Shown here piece by piece: positions 1-64,000 of a DNA stretch of 64,000 nt. Position 1 is the first letter of the stretch; each line of letters begins with the position of its first letter. Under the pieces are notes generated by a model that had not been told where the DNA came from, ran no database searches, and worked only from the letters and a program-made list of their open reading frames with translations. The stretch comes from Hyphomicrobiales bacterium (GTDB lineage: Bacteria; Pseudomonadota; Alphaproteobacteria; Rhizobiales; Beijerinckiaceae): positions 124,001 to 188,000 of the forward strand of contig JAGXAM010000001.1 of NCBI GenBank assembly GCA_019075905.1. Direction: 5' to 3'. A program made the translations under genes and the position numbers.

Positions 1-366
1 CATGCTGGTGCGTTCGTGCGGCTGGAATCGGTGCAAAATGCCGTCGACCAGGCCAAATGCGCCGCAAGGACCATCAGCGGTGCGCGCCAGGCCTTCGATG
101 TCGTGCCGTGGTTCTGGACCGATCAGTTCGAGGCCAAATTGCAGATTGCCGGGCTCAGCGCCGGGGCGAGCCAGCAGGTGATTCGCGGCACGCCGGAAAG
201 CGGGCGCTTCTCGGTGTTCTACTTCATGGGCGACAAGCTCATCGCCGTTGACAGCGTCAATATGGCGGCCGACCATTTGCTGGCGCGGCGGCTGCTCGCG
301 GGCGGGCGGGCGATCACGCCGCAGCAGGCGGGCGATCTTGCCACCGACCTCAAGACCTTGCTGTAA
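1..366 (+). CDS. ferredoxin/rubredoxin reductase, C-terminal end (5' truncated)
   Basis: The reading frame is open from base 1 and ends in TAA at 364-366, so only the last 121 codons of a longer gene are visible. The residues (RLESVQNAVDQAK, VPWFWTDQFEAKLQIAGL) match the C-terminal Reductase_C domain of FAD-dependent ferredoxin or rubredoxin reductases that pass NAD(P)H electrons to small iron-sulfur proteins, often for oxygenases or P450s. The FAD and NAD domains lie outside the window, so the partner cannot be inferred. An in-frame GTG at 16 is internal and not a start. A short hairpin (TGAATTG/CAATTCA, 372-391) follows the stop but overlaps the end of the convergent gene. Confidence 0.88.
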   Translation, partial: HAGAFVRLESVQNAVDQAKCAARTISGARQAFDVVPWFWTDQFEAKLQIAGLSAGASQQVIRGTPESGRFSVFYFMGDKLIAVDSVNMAADHLLARRLLAGGRAITPQQAGDLATDLKTLL

Positions 367-388
367 GCATGTGAATTGACGATGCAAT

Positions 389-931
389 TCAGTTTCTGGC
401 GATGATCTCGCGCTGATCCGCGTGGCGAGTCTGCATATAGTGTTGCTGCCCGGCCTTGCGACGGCGGTTGAAGTTGCCGCGCCGGTCGAGCGTGAGCACA
501 TGGGTGCGCTGCACTTGCGTTGCCGCCTTGGGTTTCTGATGCACCAGTTCAAGGCAGCCGGGGTCGCGCTCGACCAGCAGCGGCACGCCGAGCATATGGG
601 CCCAGCGCCGCCAGTGCGTCTCGATAATGGCGCGCTCGGGATGATCGAACAGGGAGACGCAAAGGTCGGGATCGCCGTGCAGCAGGGTGGTGCGGTAGAG
701 ATATTGGCCGGTGCCGGTCATCACCAGGCTGAGGACAACGCCGCGATAGGCACTGGTCGGCACTATGATCGTGACCATACCCGCCTCGCTGGGCCGCTCG
801 ATCTTCACCTGACGGCGGCCGATCTCGATGTGAGGGGCGAGCGCCAGCTGGCGGGCGCTGCCCGGATCCGGCGACAGCGACGTGCCGGATGGCGGTGATG
901 GCGGCGACATGATGGTCTGCAAGTTTGACAC
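389..931 (-). CDS. DUF6101 family protein
   Basis: A 180-residue protein with no signal peptide or membrane segment. It begins with a Pro/Ser-rich stretch, has a beta-rich middle (VKIERPSEAGMVTIIVPTSAYRGVVL), and ends in a basic tail finishing EIIARN. That layout resembles the DUF6101 family, which is common in Hyphomicrobiales and has no known function. The start used is GTG at 931; an ATG seven codons later (910) is possible because neither has a clear ribosome binding site. It is convergent with the upstream reductase gene. The family call is from memory of the conserved core and tail. Confidence 0.75.
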   Translation of the reverse strand: MSNLQTIMSPPSPPSGTSLSPDPGSARQLALAPHIEIGRRQVKIERPSEAGMVTIIVPTSAYRGVVLSLVMTGTGQYLYRTTLLHGDPDLCVSLFDHPERAIIETHWRRWAHMLGVPLLVERDPGCLELVHQKPKAATQVQRTHVLTLDRRGNFNRRRKAGQQHYMQTRHADQREIIARN

Positions 932-1156
932 CCCGGGCGCGGAATTTCCGCAAGTCCGGCAGGTGTAGCGGCCGGGCCATGGCGGCCGGGCTAAATGAAT
1001 CGCTCAAATTTGAGACATTGCCGGGGATGGCGTGTGGTTTTCACCCGCAAGGTCAAGGGCTTCTTGCCAATATCGCAGCAATTTTAACGAAATGCCGGGC
1101 GTGGCCGCCATGGGCGGGACGCTTGACGCGTCATCGGGCTTGAGGCATCGGGGGGC

Positions 1157-2086
1157 ATGCCCGACACAGGACAAACCGACCTCGCCAAGGCCATGACCGC
1201 CGCCGCCGCCATGGTCGAGCAACGGCTCGACGAATTGTTGTCACCCGCGCTGCGGGCGCAAGAGCAGGCCCGTCCGGCGCGGCTGCTGGCAGCTATGCGG
1301 CATGCGGCACTGGCAGGCGGCAAGCGCATCCGTCCCTTTCTCCTGATCGAGACCGCCGGGCTGTTCGGCGTTGCGCCGCAGCGCGCGCTCCAGGCGGGTG
1401 TCGCGCTGGAAATGGTGCATTGCTATTCGCTGGTGCATGATGACCTGCCGGCGATGGATGATGATGACATGCGGCGCGGCCGCCCCACCGTGCATCGCGC
1501 CTTTGATGAGGCGACCGCGATTCTGGCGGGCGATGCGCTGCTGACACTGGCCTTTGACGTGATGGCCGATGCGGCCACCGATGCCGATGCCGATATACGC
1601 ATCAAGCTGGTGGCGGCGCTGGCGCAGGCTGCTGGGCCGGGCGGCATGGCGGGCGGACAGGCACTTGATCTTGCTGCGGAAACGGCGGCCGAACCTCTCG
1701 ACAGCGCCGCGATCCGGCAGTTGCAGGCGATGAAGACCGGCGCGCTGCTGGCCTTTGCCGTCACTGGCGGGGCGATTCTCGGCCGGGCCAGCCCGGCGCA
1801 GCATGCCGCGCTCGCCCGCTATGGCGCGGCCCTGGGTGCGGCCTTCCAGATCGCCGATGATATTCTCGATGCCACCGGCAATGCCGAAAATCTCGGCAAG
1901 AAGGCCGGCAAGGATGCCGCCCGCAACAAGGCGACGCTGGTCGCCCGCTACGGCCTTGCCAGCGCGCGGGCCATGTGCCAGCAACAGGTGGAGGCGGCGC
2001 TGGCGGCCTTGCAACAGGGCGGATTCGGGCGAGACGCGGCGCGCCTTGCCAGTCTCGCCAGTTATGTGGCCAGCCGCGAGACCTGA
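1157..2086 (+). CDS. ispA: polyprenyl (farnesyl/geranylgeranyl) diphosphate synthase
   Basis: A 309-residue trans-isoprenyl diphosphate synthase that condenses IPP with allylic diphosphates in the cytoplasm to supply quinone side chains, hopanoids or undecaprenyl carrier. The first Asp-rich motif (DDLPAMDDDDMRRGRPT, from about residue 95) and the second (DDILD, about 234) are intact, as are the GGKRIRP and KKAGKDAARNKATLV segments. Length is typical of bacterial IspA. The chain-length region upstream of the first motif reads CYSLVHDD, which fits a short-chain enzyme, but FPP versus GGPP cannot be settled by eye. The 225 bases upstream carry no recognisable gene. The xseB and dxs neighbours common in this order are absent here. 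Confidence 0.93.
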   Translation: MPDTGQTDLAKAMTAAAAMVEQRLDELLSPALRAQEQARPARLLAAMRHAALAGGKRIRPFLLIETAGLFGVAPQRALQAGVALEMVHCYSLVHDDLPAMDDDDMRRGRPTVHRAFDEATAILAGDALLTLAFDVMADAATDADADIRIKLVAALAQAAGPGGMAGGQALDLAAETAAEPLDSAAIRQLQAMKTGALLAFAVTGGAILGRASPAQHAALARYGAALGAAFQIADDILDATGNAENLGKKAGKDAARNKATLVARYGLASARAMCQQQVEAALAALQQGGFGRDAARLASLASYVASRET

Positions 2087-2109
2087 AACCGGAACGGGGG
2101 GAGCCAGCC

Positions 2110-2820
2110 ATGACCGAAGAAATTCCCCTTGCCAGGGAGAGCCTGTGGCTGACGCCTTGGCGGGCGATTGCGGCGCGCCCGCGCCTGTTTATCTGCGTTG
2201 GTGTGGCTTTTGTCTGCTGGCTGATCGAGCCGCACAGCTGGGCGCCTTCGACTCGCGCCCTCATAGCCTGGAATGTCCTGACCCTGCTCTATGCTGCGCT
2301 GGTCAGCCACATGATGCATGATGCCACCCACGAGGACATCCGCGAGCACGCCAAGATGCAGGATGAGGGCCAGAACACCATTCTGGTGCTGGCCATGGTG
2401 GCGGCGACGGCCTCGGTGGTGGCGATTGTGCTGCAACTGGCGGGTGTCAAGGACATGCACGGCACGCTGAAGGCATTTCATATCGGCCTTTCCAGCCTGA
2501 CGATCATTACCTCGTTCATGTTCATCCATCTGATGTTCGCCTTGCAATATGCCCATGAATATTATGCCGAATGGGTGGAAAATGCCGGTGCCGAGGCCAG
2601 TGTGCGCGGCGGCCTGAGCTTTCCGGGCACCATCCATCCGCAATATGTCGACTTTCTCTATGTCGCCTTCGTCATCGGCGTCGCCTCGCAAACCGCCGAT
2701 GTCGCAACCTCCTCGCGGGCCATGCGGGTGCTGGTGATGATACAGGGGATCGTCGCCTTTGTTTTCAACACCACAGTGCTGGCCCTGACGATCAACATTG
2801 CAGCGGGCCTGCTCTCATAA
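2110..2820 (+). CDS. DUF1345 family integral membrane protein
   Basis: A 236-residue membrane protein with about five hydrophobic helices. It carries the DUF1345 signature: a motif around YVDFLYVAFVIGVASQTADV followed by a paired helix ending FNTTVLALTINIAAGLL. No function is established for the family. The ATG at 2110 is preceded by a GGGGGAG-type Shine-Dalgarno and gives an N-terminus entering the first helix after about 25 residues. The gene lies 23 bases after ispA and 18 before the EVE gene, so ispA to the NAD(P)HX repair gene may be co-transcribed. Confidence 0.85.
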   Translation: MTEEIPLARESLWLTPWRAIAARPRLFICVGVAFVCWLIEPHSWAPSTRALIAWNVLTLLYAALVSHMMHDATHEDIREHAKMQDEGQNTILVLAMVAATASVVAIVLQLAGVKDMHGTLKAFHIGLSSLTIITSFMFIHLMFALQYAHEYYAEWVENAGAEASVRGGLSFPGTIHPQYVDFLYVAFVIGVASQTADVATSSRAMRVLVMIQGIVAFVFNTTVLALTINIAAGLLS

Positions 2821-2838
2821 CCGGGCCGGAGATGGAAC

Positions 2839-3273
2839 ATGGCTTATTGGTTGCTGAAATCCGAACCGGCGACATGGTCGTGGGCGCAGCAGGTCGCGGC
2901 CGGGGCGCAAGGCACATTCTGGAACGGCGTGCGCAACCATGCCGCCAAGCTGCATCTGATGGCGATGAAGCCCGGCGAGGAGGCGCTGTTTTACCATTCC
3001 AACGAGGGCAAGGCGGTGGTCGGCGTGGTGCGGATCATCCGCAGCTTTTATCCTGACCCGTCCGACGCCAGCGGCAAGTTCGGCATGGTCGATGTGGCGG
3101 CGGATCGTGCCTTGGCGCAGCCGGTGACGCTGGAGGCGATCAAGAGCGATCCGCGCCTTGCCAAAATGGTGCTGGTGACCAATTCTCGCCTCTCGGTACA
3201 ACCGGTCACGCCTGAGGAATGGGCGATGATCATGGCCATGGGTGCGGGGGCATGCACGACGCAGAGCTGCTGA
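2839..3273 (+). CDS. EVE domain protein (PUA-like fold)
   Basis: A 144-residue single-domain protein of the EVE family (thymocyte nuclear protein 1 type). Visible signatures are the N-terminal YWLLKSEPATWSW, the FWNGVRNHAAK segment, and the EEALFYHSNEGKAVVGVV core strand. EVE domains resemble PUA and YTH folds and are thought to bind modified bases in nucleic acid; the housekeeping role of the stand-alone alphaproteobacterial version is not defined. The 3' end overlaps the next gene by 22 bases, implying translational coupling. Confidence 0.9.
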   Translation: MAYWLLKSEPATWSWAQQVAAGAQGTFWNGVRNHAAKLHLMAMKPGEEALFYHSNEGKAVVGVVRIIRSFYPDPSDASGKFGMVDVAADRALAQPVTLEAIKSDPRLAKMVLVTNSRLSVQPVTPEEWAMIMAMGAGACTTQSC

Positions 3274-4730
3274 CAACAACGCAGATGCGGGCCGCCGACC
3301 ATCTGGCGATGGCGGCCGGCGTGCCGGGGCTGACGCTGATGCGCCGGGCGGGACAGGCGGTGGCCGAGGTGGCGCAACGCGGGCTTGGCGCCGGCAGCGC
3401 CATAGGCGTGCTGTGCGGGCCGGGCAATAATGGCGGTGATGGCTATGTGGCTGCCGCGCGGCTGCGCGGGTCGGGCTTCAAGGTGCGGCTGTTCACTTTG
3501 GCGCCGCCGCGCCCGGGCAGCGATGCCGCCGAGGCTGCCAAACTGTGGGACGGCGCGGTTGAAAATGCCGAGACCTTCCAGCCCGAAGCCTTTGATCTGG
3601 TGATAGATGCGCTGCTGGGGGCCGGTCTCACGCGCGACGTCGACGGCGCTGCTGCGGGCCTGATTGCGCGGCTCAATGATGCGGCCACGCCGGTGCTGGC
3701 GGTGGACTTGCCCTCGGGGGTTGATGGCGACACCGGCGCCGTGCGCGGCGTGGCGGTGAAGGCGCGAGGGTGCGTGACGTTTTTCCGCGCCAAGCCGGGG
3801 CATTATCTTTATCCCGGCCGGGAGCGCGCCGGCCTTGTCGAAGTGGCAGATATCGGCATTGCTGTTGACGTGCTGAACAAGATCAGGCCCATGACCTTCG
3901 CCAACCAGCCGGGGCTGTGGCGCGGCTTTGCCGGGAGCCGCGCGGCGACGGCGCATAAATATGACCATGGCCATGCGCTGGTGATCGCTGGCGGGCGCGA
4001 GGGCGCCGGGGCGGCGCGACTGGCGGCGCGGGCGGCCTTGCGCATCGGCGCGGGGCTGGTGACCCTGGCGATGCCGCCGGAGGCTTTTGCCGTCTATGCC
4101 GCTCGCGGGCCGGATGCGCTGATGCTGCGCGCCATGACATCGCTGGCAGATATGCTGCACGATCGGCGCCGCAACAGCGTGCTGATCGGCCCGGCCTATG
4201 GGGTTGGGCCAGACACCCGCGCGGCGGTGCTGCAGCTCATGGCCACATCGAGGGCGCTGGTGCTGGATGCCGATGCGCTCGGCAGCTTTGCCGGCGAGGC
4301 GGCCTTGCTGGGCGATGCCGCAAGATCACGGGCCTCGCCCTGCATCCTGACCCCGCATGAGGGTGAATTCGCGCGGCTGATGGCCGGCCGCCTCGATGCG
4401 ACGCTAGACAAGCTCAGCCGGGCGCGGCAGGCAGCGCAGCTGCTGCATGCCATTGTCGTGCTGAAGGGGGCAGATACGGTGATTGCGGCACCGGACGGGC
4501 GCGCCGCCATCAATCATAATGCCCCGCCCTGGCTTGCTACCGCGGGATCGGGAGATGTGCTGGCCGGCATGATCACCGGCCTGCTGGCGCAGGGGCTGCC
4601 GGCCTTCGAGGCGGCCTGCGCGGCGGTCTATCTGCATGGCGCGGCGGGTGTGGCAGCCGGGCGCGGGCTGATCGCCGATGATCTGCCAGAAGCGCTGGCG
4701 CGCGTGCTGGCTGCGACCGGTGGCATGTGA
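3252..4730 (+). CDS. nnr: bifunctional NAD(P)HX epimerase / ADP-dependent NAD(P)HX dehydratase
   Basis: A 492-residue fusion that repairs hydrated NAD(P)H. The N-terminal YjeF_N epimerase domain (about residues 1-205) has GPGNNGGDGYVAAARL and the VDLPSGVDGDTG segment. The C-terminal ribokinase-like dehydratase domain (about 225-492) has TPHEGEFARL and the catalytic AGSGDVLAGMI motif. The ATG at 3252 lies inside the upstream EVE gene and matches the expected N-terminus (TTTQMRAADHLAM). Both half-enzymes look complete, so the protein should handle R and S epimers. Confidence 0.94.
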   Translation: MHDAELLTTTQMRAADHLAMAAGVPGLTLMRRAGQAVAEVAQRGLGAGSAIGVLCGPGNNGGDGYVAAARLRGSGFKVRLFTLAPPRPGSDAAEAAKLWDGAVENAETFQPEAFDLVIDALLGAGLTRDVDGAAAGLIARLNDAATPVLAVDLPSGVDGDTGAVRGVAVKARGCVTFFRAKPGHYLYPGRERAGLVEVADIGIAVDVLNKIRPMTFANQPGLWRGFAGSRAATAHKYDHGHALVIAGGREGAGAARLAARAALRIGAGLVTLAMPPEAFAVYAARGPDALMLRAMTSLADMLHDRRRNSVLIGPAYGVGPDTRAAVLQLMATSRALVLDADALGSFAGEAALLGDAARSRASPCILTPHEGEFARLMAGRLDATLDKLSRARQAAQLLHAIVVLKGADTVIAAPDGRAAINHNAPPWLATAGSGDVLAGMITGLLAQGLPAFEAACAAVYLHGAAGVAAGRGLIADDLPEALARVLAATGGM

Positions 4731-4851
4731 AACTGAAAGGCCGCCCGTCATCAGCATGATGGCACGCACGACAGCGCGGTGATTTTTGCCAATCTTTCAC
4801 CACGAATCCATCGCGCTGGCCGCCTTTACCCCTCGGCAAGGGCTTGTGCGC

Positions 4852-5289
4852 ATGACTGATGTGACGGGGCATCCTGGCCCTGCTGGAGATTGCGCCTTGC
4901 TGGATGCTGACCTGCCCCCCACCCTGCCCGCACCGCATTTGCCGGTGACCAGAGCCGATTTACGCAAGCTGGCGGAGGCCGCCGATACTTTGCCGGGCGG
5001 CGACGATTTTTATGATCACCTGTTTCAGCTCGAAGCCAGCGAGGCCCCGAAATGCGCAGGCTGGGAACGGTTTTTTGTCGAGACGCTGGCGGCGCATGTG
5101 GTCTGGAACCTGCGCCCGACCGGGGTCGTCAATGAGGCGCAGGGCGAATGGCTGATCCGCCAATGCGGCACCCGTCCCTCGCCAACCTGCTGCCAGCTGC
5201 TGACGCATGTTCAAAACCAGGCGCACCGCGTGCCGATCTGGTTTGGCGCCGCGGTGAAGGCGCGGATCGAACCGCGCCACCACGATTGA
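4852..5289 (+). CDS. conserved hypothetical protein, about 145 residues
   Basis: I do not recognise a named family. The product is soluble and acidic, with no signal peptide, and its core runs from LRKLAEAADTLPGGDDFYDHLFQLEASE to GVVNEAQGEWLIRQC. Four cysteines are scattered and form no metal motif. ATG 4852 is chosen because a longer TTG start at 4786 adds unlike residues and has no ribosome binding site. It is convergent with, and directly abuts, the L,D-transpeptidase gene. Coding is supported by codon bias and the uninterrupted frame, not by homology. Confidence 0.7.
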   Translation: MTDVTGHPGPAGDCALLDADLPPTLPAPHLPVTRADLRKLAEAADTLPGGDDFYDHLFQLEASEAPKCAGWERFFVETLAAHVVWNLRPTGVVNEAQGEWLIRQCGTRPSPTCCQLLTHVQNQAHRVPIWFGAAVKARIEPRHHD

Positions 5290-5895
5290 TTACTCGACGA
5301 TGACCTTGGTGCCGATCTTGACGCGATTGTAGAGATCGACGGCATCGATATTCGACATACGGATGCAGCCCGAGGACACGCTGCGGCCAATGTCGCCCGG
5401 CTCATTGGTGCCGTGGATGCGATAGCCGGTATCCTTGCCATTCATGTAAAGATACATGGCGCGCGCGCCGAGCGGGTTGTCACCACCACCGGGCATGGTG
5501 CCGCCGGGAATCGCCGCCTTGAGATAGGACCAGCGCTTATATTCCGACGCCGTCGGCGTCCAGGTCGGCCATTCCTTCTTGTCCTCGACGGTGGCGGTGC
5601 CGGTCCAGGCATATTTCTTGCCGCCGGTAGCGACCCCGTAGCGCATCGCCTTGTGGTTGGGCAGCACGTAATACAAAAAGTGCTCATGGGTATCGACGAC
5701 GATGGTGCCCGGCGGCTTGCCGGTCGGATCGTCGACCAGATAACGATGGAAGGGCAGGTAAATCGGCTCTTTGGGAACCTTGGCGAATTGCGCCTTGTCA
5801 TAAACCGACAGGGCCGGATCCGGGGTCGTCGCATATTGACAACCTGCCAGCAGCACACCTGCGCCCAACAAAACGCCGAAAGACATCAACCGCAT
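5290..5895 (-). CDS. L,D-transpeptidase lipoprotein (YkuD/ErfK domain)
   Basis: A 201-residue periplasmic enzyme expected to form 3-3 peptidoglycan cross-links or to attach proteins to the wall. The N-terminus is a lipoprotein signal with lipobox LAGC (Cys about 19). The YkuD domain shows the catalytic set: His about 161 in RIHGTN and the SSGCIRM motif with nucleophile Cys about 177. A PGGGDNPLGARAMYL segment precedes it. The ATG at 5895 is preferred over one 13 codons upstream because AAGGGG lies just before it. L,D-transpeptidases are numerous in polar-growing Hyphomicrobiales. Confidence 0.93.
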   Translation of the reverse strand: MRLMSFGVLLGAGVLLAGCQYATTPDPALSVYDKAQFAKVPKEPIYLPFHRYLVDDPTGKPPGTIVVDTHEHFLYYVLPNHKAMRYGVATGGKKYAWTGTATVEDKKEWPTWTPTASEYKRWSYLKAAIPGGTMPGGGDNPLGARAMYLYMNGKDTGYRIHGTNEPGDIGRSVSSGCIRMSNIDAVDLYNRVKIGTKVIVE

Positions 5896-6065
5896 GAGCC
5901 AACAACCCCTTAAAGTCAGCCGCACAATATTCAAAACGTAGTTAACACAACATTGCCAAAATTGGCTAGGCCCGCTGCAAAATTGCCCTATTGTTGCATT
6001 TCCGCATCACCTCGGGCAATCTGGCCGAATATCACCGCTCCTCGCAACCGACTGGACCGAGCGCC

Positions 6066-6995
6066 TTGAGCACTCTGCTTCTCACCCATCCTTCGTCCTT
6101 GCTGCATGAAATGGGAGAGGGGCATCCTGAATGTCCCGAGCGCATCCAGGCGGTGATGGATCACCTGCAGGCCGAGGATTTCGCCAGCTTGTTGCGCGAG
6201 GTGGCTTCCGGGGTGACGCTGGAAGCGATGCTGCGGGCGCATTCGGTGCGCTATGTCAAGGCGCTCGATGCTTGCGCGCCGCAGGAAGGCTATTTTGAAA
6301 TCGATGCAGATACGTGCATGAATTCAAGCACGTGGCCGGCAGCGCAGCACGCCGCCGGTGCTGCCGTGCATGCCGTTGATGCCGTGTTTCAGCGCCGCGC
6401 CGGCAATGCTTTCGTGGCAATGCGCCCGCCCGGCCACCATTCCGGGCAGGAAAGCGCCATGGGCTTCTGCTTCCTCAATAATGTCGCCATTGCCGCCCGC
6501 CATGCCATGGCCAGCCATGGCGCCGAGCGGGTGGCCATCGTCGATTTCGATGTGCACCACGGCAATGGCACGCAGGAGATTTTCTATTCCGACCGGCAGG
6601 TGCTCTATTGTTCCAGCCATGAAATGCCGCTGTTCCCCGGCACCGGCCGGCCCGAGGAAACCGGCCACTTCGACCAGATTTGCAATGTAGCCATGCAGGC
6701 CGGCGATGACGGCGCTGCCCTGCGCGAGGCCTACCGCGAGATCATCCTACCGCGGGTGCATAATTTTGCGCCCGACCTGATTCTGATATCGGCCGGATTC
6801 GACGCCCACAAGCATGACCCGCTCGGCAACCTGATGCTTGAGGCCGATGACTTTTACTGGGTCACCGGCAAGCTCTGCGACCTCGCGAACCGCCATTGCG
6901 GCGACCGCGTGGTGTCGCTGCTCGAAGGCGGCTATAGCCTTGAAGGGCTTGCGCAATCAGCGGGCGCACATGTGCGGGCGCTGATGGGGCGCTGA
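6066..6995 (+). CDS. histone deacetylase family protein (class II HDAC-like zinc amidohydrolase)
   Basis: A 309-residue arginase/deacetylase-fold protein. Zinc and catalytic motifs are intact: RPPGHHSG with paired His, FDVHHGNGTQ supplying Asp and His ligands, and SAGFDAHKHDPLGN with the last Asp. Bacterial members deacetylate acetylpolyamines or other small amides; the substrate here is unknown. No ATG suits the N-terminus. TTG 6066 gives STLLLTHPSSLLHEMGEGHPE, the usual family start, whereas TTG 5991 adds 25 unlike residues. In many Rhizobiales this gene sits beside xseB-ispA; here it is about 4 kb downstream of ispA. Confidence 0.9.
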   Translation: MSTLLLTHPSSLLHEMGEGHPECPERIQAVMDHLQAEDFASLLREVASGVTLEAMLRAHSVRYVKALDACAPQEGYFEIDADTCMNSSTWPAAQHAAGAAVHAVDAVFQRRAGNAFVAMRPPGHHSGQESAMGFCFLNNVAIAARHAMASHGAERVAIVDFDVHHGNGTQEIFYSDRQVLYCSSHEMPLFPGTGRPEETGHFDQICNVAMQAGDDGAALREAYREIILPRVHNFAPDLILISAGFDAHKHDPLGNLMLEADDFYWVTGKLCDLANRHCGDRVVSLLEGGYSLEGLAQSAGAHVRALMGR

Positions 6996-6997
6996 GC

Positions 6998-7438
6998 CTA
7001 CCAGACGCCAGTATTGGCCATGGAAATCCAGGGCTCGGCCGGGGCTTTGGGCTCGCCTTTCTGCAAAAGCTCGATCGAAATATTTTCAGGCGAGCGGATG
7101 AAGGCCATGTGGCCATCGCGCGGCGGGCGGTTGATGGTGACACCGGCCTTCATCAGGCGGTCACACAGGGCATAAATATCATCGACAGCATAGGCGAGGT
7201 GGCCGAAATTGCGTCCGCCGGTGTAGATTTCGGGGTCCCAGTTCCAGGTCAGCTCAACCAGCGGGGCGCGGGTGGTTCTGGCGGTCTCGACATCATCGGC
7301 GGCCGCGAGGAACACCAGGGTAAAGCGGCCCTTCTCGCTTTGCGTGCGACGAACTTCTATAAGGCCGAGCTTGTTGCAATAAAAATCGAGTGCCTCATCG
7401 AGATTCCTCACCCGAACCATGGTGTGCAGATATTGCAT
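6998..7438 (-). CDS. gloA: lactoylglutathione lyase (glyoxalase I), VOC family
   Basis: A 146-residue VOC metalloenzyme that converts the methylglyoxal-glutathione hemithioacetal to S-lactoylglutathione. Two beta-alpha-beta-beta-beta repeats are visible, with expected metal ligands His in YLHTMVRV, Glu in VELTWNW, His in GHLAYAV and Glu in ISIELLQKGE. ATG 7438 follows a strong GGGAGA ribosome binding site; upstream in-frame codons are not needed. It is convergent with the deacetylase-like gene and divergent from the cation-efflux gene. Confidence 0.92.
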   Translation of the reverse strand: MQYLHTMVRVRNLDEALDFYCNKLGLIEVRRTQSEKGRFTLVFLAAADDVETARTTRAPLVELTWNWDPEIYTGGRNFGHLAYAVDDIYALCDRLMKAGVTINRPPRDGHMAFIRSPENISIELLQKGEPKAPAEPWISMANTGVW

Positions 7439-7561
7439 TAAATTGGTCTCCCTGTTGCCTTTGTCATCGACATTATTGCAGGGTCGGGGCGAGGCGGCAA
7501 ATGCTACCTCGAAAGACAGAAAAGGGCGCAGCACGTGCAGACTCAATCAGGGCAAGTGCCA

Positions 7562-8989
7562 ATGGCGCAAGATGTCGCCGAGGCGGCAAGTCTGCAACGC
7601 AAACAGCGGGCAGCGCGTGCTTCCATCGTGGCCAGCACCTTGCTGGCGCTGGCCAAACTGGTAGCCGGGCTCGCGTCCGGATCGCTGGCGCTGTTGTCGG
7701 AAGCCGGCCACGCCCTGCTCGATACGGCGGCGACCGTACTGACCTTTTTTGCGATTCGCGAGGCCGCGCGCCCGGCCGATGCCGAACATCCGTTTGGCCA
7801 TGCCAAGCTCGAACCGCTGGCAGCTTTGGCCGAAACCTCGATGCTGCTGGCACTGGCGACCTTTGTCATCATCGAGGCGGTGCAAAGGCTGGCGCATCCC
7901 AATGCGGTCAATGCCGGGCCGCTGACATTTGCCGTGCTTTTGGTGTCGATCGTAGTCGATGGCTGGCGCTGGCACGGGCTCGCCAAGGTCGCCAGGGAAG
8001 AATCGAGCGAGGCGCTGGCGGCTGATGCGCTGCATTTTTCCAGCGATATGGTGTCATCGGTGCTGGTTCTTGCCGGGCTCGCGGCGCAGCGTTTCGGCTT
8101 CACGCGCGGCGACAGTCTGGCGGCTCTTGGCGTCGCCCTGTTCATCGGCCTTGCCGGCTGGCGCCTGGCGCGCCGCACCGTGGACAGCCTGATCGATGCC
8201 GCCCCGTCAGAACTGACCGAAGATGTGCGGCGGCTGATCGAGGCGACGCCGGGGGTGATGGCGCTGGAAGCGCTGCGGCTGCGCGCGGTCGGGCCGCGCA
8301 TTCTCGGCGATGTGGTGGTGAGTGTCGGGCGGTCGATGCCGCTGGTGCGGGTCGGCGAGCTCAAGACCAGCCTGGCGCAGGCGCTGACGAAACTCGCGCC
8401 GCAGCTTGATGTGACGATCACCGCCAACCCGGTGGTGCTCGATGACGAAAGCATCCTCGAACAGGTGCTGCTGGTGGCCGCCCGCCGCCGCGTGCCGGTG
8501 CATCACGTCACCGTGCAGAATGTTGCGGGAACCATAGCCATCAGCCTCGACATGGAAGTGAATGGTGCCACGCCGCATGGCGAGGCGCACCAGCTGGCCA
8601 GCCGACTGGAAGCGGCGATCAAGAGCGAAATCGGCGGCGATATCGAGGTTGAAACCCATATCGAGCCGATGCAGCCCGAGCCGGTCGCCGGCCATGATGC
8701 CGCCCCCGCCGAGATCGAGGCGATGACGGCGCGGTTGCGCCTCCAAGCTGCGGCGACTTCGGGGGTGAGCGATGTGCACCACGTCAGGGTACGCGAGACC
8801 CCGCTTGGCAAAGTGATCAATTATCATGCACGGGTCAGTCCGACGCTCAGCGTCGATGATGTGCATGTGCTGATCGACCAGATCGACCATGCGATGCGGC
8901 AGGATGTCACGGGCATAACCCGCATCGTCGGCCATGCCGAACCGCTGCTGGCGCCAGCCGGCCAGCAGGGTTCAGAAGGCAATGCGTGA
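7562..8989 (+). CDS. cation diffusion facilitator transporter with extended C-terminus
   Basis: A 475-residue CDF-family divalent metal exporter. Six helices occupy about residues 20-215, with the transport site formed by HxxxD pairs in helix 2 (H50-D54) and helix 5 (H158-D162). The cytoplasmic part is unusually long: after a first dimerisation-type domain (about 217-290) come two further units of similar beta-alpha-beta layout (about 295-385 and 395-470), each rich in His near strand starts (VHHVTVQN, VHHVRV). ATG 7562 is used; GTG 7535 is also possible. The exported metal cannot be decided from sequence. Confidence 0.88.
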   Translation: MAQDVAEAASLQRKQRAARASIVASTLLALAKLVAGLASGSLALLSEAGHALLDTAATVLTFFAIREAARPADAEHPFGHAKLEPLAALAETSMLLALATFVIIEAVQRLAHPNAVNAGPLTFAVLLVSIVVDGWRWHGLAKVAREESSEALAADALHFSSDMVSSVLVLAGLAAQRFGFTRGDSLAALGVALFIGLAGWRLARRTVDSLIDAAPSELTEDVRRLIEATPGVMALEALRLRAVGPRILGDVVVSVGRSMPLVRVGELKTSLAQALTKLAPQLDVTITANPVVLDDESILEQVLLVAARRRVPVHHVTVQNVAGTIAISLDMEVNGATPHGEAHQLASRLEAAIKSEIGGDIEVETHIEPMQPEPVAGHDAAPAEIEAMTARLRLQAAATSGVSDVHHVRVRETPLGKVINYHARVSPTLSVDDVHVLIDQIDHAMRQDVTGITRIVGHAEPLLAPAGQQGSEGNA

Positions 8990-8997
8990 GGTGAGGA

Positions 8998-9270
8998 TCA
9001 GGCGCGGCGCCAGTTGATCAGGCGCAGCACCAGCCAGACGGGGATGACGACAATCGCGCCCATTTCGAGGTCGCGGCCAAAATGGCCGAAGAGCTGGAAG
9101 CCCAGATCCCAGATATGGCGCAGCAGGCGGTCGAAGGCAAAAATCAGGTCGGCGGGATCAATGCCCTGCCATACCATGAAAGCGCCGACGATGAGCGAGA
9201 CGAAGAACAGTCGCACGCCCACGGCGACCGGTGTGCCACCGATAAAGCGATTAAGTGCGGTACCATTCAT
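8998..9270 (-). CDS. DUF6460 family small membrane protein
   Basis: A 90-residue protein with two hydrophobic helices (about 16-35 and 68-85) separated by an amphipathic segment (DRLLRHIWDLGFQLFGHFGR). The opening NRFIGGTPVAVGVRLFFVSLIVG and closing VVIPVWLVLRLINWRR match what I recall of DUF6460, a Hyphomicrobiales family of unknown role. ATG 9270 is preceded by TTGGAG. It lies convergent to the CDF transporter, 8 bases after that gene's stop. Confidence 0.75.
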   Translation of the reverse strand: MNGTALNRFIGGTPVAVGVRLFFVSLIVGAFMVWQGIDPADLIFAFDRLLRHIWDLGFQLFGHFGRDLEMGAIVVIPVWLVLRLINWRRA

Positions 9271-9343
9271 GACAAAACTCCAATAGACCGGAACGGGAGT
9301 GCGAAAATCGCGCCCCAATGTTCCGCCCCACCGGATATGGGGA

Positions 9344-10003
9344 TCACTCCACCGTTGTGCCAGTGGCCTCGATCCGGCTGGCGGCGATCACCGCCTGGGT
9401 GCGGCTCTCGACATTGAGCTTCATGAGAATTGCCGAGACATGGGCCTTGACGGTAGCTTCCGACACCGTCAGCTCAAAGGCGATCTGCTTGTTGAGCAGG
9501 CCTTCGGACAGCATCATCAGCACGCGCATCTGCTGCGGGGTCAGGGTCGACAGGCGGCGGACGATATCGGCGGTCTGCGAATCAGCCGGGGCGCGCAGGT
9601 CGACGTCCGGCGGCGTCCAGGTGTCCCCGGCCAGCACCGTGCGGATGGCATGGCGCATGGTGTCCATGTCGGTGGTTTTGGGAATGAAGCCGGAAGCGCC
9701 GAAATCAACGCAGCGGCGCATGATGTCGCGGTCGGTATTGGCGGAAACCACTACCACCGGCACGCCGGGAAATTCCGCCCGCAGGTAAAGCAGGCCAGAA
9801 AAGCCGCGCACGCCGGGCATGGCGAGATCGAGCATGACCAGATCGACGTTGGGATTGGCGTTCAGGGAATTGCGCACATCCTCAAGATTGGCGCATTCGA
9901 TAATTTCGCTACCGGAAACTGCACCGCGCACAGCCTGATGCAAGGCGCCGCGTACGAGAGGATGATCATCAGCAATGATGATACGGGACGAAGCAGGTTC
10001 CAA
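9344..10003 (-). CDS. LuxR/NarL-type response regulator
   Basis: A 219-residue two-domain regulator. The receiver domain (about 1-125) has the acidic pair ADDHP, phospho-acceptor Asp59 in MLDLAMPG and the conserved Lys in IPKT. The C-terminal domain is a LuxR helix-turn-helix (LTPQQMRVLMMLSEG, NKQIAFELTVSEATVKAH). No ATG fits: the in-frame codon at 10003 is TTG and an ATG just upstream meets a stop after one codon, so TTG initiation is inferred. No histidine kinase lies nearby, so the regulator is an orphan in this window. Confidence 0.92.
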   Translation of the reverse strand: MEPASSRIIIADDHPLVRGALHQAVRGAVSGSEIIECANLEDVRNSLNANPNVDLVMLDLAMPGVRGFSGLLYLRAEFPGVPVVVVSANTDRDIMRRCVDFGASGFIPKTTDMDTMRHAIRTVLAGDTWTPPDVDLRAPADSQTADIVRRLSTLTPQQMRVLMMLSEGLLNKQIAFELTVSEATVKAHVSAILMKLNVESRTQAVIAASRIEATGTTVE

Positions 10004-10255
10004 TGGTTATCTCATAGCTGGCGACATGCGTTAGATGCACGCCCATGCTTATGCCGTCAAATTGGCAAATGATCAAGGATTCTCGAATCATTCCCCAGGT
10101 TTCGCCGCAAAAACCCGCGCGGGGGCAGCACCATTACGGGCACCGGTCCCACGGCAGACCTTGCGTAACGGGGTCTGCGACACCAGGACAGGGGCACGGC
10201 GTCGCAGATCAGGCGTTGACTGCGCCAGCGTTCCGGCTATGGTGCGAGCCGAAAC

Positions 10256-10330
10256 GCGGGCGTAGTTCAGTGGTAGAACGATAGCTTCCCAAGCTATATG
10301 TCGTCGGTTCGATCCCGATCGCCCGCTCCA
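10256..10330 (+). tRNA. tRNA-Gly(CCC)
   Basis: Full cloverleaf: acceptor GCGGGCG pairs with CGCCCGC, D-arm GTTC/GAAC, anticodon stem ATAGC/GCTAT with loop TTCCCAA giving anticodon CCC, and T-arm around GGTTCGATCCC. The 3' CCA is encoded, ending at 10330. Confidence 0.96.
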
Positions 10331-10348
10331 GCCCTCCGATATTTCAGC

Positions 10349-10636
10349 TTATTTGCCGGCGGGAACCGCTGCCGACGGCGCCGGGACGGCACCGAGGTTG
10401 GCAGGTTGCATGCCCTGCTGCTGGGCCTTCATTTCTTCTGCCTTCTTGCGCTTTGCAGCCATTTTCGCTGCCTCGTGCCCGGCGATGCAACCACCGAGGG
10501 CACCCAGAATCGTGTGATGCGCAAAATGCCCCGCAACCGCACCAGCAGCCGCCCCCTTCAGACAGCCCTTGGCTTGCACGCCCGTAGCCATGCCAAAGCT
10601 GGCGAGGACAAGCGCGGCAATCGCAATTTTCTTCAT
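10349..10636 (-). CDS. small secreted glycine-zipper-like protein
   Basis: A 95-residue protein with a clear signal peptide (MKKIAIAALVLASFGMATGVQA). The mature part starts KGCLKGAAAGAVAGHFAHH and TILGALGGCIAGHEAAK, two Gly/Ala zipper-like hydrophobic segments each with one Cys, then a Lys/Glu helix and a Pro/Ala tail. Such glycine-zipper proteins are usually periplasmic or outer-membrane associated; no specific function is known. ATG 10636 follows GGGAG. The two cysteines could form a disulfide. Confidence 0.75.
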   Translation of the reverse strand: MKKIAIAALVLASFGMATGVQAKGCLKGAAAGAVAGHFAHHTILGALGGCIAGHEAAKMAAKRKKAEEMKAQQQGMQPANLGAVPAPSAAVPAGK

Positions 10637-10827
10637 GTGAAAAACTCCCAAAGATCAATGTTTCACAGACGTCCGGGCGCCCCGGCTCTGTCGCCCTGAC
10701 GGTTGACGTACCAGGCTGGCGCCTATTTAAGTGGTTTGGCGCAATTTTACCAGTGCGCACGCCGGACCTCGCACGGCGATGTCAACGGTGCGACAATCCG
10801 GGCGTTGCGCAGACAGGCCAACGAGTT

Positions 10828-10849
10828 CATATTCGAACAATTGAATATG
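10828..10849. promoter_or_regulatory. dyad operator upstream of cioA (ATTC-N8-GAAT type)
   Basis: A perfect inverted repeat, CATATTC and GAATATG separated by eight bases, ends 16 bases before the cioA start codon and just ahead of its ribosome binding site. The inner ATTC-N8-GAAT spacing matches, to my recollection, the motif reported for SqrR-type persulfide-sensing ArsR-family repressors. Placement fits repression of the oxidase. Regulator identity is inference; no such gene lies in this window. Confidence 0.5.
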
Positions 10850-10865
10850 TAAAGGACGCAGATCC

Positions 10866-12278
10866 ATGCCCCATCTCGATGCGGAGACCCTCGCGCGCAG
10901 CCAGTTTGCCTTCACGATGGCGAGCCACATCATTTTTCCGTCGTTTTCCATCGGGCTGGCGAGCTACCTTGCTGTGCTCGAAGCGCTGTGGCTGCTGCGT
11001 GGTGCGGCCGTCTACAAATCTGCCTTCGATTACTGGAAAAAGATTTTTGCCGTGGTGTTCGGCATGGGCGTCGTCTCCGGACTGGTGATGAGCTACCAGT
11101 TCGGCACCAACTGGAGCGTGTTTTCCGACAAGGTCGGCCCGGTCATTGGCCCGATGATGGGCTATGAGGTGATGTCGGCGTTTTTTCTCGAAGCCGGTTT
11201 TCTGGGCGTCATGCTGTTTGGTGAGGCCAAGGTTGGCAGGGCGCTGCATTTCTTTGCGACGCTGATGGTCGCGGTCGGCACCCTGTTTTCGGCCTTCTGG
11301 ATCCTGTCGGTCAATAGCTGGATGCAGACGCCGGCCGGCTATGGCATCAATGCCCAGGGGCAATATATTGCGCTCGACTGGATGGCGGTGATTTTCAACC
11401 CGTCCTTTGCCTATCGCCTCGTTCATATGGTGCTGGCCTCCTATCTCACCACGGCCTTTGTCGTCGGCGGGGTTGGCGCGTTTCACCTGTTGCGCAACAG
11501 CGCCAATGATGCGGCGCGCCTGATGTTTTCCATGGCCTTGTGGATGGCGGTGATTGTCGCGCCGGTGCAGATCGCCGCTGGTGACGCCCATGGCCTCAAC
11601 ACGCTGCAATATCAGCCCGCCAAGATTGCTGCGATGGAAGGTGATTTCTCCACAAAGCCGCATACGCCGCTGATTTTGTTCGGTATTCCTGACATGGAAG
11701 CGCAAACTACCCATGACAAGATCGAGATTCCCTATCTCGGCGCGCTGATCCTGACGCATAGTCTTGAGGGTTCGATCCAGGGGCTGAAGCACTGGCCGCG
11801 CGCCGACCAGCCCGATGCTACCATCCTGTTCTTCACCTTCCGGCTCATGGTCGCGCTCGGATTTGCCATGCTGGGCTTTGGCCTGTGGGGGGCGTGGCTG
11901 CGCTGGCGCGGCGAACTCCATGAGTCGCGCGCCTTGCAGGTGGCGGCGATCATCATGGCGCCGAGCGGTTTTATTGCCTTGCTTGCCGGCTGGGTGACCA
12001 CCGAGGTCGGGCGCCAGCCCTATACGGTCTATGGCCTGCTGCGCACCGATCAATCGTTGTCGCCGCTGGCGGCGCCCGCCATTGCCACATCACTGTTGGC
12101 CTTTGTGATTGTCTATTTTCTGGTGTTCGGCATCGGCATTTTCTACCTGCTGCGGCTGATGCGGCGCACACCCGGCACCAGCGAGACGGATTTTGACGAT
12201 TCCGGGCCGATGCGTTCAGCGGGCCGCGCGGCGGTCGCGCGGCTGCTGCAGCCGCCGCATATTTCCGCCGCTGAATGA
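10866..12278 (+). CDS. cioA: cyanide-insensitive bd-type quinol oxidase subunit I
   Basis: A 470-residue membrane subunit that oxidises quinol and carries the haems reducing oxygen. Expected haem-ligand regions are present: His21 in ASHIIFPSFSIG, His in RLVHMVLASY, and the GWVTTEVGRQPYTVYG motif near 385-400. The short quinol-loop region and overall length match the CIO subclass rather than long-loop E. coli CydA. CIO enzymes tolerate cyanide and sulfide. ATG 10866 follows AAGGA. The gene begins an operon with cioB and a small DUF2474 gene, behind a perfect dyad that may be its operator. Confidence 0.94.
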   Translation: MPHLDAETLARSQFAFTMASHIIFPSFSIGLASYLAVLEALWLLRGAAVYKSAFDYWKKIFAVVFGMGVVSGLVMSYQFGTNWSVFSDKVGPVIGPMMGYEVMSAFFLEAGFLGVMLFGEAKVGRALHFFATLMVAVGTLFSAFWILSVNSWMQTPAGYGINAQGQYIALDWMAVIFNPSFAYRLVHMVLASYLTTAFVVGGVGAFHLLRNSANDAARLMFSMALWMAVIVAPVQIAAGDAHGLNTLQYQPAKIAAMEGDFSTKPHTPLILFGIPDMEAQTTHDKIEIPYLGALILTHSLEGSIQGLKHWPRADQPDATILFFTFRLMVALGFAMLGFGLWGAWLRWRGELHESRALQVAAIIMAPSGFIALLAGWVTTEVGRQPYTVYGLLRTDQSLSPLAAPAIATSLLAFVIVYFLVFGIGIFYLLRLMRRTPGTSETDFDDSGPMRSAGRAAVARLLQPPHISAAE

Positions 12279-12300
12279 ACCCCCGCAGGAAAGCCCTATC

Positions 12301-13305
12301 ATGACCCTTGATCTCCCTTTCATCTGGGCCGGACTCATTGCCTTTGCGGTTCTGGCCTATGTCACGCTCGACGGCTTTGATCTCGGCATCGGCATTTTAT
12401 TCCCCTTTGGCGGCAATGAGGCGAGCCGCAACCTGATGATGAACTCGGTTGCGCCGGTGTGGGATGGCAACGAGACCTGGCTGGTTTTTGGCGGCGGCGG
12501 CCTGCTGGCGGTGTTCCCGCTGGCCTATGCCATCATCATGCCGGCGCTTTATGCGCCGCTGATCGCCATGCTCATCGGCCTGGTGTTGCGCGGTGTCGCC
12601 TTTGAGTTTCGCTGGCGCACGCGGCGCGGCAGGTTTTTGTGGGACGCGGCCTTCTTTGCCGGATCCCTGGTGGCGGCGCTGGCCCAGGGCCTGGCGCTGG
12701 GCGCGCTGGTGCAGGGCATCAAGGTGAGCGGGAGGGCCTATGCTGGCGGCTGGTGGGACTGGCTGACGCCGTTCAGCCTGATGACGGCGGTGGCTCTCGT
12801 CGTCGGCTATGTGCTCCTGGGCGCAACCTGGCTGAACATGAAAACCACCGGCGAGGTGCAGGACCGGGCGCGCCGGGTGGCGATGCCGGCCGGGATCGCC
12901 CTGCTGGTGCTGATCGGCATCATCAGCCTGTGGACGCCGTTCCTTCACGGCTATTACTATCACAAATGGCTGGCGTTTCCGGCCATCCTCTATACGGCAC
13001 CGGTGCCGCTGCTGGTGGCGCTGGCCGCCTATGTGCTGGTGGAAAGCCTGGCCGAACAGCGTGACCATCTGCCGTTCTTGGCCGCGCTGGCCCTGTTTGT
13101 GCTGAGCTATATCGGCCTCAGCATTAGCTTTTATCCCTATATCGTGCCGGGCGCCGTCACCATAGCGGCGGCGGCGGCACCGGCCAAGAGCCTCGCCTTC
13201 CTGCTTTATGGCGCGGTGGTGCTGTTGCCGGTGATCCTCGGCTATACGATCTGGTCCTACTGGATTTTCGGCGGCAAGCTCGATCCTGAAGCGGGGTATC
13301 ATTGA
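12301..13305 (+). CDS. cioB: cyanide-insensitive bd-type quinol oxidase subunit II
   Basis: A 334-residue polytopic protein, the CydB/CioB partner of subunit I. It opens with FIWAGLIAFAVLAYVTLDGFDLGIGILFP (only part quoted as motif: TLDGFDLGIG) and contains the conserved VWDGNETWLVFGGG segment and GVAFEFRWR. About eight to nine helices are apparent. ATG 12301 follows AGGAAAG, 22 bases after cioA. Its stop overlaps the next start codon by one base (TGATG), typical of coupled translation. Confidence 0.94.
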   Translation: MTLDLPFIWAGLIAFAVLAYVTLDGFDLGIGILFPFGGNEASRNLMMNSVAPVWDGNETWLVFGGGGLLAVFPLAYAIIMPALYAPLIAMLIGLVLRGVAFEFRWRTRRGRFLWDAAFFAGSLVAALAQGLALGALVQGIKVSGRAYAGGWWDWLTPFSLMTAVALVVGYVLLGATWLNMKTTGEVQDRARRVAMPAGIALLVLIGIISLWTPFLHGYYYHKWLAFPAILYTAPVPLLVALAAYVLVESLAEQRDHLPFLAALALFVLSYIGLSISFYPYIVPGAVTIAAAAAPAKSLAFLLYGAVVLLPVILGYTIWSYWIFGGKLDPEAGYH

Positions 13306-13412
13306 TGCAGCCGCAGTTGCGCTCGCGCCTGCTGTGGTTCGTCGGCCTGTGGGCGCTGTCGGTGGCGGCGCTGGGGCTAGTGGCGCTGGCGCTGCAATTC
13401 GTGCTGACATGA
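13305..13412 (+). CDS. DUF2474 family microprotein (small bd-oxidase subunit candidate)
   Basis: A 35-residue single-span membrane protein (MQPQLRSRLLWFVGLWAL then a Leu/Ala helix). Its ATG overlaps the cioB stop by one base. Basic N-terminus, WF..LW motif and position match DUF2474 proteins, which follow cioB-type genes and are thought to be a small accessory subunit comparable to CydX. It is too short for routine gene calls. Function is inferred from position and size. Confidence 0.82.
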   Translation: MQPQLRSRLLWFVGLWALSVAALGLVALALQFVLT

Positions 13413-13422
13413 CGTGCCGGCG

Positions 13423-14049
13423 ATGACCACGGCCGGGCTGATCCTTGCCGGGGGACAGGGGCGCCGGCTTGGCGGGCGCGACAAGGCGCTGGTCGAACTC
13501 GGCGGCAAGCCGTTGATCGCCTATGTCCATGCCTGCCTTGCAAGGCAAACCGCGCCGGTGCTGATCAGCGCGGCGGGTGACCCGCGGCGCTTTGCCGGTT
13601 TCGCCGCGCAAGCCGTGCTGGCCGATGACCTGCCGGGCTTTCAGGGGCCGCTGGCCGGCATTGTCACCGGCCTCGACTGGCTGGCGCGCAGCGCACCCAC
13701 CGTCACCCATATGCTGAGCCTGCCGGTCGATACGCCCTTTGCGCCGGATGATCTGGCGTCAGGCCTGCGCGGCGCCATGCCTGCGGGGATCGATGTCCCG
13801 GTGACGGCGTTTTGTGGCGGGCGGCTGCACCCGGCGGTGACGCTCTGGCCGCTGGGGGCACGGGGGGCGCTGCGCCACATGGTCGAGGAGGAGCAAATCC
13901 GGGCCGTAACCCAGGCCTTGACGCGCCTTGGCGGCGTTGCCCGGGCGTGGGATCAAAGCAAGGATGATCCGTTCTTCAACATCAACAGCGCCGACGATCT
14001 TGCCCGCGCGCACATGCTGCTGGCCGGGCGCTCAGGGCTTGACGACTGA
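13423..14049 (+). CDS. mobA: molybdenum cofactor guanylyltransferase
   Basis: A 208-residue nucleotidyltransferase that joins GMP to molybdopterin to give the MGD cofactor. The N-terminal signature AGLILAGGQGRRLGGRDKAL, the conserved Lys in GGKPLI and the LPVDTPF motif are intact. It starts 10 bases after the DUF2474 gene with no clear ribosome binding site, so translation may be coupled; GTG 13414 is an alternative. The 3' end overlaps the convergent hydratase gene by 18 bases. No molybdoenzyme is encoded in the window. Confidence 0.92.
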   Translation: MTTAGLILAGGQGRRLGGRDKALVELGGKPLIAYVHACLARQTAPVLISAAGDPRRFAGFAAQAVLADDLPGFQGPLAGIVTGLDWLARSAPTVTHMLSLPVDTPFAPDDLASGLRGAMPAGIDVPVTAFCGGRLHPAVTLWPLGARGALRHMVEEEQIRAVTQALTRLGGVARAWDQSKDDPFFNINSADDLARAHMLLAGRSGLDD

Positions 14050-14790
14050 GGCGGCAACGGCGCCGATGCCATCAATCTCGGCCCTGATCTCGCAAGGCGC
14101 GTTGACCGGCAGCGGCACGGTCAGCGAGCCGGTGGTGATGACCATGCCGGCCTTGAGGCCGCCGAGATCGTCATTCTGGGCATTGGCATAGGCGAGAAGC
14201 GGCATGAGCGGATCATTTTGCGGATGGCCGCCATGCTTGTCATGGGTCCGGGCGCCATCAACCCACAATTGCGTGCGCAAATTTGTGATGTCCGCCAGTT
14301 TGCCGACGGCGACGTTGGCACCGGTGACATATCCGTAATTACCGAGCCGGTCTGCCAGCCACGAGGGAAAATGCGCCGCGGCGCGGGCGTCGAGTCTCGG
14401 GCACAGCCATTCGATGCCGACCAGCACTTCGCCGACATGGGCGAGGATGTCGTCGCGCAGCCAAGGGCGCGGGCGCACCGGCAGATCACGGCCAAGGCGA
14501 AAGGCGATCTCGATTTCAGCGAGAAGGCCGCCACGCGGCGGCAAGGCAAGGCGTGCCGGCGATGGCGTGATCATGGCCTGCAGCATCGGCCCGGCAATGG
14601 CGATGCCATCAGCGTTGAAGCCGAGCTTCCAGCCACCAATAGCGGCGCCCGTCTGGCGCAGGCTCATCGCCTGGGCCTGCATCGCCGCAGCCATGTCGCG
14701 CGGGGCTGCCGCCTCATTCCAGGCGACATGGCGGTGGCTCGACTGCGCATCGGCAAGGCCGCGGGCAAAGTCTTCAAGTCTTGATGTCAC
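14032..14790 (-). CDS. 2-keto-4-pentenoate hydratase-like protein (FAH superfamily)
   Basis: A 252-residue member of the MhpD/DmpE branch of the fumarylacetoacetate hydrolase superfamily. The GWKLGFN segment, the acidic metal-binding EIEIAFRLGRDLP motif, and the C-terminal GMVITTGSLTVPLPV signature are visible. Family members hydrate 2-keto-4-pentenoate or decarboxylate oxalocrotonate in aromatic meta-cleavage. No other ring-cleavage gene is nearby, so the physiological substrate is open. The start is GTG at 14790 behind GGGGAGA. The 3' end overlaps mobA convergently. Confidence 0.83.
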   Translation of the reverse strand: MTSRLEDFARGLADAQSSHRHVAWNEAAAPRDMAAAMQAQAMSLRQTGAAIGGWKLGFNADGIAIAGPMLQAMITPSPARLALPPRGGLLAEIEIAFRLGRDLPVRPRPWLRDDILAHVGEVLVGIEWLCPRLDARAAAHFPSWLADRLGNYGYVTGANVAVGKLADITNLRTQLWVDGARTHDKHGGHPQNDPLMPLLAYANAQNDDLGGLKAGMVITTGSLTVPLPVNAPCEIRAEIDGIGAVAASVVKP

Positions 14791-14808
14791 GTTTGTTGTC
14801 TCCCCGCT

Positions 14809-16020
14809 TCACAAAACCAGCGACACGAGATTGACACCATGGCGCAGCAGACGCCCTTCAATCTCCAGTTCTATCAGCACCGGCCGCAAGGCCGCCATGG
14901 GTACGCCCGACAGGCGGCTCAAATCATCGAGGCTGACCGGTGACGGGCCGAGCAATTCGGTGATGCGGGAGGCGGCGTCAGCTGACACCATGGCGAGGCC
15001 GCCCGGCTCATCCATCTCCTGACGCGGATCGGTCTGCGGCGCATGGGCCTGATCGAACAGATTGGCCTCATCCCACAAGGGTTCGGTGGCGCTGTCGTAA
15101 TCATCACGGCTTTCGCGAAACAGGTCGGGCTGCGGTGGCCCGGCCAGCGGCGCAAGGGCGCTGGTGACATCTTCGGCCCTCGTGCACAGGGTGGCGCCCT
15201 GGCGCAGCAGGTTGTTGGAGCCCTCGCAGCGCGGATCGAGCGGCGAGCCCGGCACGACAAACACCTCGCGCCCCTGCTCATTGGCAAAGCGGGCGGTGAT
15301 CAGCGATCCGGAATTGAGCGCCGCCTCGATCACCACCACCGCCAGCGAAAGGCCCGAGACGATACGGTTGCGGCGCGGGAAATCGCGGCCGCGCGGCTCC
15401 CATTCCAGCGGCATTTCCGAGATGACGGCGCCCTCCTCAAGGATTTGCTCGACGAGGCCGGCATGGTCTTCAGGATAGATGCGGTTGTGGCCGCCCGCCA
15501 GCACCGCGATGGTGCCGGTCTTCAGGGTGCATTGATGGGCGCGCAGGTCAATGCCGCGCGCAAGGCCGGAGACGATCACAGAACCGGTTTCGGCAATGCC
15601 GCGCGACAGGCGCTCGGCCAGGACGAGACCGGCTGCTGAAGCGTTGCGGGCGCCGACCATCGCCACCATGGTGCGGCTCAGCGTCTTGATGTTGCCGCGC
15701 ACGGCCAGAACGGGCGGCGGCGCGTCGATGGCCCTGAGGGCGGCGGGATATTCCGGCTCGCCAAGGCAGATGAAGCTGATGGCGCGCCGGGCAGCGGCCT
15801 CCATCTCGCGCAGCACGTCATCGCGGGTGGCTATCCTGACGCTGCGGCCGACGCTGCCGGCAAGGCCGGGCAAGGCTTCCAGCGCCGCCGCGGCCGAGCC
15901 ATAACGGTTGAGCAGCCCGCGAAAGGTGCGCGGGCCAACATTGTCGGAGCGGATGAGTTGCACCCAGTCGGCACGCTGGCTGTCGCTCAGGTGCAGCCGT
16001 GGCGCAGGGCTTGCCATCAT
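14809..16020 (-). CDS. dprA: DNA-processing protein DprA
   Basis: A 403-residue protein that loads RecA on incoming single-stranded DNA. Order: N-terminal helix-hairpin-helix region (about 1-75), Rossmann-fold core (about 80-300) with VGARNASAAG, VSGLARGID, GHNRIYPEDH, RNRIVSGLS and GSLITARFA, then an acidic linker and a C-terminal winged-helix domain (about 330-403). The ATG at 16020 overlaps the plsY stop as ATGA, so the two are translationally coupled. The distribution of dprA does not itself prove competence. Confidence 0.95.
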   Translation of the reverse strand: MMASPAPRLHLSDSQRADWVQLIRSDNVGPRTFRGLLNRYGSAAAALEALPGLAGSVGRSVRIATRDDVLREMEAAARRAISFICLGEPEYPAALRAIDAPPPVLAVRGNIKTLSRTMVAMVGARNASAAGLVLAERLSRGIAETGSVIVSGLARGIDLRAHQCTLKTGTIAVLAGGHNRIYPEDHAGLVEQILEEGAVISEMPLEWEPRGRDFPRRNRIVSGLSLAVVVIEAALNSGSLITARFANEQGREVFVVPGSPLDPRCEGSNNLLRQGATLCTRAEDVTSALAPLAGPPQPDLFRESRDDYDSATEPLWDEANLFDQAHAPQTDPRQEMDEPGGLAMVSADAASRITELLGPSPVSLDDLSRLSGVPMAALRPVLIELEIEGRLLRHGVNLVSLVL

Positions 16021-16601
16021 GGCTTGGCGCCGATCTTCGGCTCGCTTCCTGCGAGCAGGCGCATGATATTGGCGCGGTGCATGAACCAGAGAACGACCAT
16101 GAGCCCGGCATAGACCAGCGGCACCGGCTCTTCGCGCAGGGCCAGCAGCACGAAGGGGATCAAGCCGCTCGCGGCCAGGGCTGCCGCCGAGGACCAGCGG
16201 CTGGCATAGGCCACCAGCAGCCAGACGACAGCAAAGACCAGTGCCGCCAGAGGGGCTATGGCGAGCAAGGTGCCGAGAAATGTCGCAACCCCCTTGCCGC
16301 CCCTGAATTTGAGCCATACCGGCAGAATATGCCCGGCAAAGGCCGCCGCGGCTGCGGTGAGCGCGGCCGCATCGCCCCACATGTGCTGCGCCAGCCAGAC
16401 CGGGACGGTGCCCTTGAGCGCATCGAGCAGCAAGGTTGCGGCGGCAAGGTCCTTTCGCCCGGTGCGCAGCACATTTGTGGAGCCGATATTGCCCGAGCCG
16501 ATGGCGCGAATGTCACCAAGCCCGGCGGCTTTGGTCAAAAGCAGGCCGAAGGGCACCGAACCGCAAAGATAGCCAAGCAGGGCAGCCAGGATGATTGACA
16601 T
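16017..16601 (-). CDS. plsY: acyl-phosphate:glycerol-3-phosphate acyltransferase
   Basis: A 194-residue inner-membrane enzyme making lysophosphatidate from acyl-phosphate and glycerol-3-phosphate. Several hydrophobic spans and the three family motifs are visible: GSVPFG, GSGNIGSTNVLR and KFRGGKGVATFLG. ATG 16601 is preceded by AAGGAG. It lies 25 bases downstream of the dihydroorotase-like gene and is coupled to dprA, giving the pyrC-like-plsY-dprA order common in Hyphomicrobiales. Confidence 0.95.
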   Translation of the reverse strand: MSIILAALLGYLCGSVPFGLLLTKAAGLGDIRAIGSGNIGSTNVLRTGRKDLAAATLLLDALKGTVPVWLAQHMWGDAAALTAAAAAFAGHILPVWLKFRGGKGVATFLGTLLAIAPLAALVFAVVWLLVAYASRWSSAAALAASGLIPFVLLALREEPVPLVYAGLMVVLWFMHRANIMRLLAGSEPKIGAKP

Positions 16602-16626
16602 GGAAACTCCTTGAGAGCAGCTCAAC

Positions 16627-17916
16627 CTATCCGTGAACGAGAGTGCCGGCAACCCAGGTCTGCTTGACCCTGCCGGTCAGGCGCGCATCGTCAAATGGCG
16701 TGTTGCGGCTGCGCGAATGCAGATCGGCGGCCTGCAACACCCACGGCTCATCAGGATCGAAGCGCACCAGATCAGCCGGGGCCCCCTTGGCGAGGCGACC
16801 CTGCGGCAGGCGCAGGATCTCGGCAGGCCGTAAGCTGAGGGCACGCAACAGGTGAACCAGGGGAAGGTCATCGGCATGGACGAGGCGCAGGGCGACCGCC
16901 AGCAAGGTCTCGACGCCAATCGCGCCGAAGGCCGCCTCGCCGAAAGGCAGACGCTTGGTCTCGACATCCTGCGGGCAATGATCCGAGACGATAATGTCGA
17001 TGATGCCGTCGCGCAGGCCCTGCACCAGGGCGCGGCGCTCCTCCTCGCTGCGCAAGGGCGGTGCGATCTTGAAAAAGGTGCGGTAATCGCCGATGTCGGT
17101 TTCGTTCAGGGCGAGATGGTTGATCGACACCCCGCAGGTGACGGGCAGGCCCCGGGCCTTGGCGTGGGAGATCAGTTCCAGCGAGGCCTTGCACGAGATC
17201 AGGCTGGCATGATAGCGGGCTCCGGTCAGCGCCACGAGGCGCAGGTCACGTTCCAGCATGATGGTCTCGGCGGCGGTGCTGATGCCGGCGAGGCCGAGGC
17301 GGCTGGCGAGTTCGCCCTCGTTCATGACGCCGTCGGCGGCAAGATCAGCGTCCTGCGGCAGATGCATCACCAGCGCGTCAAAATCGCGGGCATAGGTCAT
17401 GGCGCGGCGCATGACCTGGGCATTGCGCAGGGCATGGGCGCCTTGCGAGAAGGCGAGCGCCCCGGCCTCAAGCAACAGGCCGATTTCGGCGATTTCCTCG
17501 CCACGCAAGCCACGTGTCAGGGCGGCGGTTGTCAAGACCCGCACCCTGCCCTTGTCGCGCCCGAGCCGCAGCAGGAAATCCACCATGGCGGCATTATCCA
17601 CCGGCGGATCCGTGTCCGGGGTCGCCACCAGCGTGGTGACGCCGCCGGCCGCCGCAGCCCTGGTGATGCTGGCAATGGTCTCGCGATGTTCAGCACCGGG
17701 TTCACCGACAAAGACGCGGGCGTCGATAAGGCCGGGGGCGAGGCTGTCGCCGGCACAATCAATGATGAGCGCCTCGGCCGGCACCGTGCCAGCCCGCAGG
17801 TGCGGGCCGACATCGACGATCACATCATTGTGAGCCAGCAGGCCGCCGGGCTGGTCAGTGCCCGCCGCGGGGTCAAGCAGGCGGGCATTCAGGAAGGCTA
17901 AAGGGCGATGATCCAT
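16627..17916 (-). CDS. dihydroorotase-like protein lacking the HxH metal motif
   Basis: A 429-residue amidohydrolase-fold protein of the dihydroorotase family. Where active enzymes have HxH after PGLID, this protein reads DARVF (Arg67, Phe69), and the later H-V-S-T region reads LISCKAS. The late Asp-His (VSDHCPQD) is kept. Loss of HxH is typical of non-catalytic PyrC-prime/PyrX proteins, which in other bacteria assemble with aspartate carbamoyltransferase PyrB. That reading is inference. pyrB, usually immediately upstream, is not in this window; a small secreted-protein gene occupies that place. No clear ribosome binding site precedes ATG 17916. Confidence 0.85.
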   Translation of the reverse strand: MDHRPLAFLNARLLDPAAGTDQPGGLLAHNDVIVDVGPHLRAGTVPAEALIIDCAGDSLAPGLIDARVFVGEPGAEHRETIASITRAAAAGGVTTLVATPDTDPPVDNAAMVDFLLRLGRDKGRVRVLTTAALTRGLRGEEIAEIGLLLEAGALAFSQGAHALRNAQVMRRAMTYARDFDALVMHLPQDADLAADGVMNEGELASRLGLAGISTAAETIMLERDLRLVALTGARYHASLISCKASLELISHAKARGLPVTCGVSINHLALNETDIGDYRTFFKIAPPLRSEEERRALVQGLRDGIIDIIVSDHCPQDVETKRLPFGEAAFGAIGVETLLAVALRLVHADDLPLVHLLRALSLRPAEILRLPQGRLAKGAPADLVRFDPDEPWVLQAADLHSRSRNTPFDDARLTGRVKQTWVAGTLVHG

Positions 17917-18105
17917 GGATCAAGGATGTGCCGGATGATGCTGCCGGATGCAAGAGCCGCGATGCCCTGCCGGCCGCAAAAGCCACAATATCACCTTGAT
18001 CTGTTCAGGTGCCATTCAGTCGCCGGGTCCTAGATTGGCGTCATGGTTAAGGGGAGCGATGGGACTTTCATCTTTCCCGAACCAACGAAGTGCAAGGAGC
18101 ACATC

Positions 18106-18588
18106 ATGACCCGTTTTTTGACGACAGATGCACGTAGCGCGCAGCCCGGGGCGAGCAGCGCAAGGTTTGGCAAGAAATTGCTGGCGGGCCTGCTGGTCGC
18201 AGGTCTGATGGTCCCCGCCTTTGCGGGAGCTGCCAGCGCCGCGCCTTTCGGCATAGCCCAGGTGCCGGCCAGCAATGCTGGCATGGTTACCAAAGTCGAC
18301 TGGCACCGCGATCATGACGGTGCCGTGGCAGGTGCCCTGATCGGCCTTGGCATTCTGGGCATTGGTGCTGCGGCGATTGCCGCGCAGCAACAGCAGGACC
18401 AGCCCTATTATTATGCGCCGGCCTATCCGCAGCCCTATTATGCGGCGCCCGCCTATTATGGCGCCCCGGCCTATTACGGGGCACCGCGCTATGAGTATCA
18501 CGATGGCGACCATTGGCGCCATGTCCACTATTACAACCGTGGTCGCGACCCCTATCCCAACCCGCGCGACGAACGCTTCGGCCATTGA
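18106..18588 (+). CDS. secreted Tyr/Pro/Ala-rich protein of unknown function
   Basis: A 160-residue protein. It has an extended N-terminal signal ending near ASAAPFG (hydrophobic core LLAGLLVAGLMVPAFAGA), a Gly/Ala/Ile hydrophobic stretch (GALIGLGILGIGAAAIAA) and then a low-complexity tail of PAYYGAP-like units rich in Tyr, ending in a charged His/Arg/Tyr segment. This resembles the small secreted BA14K-like and glycine-zipper proteins of Rhizobiales but I cannot assign a family. ATG 18106 follows AAGGAG. A strong terminator follows. Confidence 0.75.
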   Translation: MTRFLTTDARSAQPGASSARFGKKLLAGLLVAGLMVPAFAGAASAAPFGIAQVPASNAGMVTKVDWHRDHDGAVAGALIGLGILGIGAAAIAAQQQQDQPYYYAPAYPQPYYAAPAYYGAPAYYGAPRYEYHDGDHWRHVHYYNRGRDPYPNPRDERFGH

Positions 18589-18610
18589 TGACCCAAGACT
18601 GAGAAGCACG

Positions 18611-18640
18611 AAGAGCCCCTCCCCCGGAGGGGCTCTTTCA
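18611..18640 (+). terminator. rho-independent terminator
   Basis: A 12-base-pair stem, AAGAGCCCCTCC with GGAGGGGCTCTT around a CCC loop, then a T-containing tail. It sits 22 bases after the secreted-protein stop and abuts the ruvX stop on the other strand, so it probably serves both convergent genes. Confidence 0.85.
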
Positions 18641-19117
18641 GTTTTGCGGCAGGCAGGCCAGACGATCGAGCGCGCCTTGCAGGATATAGGCGGCGGCGAG
18701 CTTGTCGACGAGTTCGGCACGGCGGGCGCGCGACACATCCTGCTCGATCAGGTCCCGGGTGACGGCGGCGGTCGACAGGCGCTCGTCCCAGGTGGTGACC
18801 GGCAGGTCGATCAATGGCGCGAGATTATGGATGAACCCACGCGTCGCCTGCGCGCGCGGGCCGGAGCTGCCATCCATGTTGAGCGGCATGCCGAACACCA
18901 GCGCCCTGATGTCGTGTCGGCTGATATGCGCCTTCAGATCCTCGACATCGAGGGTGAATTTGCGGCGGCGGATGGTCAGCAAGGGGCTGGCAAGGCGACG
19001 CTCGACATCGGAAATCGCCAGTCCGATGGTCTTTGTGCCAAGATCAAGCCCCATCAGCCGGCCTTTGGCTGGCAGCGTCGCCGCCAGCGTCTCCAGACTT
19101 GTCAGGTGCAGCGCCAT
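18638..19117 (-). CDS. ruvX: RuvX/YqgF family pre-16S rRNA nuclease
   Basis: A 159-residue RNase H-fold nuclease involved in 16S rRNA 5' maturation, also called a putative Holliday junction resolvase. Key acidic motifs are present: GLDLGTKTIGLAISD, VFGMPLNMDGS, TWDERLST and a C-terminal VDKLAAAYILQ. ATG 19117 lies 37 bases after the stop of the giant coiled-coil gene on the same strand. Length is normal. The codon at 18638-18640 is the stop and overlaps the terminator stem. Confidence 0.93.
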   Translation of the reverse strand: MALHLTSLETLAATLPAKGRLMGLDLGTKTIGLAISDVERRLASPLLTIRRRKFTLDVEDLKAHISRHDIRALVFGMPLNMDGSSGPRAQATRGFIHNLAPLIDLPVTTWDERLSTAAVTRDLIEQDVSRARRAELVDKLAAAYILQGALDRLACLPQN

Positions 19118-19154
19118 GGCCCCCTGCCCGGCGCGGCGTGATCGGGGCGCTGCC

Positions 19155-22100
19155 TCAGTTGAAGCGCCCCGAGGCATGCGCCAGCATGAAATAGATCTTG
19201 GCCGCATCGGAAGCGAGCAAGGTCTGCGCATTCTGGCCCGTGGCATCGCTGCGGTTGGCATGGGCAAGGCGCGTCTCGAAATCCGCAACATACTGGCGCA
19301 CGGCCGTGGCAAAGGCCGGGTCATTGCCATAGCGCCTGGCAATATCATTGAAGCGCTCACGCCCTTCGGCGGTGTAAATCGCCAGGGACAGGGCATTGCG
19401 CTCGCCACGGCTGTGGGCGGCGATGGCCTGATACATGGCCTGCTGGTTGACCAGCCGGGCAATGTTCACGGACAGCGCTTCGAGGCTCTGGCCCGGGGCC
19501 TCGGCGTCATCACGGGCGGCGCGGGCAAGAATGTCTGCCCAGGGCTCGGAAGCGCGGGTGCCGCGCAGGGGCGGCAGCGATGCGGCGCCAGTGGCCGCCG
19601 GAGCCGGCCTGGTGGCAAGGTCAGTCGCTTCCATGGCCTGGCGCACGGCCTCAAGACCGGCAAAATCCACCGGCCTTTTGGTCGCGACCGGATGGGGCGC
19701 AGGTGCCGGGGCTGGGGCGATCTGCGGCGGGGCCACCACGGCCGGGGCCGGTGCAGCAACCTGCGGCGCCATGGTCGCGGGGGCGATGACATTCATGCCG
19801 CGCCCGGATTTGACGACCATATCGCTGAGCTCGTTAAGGGCCTTGATGTGATCGCTGACCACCTGGCGCATGGCGTTGGCCTGCGCGCTGGCTTCCTGCG
19901 GGATGAGCTTGATGCCACCCGCCAGTTCGCTGCGGGTCTCCTCCAGCTCACGGGCGATCTGGCCGGACATGTCGCGCAATTGCGCCACGGTCTCGTTGAA
20001 ACGGGTCACGACATTGTTCAGGACCTCGCCGACCTCGCGGCGGGCCTTGTCACCGGCCTCGCGCAGGGCGTCGGCCTGGCGCTCCTGCTCGCCCGACGAC
20101 AATTTGCGCAATTCGCTGAACTGCTGGTGCAGGTTGGCCTGGCCAGCCTCTGCCGATTGCACCAGATAATCGCCGATCTCGCGGGCGCGGTCCTCGGCTT
20201 GCGCGAAGGAGGCGTCGATGCGCTGGGCAAAGCTCTGGGTCATCGAGTCGAAATCTGCCGCGCGGGCGTTGATGTCGGTGAGCAAGGCTTCCAGACTTGC
20301 GCGCCGTTGCGACAGGGTGGCATCCGAGCTCGATTGCACCTGCAGCAAGGCTGCAGCGCTGGTGGCCAGCGCCCGCGCATGGCCATCGAGCCGTGACGCC
20401 AGGGCATGGCCATCGTTGAGCGTGGTCGTCGCGGTTTCATTGAGGGCATTGACCTGCTCGGAGACGCCGCCCATGGCCTGGGCAAAGTCCTTCATGCGTC
20501 CCGAAAGCGCGCCTTCGAGCGACGAGAGGTTGTAATTGGCATTATTGACCAGCGTCGACAGCGCCTGATGCGCCGCATCTAGGCGGGCCAGCACGCCGCC
20601 AAGCTCGCCACTCAGCCGGTCGCCAAGCGTGGCGAGCGAGGTGATGGAACTGTTGGTGCCGCCGTCGATCACCTCGCCCAGGGCATGGGTCGATTGATCA
20701 ATGGCTGCGGTCATTTCGACCTGCTTGCGGTTGAGATGCTGGATGATGGTGGCGCCGCGATTGTCAATGGCGTGGCCGACCATTTCGCTGACCTCGGCGA
20801 GGTTGCGATTGATGTCATAACCGCGCGCCGACAGCGTATCGATGACCAGTTTGCCTTTGACGTCAAAAAGATCCTGCAATTCGCCGAGGCGCCCTTCGAG
20901 CAGTTCGCCAAGCGCCCGGCCGCTGTCCCCAAGCGAGGCATGCACGCTGCCGAGGCGGGTGATAAGCGTCGAATCAATGTCATTGAGGCGCGCCACCAGC
21001 GTGGCGCCCAGCTCCTGGGCCCGCTGGCTCAGGGTGGAATCGAGGGCCTGATTGGCTTCATCCAGCACCCGCTGGTTGACTTCAGTGCCTGCCGCCAGCG
21101 TGCGCGCCAGGGTCTGGGTGCGCTGTTCCAGCACATTGTCGAGATCAGCACCGCGCGCCGCGAAGGACTGATCGATCAAGGCGCGGTGATTGCTGAACAT
21201 TTGCGCAGCCTGGTCAAGGGCGGCGGCATGCGAGGCCTCAGTCCCGGCCAGCGCATGGGACAGGCGCTGGTGGAAATCATCGGCATGGGCGCTGAAAGTC
21301 TGGTCGATCAGGCTGCGGTGCTCACTCATCGCCCTAGTGGCTGAATCGAGCGCGGCAATTGTCGAGGTGCCGGTCGAATCCAGCACATTGGCCAGTTGCG
21401 TGCGCTGGTTTTCAACCTCGGCATTGAGACGCACCGAATGCTCGCTGAGCAGCGCGCTGATTTCGGCGGTGCGGGTTGACAGCATGTCGGTGAGCGCACC
21501 CGTCTGCGTTGCCAGATTCTGGTTGACCTGAACCAGCGGGGTCACGACGTTGCTTTCGAGGCGATCGACATGGCCGGAAAGGGCGGCGCCGAGCGCCTCG
21601 GCACGGTTGGCCATGCCGATGTTGATCTCATTGGTGCGATCATCGAGCAAGGCAGAGACCGCTTGCATGCGATCATTCAGTTGATCGCCGATGGCCACCA
21701 GCTTGTCATCGAGCACGCGGGCAATCTCGCCGCTGCCGTCGCTGAGATTGCGGGCAACATCGATAGCGCGCTGGCGCAAGGCATCATTGAGCTCACTGGT
21801 GCGGGCCTGCAACCCGGTATCGATGCGGGTGGCGATCTGGTCGAAGGCGGCGCGCAGTGCTTCGCCGCGGGCATCGCTGTCGGAGGTGAGGGCCGACAAT
21901 CTCGCCTGCATTGACTGGGCGGAGGCCTCGGTGCGCTGCAGCAGGTGCGAATCGAGTTCCTCGGCCTTGGTGCCAATGATCGATTCGAGGTCACCAAGCC
22001 TTGCATCGATGGTTGCGGTCAGGCGGTCGACCTGGGCGTCGATCCGCTGGGCGACACCGGTATCAGAGTGGCTGATCGTGTCCTCAAACACCGAGAGACG

Positions 22101-24899
22101 GGTGGCGATGGTGTCGTTGACGCGATCGCCATGCATGCCGATGGCGGCCACGGCATCGGCGGCGGTGGCGGCAAACTCGTCGGTGACGCCGCGCAGCGCC
22201 GTGGAAATACGGCTGGTAGCGTCCTGCGCCGTGGCAAGGGCATCATCATGCGAGGTCGTGAGACCGGCCAGCAAATTGGCGCGGGCGGTTTCGGCGGCAT
22301 CGGCAAAATCGCGATGGAAGGCGTCATGGCTGGCAGCGACGCCAAGCGTCAGTGCCTCGGCCTGCGCCGTAAATCTCTGATCATGATCACGAATCAGGTC
22401 GTCGAGCGCGGTTACGCGGTCGGCGGCATTGCGGTTGAACTCATCGTGCAGCGCGGCGATGCCGCTCTGCAGTGCGGCGTGGTTATTGGCGATCTCATGA
22501 CGATGCTCGGCGCTCTGGCTGGCAAAGCTGTCACTGAAAGCCTCGGCCTGGGCGTTCTGACTTTCGAGTGCGCGGGCAAAATGATCGTGCAGGGTCGAGG
22601 CATGTTGCTCGGCCAGCGCTGTCAAGTGCTGGTGATGGGCCACAAAACCCTCTTCGATAGCGGCATTGCTGGCAGCAAGACCGGCCAGATGCGCATCGAC
22701 ATTGGTGGCAAAGCGCGCCTCGAAGGCGTCGGTCTCGCCCTTCTGGGCGTCGAGCGCGCGGGCAAACTGCTCGTTGAGGCTGGCGCCATGCTGCTCGGCA
22801 AGGGTTGCCAGTTGCTGGCGATGGGCCGCGAGGCCCTCTTCCAGCGCCGCACTTCCGGCGGCAAGTTCACCCAGATGCGCTTCGGCCTGGCGGGCGAAAT
22901 TCTGGTTGAACATGTCGGCCTGCACGGCAAAACCGGTCAGGGACTGCGCGGAAATATCGTTGAGATGGCCGCTGATGGTCGCGGCATGGTCAGCAAAATT
23001 GGCGGCGTGCTGGTCGGTCAGCTCGCGCAGGGCCTGCGTCGTCGTCGTTGCCGTGGTGGTGAATTGCTCGTGATAGCGGGCGAGGTGCTCCTGAAGCTCC
23101 TGGTTGCGCGCGGCGATCTCGGCGCGATGGGCCCCGGCCTCCTCGCTGAACTGGCCATTGAAGGCATTGAAGCTGCGGTTGATATCGTCGATGGCGCCAT
23201 TCGCAAAGGAGCCGAAATGCGTCTGCAGGGCGTCGGACTGCTCCTGCATGGCCTGGATGGTCTGGGTCGAGGATTCAACGAGCGCGCCGGTGACGCGCGC
23301 GGCGTGATCGTCAAGCTTCCGCGTGACATATTCGGAATGAGCATCGAGCGCCTGATCGAGCACCTGGCTGGCGGAGTCGAAAATCCTACCGGCTGCGGCG
23401 GTGTGGCCGTCGAGGGAGGCGGCCATTTCGGTGCCGGAAGCCACGAGCTGGTTCTGCATCTGGCTGTGGAAATTCTGGAGATTGCTGTCCAACAGGCGGG
23501 TGTGCTGGTCGAGCATGGCACCCAGCGCCTGCTGCGATTGATCGAGATTCTGGCGCGCTGCCTCGCTGTGGCGGGCAATATCTGCAGAAATGCGGGTGCC
23601 GGCTTCGGCCAGCTCCGCCCCCAATGCCGAACCGCGGACATTGACGGTCTCGTGCATCCTGTCGCCGATTTCGGCAACGCGGGCGACGAGATTGTCACCA
23701 CTGCTGGAAATGTTGTTGGCGATCTGCTCACCGGTATGATCGAGCCGGTCGATCACCTCATTGCCGCGCATGCCGAGATCGACGATCAGCGCCTTGCCGG
23801 TGCTATTGAGGCGGGCATCGATTTCGTCGATTTCGGTGGCGAGCGCCTGGGAGACCTGCGACGAGGCATTGGCGAGGTGGGTGCTGACGTCAGCGCCGGT
23901 GCGCGAAAGATTGGCGACAATATTATCGCTGTGGTCGGAGAGTTGCCTGACCAGCAGTTCACCGGCCGAACCCAGCGTGATGGCGATTTCCTCACCCTTG
24001 GCGCCAAGGGCACGGGCGACGCGCGAACCGGCGGCATCGACGCTTTCAACGATACGCGTCGACACATCGGCGAGATCGCCGGTGAGCGAATCATGGGCAG
24101 TGCTGATGGCGCCGCGCATCTGCTCGGCGCTGGCGACAAGCGCCTCGCGCTCGCTGACCATGGCTTCCACCAGCGCACGCACCCGGCGCTCGTTGTCGCC
24201 GAAGGAACGTTCGAGATTGCTGATTTCCGAATGCACCAGGGTTTCAAGCTCGCTGGCGCGGGCGAGCGCCCGCTCGATGCCGTCACCCATGGAAGCGACT
24301 TCGCGGCGGATGGCCTGGCTCAGGCTGATGACCTGCTCGCTGGCGAGACTTTCCGGCTCGGCAAGGCGCAGAGCGACCTGCGTCATCGAGCGGGTGGTCA
24401 GCCGCAATTCGCGCACGCGCACCATGAGGGCGGCGACCACGAAAGCCACCAGCACCGGCCCGACCAGAGCCGCGACCAGAAAGCCGCTGCGAGCGGCATC
24501 GAAGGGCACCAGCAGATCATTGTGGCTCGTGGCATAAAAGCCGCAGAGACCTGCCCAGGCGAGCGAGGCCGCCAGGGCGAGGCCATAGGGCCAGCGGCTG
24601 GCGCGCACTTCCATGGTCTTGAGGATTTGCCCGGCGGTGCGGCGATCATCATTGACCGGCGAACTGCGCGGCGTTGCCGTCTTGGCAGTGTCGGCCTCGG
24701 CCGGCTGCGGTTGCACGGGTTGAAAACTCAGGGACGAGCGCCCCGCGCCGGGGCGCCCCAGGACGGCGTCGGCGACGTCCGGCAATTTCGGCACGGATGG
24801 GGCGGTGGCGTCGCCCGTGCTGCCATCGGTGAGGTTCAATGCCGTCTCCAGGGCAGACAGGGCTGCCGGATCCGCTGCGGATGATTTCAACTGCGCCAT
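19155..24899 (-). CDS. giant membrane-anchored coiled-coil protein, growth pole ring (GPR/RgsE)-like
   Basis: At 1914 residues this is the largest gene here. Visible order: a disordered N-terminus (1-100), two membrane helices (about 104-123 and 139-162), then about 1500 residues of Ala/Asp/Glu/His-rich helical repeats with apolipoprotein-like periodicity, a Pro/Ala-rich linker (about 1700-1740) and a C-terminal globular domain (about 1743-1914, AEGRERFNDIARRYG). Size and layout match the Growth Pole Ring protein of Agrobacterium and RgsE of Sinorhizobium, which form a ring at the growing pole; this assignment rests on architecture. Neighbouring Hpt and ferredoxin genes strengthen a Hyphomicrobiales origin. 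A GAGG site precedes ATG 24899. Confidence 0.7.
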   Translation of the reverse strand: MAQLKSSAADPAALSALETALNLTDGSTGDATAPSVPKLPDVADAVLGRPGAGRSSLSFQPVQPQPAEADTAKTATPRSSPVNDDRRTAGQILKTMEVRASRWPYGLALAASLAWAGLCGFYATSHNDLLVPFDAARSGFLVAALVGPVLVAFVVAALMVRVRELRLTTRSMTQVALRLAEPESLASEQVISLSQAIRREVASMGDGIERALARASELETLVHSEISNLERSFGDNERRVRALVEAMVSEREALVASAEQMRGAISTAHDSLTGDLADVSTRIVESVDAAGSRVARALGAKGEEIAITLGSAGELLVRQLSDHSDNIVANLSRTGADVSTHLANASSQVSQALATEIDEIDARLNSTGKALIVDLGMRGNEVIDRLDHTGEQIANNISSSGDNLVARVAEIGDRMHETVNVRGSALGAELAEAGTRISADIARHSEAARQNLDQSQQALGAMLDQHTRLLDSNLQNFHSQMQNQLVASGTEMAASLDGHTAAAGRIFDSASQVLDQALDAHSEYVTRKLDDHAARVTGALVESSTQTIQAMQEQSDALQTHFGSFANGAIDDINRSFNAFNGQFSEEAGAHRAEIAARNQELQEHLARYHEQFTTTATTTTQALRELTDQHAANFADHAATISGHLNDISAQSLTGFAVQADMFNQNFARQAEAHLGELAAGSAALEEGLAAHRQQLATLAEQHGASLNEQFARALDAQKGETDAFEARFATNVDAHLAGLAASNAAIEEGFVAHHQHLTALAEQHASTLHDHFARALESQNAQAEAFSDSFASQSAEHRHEIANNHAALQSGIAALHDEFNRNAADRVTALDDLIRDHDQRFTAQAEALTLGVAASHDAFHRDFADAAETARANLLAGLTTSHDDALATAQDATSRISTALRGVTDEFAATAADAVAAIGMHGDRVNDTIATRLSVFEDTISHSDTGVAQRIDAQVDRLTATIDARLGDLESIIGTKAEELDSHLLQRTEASAQSMQARLSALTSDSDARGEALRAAFDQIATRIDTGLQARTSELNDALRQRAIDVARNLSDGSGEIARVLDDKLVAIGDQLNDRMQAVSALLDDRTNEINIGMANRAEALGAALSGHVDRLESNVVTPLVQVNQNLATQTGALTDMLSTRTAEISALLSEHSVRLNAEVENQRTQLANVLDSTGTSTIAALDSATRAMSEHRSLIDQTFSAHADDFHQRLSHALAGTEASHAAALDQAAQMFSNHRALIDQSFAARGADLDNVLEQRTQTLARTLAAGTEVNQRVLDEANQALDSTLSQRAQELGATLVARLNDIDSTLITRLGSVHASLGDSGRALGELLEGRLGELQDLFDVKGKLVIDTLSARGYDINRNLAEVSEMVGHAIDNRGATIIQHLNRKQVEMTAAIDQSTHALGEVIDGGTNSSITSLATLGDRLSGELGGVLARLDAAHQALSTLVNNANYNLSSLEGALSGRMKDFAQAMGGVSEQVNALNETATTTLNDGHALASRLDGHARALATSAAALLQVQSSSDATLSQRRASLEALLTDINARAADFDSMTQSFAQRIDASFAQAEDRAREIGDYLVQSAEAGQANLHQQFSELRKLSSGEQERQADALREAGDKARREVGEVLNNVVTRFNETVAQLRDMSGQIARELEETRSELAGGIKLIPQEASAQANAMRQVVSDHIKALNELSDMVVKSGRGMNVIAPATMAPQVAAPAPAVVAPPQIAPAPAPAPHPVATKRPVDFAGLEAVRQAMEATDLATRPAPAATGAASLPPLRGTRASEPWADILARAARDDAEAPGQSLEALSVNIARLVNQQAMYQAIAAHSRGERNALSLAIYTAEGRERFNDIARRYGNDPAFATAVRQYVADFETRLAHANRSDATGQNAQTLLASDAAKIYFMLAHASGRFN
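22571..22942 (-). repeat. tandem 62-residue (186-bp) repeat inside the giant coiled-coil gene
   Basis: Two adjacent units, 22571-22756 and 22757-22942, encode matching segments around AEQHGASLNEQFARAL and AEQHASTLHDHFARAL, offset by exactly 186 bases. They cover roughly residues 653-776. DNA divergence is moderate, so the duplication is not recent. Confidence 0.75.
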
Positions 24900-25010
24900 A
24901 ATCGGGCCTCACAAGGAGCTCAAAAACATGAGTTCCAAACACGTTTCACAAGAGACTATGCCATGGTCCATCTGCGCGTGCAGCATGACCCTGGCCGAAA
25001 TCCCAACTCA

Positions 25011-25025
25011 TTAACCGATATTTAC
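25011..25025. promoter_or_regulatory. CtrA-like box (TTAA-N7-TTAC)
   Basis: The sequence TTAA, seven bases, TTAC lies in the 278-base divergent region between the giant coiled-coil gene and the Hpt gene. It differs at one position from the CtrA consensus TTAA-N7-TTAA used in alphaproteobacterial cell-cycle control. A GTTAAC element follows at about 25081. Position is suitable for regulating either gene; binding is untested inference. Confidence 0.35.
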
Positions 25026-25177
25026 CATACATGGGCAGCGATATTTAGGGAACGGGACATTTCAGAAGAAATCAAACGTCGTTAACGAGCGCGGCCCCTG
25101 CCCGGGATCCGTCAAGCAAACGCTTTCTAAAGAAGCCTGTGCCATTGCTGGGCAGGTTGATGTTACGGGATCCTTTC

Positions 25178-25555
25178 ATGAACGCCTCAATGCTGCAACC
25201 GGCTGCACAAGTGCAACCGCCCTTCGATCTGGTTTTGCTGTCGCGCCAAACCGCCGGTGATGACGCGCTTGAGCGTGAATTGCTGGCCATGTTTGGGACG
25301 CAGGCGGCAGAAATTCTGGCGCGTCTCGACGCCGCGCGCCAGCTTGCCGCACCCCGGATTCAGGCCGAACTGGCGCATCGCCTGCGCGGTTCGGCGCTGG
25401 CCGTCTGCGCGCTCGAAGTTGCCAGCCAGGCCGGCCAGCTGGAATCAGCCCTGCTGAAAGGCTGCGGCGCTGCGCAAGCTTCCAAGCATTTTGAGGCGCT
25501 TGCGGCGGCTGTGGCGCGGGCGGAAACAAGTCTGGCGAGCCTGCTGGCCGCCTGA
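25178..25555 (+). CDS. Hpt domain phosphotransfer protein
   Basis: A 125-residue stand-alone histidine phosphotransfer protein. The motif AHRLRGSALAV supplies the phospho-accepting His67 followed by the expected basic-Gly-Ser pattern, within a predicted four-helix bundle. The segment FDLVLLSRQTAGDDALERELLAMF is typical of the rhizobial orphan Hpt next to the growth-pole-ring-like gene. The partner kinase is unknown. ATG 25178 is chosen over an upstream codon at 25139 because GGGA precedes it and the Hpt fold starts soon after. Divergent from the giant gene across a region with a CtrA-like box. Confidence 0.82.
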   Translation: MNASMLQPAAQVQPPFDLVLLSRQTAGDDALERELLAMFGTQAAEILARLDAARQLAAPRIQAELAHRLRGSALAVCALEVASQAGQLESALLKGCGAAQASKHFEALAAAVARAETSLASLLAA

Positions 25556-25702
25556 TCGCCGCTTCAGGGGCAGCCACAGCACCTTTTGTTCTATGACCGG
25601 CGCGGTCTGCGCCCGGGTGCGGCACCATCTCGCCAAGCTGCGGGAAATTAGCTAAAGCCGGGCTATCGAAATTCCCGCCCCATCCTGAGAGGCAGCTCTG
25701 CT

Positions 25703-26023
25703 ATGGTTGATATTACCTTCACCGACGCCAAAGGCACCAGCCGCACCGTTAAGGCCGAAGTCGGCGCCACCGTGATGGAAACCGCCATCCGCAATTCCGT
25801 GCCCGGCATCGATGCTGAATGCGGCGGGGCATGCTCATGCGCCACCTGCCATGTCTATGTCGATGAAGCCTGGCTGGCGGCCGTCGGCCCGGCCGAGCAG
25901 ATGGAAGAGGACATGCTGGATTTCGCCTTTGAAGTGCGCCCGAATTCGCGGCTTTCCTGCCAGATCAAGGTGACCGAGGCGCTCGACGGGCTGAAAGTCA
26001 CCACGCCTTCCAAACAGGGGTGA
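25703..26023 (+). CDS. 2Fe-2S ferredoxin, adrenodoxin type
   Basis: A 106-residue soluble ferredoxin. Cluster ligands are Cys40, Cys46, Cys49 and Cys86 with spacing C-x5-C-x2-C-x36-C, exactly that of adrenodoxin/ISC-type ferredoxins; Cys44 is an extra residue between ligands. It probably passes electrons to iron-sulfur assembly or oxygenases. The next gene, a ferredoxin-NADP reductase, is a plausible electron donor, 136 bases downstream but with its own promoter-like AT-rich region. ATG follows GAGG. Confidence 0.95.
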
Positions 26024-26048
26024 GCCTCATTTAACAGTTGATTTATGT

Positions 26049-26063
26049 GATATAATTTATATC
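26049..26063. promoter_or_regulatory. AT-rich perfect dyad upstream of the ferredoxin-NADP reductase gene
   Basis: GATATAA, one base, TTATATC: a 15-base perfect palindrome inside a strongly AT-rich island (about 26028-26090) in an otherwise GC-rich region, 97 bases before the reductase ATG. It could be an operator or an extended promoter. I do not recognise the regulator. Confidence 0.4.
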
Positions 26064-26087
26064 CATAAATAAATATGTTGAATATAG

Positions 26088-27188
<1,101 letters not shown>

Positions 27189-27309
27189 GGCGGCAAGGGC
27201 CGGACACGCGCCACCCTGCCGGAGCGCACCGGCAGGCGCCGGGGCGTCGTGCCACGAGGCCCATAGCAAGGTGGCCTGCTTCACAAAAAACTATTGATTT
27301 TCGAGGATT

Positions 27310-27386
<77 letters not shown>

Positions 27387-27492
27387 GGATATTGGGGCCG
27401 CAACCCGCTTATCTGGTTGCGCTGGGTAGCGCGTTTGCACCGGCAAAGTCAAGCGTCAAATGGCTGCAAACGCGCGATGCGGGACGCGGCCT

Positions 27493-28188
27493 TCAAAATT
27501 TGCTGACAGCCAGATGCCAGGCCAGCGCCTCGCGCGGCGTAACTATATGGATCGAGGCCGGTGACACCCGTTCTGCCGTGCGCAACAGGTCAAGGCTGAT
27601 GCCCATGCGCTGTGAATAGCGGGCGATGGCCAGCGCCGCGACATCAGGATTGATGCTGGTGCGCGGGCCGCGACGGGCGCGGGGAATGGCATGGCCAACC
27701 GGATCGGGCCCGACGCCGGGGATATAGGCACGGTGGATGCCCGCCACCGAGCCCGGCGGCAGCACCCGCTTCGAGCCACCCATGAATGTATAGACGCAGG
27801 CCGAATAGCAGCGGCCCGAGACCAGCTGATAGGTGCCCTGCCCGGCCACAGGCACGGCCCGCGCGACAATGGTGGCCATATGCAGGCGGCGGATCACCAG
27901 ACCAAGCTTGATCGAGCCTTCGACCGAGCCGCCCGGCGAATTCAGCAAGACCACGGCCCGCAACGTCGAATCATGGCGGTGCCTGGAGAGAAAATGAACG
28001 AAACGGGTGGCGCTGTCGCCTTCGATCTCACCCTCGGCGGTGATGATTTTCGGGCACTTTTGGCCGCAACTCTTGCCCAGCGCCAGCGGCACCAGGCGAA
28101 AATTCATGGCAAGGGCATGTCCGGCCCCCGAGCACGCCAAGACCAGCGTGACGATGACGCCTGACAGCTTGCGCGAGAGACTGGCCAC
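27493..28188 (-). CDS. periplasmic ClpP/crotonase-fold protein (COG3904-like)
   Basis: A 231-residue secreted protein. A signal peptide (VTLVLACSGAGHALA) precedes a ClpP-like fold with LLNSPGGSVEGS forming the oxyanion region, a candidate nucleophile Ser129 in GRCYSACVYTF and a candidate His152 in AGIHRAYIPG. Four cysteines may make two disulfides. COG3904-type proteins are predicted periplasmic serine peptidases but activity is unproven. The start is GTG 28188 behind a strong GAGGAG. It lies between tRNA-Asp and tRNA-Val on the same strand. Confidence 0.8.
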   Translation of the reverse strand: MASLSRKLSGVIVTLVLACSGAGHALAMNFRLVPLALGKSCGQKCPKIITAEGEIEGDSATRFVHFLSRHRHDSTLRAVVLLNSPGGSVEGSIKLGLVIRRLHMATIVARAVPVAGQGTYQLVSGRCYSACVYTFMGGSKRVLPPGSVAGIHRAYIPGVGPDPVGHAIPRARRGPRTSINPDVAALAIARYSQRMGISLDLLRTAERVSPASIHIVTPREALAWHLAVSKF

Positions 28189-28203
28189 GAGCGCTCCTCA
28201 TAA

Positions 28204-28279
28204 TGGTGGGCGGTGACGGTCTCGAACCGCCGACATTCTCGGTGTAAGCGAGATGCTCTACCAACTGAGCTAACCGCCC
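28204..28279 (-). tRNA. tRNA-Val(TAC)
   Basis: Minus-strand cloverleaf: acceptor GGGCGGT with ACCGCCC, D-arm GCTC/GAGC, anticodon stem TCTCG/CGAGA with loop CTTACAC giving TAC, T-arm GGCGGTTCGAGACCGTC, discriminator A and encoded CCA. Confidence 0.96.
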
Positions 28280-28385
28280 GTTTTCTTCATTATGGTGTAG
28301 CGCAAAAAGGCGGAGGCTTCAAATGCCACCGCCAGATTTGAGATGAAAATCACGCGCGCTAGGCGTGATCACGGCATTTGCCGCC

Positions 28386-28664
28386 TCAGGCCTTGTTCAG
28401 CGCTTCCTTCAGCGCCGCGCCGGCCTTGAAGCCGGCTGCCCGCGAAGCCGCGATGTTCAGCGGCTTGCCGGTCTTGGGATCGCGGCCAACGCGGGCTTCG
28501 CGATCTTTCACCACGAAGGTGCCAAAACCCACGAGCCGCACGTCCTCACCGCGCGACAGCGCCTTGGTGATGCCCAACGTCACGGCATCGAGGGCAGCCG
28601 TCGCATCGGCGCGCGTCAGCCCTGCCGCAGTCGCCACATGATCAATGAGGTCCATTTTGTTCAT
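28386..28664 (-). CDS. hupB: DNA-binding protein HU
   Basis: A 92-residue nucleoid protein of the HU/IHF family that bends DNA as a homodimer. The N-terminal helix MNKMDLIDHVATAAGLT, core strand VRLVGFGTFVVK, arm segment REARVGRDPKTGKPLNI and C-terminal helix are complete. It follows lon on the same strand, as is usual in alphaproteobacteria. ATG 28664 is preceded by GGAAAG. Confidence 0.96.
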   Translation of the reverse strand: MNKMDLIDHVATAAGLTRADATAALDAVTLGITKALSRGEDVRLVGFGTFVVKDREARVGRDPKTGKPLNIAASRAAGFKAGAALKEALNKA

Positions 28665-28870
28665 AGAAGGCTTTCCATTTATCGAGGTCGAAGGCCTCAC
28701 CCAGGCACCCGCCAGATTGGCATCATGCCTGTAGGCCATCACACGGACACCGCAGCCAGGCCAGCATTTCAACCAGAGCGGCGGGCGAGGCCCGTTGTTG
28801 GAGCTATCCCGGAATGGCGGCGCAAATCAAGCCTGAAAGCGCAATTCACCCTGTTTAAGTGATAGTTTTT

Positions 28871-28898
28871 GGGGACGGCGGCACGAGCCGCCATCCCC
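28871..28898. terminator. hairpin just downstream of lon (possible terminator)
   Basis: GGGGACGGCGGC and GCCGCCATCCCC pair with one mismatch around a four-base loop, eight bases after the lon stop. No T-tract follows on the lon strand, so it may be a weak or rho-assisted terminator or an mRNA-stabilising structure between lon and hupB. Confidence 0.4.
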
Positions 28899-28905
28899 GA
28901 AGGCA

Positions 28906-31320
28906 TCAATGTGCCAGATTGGCCGTCGCAGCGGCCGGTGCCGGGGCCAGAGCCACAGGCTCGATCTCGGCCTTCGGCACGGGCTGGCGCAGCAGCGCAT
29001 GTTTCAGCACATCTTCCATGCGCGCCACCGGCACGATTTCCATACTGTCCCTGACGCTGGCGGGAAGATCGACCAGATCCTTGGCGTTTTCCTCAGGGAT
29101 CAGCACCTTCTTCAGGCCGCCGCGCAAGGCTGCCAGAAGCTTTTCCTTGAGGCCGCCAATCGGCAGCACCCGGCCGCGCAGCGTCACCTCGCCGGTCATG
29201 GCAATGTCACGGCGCACGGGAATTCCGGTCATGACCGAGGTGATCACGGTTGCCATGGCAATGCCGGCCGAGGGCCCGTCCTTGGGGGTCGCGCCTTCGG
29301 GGACGTGGACGTGGATGTCGCGCTTCTCGAACATATCGACGTCAATGCCGAAATCCGGCGCGCGCGAACGCACGTAGGAGGCTGCCGCCGAAATCGATTC
29401 GCGCATCACATCCTTCAGATTGCCGGTGACGGTCATCTTGCCCTTGCCCGGCATCATCACGCCTTCGATGGTCAGGAGCTCGCCGCCGACTTCCGTCCAG
29501 GCGAGGCCGGTGACGACACCGACCTGATCATCGCTTTCGGCCTCGCCATAGCGATAGCGCGGCACGCCAAGGAAGTCGGCGAGGTTGGCAGCCGTCACCT
29601 GCACGGTCTTTTCACCGTTGGTGAGGATGCGCTTGACCGCCTTGCGAGTGAGGTTGGAGAGCTCACGCTCAAGGTTGCGCACGCCCGCTTCACGGGTGTA
29701 GCGACGCACCAGCAGCAGCAGCGCCTCGTCATCGATCGACCATTCATCCGGGCGCAGCCCGTGCTTGGCGATCGAGGCCGGGATCAGGTGGCGCCGGGCA
29801 ATCTCGGTCTTTTCCTGCTCGGTATAACCGGCGATGCGGATGATCTCCATACGATCCATCAGCGGCGCCGGAATGTTGAGCGTGTTGGCCGTGGTCACGA
29901 ACATGACATTCGAGAGATCATAATCCACTTCAAGATAATGATCGTTGAAGGTCGCGTTCTGCTCGGGGTCCAGCACCTCCAGCAGGGCGGATGAGGGATC
30001 GCCGCGGAAATCCTGACCCATCTTGTCGATTTCATCGAGCAAGAACAACGGGTTGGAAGACTTGGCTTTCTTCATCGACTGGATGATCTTGCCGGGCATG
30101 GAGCCGATATAGGTGCGCCGGTGGCCACGAATCTCGGCTTCATCACGCACGCCGCCGAGCGACATGCGCACGAATTCACGCCCCGTCGCCTTGGCGATGG
30201 ACTTGCCCAGCGAGGTCTTGCCGACACCGGGCGGGCCCACGAGGCACAGGATCGGCCCGGTGAGCTTGTTGGCACGGCTCTGGACGGCCAGATATTCGAT
30301 GATGCGCTCCTTGACCTTGTCGAGGCCGTAATGCTCGGTGTTGAGCAGGGCTTCGGCAGCGGGCAAATCCTTCTTGACCTTGGAGCGCTTGCCCCAGGGG
30401 ATCGACACCAGCCAGTCGAGATAATTGCGCACGACGGTCGATTCAGCCGACATCGGCGACATTTGCCGCAGTTTCTTCAACTCGGCCGTGGCCCGCTCGC
30501 GTGCTTCCTTCGAGAGCTTGGTCTCCTTGATCTTGGCTTCGAGCTCGGCAAGTTCATCCTTGCCATCCTCGTTGTCGCCAAGCTCCTTCTGGATCGCCTT
30601 CATCTGCTCGTTGAGGTAATATTCGCGCTGGGTCTTTTCCATCTGGCGCTTGACGCGCGTGCGGATGCGCTTCTCGACCTGCAGCACCGAGACTTCGCTC
30701 TCCATCAGGCTGAGGCATTTTTCCAGACGCCGGGCGACCGAGGGCATTTCCAGAATCGCCTGCTTGTCGGCGATTTTCACGGCAAGATGCGAGGCCACCG
30801 TATCGGCGAGCTTGGAATAGTCATCGATTTGGCCGACCGCGGTCACCACCTCAGGCGAAATCTTCTTGTTGAGCTTGACGTAATTTTCAAATTCGGCCGC
30901 CACCGAGCGCGCCAGCGCCTCGGCCTCGACCTTGTCGATGGCCTCATCGGCCAAAGCCTCGGCATCGGCCTCATAAAAATCGTCGAGCTTGGTGTAATGA
31001 CCAATTCTGGCGCGCAGCTTGCCTTCCACCAGAACCTTGACGGTGCCGTCGGGCAGCTTCAGCAGCTGCAGCACCGAGGCGAGCGTGCCGGTGGTGTAGA
31101 TGGCATCAGCCTTGGGATCATCGTCGCTGGCGTTCAGCTGCGAGGCCAGCAGCACCATGCGATCGGAACGCATGACTTCCTCAAGCGCGCGAATGGATTT
31201 CTCGCGACCGACGAACAGCGGCACGATCATATGGGGGAAAACAACGATATCGCGCAGCGGCAGAACGGGATAGCTTTCCACCGAGCCGGGGGCAGGAATG
31301 TTGCGTTTGCTGGCAGCCAT
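28906..31320 (-). CDS. lon: ATP-dependent protease Lon
   Basis: An 804-residue AAA+ serine protease degrading misfolded and regulatory proteins in the cytoplasm. The N-terminal substrate domain ([15 protein letters not shown]), a coiled-coil region, Walker [10 protein letters not shown] (about 358-366), Walker B region [10 protein letters not shown], and the protease domain with catalytic Ser near 680 in [10 protein letters not shown] are all present. Length is normal. ATG 31320 gives the usual N-terminus. About 190 bases upstream is an RpoH-like promoter candidate embedded in an inverted repeat, which fits heat-shock control. Confidence 0.97.
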
Positions 31321-31512
31321 GATTGGACCTACGTGGTTGAGGGCTTGCCATGTGCCGGAACGGCCACACGGGAAAGCGAAGAAACGCAACGACAAATTGC
31401 CCGATTCTTTGCGACATGGCGAGGGGCCCCGTCGCAAAATAACGCACGAACCACTTGAACTACGCTCTTCTGTCAGCAGGCCTTGATAGCACCTGTGACA
31501 CTTGGACAGGAG

Positions 31513-31543
31513 CTAGGTGGCGATGAAAGCACAGGGTTTCAAG
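31513..31543 (-). promoter_or_regulatory. RpoH-like promoter candidate for lon
   Basis: On the minus strand CTTGAA (31538-31543), a 17-base spacer and CCACCTAG (31513-31520) resemble heat-shock sigma factor elements. The start codon is about 190 bases downstream, so the leader would be long. The minus-10 match is imperfect. Confidence 0.4.
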
Positions 31544-31556
31544 TGGGTGCTTTCAT
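31523..31556. repeat. 10-bp perfect inverted repeat in the clpX-lon intergenic region
   Basis: ATGAAAGCAC (31523-31532) and GTGCTTTCAT (31547-31556) are perfectly complementary around 14 bases. It lies 42 bases after the clpX stop and overlaps the lon promoter candidate, whose CTTGAA sits in the loop. No T-tract follows. It is not the CIRCE element. Confidence 0.7.
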
Positions 31557-31598
31557 AGCGCGAGGGAACGCAGCCAGTTGCGGCTGCGCAGCCCATGT

Positions 31599-32858
31599 TC
31601 AGGCGCTCTGCGCGCCTGCCTTTTCGGAATAAATGTAGAGCGGACGGGCCTTGCCCTCCACTACTTCCGGGCCGATCACCACTTGCTCGACGCCGTCGAG
31701 ACCGGGCAGGTCGAACATGGTATCGAGCAGGATGCCCTCCATGATCGAGCGCAGGCCGCGCGCGCCGGTGCGCCGCTCGATGGCGCGGCGGGCAATAACG
31801 TTCAGCGCCTCGTCCTGGAAGGTGAGATCGGTGTTTTCCATCTCGAACAGGCGTTGATATTGCTTGACCAGCGCGTTTTTCGGCTCGACCAGAATGCGCT
31901 TCAGCGCTTCCTCATCGAGGTCCTCAAGCGTCGCCAGCACCGGCAGACGACCAACGAATTCCGGGATCAGGCCGAAACGCAGCAAATCTTCCGGCTCGAC
32001 CTTGCGCAGCAATTCGCCGGTGCGGCGCTCGTCGGGCGCCTTGACCACGGCGCCAAAGCCGATCGAGGTGCCCTGCCCGCGGGCCGAGATGATCTTGTCC
32101 AGCCCGGCGAAAGCGCCGCCGCAGATGAACAGGATGTTGGTGGTGTCGACCTGCAGGAATTCCTGCTGGGGATGCTTGCGCCCGCCCTGCGGCGGCACCG
32201 AGGCGACCGTGCCTTCCATGATTTTCAGGAGCGCCTGCTGCACACCCTCGCCGGAAACGTCGCGTGTGATCGACGGATTGTCGGACTTGCGGGAAATCTT
32301 GTCGATTTCGTCGATATAGACGATGCCGCGCTGGGCGCGCTCGACATTGTAATCGGACGCCTGCAACAGTTTCAGGATGATGTTCTCGACATCCTCGCCG
32401 ACATAGCCGGCCTCGGTCAACGTCGTGGCGTCAGCCATGGTGAAGGGCACATCGAGGATGCGCGCCAAAGTCTGGGCCAGCAACGTCTTGCCGGAGCCGG
32501 TCGGCCCGATCAGCAGGATGTTGGACTTGGCCAATTCGACATCCTGGCTCTTCTGGGCATGGCTCAGGCGCTTGTAATGATTATGCACGGCAACGGACAG
32601 CACGCGCTTGGCCTGCGGTTGGCCAATCACATAATCATCCAGAACCTTGCAGATTTCGCGCGGTGTGGGAATGCCGTCCTTGCTGGCTTTCAGCGAAGTC
32701 TTGCTTTCCTCGCGGATGATATCCATGCACAACTCGACGCATTCATCGCAGATGAACACGGTCGGTCCTGCGATAAGCTTGCGCACTTCGTGCTGGCTCT
32801 TGCCGCAGAACGAGCAATACAGGACATTTTTGGAGTCAGTGCCAGCGGCCTTGCTCAT
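31599..32858 (-). CDS. clpX: ATP-dependent Clp protease ATP-binding subunit ClpX
   Basis: A 419-residue AAA+ unfoldase that feeds substrates to ClpP. An N-terminal zinc-binding domain has CSFCGKS and CDEC cysteine pairs (about 15-40). Walker A GPTGSGKT, Walker [11 protein letters not shown], the pore loop region and the ClpP-docking IGF-type tripeptide (GTSIGFGA) follow. ATG 32858 gives the standard N-terminus. clpX follows clpP on the same strand after a 234-base gap, enough for a separate promoter. Confidence 0.97.
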
Positions 32859-33092
32859 CCTTGTCTCCATCATAAGGGCAGCGCAGCACGGCGACTCACA
32901 CCCGAGATCCAATCTAAAGACGATCACCTAACAAAAAGTAGTCAAAAGACCGTCATATTTCCTCCGAAACAACCGAGAGGCGCGAATTTATGCGCAGCAA
33001 CCCACAATTTTCTGGCCGCCCGGCGAAACAAACGCGCCCCAAGACCGCATAACGGCCATGAATAGCGCGTGAATGCCCGCATTTGCGGCGAA

Positions 33093-33731
33093 TCACGCCG
33101 CCGCAGCTTCATCGCCCGGGCGCTTTTCGACAACCTTGTCGATCAGCCCGAAACTGGCCGCTTCGTCCGCTGTCATGAAATGGTCACGATCCAGCGTTTT
33201 TTCAATCATATCATAGTCGCGCCCGGTATGCTTCACATAAATTTCATTGAGGCGACGTTTGATTTTCATAATGTCTTCGGCGTGGCGCAGAATGTCGGAG
33301 GCCTGGCCCTGGAAGCCGCCCGAGGGCTGGTGCACCATGACACGGGCATTGGGCACGGCATAGCGCATGCCGGCTTCACCGGCGGCCAGCAACAGCGAGC
33401 CCATCGACGCCGCCTGGCCGACGCAGAGCGTCGAGACTTTCGGGCGGATGAACTGCATGGTGTCGTAAATGGCGAGGCCGGCGGTCACCACGCCGCCCGG
33501 CGAATTGATATACATCGAGATTTCCTTTTTCGGATTCTCGGCTTCCAGAAAGAGCAATTGGGCGATGATTACTGAGGCCATGTGGTCTTCAACCGGGCCG
33601 GTGAGGAAAATAATCCGTTCGCGCAGCAGGCGGGAATAAATATCAAAGCCACGCTCGCCGCGGCTGGTATTCTCGATCACCTGGGGGATCAGATAATTGG
33701 CGCTGGCGGGCAGATTGTCACTGATCATCAT
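33093..33731 (-). CDS. clpP: ATP-dependent Clp protease proteolytic subunit
   Basis: A 212-residue serine protease subunit that forms the double-heptamer chamber. Catalytic Ser109 lies in [14 protein letters not shown], His134 in [12 protein letters not shown] and Asp near 183 in TLDRDHFM. Start choice is between adjacent ATGs at 33731 and 33728; the first is used with a CGGAGCG site upstream. Gene order clpP-clpX-lon-hupB is the standard alphaproteobacterial arrangement. Confidence 0.97.
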
Positions 33732-33889
33732 GAATGCGCTCCGGGGGGCCTCTTTCGGCCAGTGGGTTGGTGAATCACAGGGTCTTGAGCACAAGATAGT
33801 GACTGATCGCCAATTAGCAAAGGGTGAAGCGCATGCAAGAGTAAAGCGGGGCCGCCTGATACCGCCCTGACCGGCCGGGTCGCTGTCGT

Positions 33890-34945
33890 TCAGGCTGCGG
33901 GCGAGGCGACCTTCACGCTTTTGCCGGTTGCTGCGGCCTCCTTGACCGCGAGGATCACCCGCAGGGTTTCGAGGCCATCGCGCCCGGAGACCAGCGGCGC
34001 CTCACCAAGGGAGACAACGCGGCAGAGCTGCTCGATCTGGCGGCGCAGCGGGTCGGCCGGCTCGGCCTTGGCAAATTCGGCCTGCATCGGGCGCATCCAG
34101 CCCGGCGCGCCGACATGCGAGATCAGCCGCAGGTCGGGCACGCTGAGCGAGCCCCTTGTGCCGCCCAGCATGTAGCAAGGCTCGTGCATATGCGGATAGG
34201 CGGGATTTTCGCCGGCCGTCAGTTCCCAGCTCCACGGCGCCGCCACAGCGTCAGAGACGGTGATGGTGCCAAGCGCGCCATTGCGGAATTTCAGCAGGAG
34301 CGCGCAGGTTTCCTCGACTTCGTTGCCGCGCACCGCGTTGGATTCCAGCGCCTGCACGCTTTCCACCTCGCCGCACAGCATGCGCAGGCAATCGACATCA
34401 TGGATGAGGTTGAGCATGACCGGCCCGGCGCCCTTCAGGCGACGCCAGCCGACATTGAAATAATCATCGGGTTTGAAAAACCAGCAAAAACCATGGACGG
34501 CGAGCAGCTGGCCGAGGCGGCCCTCGTCGATCCAGGCCCGGGCCTGACGCATCAGCGGGTTGTGGCGGCGATGATGGCCGGTGAGCAGCGGCACGCCGCG
34601 GGCGGCGGCGGCATCGACCAGCCTCGTCGCGCCGGCAAGGTCATCGGCCAGCGGCTTTTCGACCAGCACCGGCAGGCCGGCCTCGATACAGGCGAGGCCA
34701 TGCTCAACATGAAGCTGGTTGGGGGTCGCGACAATGATAGCATCGGGACGGCCCTTGGCCAGCATGTCGGCGAAGCTTTTGAACCAGGGCGCGCCCAGCG
34801 CTGCGGCGACGCTCCCGCCGGCCGGCATCGGATCGATGATACAGAATAATTCGGCCCCGGGCGTTGCCACCACATGTTCAGCATGGCGCTTGCCGATGAG
34901 GCCAGCCCCCATCACCGCAATCCTGACAGGGGCGGCGATGATCAC
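33890..34945 (-). CDS. Gfo/Idh/MocA family NAD(P)-dependent oxidoreductase
   Basis: A 351-residue dehydrogenase. The Rossmann dinucleotide site [18 protein letters not shown] is N-terminal, followed by [20 protein letters not shown] and the conserved VEKPLADD with catalytic Lys, then a C-terminal alpha/beta substrate domain. The GTG start at 34945 overlaps the aroQ stop as GTGA, so the two are coupled. Pairing with dehydroquinase suggests a quinate/shikimate-type or other polyol substrate, but this is inference. The accB-accC pair that often follows aroQ in related genomes is absent. Confidence 0.87.
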
Positions 34946-35409
34946 GATTTGGCTCCGGCGGCGGCCTGCGCCTCATCGATCAGCCGGGCGGCGCGCTGGA
35001 TCGCCAGCTGGTAGCCATGGGTGCCAAAACCGGCAATGACGCCCGAGGCGACCAGCGACACATAGGAATGGTGACGGAAGGCCTCGCGCTTGTGGACATT
35101 GGAAATATGCACTTCCAGCACCGGCACTTCCAGCGTGTTGAGGGCATCGAGGATAGCCACCGAGGTATGGGTGAAGGCGGCCGGGTTGATGATCAGCGCC
35201 CCGGCGCTCTCACGCGCCTCATGGATCCAGTCGATGATCTGGTATTCGGCATTGCTCTGGTGGAAGCGCATTTCAAGCCTGAGCTCGCCCGCCACCCTGC
35301 GGCAATCGCGCTCGACATCGGCGAGCGTTTCATGGCCATAAATATGCGGCTGGCGCTTGCCGAGCAGGTTGAGGTTGGGGCCGTTAAGGACGAAAATCAG
35401 GCGGCTCAT
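34942..35409 (-). CDS. aroQ: type II 3-dehydroquinate dehydratase
   Basis: A 155-residue dodecameric enzyme of the shikimate pathway, also used in quinate catabolism. Signatures: [19 protein letters not shown], the catalytic Tyr loop, [29 protein letters not shown] and [18 protein letters not shown]. All catalytic residues appear present. ATG 35409 follows GGAG. It overlaps the downstream oxidoreductase by four bases and is divergent from the creatininase-like gene. Confidence 0.96.
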
Positions 35410-35546
35410 CGCAGGGGTGCTCCATCGGCAAAAGCGCAATGAAGGTTTATAGCGCGGTTCAGGCCGGTGATGCCAGCTTGTCGGCACGAGGGCGGATGCT
35501 ATGTTCGCATTTGACGATGCGACCCAGCATCAGAGGATTTTGCACC

Positions 35547-36407
35547 ATGATGACCAGCACCATCCGCCGCCACTTTCCGCGGGGGCGATTTTTCGCGCAC
35601 ATGCTCGGCGTGGCTGCTTTGGGGCTGGTGCCCCACGCCGCAAGCGCCGCGGCGAGCGAGATCCGACTCTCGCGCCTGACCTCGCCGGAAGTCGCGGCGC
35701 TGGTGAAGGCCGGCACGGATTCGATCATCATACCGGTGGGCGGGACCGAACAGAGCGGGCCCTATGTGGTGCTGGGCAAGCATAATATCCGGGTGCGGGC
35801 GCTCACCGGCATGATCGCCCGCAAGCTTGGCCATGTGCTGGTGGCGCCGGTCATTGCCTATGTGCCGGAAGGCGCGATCCGCCAGCCCACGGCGCATATG
35901 CGCTTTACCGGCACCATTTCCGTGCCGGCGGCGGCGTTTCGCGCGGTGCTGATCGGCGCGGCCCGCAGCTTTGCGCGCCACGGCTTCAGGAATATCATCA
36001 TTCTCGGCGATCATGGCGGCTATCAGAATGACCTGCGCATGGTGGTGGCGGCGCTCAACCGCCGCTGGGCGCAGCGCAAGGATCATCCAAGGGCACTGAT
36101 GGTGCCGCAATATTATGGCACCACACAGACAACCTTTGTGAAAACCCTTCGGGAACATGGCCTCAGCCCTGCCGAAATCGGCACCCATGCCGGCGTCGAT
36201 GACACGTCGCTGCTGATGGCGGTGGCGCCTTCGGCGGTGCGCAGCGCTCATCTTGCCGATTCACCGCCGCCAGGGCCGGCGCAGGGCGTCTATGGCGATC
36301 CGCGCAAATCCAGCGCGGCGCTTGGCGAGATCGGGGTCGAGGAGATTGTCAGTGCGACCGTCGCCGCGCTGCGAAAGGATCTTGCCACGCCCCTGGCTGC
36401 TCGCTAG
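35547..36407 (+). CDS. secreted creatininase-family amidohydrolase
   Basis: A 286-residue protein. The N-terminus is a signal peptide with basic region RRHFPRGR and core MLGVAALGLVPHAASA, so the enzyme is exported, unlike most cytoplasmic creatininases. Metal-site motifs of the family are visible: GGTEQSGPYVVLGKHN with Glu and His, LGDHGGYQND with Asp, and THAGVDDTS with His. Family members hydrolyse creatinine or other cyclic amides, or act in cofactor synthesis (MftE type); the substrate here is unknown. ATG 35547 is used with AGAGGA upstream. Confidence 0.85.
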   Translation: MMTSTIRRHFPRGRFFAHMLGVAALGLVPHAASAAASEIRLSRLTSPEVAALVKAGTDSIIIPVGGTEQSGPYVVLGKHNIRVRALTGMIARKLGHVLVAPVIAYVPEGAIRQPTAHMRFTGTISVPAAAFRAVLIGAARSFARHGFRNIIILGDHGGYQNDLRMVVAALNRRWAQRKDHPRALMVPQYYGTTQTTFVKTLREHGLSPAEIGTHAGVDDTSLLMAVAPSAVRSAHLADSPPPGPAQGVYGDPRKSSAALGEIGVEEIVSATVAALRKDLATPLAAR

Positions 36408-36443
36408 TCAGGGCGTTTCACCCGGTTGCTCCAGGGCTCACCA

Positions 36444-37820
36444 TTGCGCAGTTTCAAAAGCCTCCTCGCGATCATCTGCCTCGCCGTGATCGCGGCCTCA
36501 CCCTCGGCGCGGGCCGACGACACGCCAGCAGCCAAGGCGCCGGCCACGGGCCTTGCCGCGCCGCAAGCAACGCCGGCCGCGCCCGCAGCGCCTGCACCGG
36601 CCGCCCCGGTTCCGGCTGTCGCAGCGCCCAAAGCGCCCGATAGCGGTGCCGCAGCGCCTGCACCGGCCCCGGCTGCCGTTACCGCCGCGCCCGACAAGGC
36701 GCCGCAGGCCGCAGCGCCGGTGGCCAACCCGCAACCGGCCGCCATTGTCACGGTGCCGGGCATGCCGCCGGTGACCAACCCTGCCAATATTTATGCGCAG
36801 GCTGGCAAGAACATGATTTCGCCGGTGCTCGCCGGGGTGCCGACGCGGGTCTATGTGCCGCATATCCGCAGTGGTGATCTCTGGGAGATTGACCCTGCCA
36901 GCCATGCTGTGACGGCGATCTACAAGTTCGGGCGCGACCTGCAGCACGTCGTGCCGTCCTATGACCTGAAAACGCTATGGGTGACCGCCAGCCGCCGCAA
37001 CAGCCGGGTGCGCGGAGAATTGATCGCCATCGATCCTATGACCGGCAAGCCAACCCGCAAGATCGAGGTCTATGACGCCTACAATCTCTATTTCACGCCG
37101 AATGGCGCCTCGGCGATCGTGGTGGCCGAAGACCGGCGGACGCTGGAATTTCGTGATCCGCAGACCATGGCGCTGCAAAAATCGCTCTATATCCGCAAAT
37201 GTATCGGCATCAATCACGCCGATTTTTCCGCCGATGGCCGCTATGCGATCTTCACCTGCGAGTTTTCCGGGCGGCTGGTCAAGATCGACATGACCGATGA
37301 CAAGGTGGTCGGCTTTCTAGACATGTCCAAGGGCGGCATGCCGCAGGATATTCGCCTCGGGCCCGACGGCAAGACGTTTTATGTCGCCAATATGAAACTC
37401 GATGGCGTGACGCTGGTGGATGGCGACACCCTGCAGGAAACCGGCTTCATCGCCACCGGCATCGCCACCCATGGCCTCTACCCCAGCCGTGATGGCAAGG
37501 AGCTTTATGTCACCAACCGCGGCACCCATTGCATTGATGGCCCGCCGCACGGGCCGGGCTCGGTCTCGGTGATCGATTTTGCTACCGGCAAGGTTGTGGC
37601 GACCTGGCATATTCCCGGTGGCGGCAGCCCTGACATGGGCAATGTCAGCGCCGATGGAAAGGACCTGTGGATTTCCGGCCGCTTCGACAATGAAGTCTAT
37701 GATTTCAACACCAAAACCGGACATGTCACCATCATGCCGGTCGATCATATGCCGCATGGCCTGACGATTTATCCGCAGCCGGGACGCTATTCGCTCGGCC
37801 ATACCGGGATCATGCGTTAA
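36444..37820 (+). CDS. secreted YVTN/YncE-type beta-propeller protein
   Basis: A 458-residue exported protein. A signal peptide (SFKSLLAIICLAVIAASPSARA) is followed by an 80-residue Pro/Ala/Val linker and then repeated propeller blades with YVTN-like strands (TRVYVPH, KTFYVANMKLDGVTLVDG, KELYVTNRGTHCIDG, GSVSVIDFATGKVVATW). Such propellers bind partners or ligands; some are methylotrophy or sulfur-associated, but no function can be assigned here. No ATG fits; TTG 36444 with AGGG upstream is chosen. It follows the creatininase-like gene by 36 bases and may be co-transcribed. Confidence 0.8.
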   Translation: MRSFKSLLAIICLAVIAASPSARADDTPAAKAPATGLAAPQATPAAPAAPAPAAPVPAVAAPKAPDSGAAAPAPAPAAVTAAPDKAPQAAAPVANPQPAAIVTVPGMPPVTNPANIYAQAGKNMISPVLAGVPTRVYVPHIRSGDLWEIDPASHAVTAIYKFGRDLQHVVPSYDLKTLWVTASRRNSRVRGELIAIDPMTGKPTRKIEVYDAYNLYFTPNGASAIVVAEDRRTLEFRDPQTMALQKSLYIRKCIGINHADFSADGRYAIFTCEFSGRLVKIDMTDDKVVGFLDMSKGGMPQDIRLGPDGKTFYVANMKLDGVTLVDGDTLQETGFIATGIATHGLYPSRDGKELYVTNRGTHCIDGPPHGPGSVSVIDFATGKVVATWHIPGGGSPDMGNVSADGKDLWISGRFDNEVYDFNTKTGHVTIMPVDHMPHGLTIYPQPGRYSLGHTGIMR

Positions 37821-37896
37821 GCTAAATGCAAGGTCCTGCGCCATTTGCGCGGCATTTGATCTATTTTGCCTGCCTGAGACAAATGTCAGGCCTGCC

Positions 37897-38994
37897 ATGA
37901 CCCAGCAACGATTCCACGTGCTTGATACCTACCGCTACCTCGCGGCCCTGGGGGTGGTTGCCTATCATCTGGAAACAAGCCTGCAACCGTTTCTGGGGCA
38001 TCCGACCGCCATTTTTGAAAAAATGCACCTGTTCGTCGATTTCTTTTTCGTTTTGTCCGGCTTCGTGCTGATGCACAACTACGGCGCGCGCATGCATGGT
38101 TTTGCCGACATGCGCCGCTTCATGCGCAAGCGGCTGGCGCGGGTCTATCCGCTGCATGCGCTGCTGACCCTCGTCTTCATGGCGATGTCCGTCCTGATCC
38201 TCGTGCTCAGACTGAAGATTGATCGCTCGACCACCTTCGATCTCGCCTCGGCACCGGCCAACCTGCTGCTGGTGCATGCCTGGGGCCTGACCGGGCAGAA
38301 CGGGCTCAATTATCCGTCATGGTCGATCTCGGCCGAAGTCTTCGTCTATCTGATGTTTCCGCTGTTCCTGCTGGCGCTGGTGCGCCTCGGGCCGTGGGCA
38401 ACGCTGGCGCTGGCCGTTGGCTTTGCTTTGCTGATGGGGGCATGGCGCGATTTTGAGGGCATGCGCAGCTGGACGCAAGCTACCCATGATTTCGGGAATT
38501 TGCGCGCGGTGCCGAGTTTTATGGCCGGGATGGCGCTGCATGTGCTGCTCGGCGGCCGCGACAGGTTCAAGGTGTCCTGGTGGCTGGCGCATGGTGCCGC
38601 CGCCGGGCTGGTGCTGCTGATGCTGGCGAAGGCACCGTCGCTGCTGATCGTCGCCCTGATCCCCGGGGTGATCTTTCTCATCGCCGCGGCCGAACTGCAT
38701 CAGCCGGCCAGCCTTCTTGCCGGGCCGATCGCCCGCAAGCTCGGCGAGGCCTCCTATGGCACCTATCTTCTGCATGCGCTGGCGCTGGTGTTCATGGTGG
38801 CCGCCTTCAAGCGCATGACGACGGTCAGCGTGCCTGATATCGCGCTCGGGTCAGCCATCGTCATCGCGCTGGCGACCGGCCTCGCCATGCTGAGCTTCCG
38901 CTATTTTGAAAATCCGCTGCGGATCATGCTTGGACGCGATCCTGCAAAGCAGGAGCGCAAGGTGCCCAGCCTGCAGGCGGCCAAATTCCCCTAG
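37897..38994 (+). CDS. acyltransferase 3 family membrane protein (OafA/OatA-like)
   Basis: A 365-residue integral membrane O-acyltransferase with about ten helices. The first segment has LDTYRYLAALGVVAYHLE with the conserved His after helix 1, then FFFVLSGFVLMHNYG and the RKRLARVYPLHA arginine motif. Family members acetylate polysaccharide, peptidoglycan or lipid sugars at the envelope; the acceptor is unknown. No SGNH domain is fused. ATG 37897 lies 76 bases after the propeller gene. Confidence 0.9.
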   Translation: MTQQRFHVLDTYRYLAALGVVAYHLETSLQPFLGHPTAIFEKMHLFVDFFFVLSGFVLMHNYGARMHGFADMRRFMRKRLARVYPLHALLTLVFMAMSVLILVLRLKIDRSTTFDLASAPANLLLVHAWGLTGQNGLNYPSWSISAEVFVYLMFPLFLLALVRLGPWATLALAVGFALLMGAWRDFEGMRSWTQATHDFGNLRAVPSFMAGMALHVLLGGRDRFKVSWWLAHGAAAGLVLLMLAKAPSLLIVALIPGVIFLIAAAELHQPASLLAGPIARKLGEASYGTYLLHALALVFMVAAFKRMTTVSVPDIALGSAIVIALATGLAMLSFRYFENPLRIMLGRDPAKQERKVPSLQAAKFP

Positions 38995-39107
38995 GCAAGA
39001 TGCGGGGCACAAAGGCCCGCGCAAACAAAATCTTGCGCCAATCGTGCGCTGGTGTAACTTTGTCACATGTCTGGGGGCGAGACATCGTGAGTTGAGGGGA
39101 GTTTCGA

Positions 39108-41153
39108 ATGACAGCGCAAAGCAGGTTTGGCTCGAGGCGAATCGAGGGCACAAGGCTGATTGGCATTGCCGGGACTTTCCAGAGTGGCAAGACAACCTTG
39201 CTCGAAGCGCTGTTGTCGCGGGCCGGGGCGCTGGCGCGGCAGGGCCAGGTCGGCGAAGGCTCAAGCCTCGGCGATTCCTCGGCCGAGGCGCGCGCCCATG
39301 CCATGAGCGTCGAGCCGAATTTCGCCGCCGCTGATTATCTTGGCGACCGCTATTGTTTTGTCGATTGCCCCGGCTCGATTGAATTTGCTGAAAGCCTGCG
39401 CGTCACGGCGCCGCTGTGCGATGCGGTGATCGTCGTATGCGAGGCCGATCCGCGCAAAGTTCCGGCGCTGCAGGTGATCCTGCGCGGGCTGGAAGATGCC
39501 GGCGTGCCGCGCATCCTGTTCCTCAACAAGATCGACCAGGCGACGGCGCGGGTGCGCGAATCCCTGGCGATGCTGCAATCGGCATCGCGCACACCGCTGC
39601 TGCTGCGCCAGATTCCCATCTGGCAGAATGGCATTGCCACCGGTTTCATCGATCTGGCGCTGGAGCGCGCCTTCATTTACCGCGAACATGCGCCCTCAAC
39701 GATCATCGATGTGCCGGCCGGCGAATTGCCGCGCGAGAAAGAAGCGCGCTATTCCATGCTGGAAAAGCTCGCCGATTATGACGATGCGCTGATGGAAGAA
39801 TTGATCAGCGACATCGAGCCGCCGCATGACCAGGTGTTCGATGACCTGTCGCGCGACTTGCGCGAGGGCCATGCCGTGCCGCTGCTTGTGGGTTCGGCCG
39901 AGCGCGGCAATGGCGTGACAAGGCTCTGGAAGGCGTTGCGCCATGAGACCGGCGGCATTGCTGAAACCCGCTCCCGGCTGAAAGTGGCCGCAGAGGGGCC
40001 GCCGCTGGCGCAGGTGCTGCGCACCATCCACACCGCCCATGGCGGCAAGGTCAGCGTGGCGCGGGTGCTGCGCGGCGAATTCAATGACGGCGTCACAGTG
40101 AGCACTGCCAACGGCAACGAAGACCGCATCGGCGGAATTGGCCGGCTGATGGGGGCGGCATCGAGCCGGGTGAATGTGGCAAAGGTCGGCGATACGCTGG
40201 CCTTCGGGCGGCTCGATCATGTCGCCACGACGGAAGCCTTTGGCATGGGCACGCCCGAGCCGCTGGCGCTGGTGACTGCCAGCCCGGCCGAGCCGGTGCA
40301 GGCGCTGTGCGTCGCGGTGAAGGACCGCAAGGACGAGGTGCGGCTGTCCGGTGCCATGACAAAGCTTTGCGAAGAAGATGCGTCACTGAGCTTCATCCAT
40401 GATGCCAATATGGGCGAGATGCGGCTTTCCGGCCAGGGCGACATGCATCTGCGCGTGACCCTTGAGCGGCTGGCGGCGCGCTATGGTGTCGTCGTCGAAA
40501 CCAGCAAGACGGCGATCCCCTATCGCGAGACCATCCGGCGCAGCGTGGCGGTGCGCGGTCGCCACAAGAAGCAATCGGGGGGGCATGGCCAGTTCGGCGA
40601 TGTGGCGCTGAGCATCGCGCCGCTGACGCGCGGCGAAGGGTTCAAATTCAGCGAAACCGTGCATGGCGGCACGGTGCCGAAGCAATATTTTCAAAGCGTC
40701 GAACATGGGGCGCAGGACGCGCTCAAGGCCGGGCCTCTGGGTTTTCCGGTGGTCGATGTCGCGGTGACGCTGACCGATGGTTCGTATCATGCGGTCGACA
40801 GCTCCGACATGGCGTTTCGCACGGCGGCGCGTATCGGTGTGCAGGACGGCCTCGCCCAGGCTGACCCGGTGCTGCTGGAACCCGTGCTGGCGGTGAGCGT
40901 GAGTGTACCGCGCGAGGCCATGGCACGGGCGACCGCGCTGATCTCGGCCAGACGCGGGCAGATTCTCGGCTTTGATGCCCGGCCGGGCTGGGAGGGCTGG
41001 GACGTGCTCGAAGCCCTGGTGCCGCAGGCGGAAATGGGCGGCTTGATCGTGGAGCTGCGCTCCGCCACCTCCGGGGTGGGGACGTTCAGCACGCGCTTCA
41101 ATCACATGGCAGAAAGCACCGGCAAGGCCGCCGAAGCGGCCCGCCAGGGCTGA
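39108..41153 (+). CDS. EF-G-like translational GTPase lacking the catalytic His
   Basis: A 681-residue member of the EF-G-like family, distinct from FusA. The P-loop reads GTFQSGKTT and NKID is intact. The G3 motif reads VDCPGSIEF, so the position of the catalytic His of DTPGH is Ser90, and the usual RGITI switch I motif is absent. Later EF-G domains are recognisable: domain IV-like RGRHKKQSGGHGQFGDVAL and a C-terminal ferredoxin-like domain ending in VGTFSTRFNHM. Weak or altered GTP hydrolysis is inferred. Function in alphaproteobacteria is not established. ATG 39108 follows GAGGGGAG. Confidence 0.9.
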   Translation: MTAQSRFGSRRIEGTRLIGIAGTFQSGKTTLLEALLSRAGALARQGQVGEGSSLGDSSAEARAHAMSVEPNFAAADYLGDRYCFVDCPGSIEFAESLRVTAPLCDAVIVVCEADPRKVPALQVILRGLEDAGVPRILFLNKIDQATARVRESLAMLQSASRTPLLLRQIPIWQNGIATGFIDLALERAFIYREHAPSTIIDVPAGELPREKEARYSMLEKLADYDDALMEELISDIEPPHDQVFDDLSRDLREGHAVPLLVGSAERGNGVTRLWKALRHETGGIAETRSRLKVAAEGPPLAQVLRTIHTAHGGKVSVARVLRGEFNDGVTVSTANGNEDRIGGIGRLMGAASSRVNVAKVGDTLAFGRLDHVATTEAFGMGTPEPLALVTASPAEPVQALCVAVKDRKDEVRLSGAMTKLCEEDASLSFIHDANMGEMRLSGQGDMHLRVTLERLAARYGVVVETSKTAIPYRETIRRSVAVRGRHKKQSGGHGQFGDVALSIAPLTRGEGFKFSETVHGGTVPKQYFQSVEHGAQDALKAGPLGFPVVDVAVTLTDGSYHAVDSSDMAFRTAARIGVQDGLAQADPVLLEPVLAVSVSVPREAMARATALISARRGQILGFDARPGWEGWDVLEALVPQAEMGGLIVELRSATSGVGTFSTRFNHMAESTGKAAEAARQG

Positions 41154-41159
41154 AGCGCC

Positions 41160-42071
41160 TTACTTGGCGGCAGGGGCCGCGGGTTTTGCCGGGGTTGCTG
41201 CTGCGGGCGCAGCGGGCGTGGCCGGTGCCGACGTCTTGGCAGCGGGTGCGGGTGCTGACGCCGGGGCCGGTGCCGGGAGGCTGTCAACGATCTTGGCGTT
41301 CTTGTGCAGATCGCGAATCAGCTTTGCCTGGGCCTGCTGCAACACGAAATTGCTGACCTGCGCCTTCACCTGATCGAGCGGCGGGAACGGCTTGTCGCGC
41401 GTTCCCTCAACCTTGATGACGTGCCAGCCGAATTGCGTCTTGACCGGCGCTGAAATCTGGCCCGGCTTGAGCTTGAAGGCTGCTGCCGAAAATGCCGGCA
41501 CCATCTTGTCCTTGGTGAACCAGCCGAGATCGCCGCCAGGAGCGCTCTTGTCGATCGACACTTCGGTGGCGACCTTGGTAAAATCCTCGCCCGCCTTGAG
41601 GCGCTTTTCCACCGCCTCGGCCTCGGCCTCGGTCTTGACCAGGATATGGCGCGCGTGGATTTCTTCCTGCGGCGGCTGCTTGGCCTTCACCGCATCATAG
41701 GCGGCCTGGATGGTGGCCGGTGTCACGGCCGTCTTGGCGAGATTCGACATGACCGACTGCATCAGCAACTTGTTTTTCAGCAAGTGCAGCTCGGTCTGGA
41801 ATTGCGGCGTTGCCGGCACCTTGTCGGCTTCGGCCTTGTTGGCAACCAGCTGCAGGTCGATGAGGTAATCCAGCACATAGGCATCGCGCGCCGGGCCCTG
41901 CAACTGGGCCGGAAGCTGGGCGGCAAGCTGGCTTTCAGCCAGATTGAGCTCATCCCGGGTGATGATCTTGCCGTCCACGGTCGCCACAGTCTGCGCCAGC
42001 ACGGGCCCCGCGATCACGCCGGCCAGCACTATCGCCAGTGCCATCATGCGCGCATGCCGAATTCTTGTCAT
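41160..42071 (-). CDS. secreted parvulin-type peptidyl-prolyl isomerase
   Basis: A 303-residue PPIase. A signal peptide (ALAIVLAGVIAGPVLA) precedes a SurA/PrsA-like N-terminal helical domain, the rotamase core (about 137-235, HARHILVKT, GGDLGWFTKDKM, VKTQFGWHVIKV) and a C-terminal Ala/Pro repeat tail of about 40 residues. It probably assists folding of exported proteins, perhaps in the periplasm. ATG 42071 follows GGAGAACG. The Ala/Pro tail is low complexity and of unknown role. Confidence 0.93.
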   Translation of the reverse strand: MTRIRHARMMALAIVLAGVIAGPVLAQTVATVDGKIITRDELNLAESQLAAQLPAQLQGPARDAYVLDYLIDLQLVANKAEADKVPATPQFQTELHLLKNKLLMQSVMSNLAKTAVTPATIQAAYDAVKAKQPPQEEIHARHILVKTEAEAEAVEKRLKAGEDFTKVATEVSIDKSAPGGDLGWFTKDKMVPAFSAAAFKLKPGQISAPVKTQFGWHVIKVEGTRDKPFPPLDQVKAQVSNFVLQQAQAKLIRDLHKNAKIVDSLPAPAPASAPAPAAKTSAPATPAAPAAATPAKPAAPAAK

Positions 42072-42339
42072 AGGTTCGTTCTCCACAAAACCAGGGGAAC
42101 TCCTCCGGTTTTCGGGGAGCCTGAAATCGGGCGCAACATTGCGCAATCGGGCGCATGTCGCAAGGGCGCAGCCCTATCGCCTTGCAAAAAAAATAAAATC
42201 TGCCTGTTCTCTGAGGGATCATTTTTGTTGATGCTGGCCATTCGCAGCTTGCATCTGTGCGGCTGATGGCACAGCATTGCGCGGCTGTAATCTGTGGCGT
42301 CCGCGCCAGCTTGGCAGCGTAATTTGTGAGTGATTCAAG

Positions 42340-42963
42340 ATGCCTGCGCAATTGCCCCCTGCCCGATGGCCAGTCATGGCGAGCCTGGTTCTGTTGATGG
42401 CGGGTCTCGGCGGATGTGCCGAGGGCAAGCTTGGCACAGTAACCCAGAACCCGGCGCCGGCCGCGCCAGCCGTGGCGGCCAATGCCCATGGCGCGGGCCT
42501 TGAACTGGCAAGCTTCCAGACCGGCTCATCGCCGGAGGGCAGCGCATTCCCGGCGTTGTTTGCCAAGGCAGCCAGCGCCCATGGCATTGCCCTGACGGAT
42601 GCGACTTCCGGCGTGACCCCGGCAGCCGACGTTATCCCGGCGCCGCTGCTGGCCAAGGCCTATGTCTCGGTTGGGGCCGGGGCGACGATGACCAGCGTCG
42701 TCGATATTTACAATGCCCGGCACCAGATGATCATTCATATCGAGGATGACCAGGACGACAAGGCCACGACCGGCACGGCGGCCCTCGCTGCGCTCGCCGA
42801 CAAGACGGCCAATGATGTTGCCGCCTTTCTTGCCGAACATCAGAGCGCGCAGCCGCAGGAAGGCGCGGCACCCGCGACCCCGGCGCCCTTGCCGGCGCTG
42901 ACCACGGCCAGCGCGGCAAATCCGGCTTCAACCGCAGAGCTGGCACTGGCGCAAACGGAATAA
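42340..42963 (+). CDS. putative lipoprotein of unknown function
   Basis: A 207-residue protein with a lipoprotein signal ending LGGC (Cys26). The mature part has an Ala-rich region, a conserved-looking core SVVDIYNARHQMIIHIEDDQDDKATT and an Ala/Pro tail. No named family is recognised. It is divergent from the PPIase gene across 268 bases and precedes prs by 134 bases. The absence of a strong ribosome binding site makes the start less certain, but the lipobox supports it. Confidence 0.72.
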   Translation: MPAQLPPARWPVMASLVLLMAGLGGCAEGKLGTVTQNPAPAAPAVAANAHGAGLELASFQTGSSPEGSAFPALFAKAASAHGIALTDATSGVTPAADVIPAPLLAKAYVSVGAGATMTSVVDIYNARHQMIIHIEDDQDDKATTGTAALAALADKTANDVAAFLAEHQSAQPQEGAAPATPAPLPALTTASAANPASTAELALAQTE

Positions 42964-43097
42964 ATGTTGAAATGCGACATTTGATGCGCAGCCGTCACGA
43001 CTTTGTCATATTGTGCAACGCAACAGAGCCTGCTAAGCACCGCTCACATGTGAACTATCTGGTTCGCCCTTTAGCAAGGCGGACGTGAGGCGTGGCA

Positions 43098-44042
43098 ATG
43101 AATGGCGATATGAAGCTGCTTGCAGGCAATTCCAACCGTCCCCTGGCTGAAGCCATTGCCACCCACCTCGGCCAGCCGCTGACACGCTGCCATGTGCGGC
43201 GCTTCGCCGACATGGAGGTTTTCGTCGAAATCCTCGAAAATGTCCGTGGCCGCGACACATTCATCATTCAATCGACGTCGTTCCCGACCAACGATCACAT
43301 CATGGAATTGCTGATCATGACCGATGCGCTGCGCCGCGCCTCGGCGCGACGCATCACTGCTGTGATCCCCTACTTCGGCTATGCGCGGCAGGACCGCAAA
43401 CCGGGGCCGCGCACGCCGATTTCGGCCAAGCTGGTGGCGAATCTGCTAACCCGCGCCGGGGTTGACCGCATCCTCACCGTCGATTTGCACGCCCTGCAGA
43501 TTCAGGGCTTTTTTGATATTCCCACCGACAACCTGTTCTCGGCGCCGGCCATGGTGCGCGATATCCGCGAACATAATGACCTGCGCCAGGTCATGGTGGT
43601 GTCGCCCGATGTCGGCGGTGTGGTGCGGGCCCGGGCGCTGGCCAAACGCATCGATGCGCCGCTGGCGATCGTTGACAAGCGCCGCGAGCGTGCGGGCGAG
43701 TCCGAGGTCATGAACATCATCGGCGATGTGCGCGGCAAGAACTGCATTCTGGTCGATGATATCGTTGATTCGGGCGGCACGCTCTGCAATGCCGCCGATG
43801 CGTTGCTGGCGGCCGGGGCGCTAGATGTCTCGGCCTATATCACGCATGGCGTGCTGTCGGGCGGTGCGGTGGCGCGTATCAGCGCCTCGCGCCTGAAGAA
43901 CCTCGTCGTTACCGATACGATTTGCGCCACCGAGGCGGTGCGGATCGCCCATAATATCCGCGTGCTGTCGATTTCCAGCCTGATTGGCGAGGCCATCAGC
44001 CGCATCGCCAGCGAAGAGAGCGTCTCCAGCCTGTGGGATTAG
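43098..44042 (+). CDS. prs: ribose-phosphate pyrophosphokinase
   Basis: A 314-residue PRPP synthase supplying nucleotide, His and Trp pathways. Motifs: [19 protein letters not shown], the flexible loop [40 protein letters not shown] and the PRPP-binding [14 protein letters not shown]. All look complete. Start alternatives are GTG 43092, ATG 43098 and ATG 43110; 43098 has GAGG upstream. A 10-base palindrome TCACATGTGA (43044-43053) lies in the leader. Confidence 0.96.
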
Positions 44043-44150
44043 GCCCGGGCGCGCCGGCCCCTGCCTGCCGCACTTGCACATCATTCTAAACTCTGTTCAA
44101 CTGTGAGCTTGGCTTTCGGGCCTGGAGAAGTTTGAAACGAGGATGTGGCT

Positions 44151-45323
44151 ATGCCGGTAATCAATCGTGTTGCGGAATTTGCCGATGATGTCAAAGCCTG
44201 GCGCAGGGATTTGCACGAGCACCCGGAATTGCTGTTCGACGTCAACCGCACCGCCGGCATCGTCGCCGAAAAGCTGCGGGCCTTTGGCTGCGACGAAGTG
44301 GTCGAAGGCATTGGCCGCACCGGCGTCGTCGGCGTGATCAAGGGCCGGCAGACGCACTCTGGCAAGGTCATCGGCCTTCGGGCCGATATGGATGCGCTGC
44401 CGATTCTGGAGACCACCGGCCTCGGTCACGCCTCCAAGACCCCGGGCAAGATGCATGCCTGTGGCCATGACGGCCATACCGCCATGCTGCTGGGTGCGGC
44501 GCGCTATCTCAGCGAAACCCGCAATTTCGATGGCACCGCGGTGGTGATCTTCCAGCCGGCGGAAGAAGGTGGCGGCGGCGGTCGCGAAATGGTCAATGAC
44601 GGCATGATGGAGCGCTTCGGCATTGCCGAAGTGTTTGGCATGCACAATGCCCCGGGCCTGCCGGCCGGGGCTTTCGCCATTCGCAAGGGGCCGATCATGG
44701 CGGCGGCGGATACGTTCGACATTCATATCAGCGGGCGCGGCTCGCATGCCGCCATGCCGCATCAGTCGATTGATCCGATCGTGATCGGCGCACAAATGGT
44801 GCAGGCGCTGCAAACCATCGTGGCGCGCAATATTGATCCGCTCGATTCCTGCGTGGTGTCCACGACCATGTTCCGGGCCGGCGACACCCACAATGTCATT
44901 CCGCAGACGGCGCAAATCTGCGGCACCATCCGCACACTCAAGGCGGAAACGCGGGTCTATGCCGCCAAGCGCATCAAGGAAATTGCCGAAGGCGTTGCCG
45001 CCATGCACGGCGGCGAGGCGCGGGTGGAGATCAGCGACGGCTATCCGGTGACGGTCAATCACGACGGGCAGACCGATTTTGCCGCCAGCGTGGCAAGGCA
45101 GGTGGCCGGCAAGGAACGGGTGATGGACGACATCATGCCGCTGATGGGCGCCGAGGATTTTTCCTTCATGCTCGAAGCGCGGCCGGGGGCGTTTATTTTC
45201 ATCGGCGCCGGCGATACTGCCGGGCTGCACCACCCGGCCTATGACTTCAACGATGATATTTCGCCAGTCGGCATGAGCTACTGGGCCAAGCTGGTCGAGA
45301 CCGCCATGCCCGCCCGGGCCTGA
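44151..45323 (+). CDS. M20 family amidohydrolase (hippurate hydrolase / N-acyl amino acid type)
   Basis: A 390-residue metallopeptidase-fold amidohydrolase. The catalytic domain has WRRDLHEHPELLFD, RADMDALP, MHACGHDGHTAMLLG with metal His and Asp, and FQPAEEGGGGG with the general-base Glu. A lid domain starts at about AADTFDIHISGRGSHAAMPH. MGAEDFSFM near the end supplies the last ligand region. Substrates in this clan are N-acyl or carbamoyl amino acids; specificity is open. ATG 44151 follows GAGG. A hairpin overlaps the stop. Confidence 0.92.
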   Translation: MPVINRVAEFADDVKAWRRDLHEHPELLFDVNRTAGIVAEKLRAFGCDEVVEGIGRTGVVGVIKGRQTHSGKVIGLRADMDALPILETTGLGHASKTPGKMHACGHDGHTAMLLGAARYLSETRNFDGTAVVIFQPAEEGGGGGREMVNDGMMERFGIAEVFGMHNAPGLPAGAFAIRKGPIMAAADTFDIHISGRGSHAAMPHQSIDPIVIGAQMVQALQTIVARNIDPLDSCVVSTTMFRAGDTHNVIPQTAQICGTIRTLKAETRVYAAKRIKEIAEGVAAMHGGEARVEISDGYPVTVNHDGQTDFAASVARQVAGKERVMDDIMPLMGAEDFSFMLEARPGAFIFIGAGDTAGLHHPAYDFNDDISPVGMSYWAKLVETAMPARA

Positions 45324-45343
45324 GGCGCAAGGCCTCAGGTTTC
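45319..45343. terminator. hairpin at the amidohydrolase-ppa convergence
   Basis: CCTGAGGC and GCCTCAGG form an 8-base-pair stem around GCAAG, including the amidohydrolase TGA stop, followed by GTTTC on the plus strand. It lies between convergent genes and may act as a weak terminator. Confidence 0.45.
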
Positions 45344-45362
45344 AGGGGTCAGGTTTCAGGGG
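45335..45362. repeat. perfect tandem 14-bp direct repeat
   Basis: TCAGGTTTCAGGGG occurs twice back to back (45335-45348 and 45349-45362) in the 49-base gap between the amidohydrolase and ppa genes. The first copy overlaps the hairpin. Likely replication slippage in a non-coding gap. Confidence 0.85.
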
Positions 45363-45372
45363 ATTGCCAAGC

Positions 45373-45912
45373 TCAGCGCAGCTTGGCGGCCTTGGCGCGC
45401 TCAATACCCTTGATCACCAGTTGCTGGGCTTCGGCAGCGTCGCCCCAGCGGCTAATCTTGACCCATTTGCCGGGTTCGAGATCCTTGTAATGCTCGAAAA
45501 AATGCTCGATCTGCTTCAAGGTTATCGACGGCAGGTCGGTGAAGTTTTGCACATTCTCATAACGCTTCGTCAGCTTGGCCGAGGGCACGGCAATGAGCTT
45601 TTCATCGCCGCCCGCCTCATCTTCCATCAGCATGACGCCGACAATCCGGCAGCTCATGATGGCGCCCGGCACGATGGCGCGGGTATTGGCGATGATGACG
45701 TCGCAAGGGTCGCCGTCTTCTGACAGGGTGTGCGGGATGAAGCCGTAATTGCCGGGATAACGCATGGCCGTATAGAGGAAACGGTCGACCATCAGCGCCC
45801 CGGAATCCTTGTCCATCTCATATTTGATCGGCTCGCCGCCAATCGGCACTTCGATGATGACATTGACATCGTGCGGCGGGTTTTTGCCGATGGAAACGGC
45901 TTCAAGATTCAT
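45373..45912 (-). CDS. ppa: inorganic pyrophosphatase
   Basis: A 179-residue class I soluble pyrophosphatase hydrolysing PPi from biosynthesis. The active site carries [26 protein letters not shown] and the catalytic DGDPCDVI, then KWVKISRW near the end. ATG 45912 follows GGAG. Family length is standard. It is convergent with the M20 amidohydrolase gene. Confidence 0.97.
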
Positions 45913-46007
45913 GACACGGGCTCCAGAATGGGTTCGGCCCTGGTTGATCATCAACCTCAGGCACGTGACAAGCACCTTTAAGCATAGCGCTTAACGAGTG
46001 GTGAAAT

Positions 46008-46514
46008 TCAATTAAATCCGAAGGCAACACGCTCGCGGGTCTCGCTGCCAAACCGCTCCTCGGCCTGGTGCAGCACGCTGCCGCCAAGGTGGCGGTAGAA
46101 GCCCAGCGCCCGCTCATTGTCGGCCAGCGCCCAGACCAGCGTCGAATGCAGGCCATGTTCGGCAAGATCGCGCCGCACCGCGCGAAAAAGGCGGCGGCCA
46201 AAGCCGATGCCCTGAAACTCCGGGGCGAGGTAGAGTTCAAAGATTTCGCCGGTATAGGGCAGCCTCGGCACGCGGTTGCGGCCATAACTTGCGTAACCAC
46301 CGATGGAATCATCGAAATCGAGCACCAGCAGCCGCGAGCTGCGCTGGATCGCCTGGCGCCACCATTGCGGGCCGCGCCGCGAAATCATCCGCTCAAGTTC
46401 CTTGCCGGGGATGATACCGCGATAGGCATCACGCCAGGCCGCATCATGCACCTCGGCGATGTCGTCGCAATCGCTTAGTCTTGCAGGACGGATGGTGATG
46501 AGGGCTTCGACCAT
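46008..46514 (-). CDS. GNAT family N-acetyltransferase
   Basis: A 168-residue acetyltransferase. The acetyl-CoA pyrophosphate-binding motif reads QGIGFGRRLFRAV, preceded by the strand FELYLAPEF and followed by LVWALADNERALGFYRHLGG, the usual GNAT motif B. The N-terminus ITIRPARLSDCDDIAEVH is typical. The substrate (protein N-terminus, aminoglycoside or small amine) cannot be inferred. It lies 95 bases upstream of ppa on the same strand. Confidence 0.9.
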   Translation of the reverse strand: MVEALITIRPARLSDCDDIAEVHDAAWRDAYRGIIPGKELERMISRRGPQWWRQAIQRSSRLLVLDFDDSIGGYASYGRNRVPRLPYTGEIFELYLAPEFQGIGFGRRLFRAVRRDLAEHGLHSTLVWALADNERALGFYRHLGGSVLHQAEERFGSETRERVAFGFN

Positions 46515-46577
46515 AAGGCAATGTTAGGCCCGGATTGGCCTTGGCTGCAAGTGGGCAAATGCAAGGTCACATCTGCG

Positions 46578-46943
46578 TCAAAACAGCCTGCCGCCATCGG
46601 GCACCGGCTGGGAGGGATGGATCAGCACCACCTCGCCCGCCGCATCGGGAAAGCCCAGCGTCAGCACTTCGGACATGAACGGCCCGATCTGCCGTGGCGG
46701 GAAATTGACCACGGCCGCGACCTGGCGCCCGAGCAGGGTTTCGGGCGCATAATGCCCGGTGATCTGCGCCGAGGAGCGGCGGGTGCCGAGGGCAGCGCCG
46801 AAATCAATGGTGAGTTTGTAGGCGGGCTTGCGCGCCTGCGGGAAAGGTTCAACGGCGACGATGGTGCCGACGCGGATATCGACCTGCTGAAAGGTGGCAT
46901 AATCGGTGCGCGCCGTCGGTGTGCTGGCGGTGTCGCTGGACAT
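46578..46943 (-). CDS. csaA: CsaA-like tRNA-binding domain protein
   Basis: A 121-residue OB-fold protein of the EMAP/tRNA-binding family. Motifs: VDIRVGTIVAVEPFPQARKPAYKLTIDFG, SSAQITGHY, and VNFPPRQIGPFMSEVLTLGF. It resembles CsaA, described as an export-related chaperone or tRNA-binding protein. It starts four bases after the TetR stop, so the two are likely co-transcribed. Length matches a slightly N-extended CsaA. Confidence 0.9.
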   Translation of the reverse strand: MSSDTASTPTARTDYATFQQVDIRVGTIVAVEPFPQARKPAYKLTIDFGAALGTRRSSAQITGHYAPETLLGRQVAAVVNFPPRQIGPFMSEVLTLGFPDAAGEVVLIHPSQPVPDGGRLF

Positions 46944-46947
46944 CGGC

Positions 46948-47658
46948 TCAAACCCCGGCCTGCTCGTCAGATTTGGGCGGGTTCCAGCGCTCGCGCATGC
47001 GCGAGGTGGAATCACGGCGCAGATTGTGCAGGGTGCGGCCCATTAGTTCCAGCGGCCCGAACAGCCGGCTCATGGATTCGGCCTGGCCGACCAGCCTGCC
47101 ACCGCGCTCCAGCGCCTTGTCCAGCGCCGCCATGGTGGCATCCAGGCCGGGGCGGTCATCCTTGAACCAGACCTCCAGCACCTGCGTCCAGGCCAGCACC
47201 AGCCCTTGCAGTTTCAGGGCGCCGAGCGGCCCCTCGCTGTCAATGCCGGCGGTCTCCAGCATGAAGCGCATGGAATTGAGCGCGACCTGGTTGAGCGCCA
47301 GCGCCGACAGCGGCTCACGGCGGGCCCAGCGCGCAATCGCCTCCAGCGCCGCCTTGTCGGCGGCCATGGCGTCGAGACGGCGCATCAGCACATCGAACAG
47401 CCGGTCCTTGGCCGGTTCGTCATCGAGATCATGGGCGTTGAGCTTGAGCACCTGCAGGTCAATGCCGCGGGCATAGGCGCCGAGAATGGCGCCCTTGGAC
47501 GGAAACAACTCGCGAAACGCCGCGAGACTGACGCCAGCCTCGGTGCAAATTCCGGTGATGGTGATGCGCTCGAACGGCATTTCGGCAGCGAGGTGCATCA
47601 GCGCACGCACGATGCGCTCACGCGGCGGGATTTCGGCGTCTTTGGCGGCTTTGACCAT
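46948..47658 (-). CDS. TetR/AcrR family transcriptional regulator
   Basis: A 236-residue regulator. The N-terminal helix-turn-helix is ERIVRALMHLAAEMPFERITITGICTEAG with VSLAAFRELFPSKGAIL after it (only parts quoted). The C-terminal ligand domain is Leu/Ala-rich with LFDVLMRRLDAM and NSMRFMLETAG. The ligand is unknown. It is flanked on the same strand by the DsbA-like gene (66 bases upstream) and csaA (4 bases downstream), so it could autoregulate a dsbA-tetR-csaA unit next to sox. Confidence 0.87.
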   Translation of the reverse strand: MVKAAKDAEIPPRERIVRALMHLAAEMPFERITITGICTEAGVSLAAFRELFPSKGAILGAYARGIDLQVLKLNAHDLDDEPAKDRLFDVLMRRLDAMAADKAALEAIARWARREPLSALALNQVALNSMRFMLETAGIDSEGPLGALKLQGLVLAWTQVLEVWFKDDRPGLDATMAALDKALERGGRLVGQAESMSRLFGPLELMGRTLHNLRRDSTSRMRERWNPPKSDEQAGV

Positions 47659-47724
47659 GACATTGCCTTTCGGGCTGGAACACCCCTTACATAGCGGTGC
47701 AAGGGCACCACGCCAAGGCTTTGC

Positions 47725-48372
47725 CTAGATTTGATGGCGGCGGGCGCTGTGCAGCAAATCCAGCATGTCGGCATAATGCAATTCGCCGGGAATGCGAATG
47801 GTGCCAAGGATCATGAACGGCAGGCGCCTGACGCCGAGCGCCTGCCCGCGTGCGAGATTGGCCTCGACACGCGCGGCAATGGCCGGGCTGGTCATGAGCC
47901 GGTGCAGGTGATCCCAATCGAGACCGAGACCAATTGCCGCAGTCTTGATGCCAGAGAGCGTGAGCAGCCCGTAGGCGTCCAGCAGTTTCGCCCGCAAGGC
48001 TTCATAGGCGCCAAAGCTCTGGGCGGCCAGCAGGGCGCGGGCACCCATGCGGCTGCGCGGCCCGAAAATCGGATAGTCGATCGGCACGATGCGCAGGCCG
48101 TGATCGGCTGCCAGCAGGCGATTGAGGCGCGGCTCCATGGCGCGGCAGGCGGGGCATTGCAGATCGAAGAAATCGACCAGCGTCACATCGCCCGCAGGAT
48201 TGCCGATCACCGGGTCGCTGGCCTCGGCAATGTCCCTGGCATTCTGGAGGCGGTCAGCCGGCGCGCCGAAGGCGAGGCGCGGGGCGAGACCCGCGCCGGC
48301 GATGCCGGCAAGCAGCGCGCGGCGGGTTGTCATCGCGCGGGGCGCTGCGCTTCGATCCATGGGACGGCTCAT
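47725..48372 (-). CDS. DsbA-family thioredoxin-fold protein, exported
   Basis: A 215-residue protein with a twin-arginine-like signal (MTTRRALLAGIAGAGLA) and a thioredoxin fold whose active site is Cys73-Pro-Ala-Cys76 in DLQCPACRAME. A conserved cis-Pro loop appears as VRRLPFMILGTIRIPG. It should act on periplasmic disulfides. It is divergent from soxX and shares its control region, suggesting a role in SoxY or cytochrome c maturation comparable with SoxW, though that is inference. ATG 48372 has AAGG upstream; 48333 would also give the Tat signal. Confidence 0.85.
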   Translation of the reverse strand: MSRPMDRSAAPRAMTTRRALLAGIAGAGLAPRLAFGAPADRLQNARDIAEASDPVIGNPAGDVTLVDFFDLQCPACRAMEPRLNRLLAADHGLRIVPIDYPIFGPRSRMGARALLAAQSFGAYEALRAKLLDAYGLLTLSGIKTAAIGLGLDWDHLHRLMTSPAIAARVEANLARGQALGVRRLPFMILGTIRIPGELHYADMLDLLHSARRHQI

Positions 48373-48443
48373 GTTCAAACCTTGCGGCACCAGCGTGAAA
48401 TTGTCTTGTTCAGCCAACCTTGCAGGCGACTATATTAGAATTT

Positions 48444-48461
48444 GTCAATATTGCAATTGAC
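48444..48461. promoter_or_regulatory. inverted repeat in the dsbA-like/soxX divergent region
   Basis: GTCAAT and ATTGAC flank six bases (ATTGCA) in an AT-rich patch 80 bases before soxX. Symmetry and position suit an operator controlling both genes. A palindrome CAATATTG overlaps it. The regulator is not identified. Confidence 0.4.
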
Positions 48462-48541
48462 TCGGGCTGGCTCAGGTGCCATCAATGAGAAAAATCGTGT
48501 GGCATGACCGCGCAAAAATAAGACACTGGGAGCCAATCGCC

Positions 48542-49000
48542 ATGTTCTACAAGGCGTTAGTCGCTTTGATATTCGGGCTTAGCAGCATCACCGTTGCCGC
48601 AGCGGCGCAGACCGCACCGGCGCCTGATACCTTGAAAATCGTCAATGGCGAAGTTCCGAAACCGCTGACCGATGTCCCGGGCAATGCTGTGGCCGGGCGG
48701 GCGGTCTTTCTCGATCGCAAGGAAGGCAATTGCTATGCCTGCCACACTGTCACCTTATTGAAAGATCAGCCGTTTCCGGGCGAGATCGGCCCGAAGCTCG
48801 ATGGCGTCGGCAATAAATATACCGTTGGCCAGATGCGGTTGATCCTGACCAATTCGAAATTGATGTTTCCCGGCACGATCATGCCGGCCTTCTATCATCT
48901 GGCGGGGCTCAAGCGCGTGCCTGCCAAACTGAAGGGCAAGACCATTCTGACACCCCAGCAGGTCGAAGATGTCATTGCCTTCCTGCAAACCCTGAAATGA
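48542..49000 (+). CDS. soxX: sulfur oxidation c-type cytochrome SoxX
   Basis: A 152-residue periplasmic monohaem cytochrome. It has a signal peptide (YKALVALIFGLSSITVAAAA) and one haem site Cys64-Tyr-Ala-Cys-His68, with a likely axial Met in TIMPAFYH. With SoxA it oxidatively couples thiosulfate to the SoxY carrier cysteine. ATG 48542 follows GGGAG. It is first in soxXYZAB, divergent from the DsbA-like gene. Confidence 0.95.
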   Translation: MFYKALVALIFGLSSITVAAAAQTAPAPDTLKIVNGEVPKPLTDVPGNAVAGRAVFLDRKEGNCYACHTVTLLKDQPFPGEIGPKLDGVGNKYTVGQMRLILTNSKLMFPGTIMPAFYHLAGLKRVPAKLKGKTILTPQQVEDVIAFLQTLK

Positions 49001-49049
49001 ACCCGCTCAATGGCATGGGCCCCGGGCCTCAACAGACAGGAATGTTCCC

Positions 49050-49523
49050 ATGAATGCAAAGATTTCCCGACGCGAGGCCCTGGCAGGCGGCGCTGCCGCC
49101 TGCGCTTCGGGCGCCGTAACGCTGCGCTCCGCAGAGGCGGCGGATCCCATGGCGGCGAGGATGGCCGCCGCGCAGGCCGCCATAAAAAAATTTACCGGTG
49201 GCAAAGCCACGACCAAGGGGGCGCTGAAGCTGACGCTGCCGCAGATTGCCGAAAACGGCAATACGGTGCCGATGGGCGTCAGCGTCGACAGCCCGATGAC
49301 GGCGGCGAGCTATGTCAAGGAAGTCAGGGTTTTCGTCCCCAAGAACCCGCTGCCGGTCGCGGTGTCGTTCCTGTTCACGCCTGAATCAGGCAAAGCCGCG
49401 GCGTCGACCCACATAAGGCTCGCTGGCACGCAGGACGTGCAGGCTATTGCCCTGATGAGCGACGGCACTTTCCTGATCGACACGCGCAATTGCAAAGTCA
49501 CCATCGGCGGCTGCGGCGGCTGA
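49050..49523 (+). CDS. soxY: sulfur carrier subunit SoxY
   Basis: A 157-residue exported carrier. The N-terminus ISRREALAGGAA is twin-arginine-like, and the C-terminus ends in the swinging-arm motif GGCGG with the Cys that holds the sulfur intermediate. The Ig-like core contains VPMGVSVDSPMT and VRVFVPKNPLPVAVSF. It pairs with SoxZ, whose gene follows 25 bases later. An ACAGG site precedes ATG 49050. Confidence 0.95.
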   Translation: MNAKISRREALAGGAAACASGAVTLRSAEAADPMAARMAAAQAAIKKFTGGKATTKGALKLTLPQIAENGNTVPMGVSVDSPMTAASYVKEVRVFVPKNPLPVAVSFLFTPESGKAAASTHIRLAGTQDVQAIALMSDGTFLIDTRNCKVTIGGCGG

Positions 49524-49548
49524 CTTCAACCTTCTGGAGAGATTGACC

Positions 49549-49872
49549 ATGGCTATCCCGCGTTTTCGCGTTCCGGCGACCGCCAAAAAGGGCGACGTCA
49601 TCGCCATCAAGACCCTGATCCAGCATCCGATGGATCCGGGCTTCATCAAAGACAAGAATGGCAAGATCATCCCGCGCATGATCATCAATCACTTTGATTG
49701 CAAATATCTCGGCAAGGTGATTTTCACCGCCAAGCTCGAACCGAGCATTTCCGCCAATCCATTCATCGAGTTCTACGCCCGTGCCGAGGCCGATGGCGAC
49801 TTTGAATTTACCTGGATCGACGACAAGGGCACGATCACCAAAGCCAAAGCCCCGATCAAGGTGACGGCCTGA
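49549..49872 (+). CDS. soxZ: sulfur carrier subunit SoxZ
   Basis: A 107-residue partner of SoxY without a signal peptide, exported as a SoxYZ complex. Typical segments are VIAIKTLIQHPMDPGF, RMIINHFDCKYLGK and FTWIDDKGT. ATG 49549 follows TGGAGAG; an in-frame TTG two codons earlier is less likely. The next gene soxA starts 21 bases downstream. Confidence 0.95.
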   Translation: MAIPRFRVPATAKKGDVIAIKTLIQHPMDPGFIKDKNGKIIPRMIINHFDCKYLGKVIFTAKLEPSISANPFIEFYARAEADGDFEFTWIDDKGTITKAKAPIKVTA

Positions 49873-49893
49873 GCCCGTTGTGAGGAGTTGACG

Positions 49894-50745
49894 ATGAAGC
49901 GCGGAATTGTGGAAGTCGGGCTGGGCGTGTCATTGGCAGCGGTGGTGGTGCTGGCGACGCTGAAAATCTTCGGCCTGGCGCTGGCCGCCGGGGCCCCGGA
50001 CCTACATCTCAAGGGCATTCCCGCGCCTCCCGGCAGTCCGTTCAAGATGCTCTATTCGGGCTATCAATTCCGCAATGCCACAACCCGGGCGATGCAGGAC
50101 GATGATTTTTCCAATCCGGGCATGCTGGCGATTGATCCTGCCACGGCTGAATGGAACCATGTCGAGGGCACGGCGGGAAAATCATGCGCCTCGTGCCATC
50201 ATGATGTGAACAAAACCATGCACGGGGTCGGGGCGACCTTTCCGAAATGGAACGCCCGGCTGAAGCGGCCAGTGACGCTGGAACAGCAGATCAATATCTG
50301 CCGGACGCATTATATGGGCGCCAAGCCCTGGGCCTTCAAATCCGACAATCTCACCAATATGACGACGCTGATCCGCTATGAGTCACGCGGGATGCCGGTG
50401 AAAGTGGCGACGGACGGGCCGGTGACGCCCTGGTATAACAAGGGCAAAAAGCTTTATTACACGCGCATCGGCCAGCTCGACATGAGCTGCGCCAATTGCC
50501 ACGAGAAATATTATGGCCATCACATGCGCGCCGATTTGCTGAGCCAAGGGCAGATCAACGACTTCCCGACCTATCGCGAGAAGGCGCAGCATCTGGTCCC
50601 GGTCGAGCAACGTTTCATAGGCTGCATGAAAAACGTCCGCGCCAGACCCTACAAGCCGTTTTCGGACGAATTCATGGAGCTCGAACTTTATCTGGCTTCG
50701 CGTGGCAATGGCCTGAATGTCGAGACGCCGGGCGTTCGCAACTAG
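49894..50745 (+). CDS. soxA: sulfur oxidation c-type cytochrome SoxA, dihaem type
   Basis: A 283-residue periplasmic cytochrome that with SoxX conjugates thiosulfate to SoxY. Two haem sites are present, CASCH (98-102) and CANCH (199-203), so this is the dihaem class. The catalytic cysteine persulfide position is Cys244 in RFIGCMKNVRARPY, followed by LELYLASRGNGL. An uncleaved-looking signal anchor (GVSLAAVVVLATLKIFGLALAAG) is at the start. ATG 49894 follows TGAGGAG. Confidence 0.95.
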   Translation: MKRGIVEVGLGVSLAAVVVLATLKIFGLALAAGAPDLHLKGIPAPPGSPFKMLYSGYQFRNATTRAMQDDDFSNPGMLAIDPATAEWNHVEGTAGKSCASCHHDVNKTMHGVGATFPKWNARLKRPVTLEQQINICRTHYMGAKPWAFKSDNLTNMTTLIRYESRGMPVKVATDGPVTPWYNKGKKLYYTRIGQLDMSCANCHEKYYGHHMRADLLSQGQINDFPTYREKAQHLVPVEQRFIGCMKNVRARPYKPFSDEFMELELYLASRGNGLNVETPGVRN

Positions 50746-50756
50746 GAGCCATTGTC

Positions 50757-52439
50757 ATGATCTCGCGCCGCGAATTTGCCCAGGTTGCCGCTGCGACGGC
50801 AATGTTGGGGACCCTGCCCTCGCCCAGGGCGCTGGCGCAGCAGGCGCTGACCCAGAACCAGCTGCTCGATTTCAAACCCGTCGGCAATGTCACGCTGGTG
50901 CATGTCACCGACATTCACGGCCAGCTCATGCCGCTTTATTTCCGCGAGCCCTCTCAAAATATCGGGGTCGGCAAGGACAAGGGCATTCCGCCACATCTGA
51001 CCGGTGTCGATTTCCTCAAATATTTCCACATGAAGGCCGATACGCGCGACGCCTATGCCTTCACCAGCGACCATTACAGTGCGCTGGCCCGCAGCTATGG
51101 CAAGGTCGGCGGGCTCGACCGGACTGCAACGGTGATCAAGGCCATTCGTGCCGAGCGCGGCGACAAGGTGCTGCTGCTGGATGGCGGCGACAGCATGCAG
51201 GGTTCGTGGGGGTCGCTGCAGAGCCAGGGCGCCGACATGCTAGCCTGCATGGCCTTGCTCAAACCCGATGCCATGACCGCCCATTGGGAATTCACCTATG
51301 GCGAGGCGCGCGTCAAGCAGATCATCAAGGAGCTGAAATATCCGTTCCTGGCGCTGAATGTGAATGATGCGCAATGGGGCGACCCGGTGTTCAAGCCCTT
51401 CACCATGATCGAGCGCGGCGGCGTGAAAATCGCCGTGCTGGGCCAGGCCTTTCCATTTACGCCGATTGCCAATCCGCGCTGGATGATCCCGGACTGGACC
51501 TTCGGCATCAAGCAGGCGGAAGTGCAAAAGCAGGTCGATGCGGCGCGCAAGGCCGGGGCCGGGCTGGTGGTGCTGCTCTCGCACAACGGCTTTGATGTCG
51601 ACCGCAAGATGGCGGCGCATGTCAAGGGTATCGACGTGATCCTTACCGGCCACACCCATGACGCCGTGCCGGTGGCGCTGAAGATCGGCGAGACGCTGAT
51701 GATCTCGTCAGGATCGGCGGGGAAATTCGTCGGACGGCTCGATCTTGACGTGCAGGGCGGCAAGGTGCGCGATTTTGCGTTCCGGCTGATCCCGATTTTT
51801 TCGGATGTGATCCAGCCCGATGCTGAAATGGCGGCCAAGATCGCCGAGGTGCGCAAGCCCTATAGCGCCAGGCTCGGCGAGGTTTTGGGCACGACCCACA
51901 GCGTCCTTTACCGGCGCGGCAATTTCAACGGCACTTTCGATGACCTGATCCTGCAGGCCATGCTGGAGCAGCGCGATGCCGAAATCGCGCTGTCGCCGGG
52001 GTTCCGCTGGGGCAACAGCCTCGTTCCGGGTAACCCGATCACCTTTGAGGATGTGGCGAGCGAAACCGCGATCACCTATCCGGAATGCTATCGCATCGAC
52101 ATGACCGGCAAGACGCTGAAATCGACGCTGGAGGATGTCGCGGACAATCTTTTCAATCCCGATCCCTATTTCCAGCAGGGCGGCGACATGGTGCGGGTTG
52201 GTGGCATCGGCTATACGATCGAGCCCGACAAGCCCATCGGCCAGCGCATTTCCAATATGGTGCTGCTGAAGACCGGCAAGCCGGTCGAGGAGGCCAAGAG
52301 CTACAAGGTTGCCGGCTGGGCCAGCATCCACAAGGGCACCAAGGGCCCTCCGATCTGGGATGTGGTGGCGGGTCACCTCAAGGCGCATGGCGATGTGACG
52401 CTGGCGCCCAACCGTTCGGTGATCGTCAAGGGCGCCTAG
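50757..52439 (+). CDS. soxB: thiosulfohydrolase SoxB
   Basis: A 560-residue dimanganese hydrolase that releases sulfate from SoxY-bound thiosulfonate. The signal is twin-arginine (ISRREFAQVAAA). Metallophosphoesterase-type motifs are visible: TDIHGQLMP, DGGDSMQGSWGS, HWEFTYG, LSHNGFDVD and LTGHTHDAVP. The C-terminal 5'-nucleotidase-like domain is complete. ATG 50757 follows TAGGAG. soxB closes the cluster; no soxCD, soxV or soxW follows, and the next gene, fabB, is convergent. Confidence 0.96.
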   Translation: MISRREFAQVAAATAMLGTLPSPRALAQQALTQNQLLDFKPVGNVTLVHVTDIHGQLMPLYFREPSQNIGVGKDKGIPPHLTGVDFLKYFHMKADTRDAYAFTSDHYSALARSYGKVGGLDRTATVIKAIRAERGDKVLLLDGGDSMQGSWGSLQSQGADMLACMALLKPDAMTAHWEFTYGEARVKQIIKELKYPFLALNVNDAQWGDPVFKPFTMIERGGVKIAVLGQAFPFTPIANPRWMIPDWTFGIKQAEVQKQVDAARKAGAGLVVLLSHNGFDVDRKMAAHVKGIDVILTGHTHDAVPVALKIGETLMISSGSAGKFVGRLDLDVQGGKVRDFAFRLIPIFSDVIQPDAEMAAKIAEVRKPYSARLGEVLGTTHSVLYRRGNFNGTFDDLILQAMLEQRDAEIALSPGFRWGNSLVPGNPITFEDVASETAITYPECYRIDMTGKTLKSTLEDVADNLFNPDPYFQQGGDMVRVGGIGYTIEPDKPIGQRISNMVLLKTGKPVEEAKSYKVAGWASIHKGTKGPPIWDVVAGHLKAHGDVTLAPNRSVIVKGA

Positions 52440-52459
52440 CAACCGCCGCCCGGGCGGCC

Positions 52460-53683
52460 TCAGGCGTCCTTGTGCTTGAATACCAGCGCGGCATTGGTGC
52501 CGCCAAAGCCGAAGCTGTTGGAGAGCACGCCGCGCAGGTGGACATTGTCCCGGCGCGCCCGCAGAATGTTCATATCGGCGAATTCCGGATCGATTTCGTC
52601 GATATGGGCGCTTTCGCAGATGAAATTCTGGTTCATCATGATCAGCGAATAGATCGCTTCCTGAACGCCGGTCGCACCCAAGGAATGGCCGGTCAGCGAT
52701 TTCGTCGCCGAAATCGGCGGACTTTTTTCGCCCGTGCCAAAAATCGTGCGGATCGCCTCGATTTCCTTGGCATCACCCACCGGGGTCGAGGTGGCGTGCG
52801 GGTTGATATAGTCAATCGGGATATTGGTGGTGGCCATCGCCATTTTCATGCAGCGCAACGCGCCTTCGCCCGAGGGGGCAACCATGTCATAGCCATCCGA
52901 GGTCGCGCCATAGCCGACGATTTCGCCATAAATCCTGGCGCCGCGCGCCTTGGCCCGCTCCATTTCCTCAAGCACCAGCACACCGGCACCGCCGGCTATG
53001 ACGAAGCCGTCGCGGTTCTTGTCAAAGGCGCGCGAGGCGACCGATGGCGTGTCGTTGAAGTGCGAGGACATGGCGGTCATGGCATCAAACAATTGCGACA
53101 GCGTCCATTCCAGTTCTTCGCAGCCGCCCGCGAACATGACGTCCTGCTTGCCGAATTGAATCATTTCATAGGCATTGCCGATACAATGGTTCGATGTCGC
53201 GCAGGCCGATGAAATCGAATAATTGATGCCCTTGATCTTGAACCATGTCGCCAGCGTCGCCGAGGCGGTCGAGGACATGGATTTGGGCACGGCGAAGGGG
53301 CCGATCCTTTTCGGGCCGGTGGCGCGGGTGATGTCGGCGGCCTCGACCAGCGTCCTCGTCGACGGGCCGCCCGAACCCATGATGATACCGGTGCGCTCGT
53401 TGGAAATATCTTCGGGCGCGAGGCCCGAATCGGCGATGGCCTGATCCATCGCCACATGGTTCCAGGCCGAGCCCATGGCATGAAAGCGCATGGCGCGGCG
53501 ATCAAGCATTTTGGAGGGATCGAGCGTCGGCGCACCATGCACCTGCGAGCGGAACCCGAGTTCGGCATATTTTTCGGCGCGCACGATGCCGGAGCGGGCA
53601 AGGCGCAGGGATTCCGTCACCTCCGCGACATCATTGCCGATCGAAGATACAATCCCCATGCCGGTGACAACGACGCGCCTCAT
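52460..53683 (-). CDS. fabB: 3-oxoacyl-ACP synthase I
   Basis: A 407-residue condensing enzyme for unsaturated fatty acid synthesis. The catalytic triad is Cys161 in SSACATSNH, His in [12 protein letters not shown] and His in [13 protein letters not shown]-terminal [11 protein letters not shown] is present. Paired with fabA 35 bases upstream on the same strand, it forms the anaerobic unsaturated fatty acid pathway. ATG 53683 follows GGAGTGAG. A palindrome GCCGCCCGGGCGGC (52445-52458) separates it from soxB. Confidence 0.97.
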
Positions 53684-53718
53684 TTTCTCACTCCAAAACC
53701 CGTTGTGACGGGAAGCCT

Positions 53719-54234
53719 TCAGGCGGCTTCCGGCTTGAACAGCCCGACGCGCAGTTCCTTGGCCTCATAGATACGCTTGCCATCGGCCTCAAGCCAGCCG
53801 TCGGCAATGCCCAGCACCAGGCGGCCTTTGAACACGCGTTTTATGTCGACACCATAGACGACTTCTTTGACATTTGGCAAAACCTGATCGGTGAATTTGA
53901 CCTCGCCGACGCCGAGCGCCCGGCCCCGGCCGGGCAATCCCAGCCAGCCAAGGTAAAAGCCGCAGAGCTGCCAGAGCGCATCGAGGCCAAGGCAGCCGGG
54001 CATCACCGGATCATTCTTGAAATGGCAGCCGAAAAACCACAGGTCGGGGCGCACGTCGAGCGCGGCGCGAATATGGCCCTTGCCATGCGCGCCGCCGTCT
54101 TCGGTGACGCTGGTGATGCGGTCGAACATCAGCATCGGCGGCATCGGCAACTGGGCGTTGCCGGGGCCGAAAATATCGCCACGGCCACAGGCGATCAACT
54201 CCTCGTAATCATAGGATGGCTGCCGGGGGATCAT
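53719..54234 (-). CDS. fabA: 3-hydroxydecanoyl-ACP dehydratase/isomerase
   Basis: A 171-residue enzyme that dehydrates 3-hydroxydecanoyl-ACP and isomerises the product to the cis-3 form. Active residues match E. coli positions: His71 in [12 protein letters not shown] and Asp85 in [11 protein letters not shown] 54234 gives the standard N-terminus. The irr regulator gene that often lies beside fabA in Rhizobiales is not seen; a secreted unknown is upstream instead. Confidence 0.97.
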
Positions 54235-54310
54235 CGAAATTCCAAACAAGAGTGCAAGATGCGCGCACCTTCACGTATTGCGGCACGAAGTCAACAATCA
54301 GCGGGGCTGT

Positions 54311-55183
54311 TCAACGGTTTTTTCGCTGTTGCGTCATTTTGGCTCGCGCGTGTCCTGCCCCGGCTCGCACCAAAGCCGCATCCAGCGCCATGATGCGGGC
54401 CTCGGTCAGCCGCAGCGCGCAGAAATCCTCGACCGCGTCGCGGGCATAATTGCGGCAGACCATCACCCGATGGGTGGTGAATTGCGCCTGGTCGCTGGCA
54501 AGCTGGTCGCGCGCCCGGTTGCCATGGGTGCGATGCATCAGCATGACAAACAAGGTGCGCATGCGCCGCTCGGCATAGCCGCGGGCAGAATCGTCGGCCG
54601 CCGCCTGCGCCGGGCCGAAACTCCGGGCGTCCGGGCCCCACAGGCCGCGGGGATGCGCCACGCAGTCAAATTTTTGAAAGGTGCAGGCCTTAGGCTTGCC
54701 ACGCACCAGCACGGAGCGCTGCAGCACGTCGAATTGCAACGGGCAGGCCGGGTAATCGACGCCATAGCGCTCAAGGCCAACGTCATTGGCTATGGCGTGC
54801 AGGGCCAGCGGCTGGCCCAGCGGCAATGTCACGACGCAGGTCTTGTCAGGATCGGAGATGTGAATGCCCGGCAGCGACAGCGCCGCTATGGCAAAGTTGC
54901 CCGCGGCCTTTGCCTTGCCGATCCTGATGATGCGCATCATGCCCTCGTCGCCGTTGCGCATCAGCTCCTCGCCGGCCAGCCCGGCGATGCTGGTGCCAGC
55001 GAAGCGCGATGTGGCGGCGTGCTGCGCGCGATGGGCACCAAGGCCGGGGCGGCGCGCGCGCGCTGCGGGATGCGACGGGCCGGTATCGGGATGGAGTTGC
55101 ATCTGGGCGTGCGCCGCCAGGCCCGTCATGACGAGCAACATGCCCGCAATTCTGCCCCTGCCCCGCAGATATGCCTTGCCCAC
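54311..55183 (-). CDS. secreted protein of unknown function with C-terminal Cys-containing helical segment
   Basis: A 290-residue protein that I do not recognise. It has a basic N-terminus with signal core (RIAGMLLVMTGLAAHA) and a His/Ala/Arg-rich region to about 80. The core contains MMRIIRIGKAKAAGNFAIAA, KTCVVTLPLG, YPACPLQFDVLQRSV and FQKFDCVAHPRGLWG, with several cysteines likely in disulfides. The helical end reads CRNYARDAVEDFCALRLTEARI. GTG 55183 with GGGGGG upstream is used; ATG 55141 is possible. It is divergent from dnaK and ends 77 bases before fabA on the same strand. Confidence 0.65.
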   Translation of the reverse strand: MGKAYLRGRGRIAGMLLVMTGLAAHAQMQLHPDTGPSHPAARARRPGLGAHRAQHAATSRFAGTSIAGLAGEELMRNGDEGMMRIIRIGKAKAAGNFAIAALSLPGIHISDPDKTCVVTLPLGQPLALHAIANDVGLERYGVDYPACPLQFDVLQRSVLVRGKPKACTFQKFDCVAHPRGLWGPDARSFGPAQAAADDSARGYAERRMRTLFVMLMHRTHGNRARDQLASDQAQFTTHRVMVCRNYARDAVEDFCALRLTEARIMALDAALVRAGAGHARAKMTQQRKNR

Positions 55184-55328
55184 GACCAGCGCCCCCCGAA
55201 GCGTTGATTATATCACCATAGGTGGAATTGATGCAATTTTAACCTGAATTTTTCGTGATGAATTGCGATCCCTGGCCGGGGGCGGCAAAAAATCTCGTCG
55301 AAAATGGCGATGTTCAGCCGTGGCCAAT

Positions 55329-55358
55329 CTTGCACATTCGAGGGGCGTCACCATGTTA
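55329..55358 (+). promoter_or_regulatory. RpoH-like promoter candidate for dnaK
   Basis: CTTGCA (55329-55334), a 16-base spacer and CCATGTTA (55351-55358) loosely match alphaproteobacterial heat-shock promoters. It ends 101 bases before the dnaK ATG. Two consensus mismatches keep confidence low. Confidence 0.35.
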
Positions 55359-55459
55359 GCCCGCAGTTGGGAACGGGGCGACAAAACTTCAGCTTCGCCG
55401 TGATGCTGCGCCGCTTCGGGGCGCGGGTGACGTTCTGCAACCAGAAAAGGATTTGAACT

Positions 55460-57358
55460 ATGGCAAAAGTAATCGGAATTGACCTTGGCACGACCAACTC
55501 CTGCGTCTGCGTCATGGAAGGCACCACCCCCAAAGTTATCGAGAATGCGGAAGGTGCACGCACCACGCCCTCGATCGTGGCTTTTACGGATGATGGCGAG
55601 CGCCTCGTCGGCCAGCCCGCCAAGCGCCAGGGGGTCACCAACCCCGAGCGCACGTTTTTCGCGATCAAGCGGCTGATCGGCCGCACGTTCGATGATCCGA
55701 TGACCAAGAAGGACATTGGCCTCGTCCCCTACAAGATCGTTAAGGCGGGCAATGGCGATGCCTGGGTTTCCGCTGACGGCAAGACCTATTCGCCCTCGCA
55801 GATTTCGGCCTTCACTCTGCAAAAGATGAAGGAGACGGCGGAAGCCTATCTCGGGCAGAAGGTTGACCAGGCGGTGATCACCGTGCCGGCCTATTTCAAC
55901 GACGCCCAGCGCCAGGCCACCAAGGATGCGGGCAAGATTGCCGGCCTCGATGTGCTGCGCATCATCAACGAGCCGACGGCGGCGGCGCTCGCCTATGGTC
56001 TCGACAAGAAGGGTTCCGGCACCATTGCGGTCTATGACCTCGGCGGCGGCACGTTCGACGTGTCGGTGCTGGAGATCGGCGACGGCGTGTTCGAGGTGAA
56101 GTCCACCAATGGCGACACCTTCCTCGGTGGTGAAGACTTCGACATGCGGCTGGTTGAATATCTGGCGGCGGAATTCAAGAAGGAACAGGGCATTGACCTG
56201 ACCAAGGACAAGCTCGCCCTGCAGCGGTTGAAGGAAGCGGCAGAGAAAGCCAAGATCGAGCTTTCGGCAACGACCCAGACCGAAATCAACCTGCCCTATA
56301 TCACGGCGGATGCCAGCGGTCCGAAACATCTGACCCTGAAACTGACCCGGGCCAAGTTCGAGGCGCTGGTCGATGACCTAATCCAGAAGACCATCGAGCC
56401 CTGCCGCAAGGCCTTGAAGGACGCAGGCCTGTCGGCCGGCGAAATCAACGAGGTCGTGCTGGTCGGCGGTATGACCCGCGTGCCCAAGGTGCAGGAAGTG
56501 GTCAAGCAGTTCTTCGGCAAGGAGCCGCACAAGGGTGTCAACCCTGACGAGGTCGTGGCGATTGGTGCTGCCGTGCAGGCGGGCGTGCTGCAGGGCGACG
56601 TCAAGGACGTGCTGCTGCTCGACGTGACGCCGCTGTCGCTGGGTATCGAGACGCTGGGTGGCGTGTTCACCCGCCTGATCGATCGCAACACCACGATCCC
56701 GACCAAGAAGAGCCAGGTGTTCTCGACCGCCGAAGACAACCAGACCGCTGTGACGATCCGGGTGTTCCAGGGCGAGCGTGAAATGGCGGCGGACAACAAG
56801 ATGCTCGGCCAGTTCGATCTCGTCGGCATTCCGTCGGCGCCGCGCGGCGTGCCGCAGGTGGAAGTGACCTTCGACATCGACGCCAACGGCATTGTCAATG
56901 TCACGGCCAAGGACAAGGCCACCAACAAGGAGCAACAGATCCGCATCCAGGCCTCTGGTGGCTTGTCGGACGCCGACATCAACAAGATGGTCAAGGATGC
57001 CGAACTGCACGCGGCCGACGACAAGAAACGGCGTGAGCTGGTCGATGCCCGCAACCAGGGCGAAGCCCAGGCGCATGGTGCCGAAAAATCGCTCGCCGAA
57101 TATGGCGACAAGGTTTCGGCAGCGGACAAGAGCGCCGTCGAGGCGGCGATTGCCGATGTCCGGGCAGCGCTGGCCGGCGAGGACGTTGAAGTGATCAAGG
57201 CCAAGACCAATGATCTGGTGCAGGCTTCGATGAAACTTGGCGAGGCCATGTACAAGTCGCAGCAGGCGGAAAGCGGTGCCGCTCCCGGCGCCGAGACCGC
57301 CGCCAAGGATGATGTGATCGACGCCGACTTCAACGAAGTCCACGACGACAAGAAGTAA
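55460..57358 (+). CDS. dnaK: molecular chaperone DnaK (Hsp70)
   Basis: A 632-residue Hsp70. The nucleotide-binding domain opens [18 protein letters not shown] and includes [14 protein letters not shown] and [17 protein letters not shown]-like motifs (parts quoted). The substrate domain and helical lid follow, ending with an acidic tail [12 protein letters not shown]. Gram-negative-type insertions are present. ATG 55460 follows AAAGGA. A strong terminator closes the gene and an EamA transporter in opposite orientation separates it from dnaJ. Confidence 0.98.
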
Positions 57359-57400
57359 GCTCGGGCAAGGCGGCTGACAAGCCGCCAGCGAAAAACAGCA

Positions 57401-57432
57401 AAGCGCCCCGACTCGATCGGGGCGCTTTTTTC
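57401..57432 (+). terminator. rho-independent terminator of dnaK
   Basis: AAGCGCCCCGA and TCGGGGCGCTT form an 11-base-pair stem around CTCGA, followed by a T-run. It lies 42 bases after the dnaK stop. Confidence 0.92.
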
Positions 57433-57566
57433 AGGGCGACTATGCAGCCGTGAAAACTGTGATCATGAGTCTGGTTACTCTGGTTGTTTATAAATATACT
57501 GAAGGATTGGCGAGTCCGCAGCCATGACATTTGCTGGAGACAGGTTAAGCAAGATCGTCAGGAATT

Positions 57567-58508
57567 TTATTCGTTCGGACGCAAGCGGCGCAACCTTGAG
57601 CGCTCGGTGAGCGTTTGCAGCGGGCGGCCGTCTATGGCCACCAGCCCGGCCCCGATCAGCACCATGCCGACCATGGTACGGTAACTGACACTCTCGCCCA
57701 GAAACAGCACCCCCAGGGTCATGGCTGAAATCGGCAGCAGGAAAGTTACCAGCAGGAGATTTGTAGGGCCCGCGACCGCGAGAATTTTGAAATAGAGCAC
57801 ATAGGCCAGCGCTGTGGAAATGAAAGCGATACCTGCAAAGGCCAGCCAGACCGATGCGCCGGGCACCGGAAGCGTCCAGGGGTGATCAATGGCAAGCGAA
57901 AGCGGGGCCAGAATGATGGTGCTGGCGGTAATCTGCCCAGTTGCGACCTTCAGCGGTGCTATGCCCTTGAACCTTCGGCCATAAATTCCTGCCAGGGCAT
58001 AGGTAAGGGACGCGGCAAGCAAGGCTGCCAGAGCAAGGAGGTCTGACCTTGCGATGCCTGCGCCTGGTCCTGCCAGCACGATCACTCCGGCAAAGCCGAA
58101 CAGCACCCCGGCCACCCTCGCCCGGGTCAATTTTTCGTTGGTCGTAAAGACATGTGCTGCCAGCACGCCGAAAATCGGCGTGGTGGCGTTGAGGATGGAA
58201 GCAAGCCCACTCGAAATGCGCATCTCGCCGAACACAATCAGGCTGAAGGGGATGACATTGTTGAGCAGGCCCATGACGGCGAAAGCCGCCCATAGCCGGG
58301 AATTTCGGGGCATGTAATCGCGGCGCGCCAACAGCCAGAGATTGAGGGCGACAGCCGCGAACCCGACCCTGCCGAGAACGACAGTGAAGGGCGGCAGGCT
58401 CGCGACCAGAATTTTGAAGAAGAAGAACGAACCGCCCCACAACACGGACAGCGCCAGCAGCATCGCCCATGCCCTGCCATCCATGACCGGCGCTCTGGTT
58501 GTCTGCAT
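57567..58508 (-). CDS. EamA/DMT-family transporter
   Basis: A 313-residue drug/metabolite-type transporter with ten predicted helices in two EamA repeats. The first starts [15 protein letters not shown] and has the conserved [21 protein letters not shown]; the second includes GVIVLAG and [21 protein letters not shown]. Substrate unknown. It lies between dnaK and dnaJ on the opposite strand, breaking a pair that is usually adjacent. Its base composition and flanks look lower in GC than the neighbours, which suggests later insertion. Confidence 0.92.
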
Positions 58509-58760
58509 TGTTCTCGGGCCCTTCGGTGGAGGTCATGCGACGACCCTAGAGCCATCTGGCGCAAGATCACCACCCGTTTTCTTCCGGCTTTGGACAAAAG
58601 CGGCGATCAAATCCACCAGGCGGTGTGCGCCCGCATCATTTCGTCGGTATGCAGCGCTTGCGCTTGGGGACATTCCAACCTATCTGCAAAGGGCTATCCC
58701 TATAGACGGACGTGCTTGGCGCGGTGCGCTGGTGACTGGCGTGCGGAGATTTCGGCTGAT

Positions 58761-59885
58761 ATGGCAAAAGTTGACTTTTATGAGACGCTTGGCGTCAGCA
58801 AGACCGCTTCCGAAGCCGAGATGAAGGCCGCCTTCCGCAAGGCGGCGATGAAGTGCCATCCTGACCGCAATCCGGGCGACGAGGCGGCCGAGGCACGTTT
58901 CAAGGAGCTGAATGAGGCCTATCAGACCCTGTCCGATCCGCAAAAACGGGCGGCCTATGATCGTTTTGGCCATGCGGCTTTTGAGAATGGCGGCATGGGC
59001 GGGGCGGGCGGCATGGGCGATGGCTTTGCCTCGTCGATGTCGGATATATTTGAAGACCTGTTCGGCGAGATGATGGGCGGCGGGCGGCGTGGCCAGCGCT
59101 CGGGCGGGCGCGAGCGCGGCTCGGACCTGCGCTACAATCTCGAAATCACGCTGGAAGAAGCGTTCAACGGCAAGACCGCCACGGTGCGCCTGCCGACGTC
59201 GGTTTCCTGCGAGGCTTGCGGTGGCTCAGGCGCCAAGGCCGGCTCCAAGCCGCGCCAGTGCGCCACTTGCGGCGGCCATGGGCGGGTGCGTGCCCAGCAG
59301 GGATTTTTTGCCATCGAGCGCACCTGCCCGGCTTGCGGCGGGCGCGGCGAGACCATCGAAAATCCGTGCACGTCCTGCGCCGGGGCCGGACGCGTGCAGC
59401 GCGAGCGCTCGCTCTCGGTCAGCATTCCGGCCGGCGTCGAGGATGGCACCCGCATTCGCGTTGCCGGCGAGGGTGAGGCCGGCGTGCGCGGCGGCCCGGC
59501 CGGTGATTTGTATATTTTCCTGGCGCTGAAGCCGCATCCTTTCTTCCAGCGCGATGGCGCTGACCTGTTTTGCCGCGTGCCAATCTCGATGGTGCAGGCG
59601 GCGCTGGGCGGTGAATTTACGGTGCATACTGTCGATGGCACCGAGGTCAAGGTGAAGGTTCCCGAAGGCACGCAATCGGGCAAGCAGTTCAAGATCAAGG
59701 CCAAGGGCATGCCGGTGCTGCGCTCGCGCGACCGCGGTGACCTGCATATTCAGGCCAATGTCGAAACCCCGCAGAACCTGACGCGCCGCCAGCGTGAATT
59801 GCTGGCCGAGTTCGATGCCGAAAGCTCGAACAAGACCCACCCGGAATCATCCGGGTTCTTCGCCAGAATGAAGGATTTCTTCTGA
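58761..59885 (+). CDS. dnaJ: chaperone DnaJ (Hsp40)
   Basis: A 374-residue type I J-protein. Domains in order: J domain with HPD ([14 protein letters not shown]), Gly/Phe-rich region [12 protein letters not shown], four CxxCxGxG-type zinc motifs ([36 protein letters not shown]) and the C-terminal peptide-binding domains. ATG 58761 gives the usual [12 protein letters not shown] start and follows GGAG. It presumably has its own promoter in the 252-base gap after the divergent transporter start. Confidence 0.97.
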
Positions 59886-59915
59886 GCCTGCCGCTGGCGG
59901 CGCAGGCTTGCAGGA

Positions 59916-60617
59916 TCATTGGTTGTTTTGCGCGGCGCCGAGAATGGCGCCATGGCCCTTTTGCACCAGCACCACATAATCGCCGTTCGCCGCATCGACA
60001 TTGATGGTCTGTGCGCCGCCGTTCCATTGGCCGATGTTGCGCATGGAGAGCACGATATTGCTGTAGGTGAGGGTGCGCCCGGCATTCTCGCCGCGCCCGA
60101 TTTTTACGGTGGCGCGCTCGCGCAGCTTCAGGAGCCAGACATCGGCAGCGCCGGGTGCGGCGCAGGTCGCCGCCGCCAGCGTCACCTTCAGCCCGTCACT
60201 TTGGCGCGCGAGCGTGGTCGGCACGCAAAGGGCACCGTCCTTGCCGCGCTCGCCGGTCAGCAAATTATGGACCGCGCCGGCATTGGAGCCGACGGTCTGG
60301 CCGACGCCATCGACCACGGCCTGGGGCGTGAAGACATTGTCATCATGGCGCGCCCTGGCATAGGCCTTCTGGCGGGCGGTGAATTCCGGCTGGGAGAAGG
60401 TGTCCTTCCAGCCGATATAATTCCAGTAATCGACCGGAAACGACAGGGCGATCACATCCCTGGAGGCGCTCAGACCTGTCAGGAAACGGTCGGCTGGCGG
60501 GCAGGACGAGCAACCCTGGCTGGTGAACATTTCCACGACGCCGCGCACCTGCGCCATCGCCGGGGTCACCCCCAGAATTGGCGCGGCGATGAGCAGCAAG
60601 GAGATATAACGCTTCAT
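59916..60617 (-). CDS. DUF1223 family secreted thioredoxin-fold protein
   Basis: A 233-residue periplasmic protein. A signal peptide (YISLLLIAAPILGVTPAMA) precedes VVEMFTSQGCSSCPPADRFL, where CSSC occupies a thioredoxin-like active-site position, then SFPVDYWNYIGWKDTFS and TPQAVVDG. These are DUF1223 hallmarks. Redox function is inferred from the fold. It is convergent with dnaJ and lies downstream of the ABC-F gene. Confidence 0.9.
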   Translation of the reverse strand: MKRYISLLLIAAPILGVTPAMAQVRGVVEMFTSQGCSSCPPADRFLTGLSASRDVIALSFPVDYWNYIGWKDTFSQPEFTARQKAYARARHDDNVFTPQAVVDGVGQTVGSNAGAVHNLLTGERGKDGALCVPTTLARQSDGLKVTLAAATCAAPGAADVWLLKLRERATVKIGRGENAGRTLTYSNIVLSMRNIGQWNGGAQTINVDAANGDYVVLVQKGHGAILGAAQNNQ

Positions 60618-60702
60618 GACATTGATCCAGCAACCAGACTGACATCCACATTAAACCCGGCGCCCGCCCAGGCAATTCACGTTGCAGTGAGAGGCCTGTG
60701 TA

Positions 60703-62529
60703 TCACGCGCCCTGCTCACGGGCGATCTCCAGTTCCAGCCAGCGCTCCTCGGCTTCAGAGAGGGCGGCGTCGGCCGCCGCGAGCGCGGCATTGACAGCAT
60801 CAAAACGCTTCTTGTCGCGATGATAAAGGTCAGGATCGGCGAGAAGCTGGCCGAGACGGGCCTTTTCAGCCTCGAGCTCGGCCATGCGGGCCGGCAGGGT
60901 CTGCAGGGCATGGCGCTCATGAAAGCTCAATTTGCGCCTGGCGGCGGGCGGGCTGGCGCGCGGTGCCGGGGCGGCCCTGGCTGGCGCCGGTCGCGGCGAT
61001 GGCGGCGTCGCTGCCGCCTCAATGCCGGAACCACGCTGCGCCAGCATGTCGCTATAGCCGCCGGCATATTCGACGAAGCGGCCATTGCCCTCAGCAAAAA
61101 TCACCGAGGTGGCGACCCGGTCGAGGAAATCGCGGTCATGGCTGACCAGAAGGATGGTGCCGGGATAGGAAGCCAGCCATTCCTGCAGCAGGTCGAGGGT
61201 TTCGAGATCGAGGTCGTTGGTCGGCTCGTCCAGCACCAGCAGGTTTGAGGGCAAGGCGAGGGCGCGTGCGAGGGTCAGGCGGTTGCGCTCGCCGCCCGAG
61301 AGCCGCGCCACCGGGGTTCCGGCCTGCTCCGGCAAAAACAGGAAATCGCGCATATAGCCAGCAAAATGCCGCTTTTCGCCGTTGATTTCGATGAAATCGC
61401 TGCCGCCGCCGGTGAGGTAGTCCTTCAGGCTGGTCTGCGGGTCCAGCGAGGTGCGCTTTTGATCAAGGGTCGCCATTTGCAGCCCGGCGCCGAGCCTGAC
61501 GGTGCCGCTGTCGGGCGGCAGCTTGCCGGTCAGCAGGTTGACGAGCGTGGTCTTCCCGGCACCATTGGCACCGACCAGGCCGACGCGGTCGCCACGCTCG
61601 ATGCGCAGCGAGAGGTCGCGCACGATGACATTTTCTCGCCAGGATTTGCTGATCTTTTCGGCCTCGATCACCAGCTTGCCGGAAACGCGGCCCTGATTGG
61701 CATCGAGCTTGACGCCGCCCAAAGCCCGCAGGGCGGTGCGCCTTGCCTCACGCAGCCCCTGCAGGCGCTCCAGCCGTCCCTGATTGCGCTTGCGCCGCCC
61801 GGTGACGCCATAGCGCAGCCAGTCTTCTTCCATGACGATGCGGCGGTCGAGCTTGTGGCGGTCGCGCTCTTCTTCTTCGAGCACGGCGTCGCGCCAGGCC
61901 TCGAAGGCGGCAAAGCCCTGGTCGAGCTGGCGGGTGCGGCCCTGATCGAGCCACAGGGTTGCCGAAGACAGCCGCTCCAGAAAGCGCCGGTCATGGCTGA
62001 TCACCACCAGCGCCGAGCGCAGGCCCATGAGTTCGCTTTCCAGCCATTCGATGGCCGGCAGATCGAGATGGTTGGTCGGTTCGTCAAGCAGCAGCACGTC
62101 CGGCCGCGGGCCGAGCACGCGCGCCAGCGCGACCCGGCGCGCCTCGCCGCCTGAAAGCCGGGCGGGATCCTCCTTGCCATCGAGGCCGAGATCATTGAGC
62201 AGGGATTGCGCCCGCCACGGATCATCCGTGGGCCCGAGGCCGGCCTCGACATAGGCGAGCGCGCTGTCGAAGCCGGAAAAATCCGGCTCCTGGGCGAGAT
62301 AGCGGACGCTGGCGCCCGGATGTACAAAGACGGTGCCATCATCGGGCGCCAGCAGGCCGGCGGCGATTTTCAGCAGGGTCGATTTGCCCGAGCCGTTGCG
62401 CCCGACCAGCCCGAGGCGGCCGCGCGGGCCGATTGACAGGCCCGCCCCGTTCAGCAGGGGCTTGCCGCCCAGCGTGAGGCGAATATCCTGCAGGGTCAGC
62501 AGCGGAGGAATGGCGGGTGATCTCGACAT
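60703..62529 (-). CDS. ABC-F family ATPase (Uup-like)
   Basis: A 608-residue soluble protein with two ABC ATPase domains and no membrane segment. Walker A motifs are GRNGSGKST and GANGAGKTT; signatures LSGGEARRVALAR and LSGGERNRLTLAR; Walker B LLLDEPTNHLD and LVLDEPTNDLD. The C-terminal coiled coil after a Pro/Ala linker marks the Uup type, linked to ribosome or DNA-structure functions. ATG 62529 is used because the family begins near PPLLTLQDIRL; upstream ATG 62574 is possible. It is divergent from pgi. Confidence 0.92.
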   Translation of the reverse strand: MSRSPAIPPLLTLQDIRLTLGGKPLLNGAGLSIGPRGRLGLVGRNGSGKSTLLKIAAGLLAPDDGTVFVHPGASVRYLAQEPDFSGFDSALAYVEAGLGPTDDPWRAQSLLNDLGLDGKEDPARLSGGEARRVALARVLGPRPDVLLLDEPTNHLDLPAIEWLESELMGLRSALVVISHDRRFLERLSSATLWLDQGRTRQLDQGFAAFEAWRDAVLEEEERDRHKLDRRIVMEEDWLRYGVTGRRKRNQGRLERLQGLREARRTALRALGGVKLDANQGRVSGKLVIEAEKISKSWRENVIVRDLSLRIERGDRVGLVGANGAGKTTLVNLLTGKLPPDSGTVRLGAGLQMATLDQKRTSLDPQTSLKDYLTGGGSDFIEINGEKRHFAGYMRDFLFLPEQAGTPVARLSGGERNRLTLARALALPSNLLVLDEPTNDLDLETLDLLQEWLASYPGTILLVSHDRDFLDRVATSVIFAEGNGRFVEYAGGYSDMLAQRGSGIEAAATPPSPRPAPARAAPAPRASPPAARRKLSFHERHALQTLPARMAELEAEKARLGQLLADPDLYHRDKKRFDAVNAALAAADAALSEAEERWLELEIAREQGA

Positions 62530-62620
62530 GATGCTGCGCGTTCGACACCAGCGCTTCGTTTCCGTCAAGTCCATGCTAGAAGAGCGATGTATCGACCCCG
62601 GCCAGCGCGAGTGACCGCCC

Positions 62621-64000
62621 ATGAACCAGCAATCCGATTCATCCGCCTTGAGCGTTACCGAACAGCTTGCACGGCTGAAAAGCGCGGTGGCGAGCCAGAC
62701 GCAGCCGACGATTCTGCAGCTCTTTGCCGAAGATCCGCGCCGCTTTGAGGATTTTCACGTGCGCTTCGGCGCCTTGCTGTTTGATTATTCGAAACAGCGG
62801 CTGAGCCGGGCCATGCTGGCGGAGCTGACCGCACTGGCGCAGGCGGCGCATGTACCGGCGCGGCGCGCTGCGCTGTTTGCGGGCAATGCCATCAACAATA
62901 CCGAAGGCCGCCCGGCCTTGCATATGGCGCTGCGTGATTTCGTGTCGCCGCGTATCGTCGTCAATGGCGAGGACGTGCTGCCGGACGTGGCGGAAACGCG
63001 GGCGCGGGTAGCGGCATTTGCCGAATCGATCCGCGACGGCAGCCTCAAGGGCGCCACCGGCAAGCGCTTCCGGCATGTCGTCAATATAGGCATCGGCGGT
63101 TCCGATCTTGGCCCGGCCATGGCGGTGCGGGCGCTCAAGCCGTTCTGCACCCGCGAACTCGCGCTGCATTTCGTGTCGAATGTCGATGGCGCCGATATTG
63201 CCGATACGCTCGAAGCGCTTGATCCGGCGGAGACCATGTTCATCGTCGCCTCCAAGACCTTCACTACCCAGGAAACCATGACCAATGCCGCAACCGCGCG
63301 GGCATGGCTGGTCGCCAGCCTTGGCGAGGCGGCGGTATCGCGGCATTTTTCGGCGGTTTCGACGCGACTGGACCGTGTGGCCGCCTTTGGCATTCCGCCC
63401 TCGAAAGTGTTTGGTTTTCACGATTGGGTCGGCGGGCGCTATTCGCTGTGGTCGAGCATCGGCCTTGCCATTGTCATCGCCATTGGCGCGAAGAATTTTG
63501 AGGCGATGCTGCGCGGTGCCGGCGAGATCGACCGGCATTTCCAGGAGGCGCCGCTGGAGCGCAACATTCCGGTGCTGATGGCGCTGGTGGGGATTTACAA
63601 TCACAATATTCTCGGCTGCGCGACGCAGGCGATCATCCCCTACGATCAGCGGCTCGGGCGTTTTCCGGCCTATTTGCAGCAGCTCGACATGGAGAGCAAC
63701 GGCAAGGGCGTCACCCGTGACGGGCAGAAGGTGCATGGCGCGACCGGGCCGGTGATCTGGGGCGAGCCCGGCACCAATGGCCAGCACGCCTTCTTCCAGC
63801 TGATCCATCAGGGCACAGAAATCGTGCCGGTGGATTTTCTGGTGGCGGCAAAGCCGCTTGAGGCCGATGCGCACCACCATAATTTGCTGGTCGCCAATTG
63901 TCTGGCGCAGGGCGAGGCGCTGATGAAGGGCCGCACGCTCGCCGAGGTCGAGGCGCTGCTGCGGGCCGAGGGGCTCGATGGGGCCGCCATCGCCGCACTG
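62621..64000 (+). CDS. pgi: glucose-6-phosphate isomerase (3' truncated by window)
   Basis: The frame runs open from ATG 62621 to the last base (460 codons) with no stop, so the C-terminal part is missing. Signatures are clear: NIGIGGSDLGPAMAVRAL, VASKTFTTQETMTNA, HDWVGGRYSLWSSIG, and RFPAYLQQLDMESNGK. GTNGQHAFFQLIHQG and the catalytic-region PVDFL follow. It interconverts glucose-6-phosphate and fructose-6-phosphate. It is divergent from the ABC-F gene with a 91-base spacer. Confidence 0.97.
   Translation, partial: MNQQSDSSALSVTEQLARLKSAVASQTQPTILQLFAEDPRRFEDFHVRFGALLFDYSKQRLSRAMLAELTALAQAAHVPARRAALFAGNAINNTEGRPALHMALRDFVSPRIVVNGEDVLPDVAETRARVAAFAESIRDGSLKGATGKRFRHVVNIGIGGSDLGPAMAVRALKPFCTRELALHFVSNVDGADIADTLEALDPAETMFIVASKTFTTQETMTNAATARAWLVASLGEAAVSRHFSAVSTRLDRVAAFGIPPSKVFGFHDWVGGRYSLWSSIGLAIVIAIGAKNFEAMLRGAGEIDRHFQEAPLERNIPVLMALVGIYNHNILGCATQAIIPYDQRLGRFPAYLQQLDMESNGKGVTRDGQKVHGATGPVIWGEPGTNGQHAFFQLIHQGTEIVPVDFLVAAKPLEADAHHHNLLVANCLAQGEALMKGRTLAEVEALLRAEGLDGAAIAAL

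Follow-up and report, generated by a model that had tools for sequence, protein, structure and literature searches.

The window, the 64,000-nucleotide stretch analysed here from a Hyphomicrobiales bacterium, carries on its minus strand an open reading frame of 1914 codons whose sequence supports its assignment as the host's ortholog of two growth-pole proteins, RgsE (SMc00190) of Sinorhizobium meliloti and GPR (Atu1348) of Agrobacterium tumefaciens. We consider it likely that the product is a membrane-anchored coiled-coil rod that serves as a ring-forming scaffold of the growth pole in a cell without MreB, where ring formation and the role in growth are carried over by analogy from published work on GPR and RgsE. 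The sequence-only reading had proposed this identity and architecture and is upheld on both. Its open frame of 1914 residues was also placed correctly, running from 24899 down to 19155, and the strand, which it had not named, can now be given (Table 1). Because a rod gene is expected in this order, the finding itself is ordinary: the RgsE/GPR family is already known from all Rhizobiales families according to PMC7327166, and the gene adds one further ortholog. Four aspects merit further attention: how the rod repeats are built, the preservation of register by indels, the occurrence alongside MreB, and the Hpt partner. The hendecad array, the register-keeping indels, the link through the C-terminal domain, and the Hpt pairing were not found in the open-licence literature searched, which is weak evidence of absence.

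Table 1. Positions in the window of the rod gene, the parts of its product, and its conserved neighbours.
Feature	Positions	Strand	Details and basis
rgsE/gpr ortholog	19155..24899	-	1914 aa, ATG start
N domain, residues 81-320	23940..24659	-	two predicted membrane helices and conserved start of the rod; hydropathy, model, homology
Rod, residues 290-1666	19902..24032	-	hendecad array, fitted with 8 register breaks; PF01442
Pro/Ala-rich linker, about residues 1700-1779	19563..19802	-	sequence composition
C-terminal domain, residues 1797-1914	19158..19511	-	identity to RgsE, 17-member alignment, class-wide profile match
Intergenic region of the divergent rod-Hpt pair	24900..25138		239 bases
Hpt-domain gene, divergent neighbour	25139..25555	+	HRLRGSA motif; PF01627 27.9 bits, cut-off 24.6
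2Fe-2S ferredoxin gene, conserved neighbour beyond Hpt	25703..26023	+	PF00111 46.1 bits

The assignment rests on both ends of the protein. The N domain is 42.6% identical over 216 aa, and the C domain 44.1% identical over 111 aa, to a 2089-residue protein of S. meliloti, and the two whole proteins align with 328 bits (E 3e-94 in a single comparison). The resemblance to GPR/RgsE noted from the sequence is therefore supported by both end domains, whose dissimilarity to RgsE would have counted against it, and also by a gene order shared with the S. meliloti locus. The latter lies in strain Ak57, in a chromosome-sized record titled pSymB (CP090106.1) that was returned by a search of a plasmid collection, and its 2089 codons are annotated as ‘kinesin’. 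We take the protein to be RgsE because its length equals that published for RgsE (2089 aa; PMC7327166) and because there is a single matching place in the record. Neither the name given to the product nor the label of the replicon looks right in this entry (locus L064, 11446-17715). The tie of the window protein to Agrobacterium GPR runs through RgsE, for which 42% identity to GPR is given in PMC7327166. At 1914 residues the window protein is shorter than RgsE (2089) and GPR (2115). It has in common with them the N and C domains, a long apolipoprotein-like rod, and a proline-rich stretch before the C domain, which in GPR occupies residues 1890-2000 according to PMC8262873 and here includes 17 prolines within residues 1701-1800. 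The Hpt-ferredoxin gene order and the hendecad rod are additionally common to the window protein and RgsE.

The rod gene is present in single copy in the host genome (2.88 Mb in 33 contigs, 100% complete), and residues 1-285 of its product are matched in 146 of the 150 genomes of the order. These matches, together with a periodicity far above that of shuffled sequences, indicate that the rod protein is not a chance open frame. Two plus-strand ORFs overlapping the gene, of 979 and 564 aa, are presumably its antisense shadows. Only two loci came out of a pattern scan across named genomes, both on metagenome-assembled contigs, labelled ‘Proteobacteria bacterium’ (84% identity in the best segment) and ‘Beijerinckiaceae bacterium’ (70% identity). 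The earlier description of the protein as a divergent member is fair, as its C domain differs at several positions that are common to most of the 17 aligned members. For example, the window C domain (19158-19511, minus strand) reads SDAAKIY where the others have SDTGKVY.

Structurally, the protein begins with the two predicted membrane helices that had been proposed from the sequence. The second is strong: over the 19 residues that start at residue 140, the mean Kyte-Doolittle value is 2.79. The first, from residue 106, is marginal at a mean of only 1.39, and a cut-off of 1.5 consequently detects one membrane helix only. Both are present in a low-depth AlphaFold model (three sequences, up to residue 320; mean pLDDT 73.5, with about 50-69 in the membrane helices), which has helices spanning roughly residues 82-125 and 135-178, and then a further helix that runs without interruption from about residue 186 up to residue 320, where the modelled piece ends. 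C-terminal to the membrane helices, residues 183-1666 are proline-poor. At the other end, the C-terminal domain that the sequence-only reading called globular is borne out as a conserved domain by the 17-member alignment, with a length of about 118 residues. Its predicted model is too poor for use (mean pLDDT 50.6). No Pfam family was matched by this domain among the eight members scanned, and no convincing solved relative was found, the best being a designed protein at E 0.028.

The hydropathy of the rod peaks sharply and only once, at about 98.4 degrees per residue, close to the 3/11 turn (98.18 degrees) of a hendecad repeat, with a power of 92.6 compared to a maximum of 11.4 among 500 shuffles. 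The power at exactly 98.18 degrees is only 2.2, since the phase shifts at a few breaks in register. When these are permitted in an 11-position model, eight breaks over 1376 residues give a score of 398 versus 78 for one shuffled sequence. In this model, Leu, Ile, Val, Met, or Phe occupies position 0 in 80% and position 7 in 73% of repeats, position 4 holds small or mixed residues (Leu, Gly, Ala, Ser, Thr), and charged residues make up 5% or less at each of these three positions. The other eight positions are polar on average, and the apolar stripe is thus narrow, covering 3 of 11 positions or about 100 degrees. The RgsE rod gives an equal pattern. PMC9858780 states that hendecad dimers require small core residues, particularly Ala.

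Length differences between related rods provide a second view of the repeat. We aligned 32 homolog pairs and counted rod indels of at least four residues in the 25 pairs with more than 45% identity, all from Rhizobiales, leaving seven pairs uncounted. Multiples of 11 account for 56 of the 98 indels, and 88 of the 98 are 0, 4, or 7 modulo 11, close to whole helical turns, where the 98 are not independent events because the aligned pairs share members, so that a binomial p does not apply. Indels of random length simulated in copies of the window rod and aligned alike were multiples of 11 in 6-15% of cases and 0, 4, or 7 modulo 11 in 27-50%, indicating that the pattern is not made by the aligner. 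That changes in rod length keep the helical register argues for coiled-coil assembly over lipid binding. Two loci from one genus (L119 and L136, genomes G145 and G187) are 86% identical and differ by a 417-residue rod indel, constituting a natural length variant.

The gene content of the host fits the polar growth predicted in the sequence-only reading, being as expected of MreB-independent growth that is probably polar. No match to MreB was found in the host genome at E 1e-30, and searches of the same genome yielded neither MreC nor a second SEDS protein. The single SEDS gene is taken as ftsW, and there is one DUF2497 gene, a family that is presumably PopZ. Two host matches to the Pfam MreB family exceed its cut-off (57.9 and 29.5 bits), neither of which reaches E 1e-30. 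One rejected candidate is DnaK (window 55460-57358, plus strand), which at 62.5 bits passes the Pfam MreB cut-off of 27, and the gathering score alone therefore yields false positives. The second is a 459-codon frame, presumed to be FtsA, that likewise fails E 1e-30.

MreB was found in 17 of the 103 Rhizobiales genomes searched (2 of 23 and 15 of 80), and the N domain of the rod protein is present in 16 of these 17, including the carriers of the L106 and L132 loci and with G241 as the exception. In PMC7327166, MreB is described in only four Rhizobiales species, all without Rgs homologs, and mutual exclusion is suggested. For RgsE this exclusion fails in our sample, whose order is that of GTDB and may be wider than the Rhizobiales of that study. 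Rods of at least 1000 residues occur in 33 of the 60 MreB-lacking Rhizobiales rows and in none of the 15 MreB-bearing rows, a difference that reduces to six independent pairs on starred branches. A sign test on these shows no significance (median p 1), and we do not claim a link between rod length and MreB loss. This count omits L149 (G123, 84% complete) and L150 (G128, 96% complete). The latter genome lacks MreB, encodes a 257-residue rod, and was omitted without good reason. A tie between the hendecad repeat and MreB loss was rejected. All 15 MreB-bearing Rhizobiales rows show stronger 11- and 22-residue than 25-residue correlation, and G043 and G099 (84% complete), which are non-Rhizobiales genomes without an MreB match, keep the 25-residue repeat.

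The end domains reach well beyond the order. A profile of the C domain matches 115 of the 289 genomes of the class, four in the host's family and 111 in other orders, with five of the latter weaker than E 1e-10. Distant RgsE homologs in two other orders were already known (PMC7327166), and the present count is wider. Profile-profile comparison of the Rhizobiales members with the others gives E 1.3e-27 for the N domain and E 5.7e-37 for the C domain, and the crossed controls give E 0.67 and 0.084. MreB is present in 33 of 35 non-Rhizobiales genomes that carry the C domain. By sequence similarity, the C domain links GPR to mostly shorter alphaproteobacterial proteins whose genomes keep MreB.

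The rods of the two groups differ in their repeat. Among 101 proteins, the 11-residue correlation exceeds the 25-residue correlation in 80 of 81 Rhizobiales members versus 6 of 20 others, and the spectral peak lies at or below 99.6 degrees in 74 of 80 Rhizobiales members versus 1 of 20 others. The periodicity table omits L064, L066, and L089, which are identical or very near to P0002 and L067, as well as L135 and L155, which are cut by contig ends. L077, L095, and L101 also lie at contig ends and look incomplete, yet were retained. When nine non-Rhizobiales rods were examined in detail, seven led with a repeat of 25 or 50 residues, one with 29 residues, and one had no clear long repeat. The 29-residue case (L080, genome G091; correlations at 29, 58, 87, and 116) corresponds to two hendecads plus a heptad and is between the 25- and 11-residue forms. 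Across the family, the rods measure between about 210 and about 2290 residues. A quick tree built on the end domains, from which L067 was also left out, places Rhizobiales on one side of a branch with an SH-aLRT of 99, and several long branches leave the rest unsure. The window protein falls within a long-rod branch of 34 rows that includes RgsE.

The same protein might work by a different mechanism, namely as an apolipoprotein-type amphipathic helix that lies on the membrane and binds lipid at the pole. The apolipoprotein-like repeats described from the sequence are real in the sense that PF01442 matches the rod in 12 stretches at 172.4 bits (cut-off 90), and among solved structures, human-type apolipoprotein A-IV chains alone pass E 0.001, with weak matches of E 1.9e-4 and 3.6e-4. 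A period of 11 residues also fits a helix lying flat on a membrane. A lipid-related role is furthermore favoured by the authors of PMC8262873. Apolipoprotein A-IV, with 396 residues according to PMC8262873, is a single-domain lipid carrier, and the narrow stripe and end domains of the window protein point away from such a protein. The label thus holds for the repeat period, which is 11/22 residues in both proteins, and less so for its implied function: strongly apolar residues occupy only two of the 11 positions, the third being small or mixed, the indels preserve helical register, and the relatives outside Rhizobiales mostly have 25-residue repeats that combine heptads and hendecads, as suits coiled coils. 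These features favour a rod closer in character to a coiled coil than to an apolipoprotein that binds lipid, and we regard the lipid-binding mechanism as rather unlikely.

Less likely again is that the protein is a general pole landmark, comparable to TipN of Caulobacter crescentus, whose role in growth is secondary or absent in this organism. The coexistence of the N and C domains with MreB in 33 of 35 non-Rhizobiales genomes, and of the N domain with MreB in 16 of 17 Rhizobiales genomes, is consistent with such a role, and GPR has been called similar or analogous to TipN in PMC8546619 and PMC13170164. The window protein, however, sits in the long-rod branch of RgsE, and the lack of MreB and MreC means that the host needs some other elongation system. 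TipN itself has 882 residues (PMC13170164). A search for TipN by name in the plasmid collection found none and returned Sinorhizobium, Shinella, and Sphingomonas records, and a nucleotide search gave eight records, in which the matched genes, where annotated, encode TRAP transporters. It is extremely improbable that the protein is an unrelated giant coiled coil whose likeness to GPR is compositional. The NCBIfam ZorA model does match at E 8e-5, and the S. meliloti relative is labelled a kinesin, but the ZorA match reaches 21.7 bits against a cut-off of 250 and covers the rod only, the list of nine Pfam families with E up to 1 includes no kinesin, and orthology is fixed by end-domain homology and gene order. 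Long hendecad coiled-coil rods are also known from Streptomyces Scy and FilP, with Scy consisting almost entirely of hendecads. PMC9858780 proposes that FilP helps to bring DivIVA to the pole and that Scy is a partner of both, and the two proteins have a DivIVA-type N-terminal domain, unlike the window protein, in which no DivIVA family is found among the Pfam matches at E up to 1. Their resemblance to the window protein would be convergent at most.

A scaffold at the growth pole therefore remains our preferred reading of the protein. Presumably, the two N-terminal helices anchor it in the inner membrane, and about 1400-1480 residues would then form one very long helix, of about 210-220 nm at 0.15 nm per residue if unbroken, which is an assumption because the hendecad is imperfect (peak at 98.4 degrees, eight breaks). 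The narrow Leu/Ile/Val stripe, along with the small or mixed third core position, might pair helices into an almost untwisted coiled coil, and the proline-rich tether could offer the C-terminal domain to partners. By analogy with GPR and RgsE, rods at the new pole would form a ring and so provide a scaffold for making peptidoglycan in a cell that has no MreB.

In most genomes sampled from the order, the rod gene has an orphan Hpt gene linked to it. Upstream of the rod gene, a divergent Hpt gene followed by a ferredoxin gene is an order common to the window and S. meliloti. Seed Hpt proteins came from the window, from S. meliloti, and from Sphingomonas, and the resulting profile, iterated over the sequences that it matched, finds a divergent Hpt gene in 52 of the 68 Rhizobiales genomes that have 1.3 kb or more upstream (the window left out). 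One of the remaining genomes has an Hpt gene in the same direction and 15 have none. In other orders the profile matches 2 of 17, and it has no match in 225 kb downstream of rod genes. Plain tblastn with the window Hpt protein gives matches in 22 of 43 rod-gene loci, and the window ferredoxin is matched in 40 of these 43. The phospho-acceptor histidine is kept in 65 of 69 sequences and is replaced in the named Sphingomonas Hpt protein and in one further non-Rhizobiales member. The divergent pairing of rod and Hpt genes is also seen in Shinella and Sphingomonas. Between the rod and Hpt genes of the window we found no TTAA-N7-TTAA box, which we take to be a CtrA-type site. A term search of the main text of PMC7327166 returned neither Hpt nor the locus number of the neighbour, and in the one open-licence paper found to contain both RgsE and Hpt, Hpt concerns another kinase.

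More tentatively, and with less confidence than in the scaffold reading, GPR and RgsE might represent Rhizobiales within a class-wide family of membrane-anchored pole rods. The gently left-handed 25-residue repeat, a hendecad plus two heptads, would have given way to nearly straight hendecads and then to lengthening in register, turning a polarity landmark into a rod whose length sufficed to determine how large the growth ring is, with the conserved divergent Hpt neighbour wiring this rod to a phosphorelay. The direction of the repeat change from 25 to 11 residues is our inference, as the end-domain tree is unrooted. If ring size follows rod length, the natural variants across the family's span of rod lengths offer a ready-made ruler experiment.

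On the other side of the rod gene, between it and a dihydroorotase-like gene, lies a 240-codon frame without a Pfam match (18016-18738, minus strand). This frame is matched in only 2 of the 43 loci, L067 and L068, which belong to the nearest relatives of the host.
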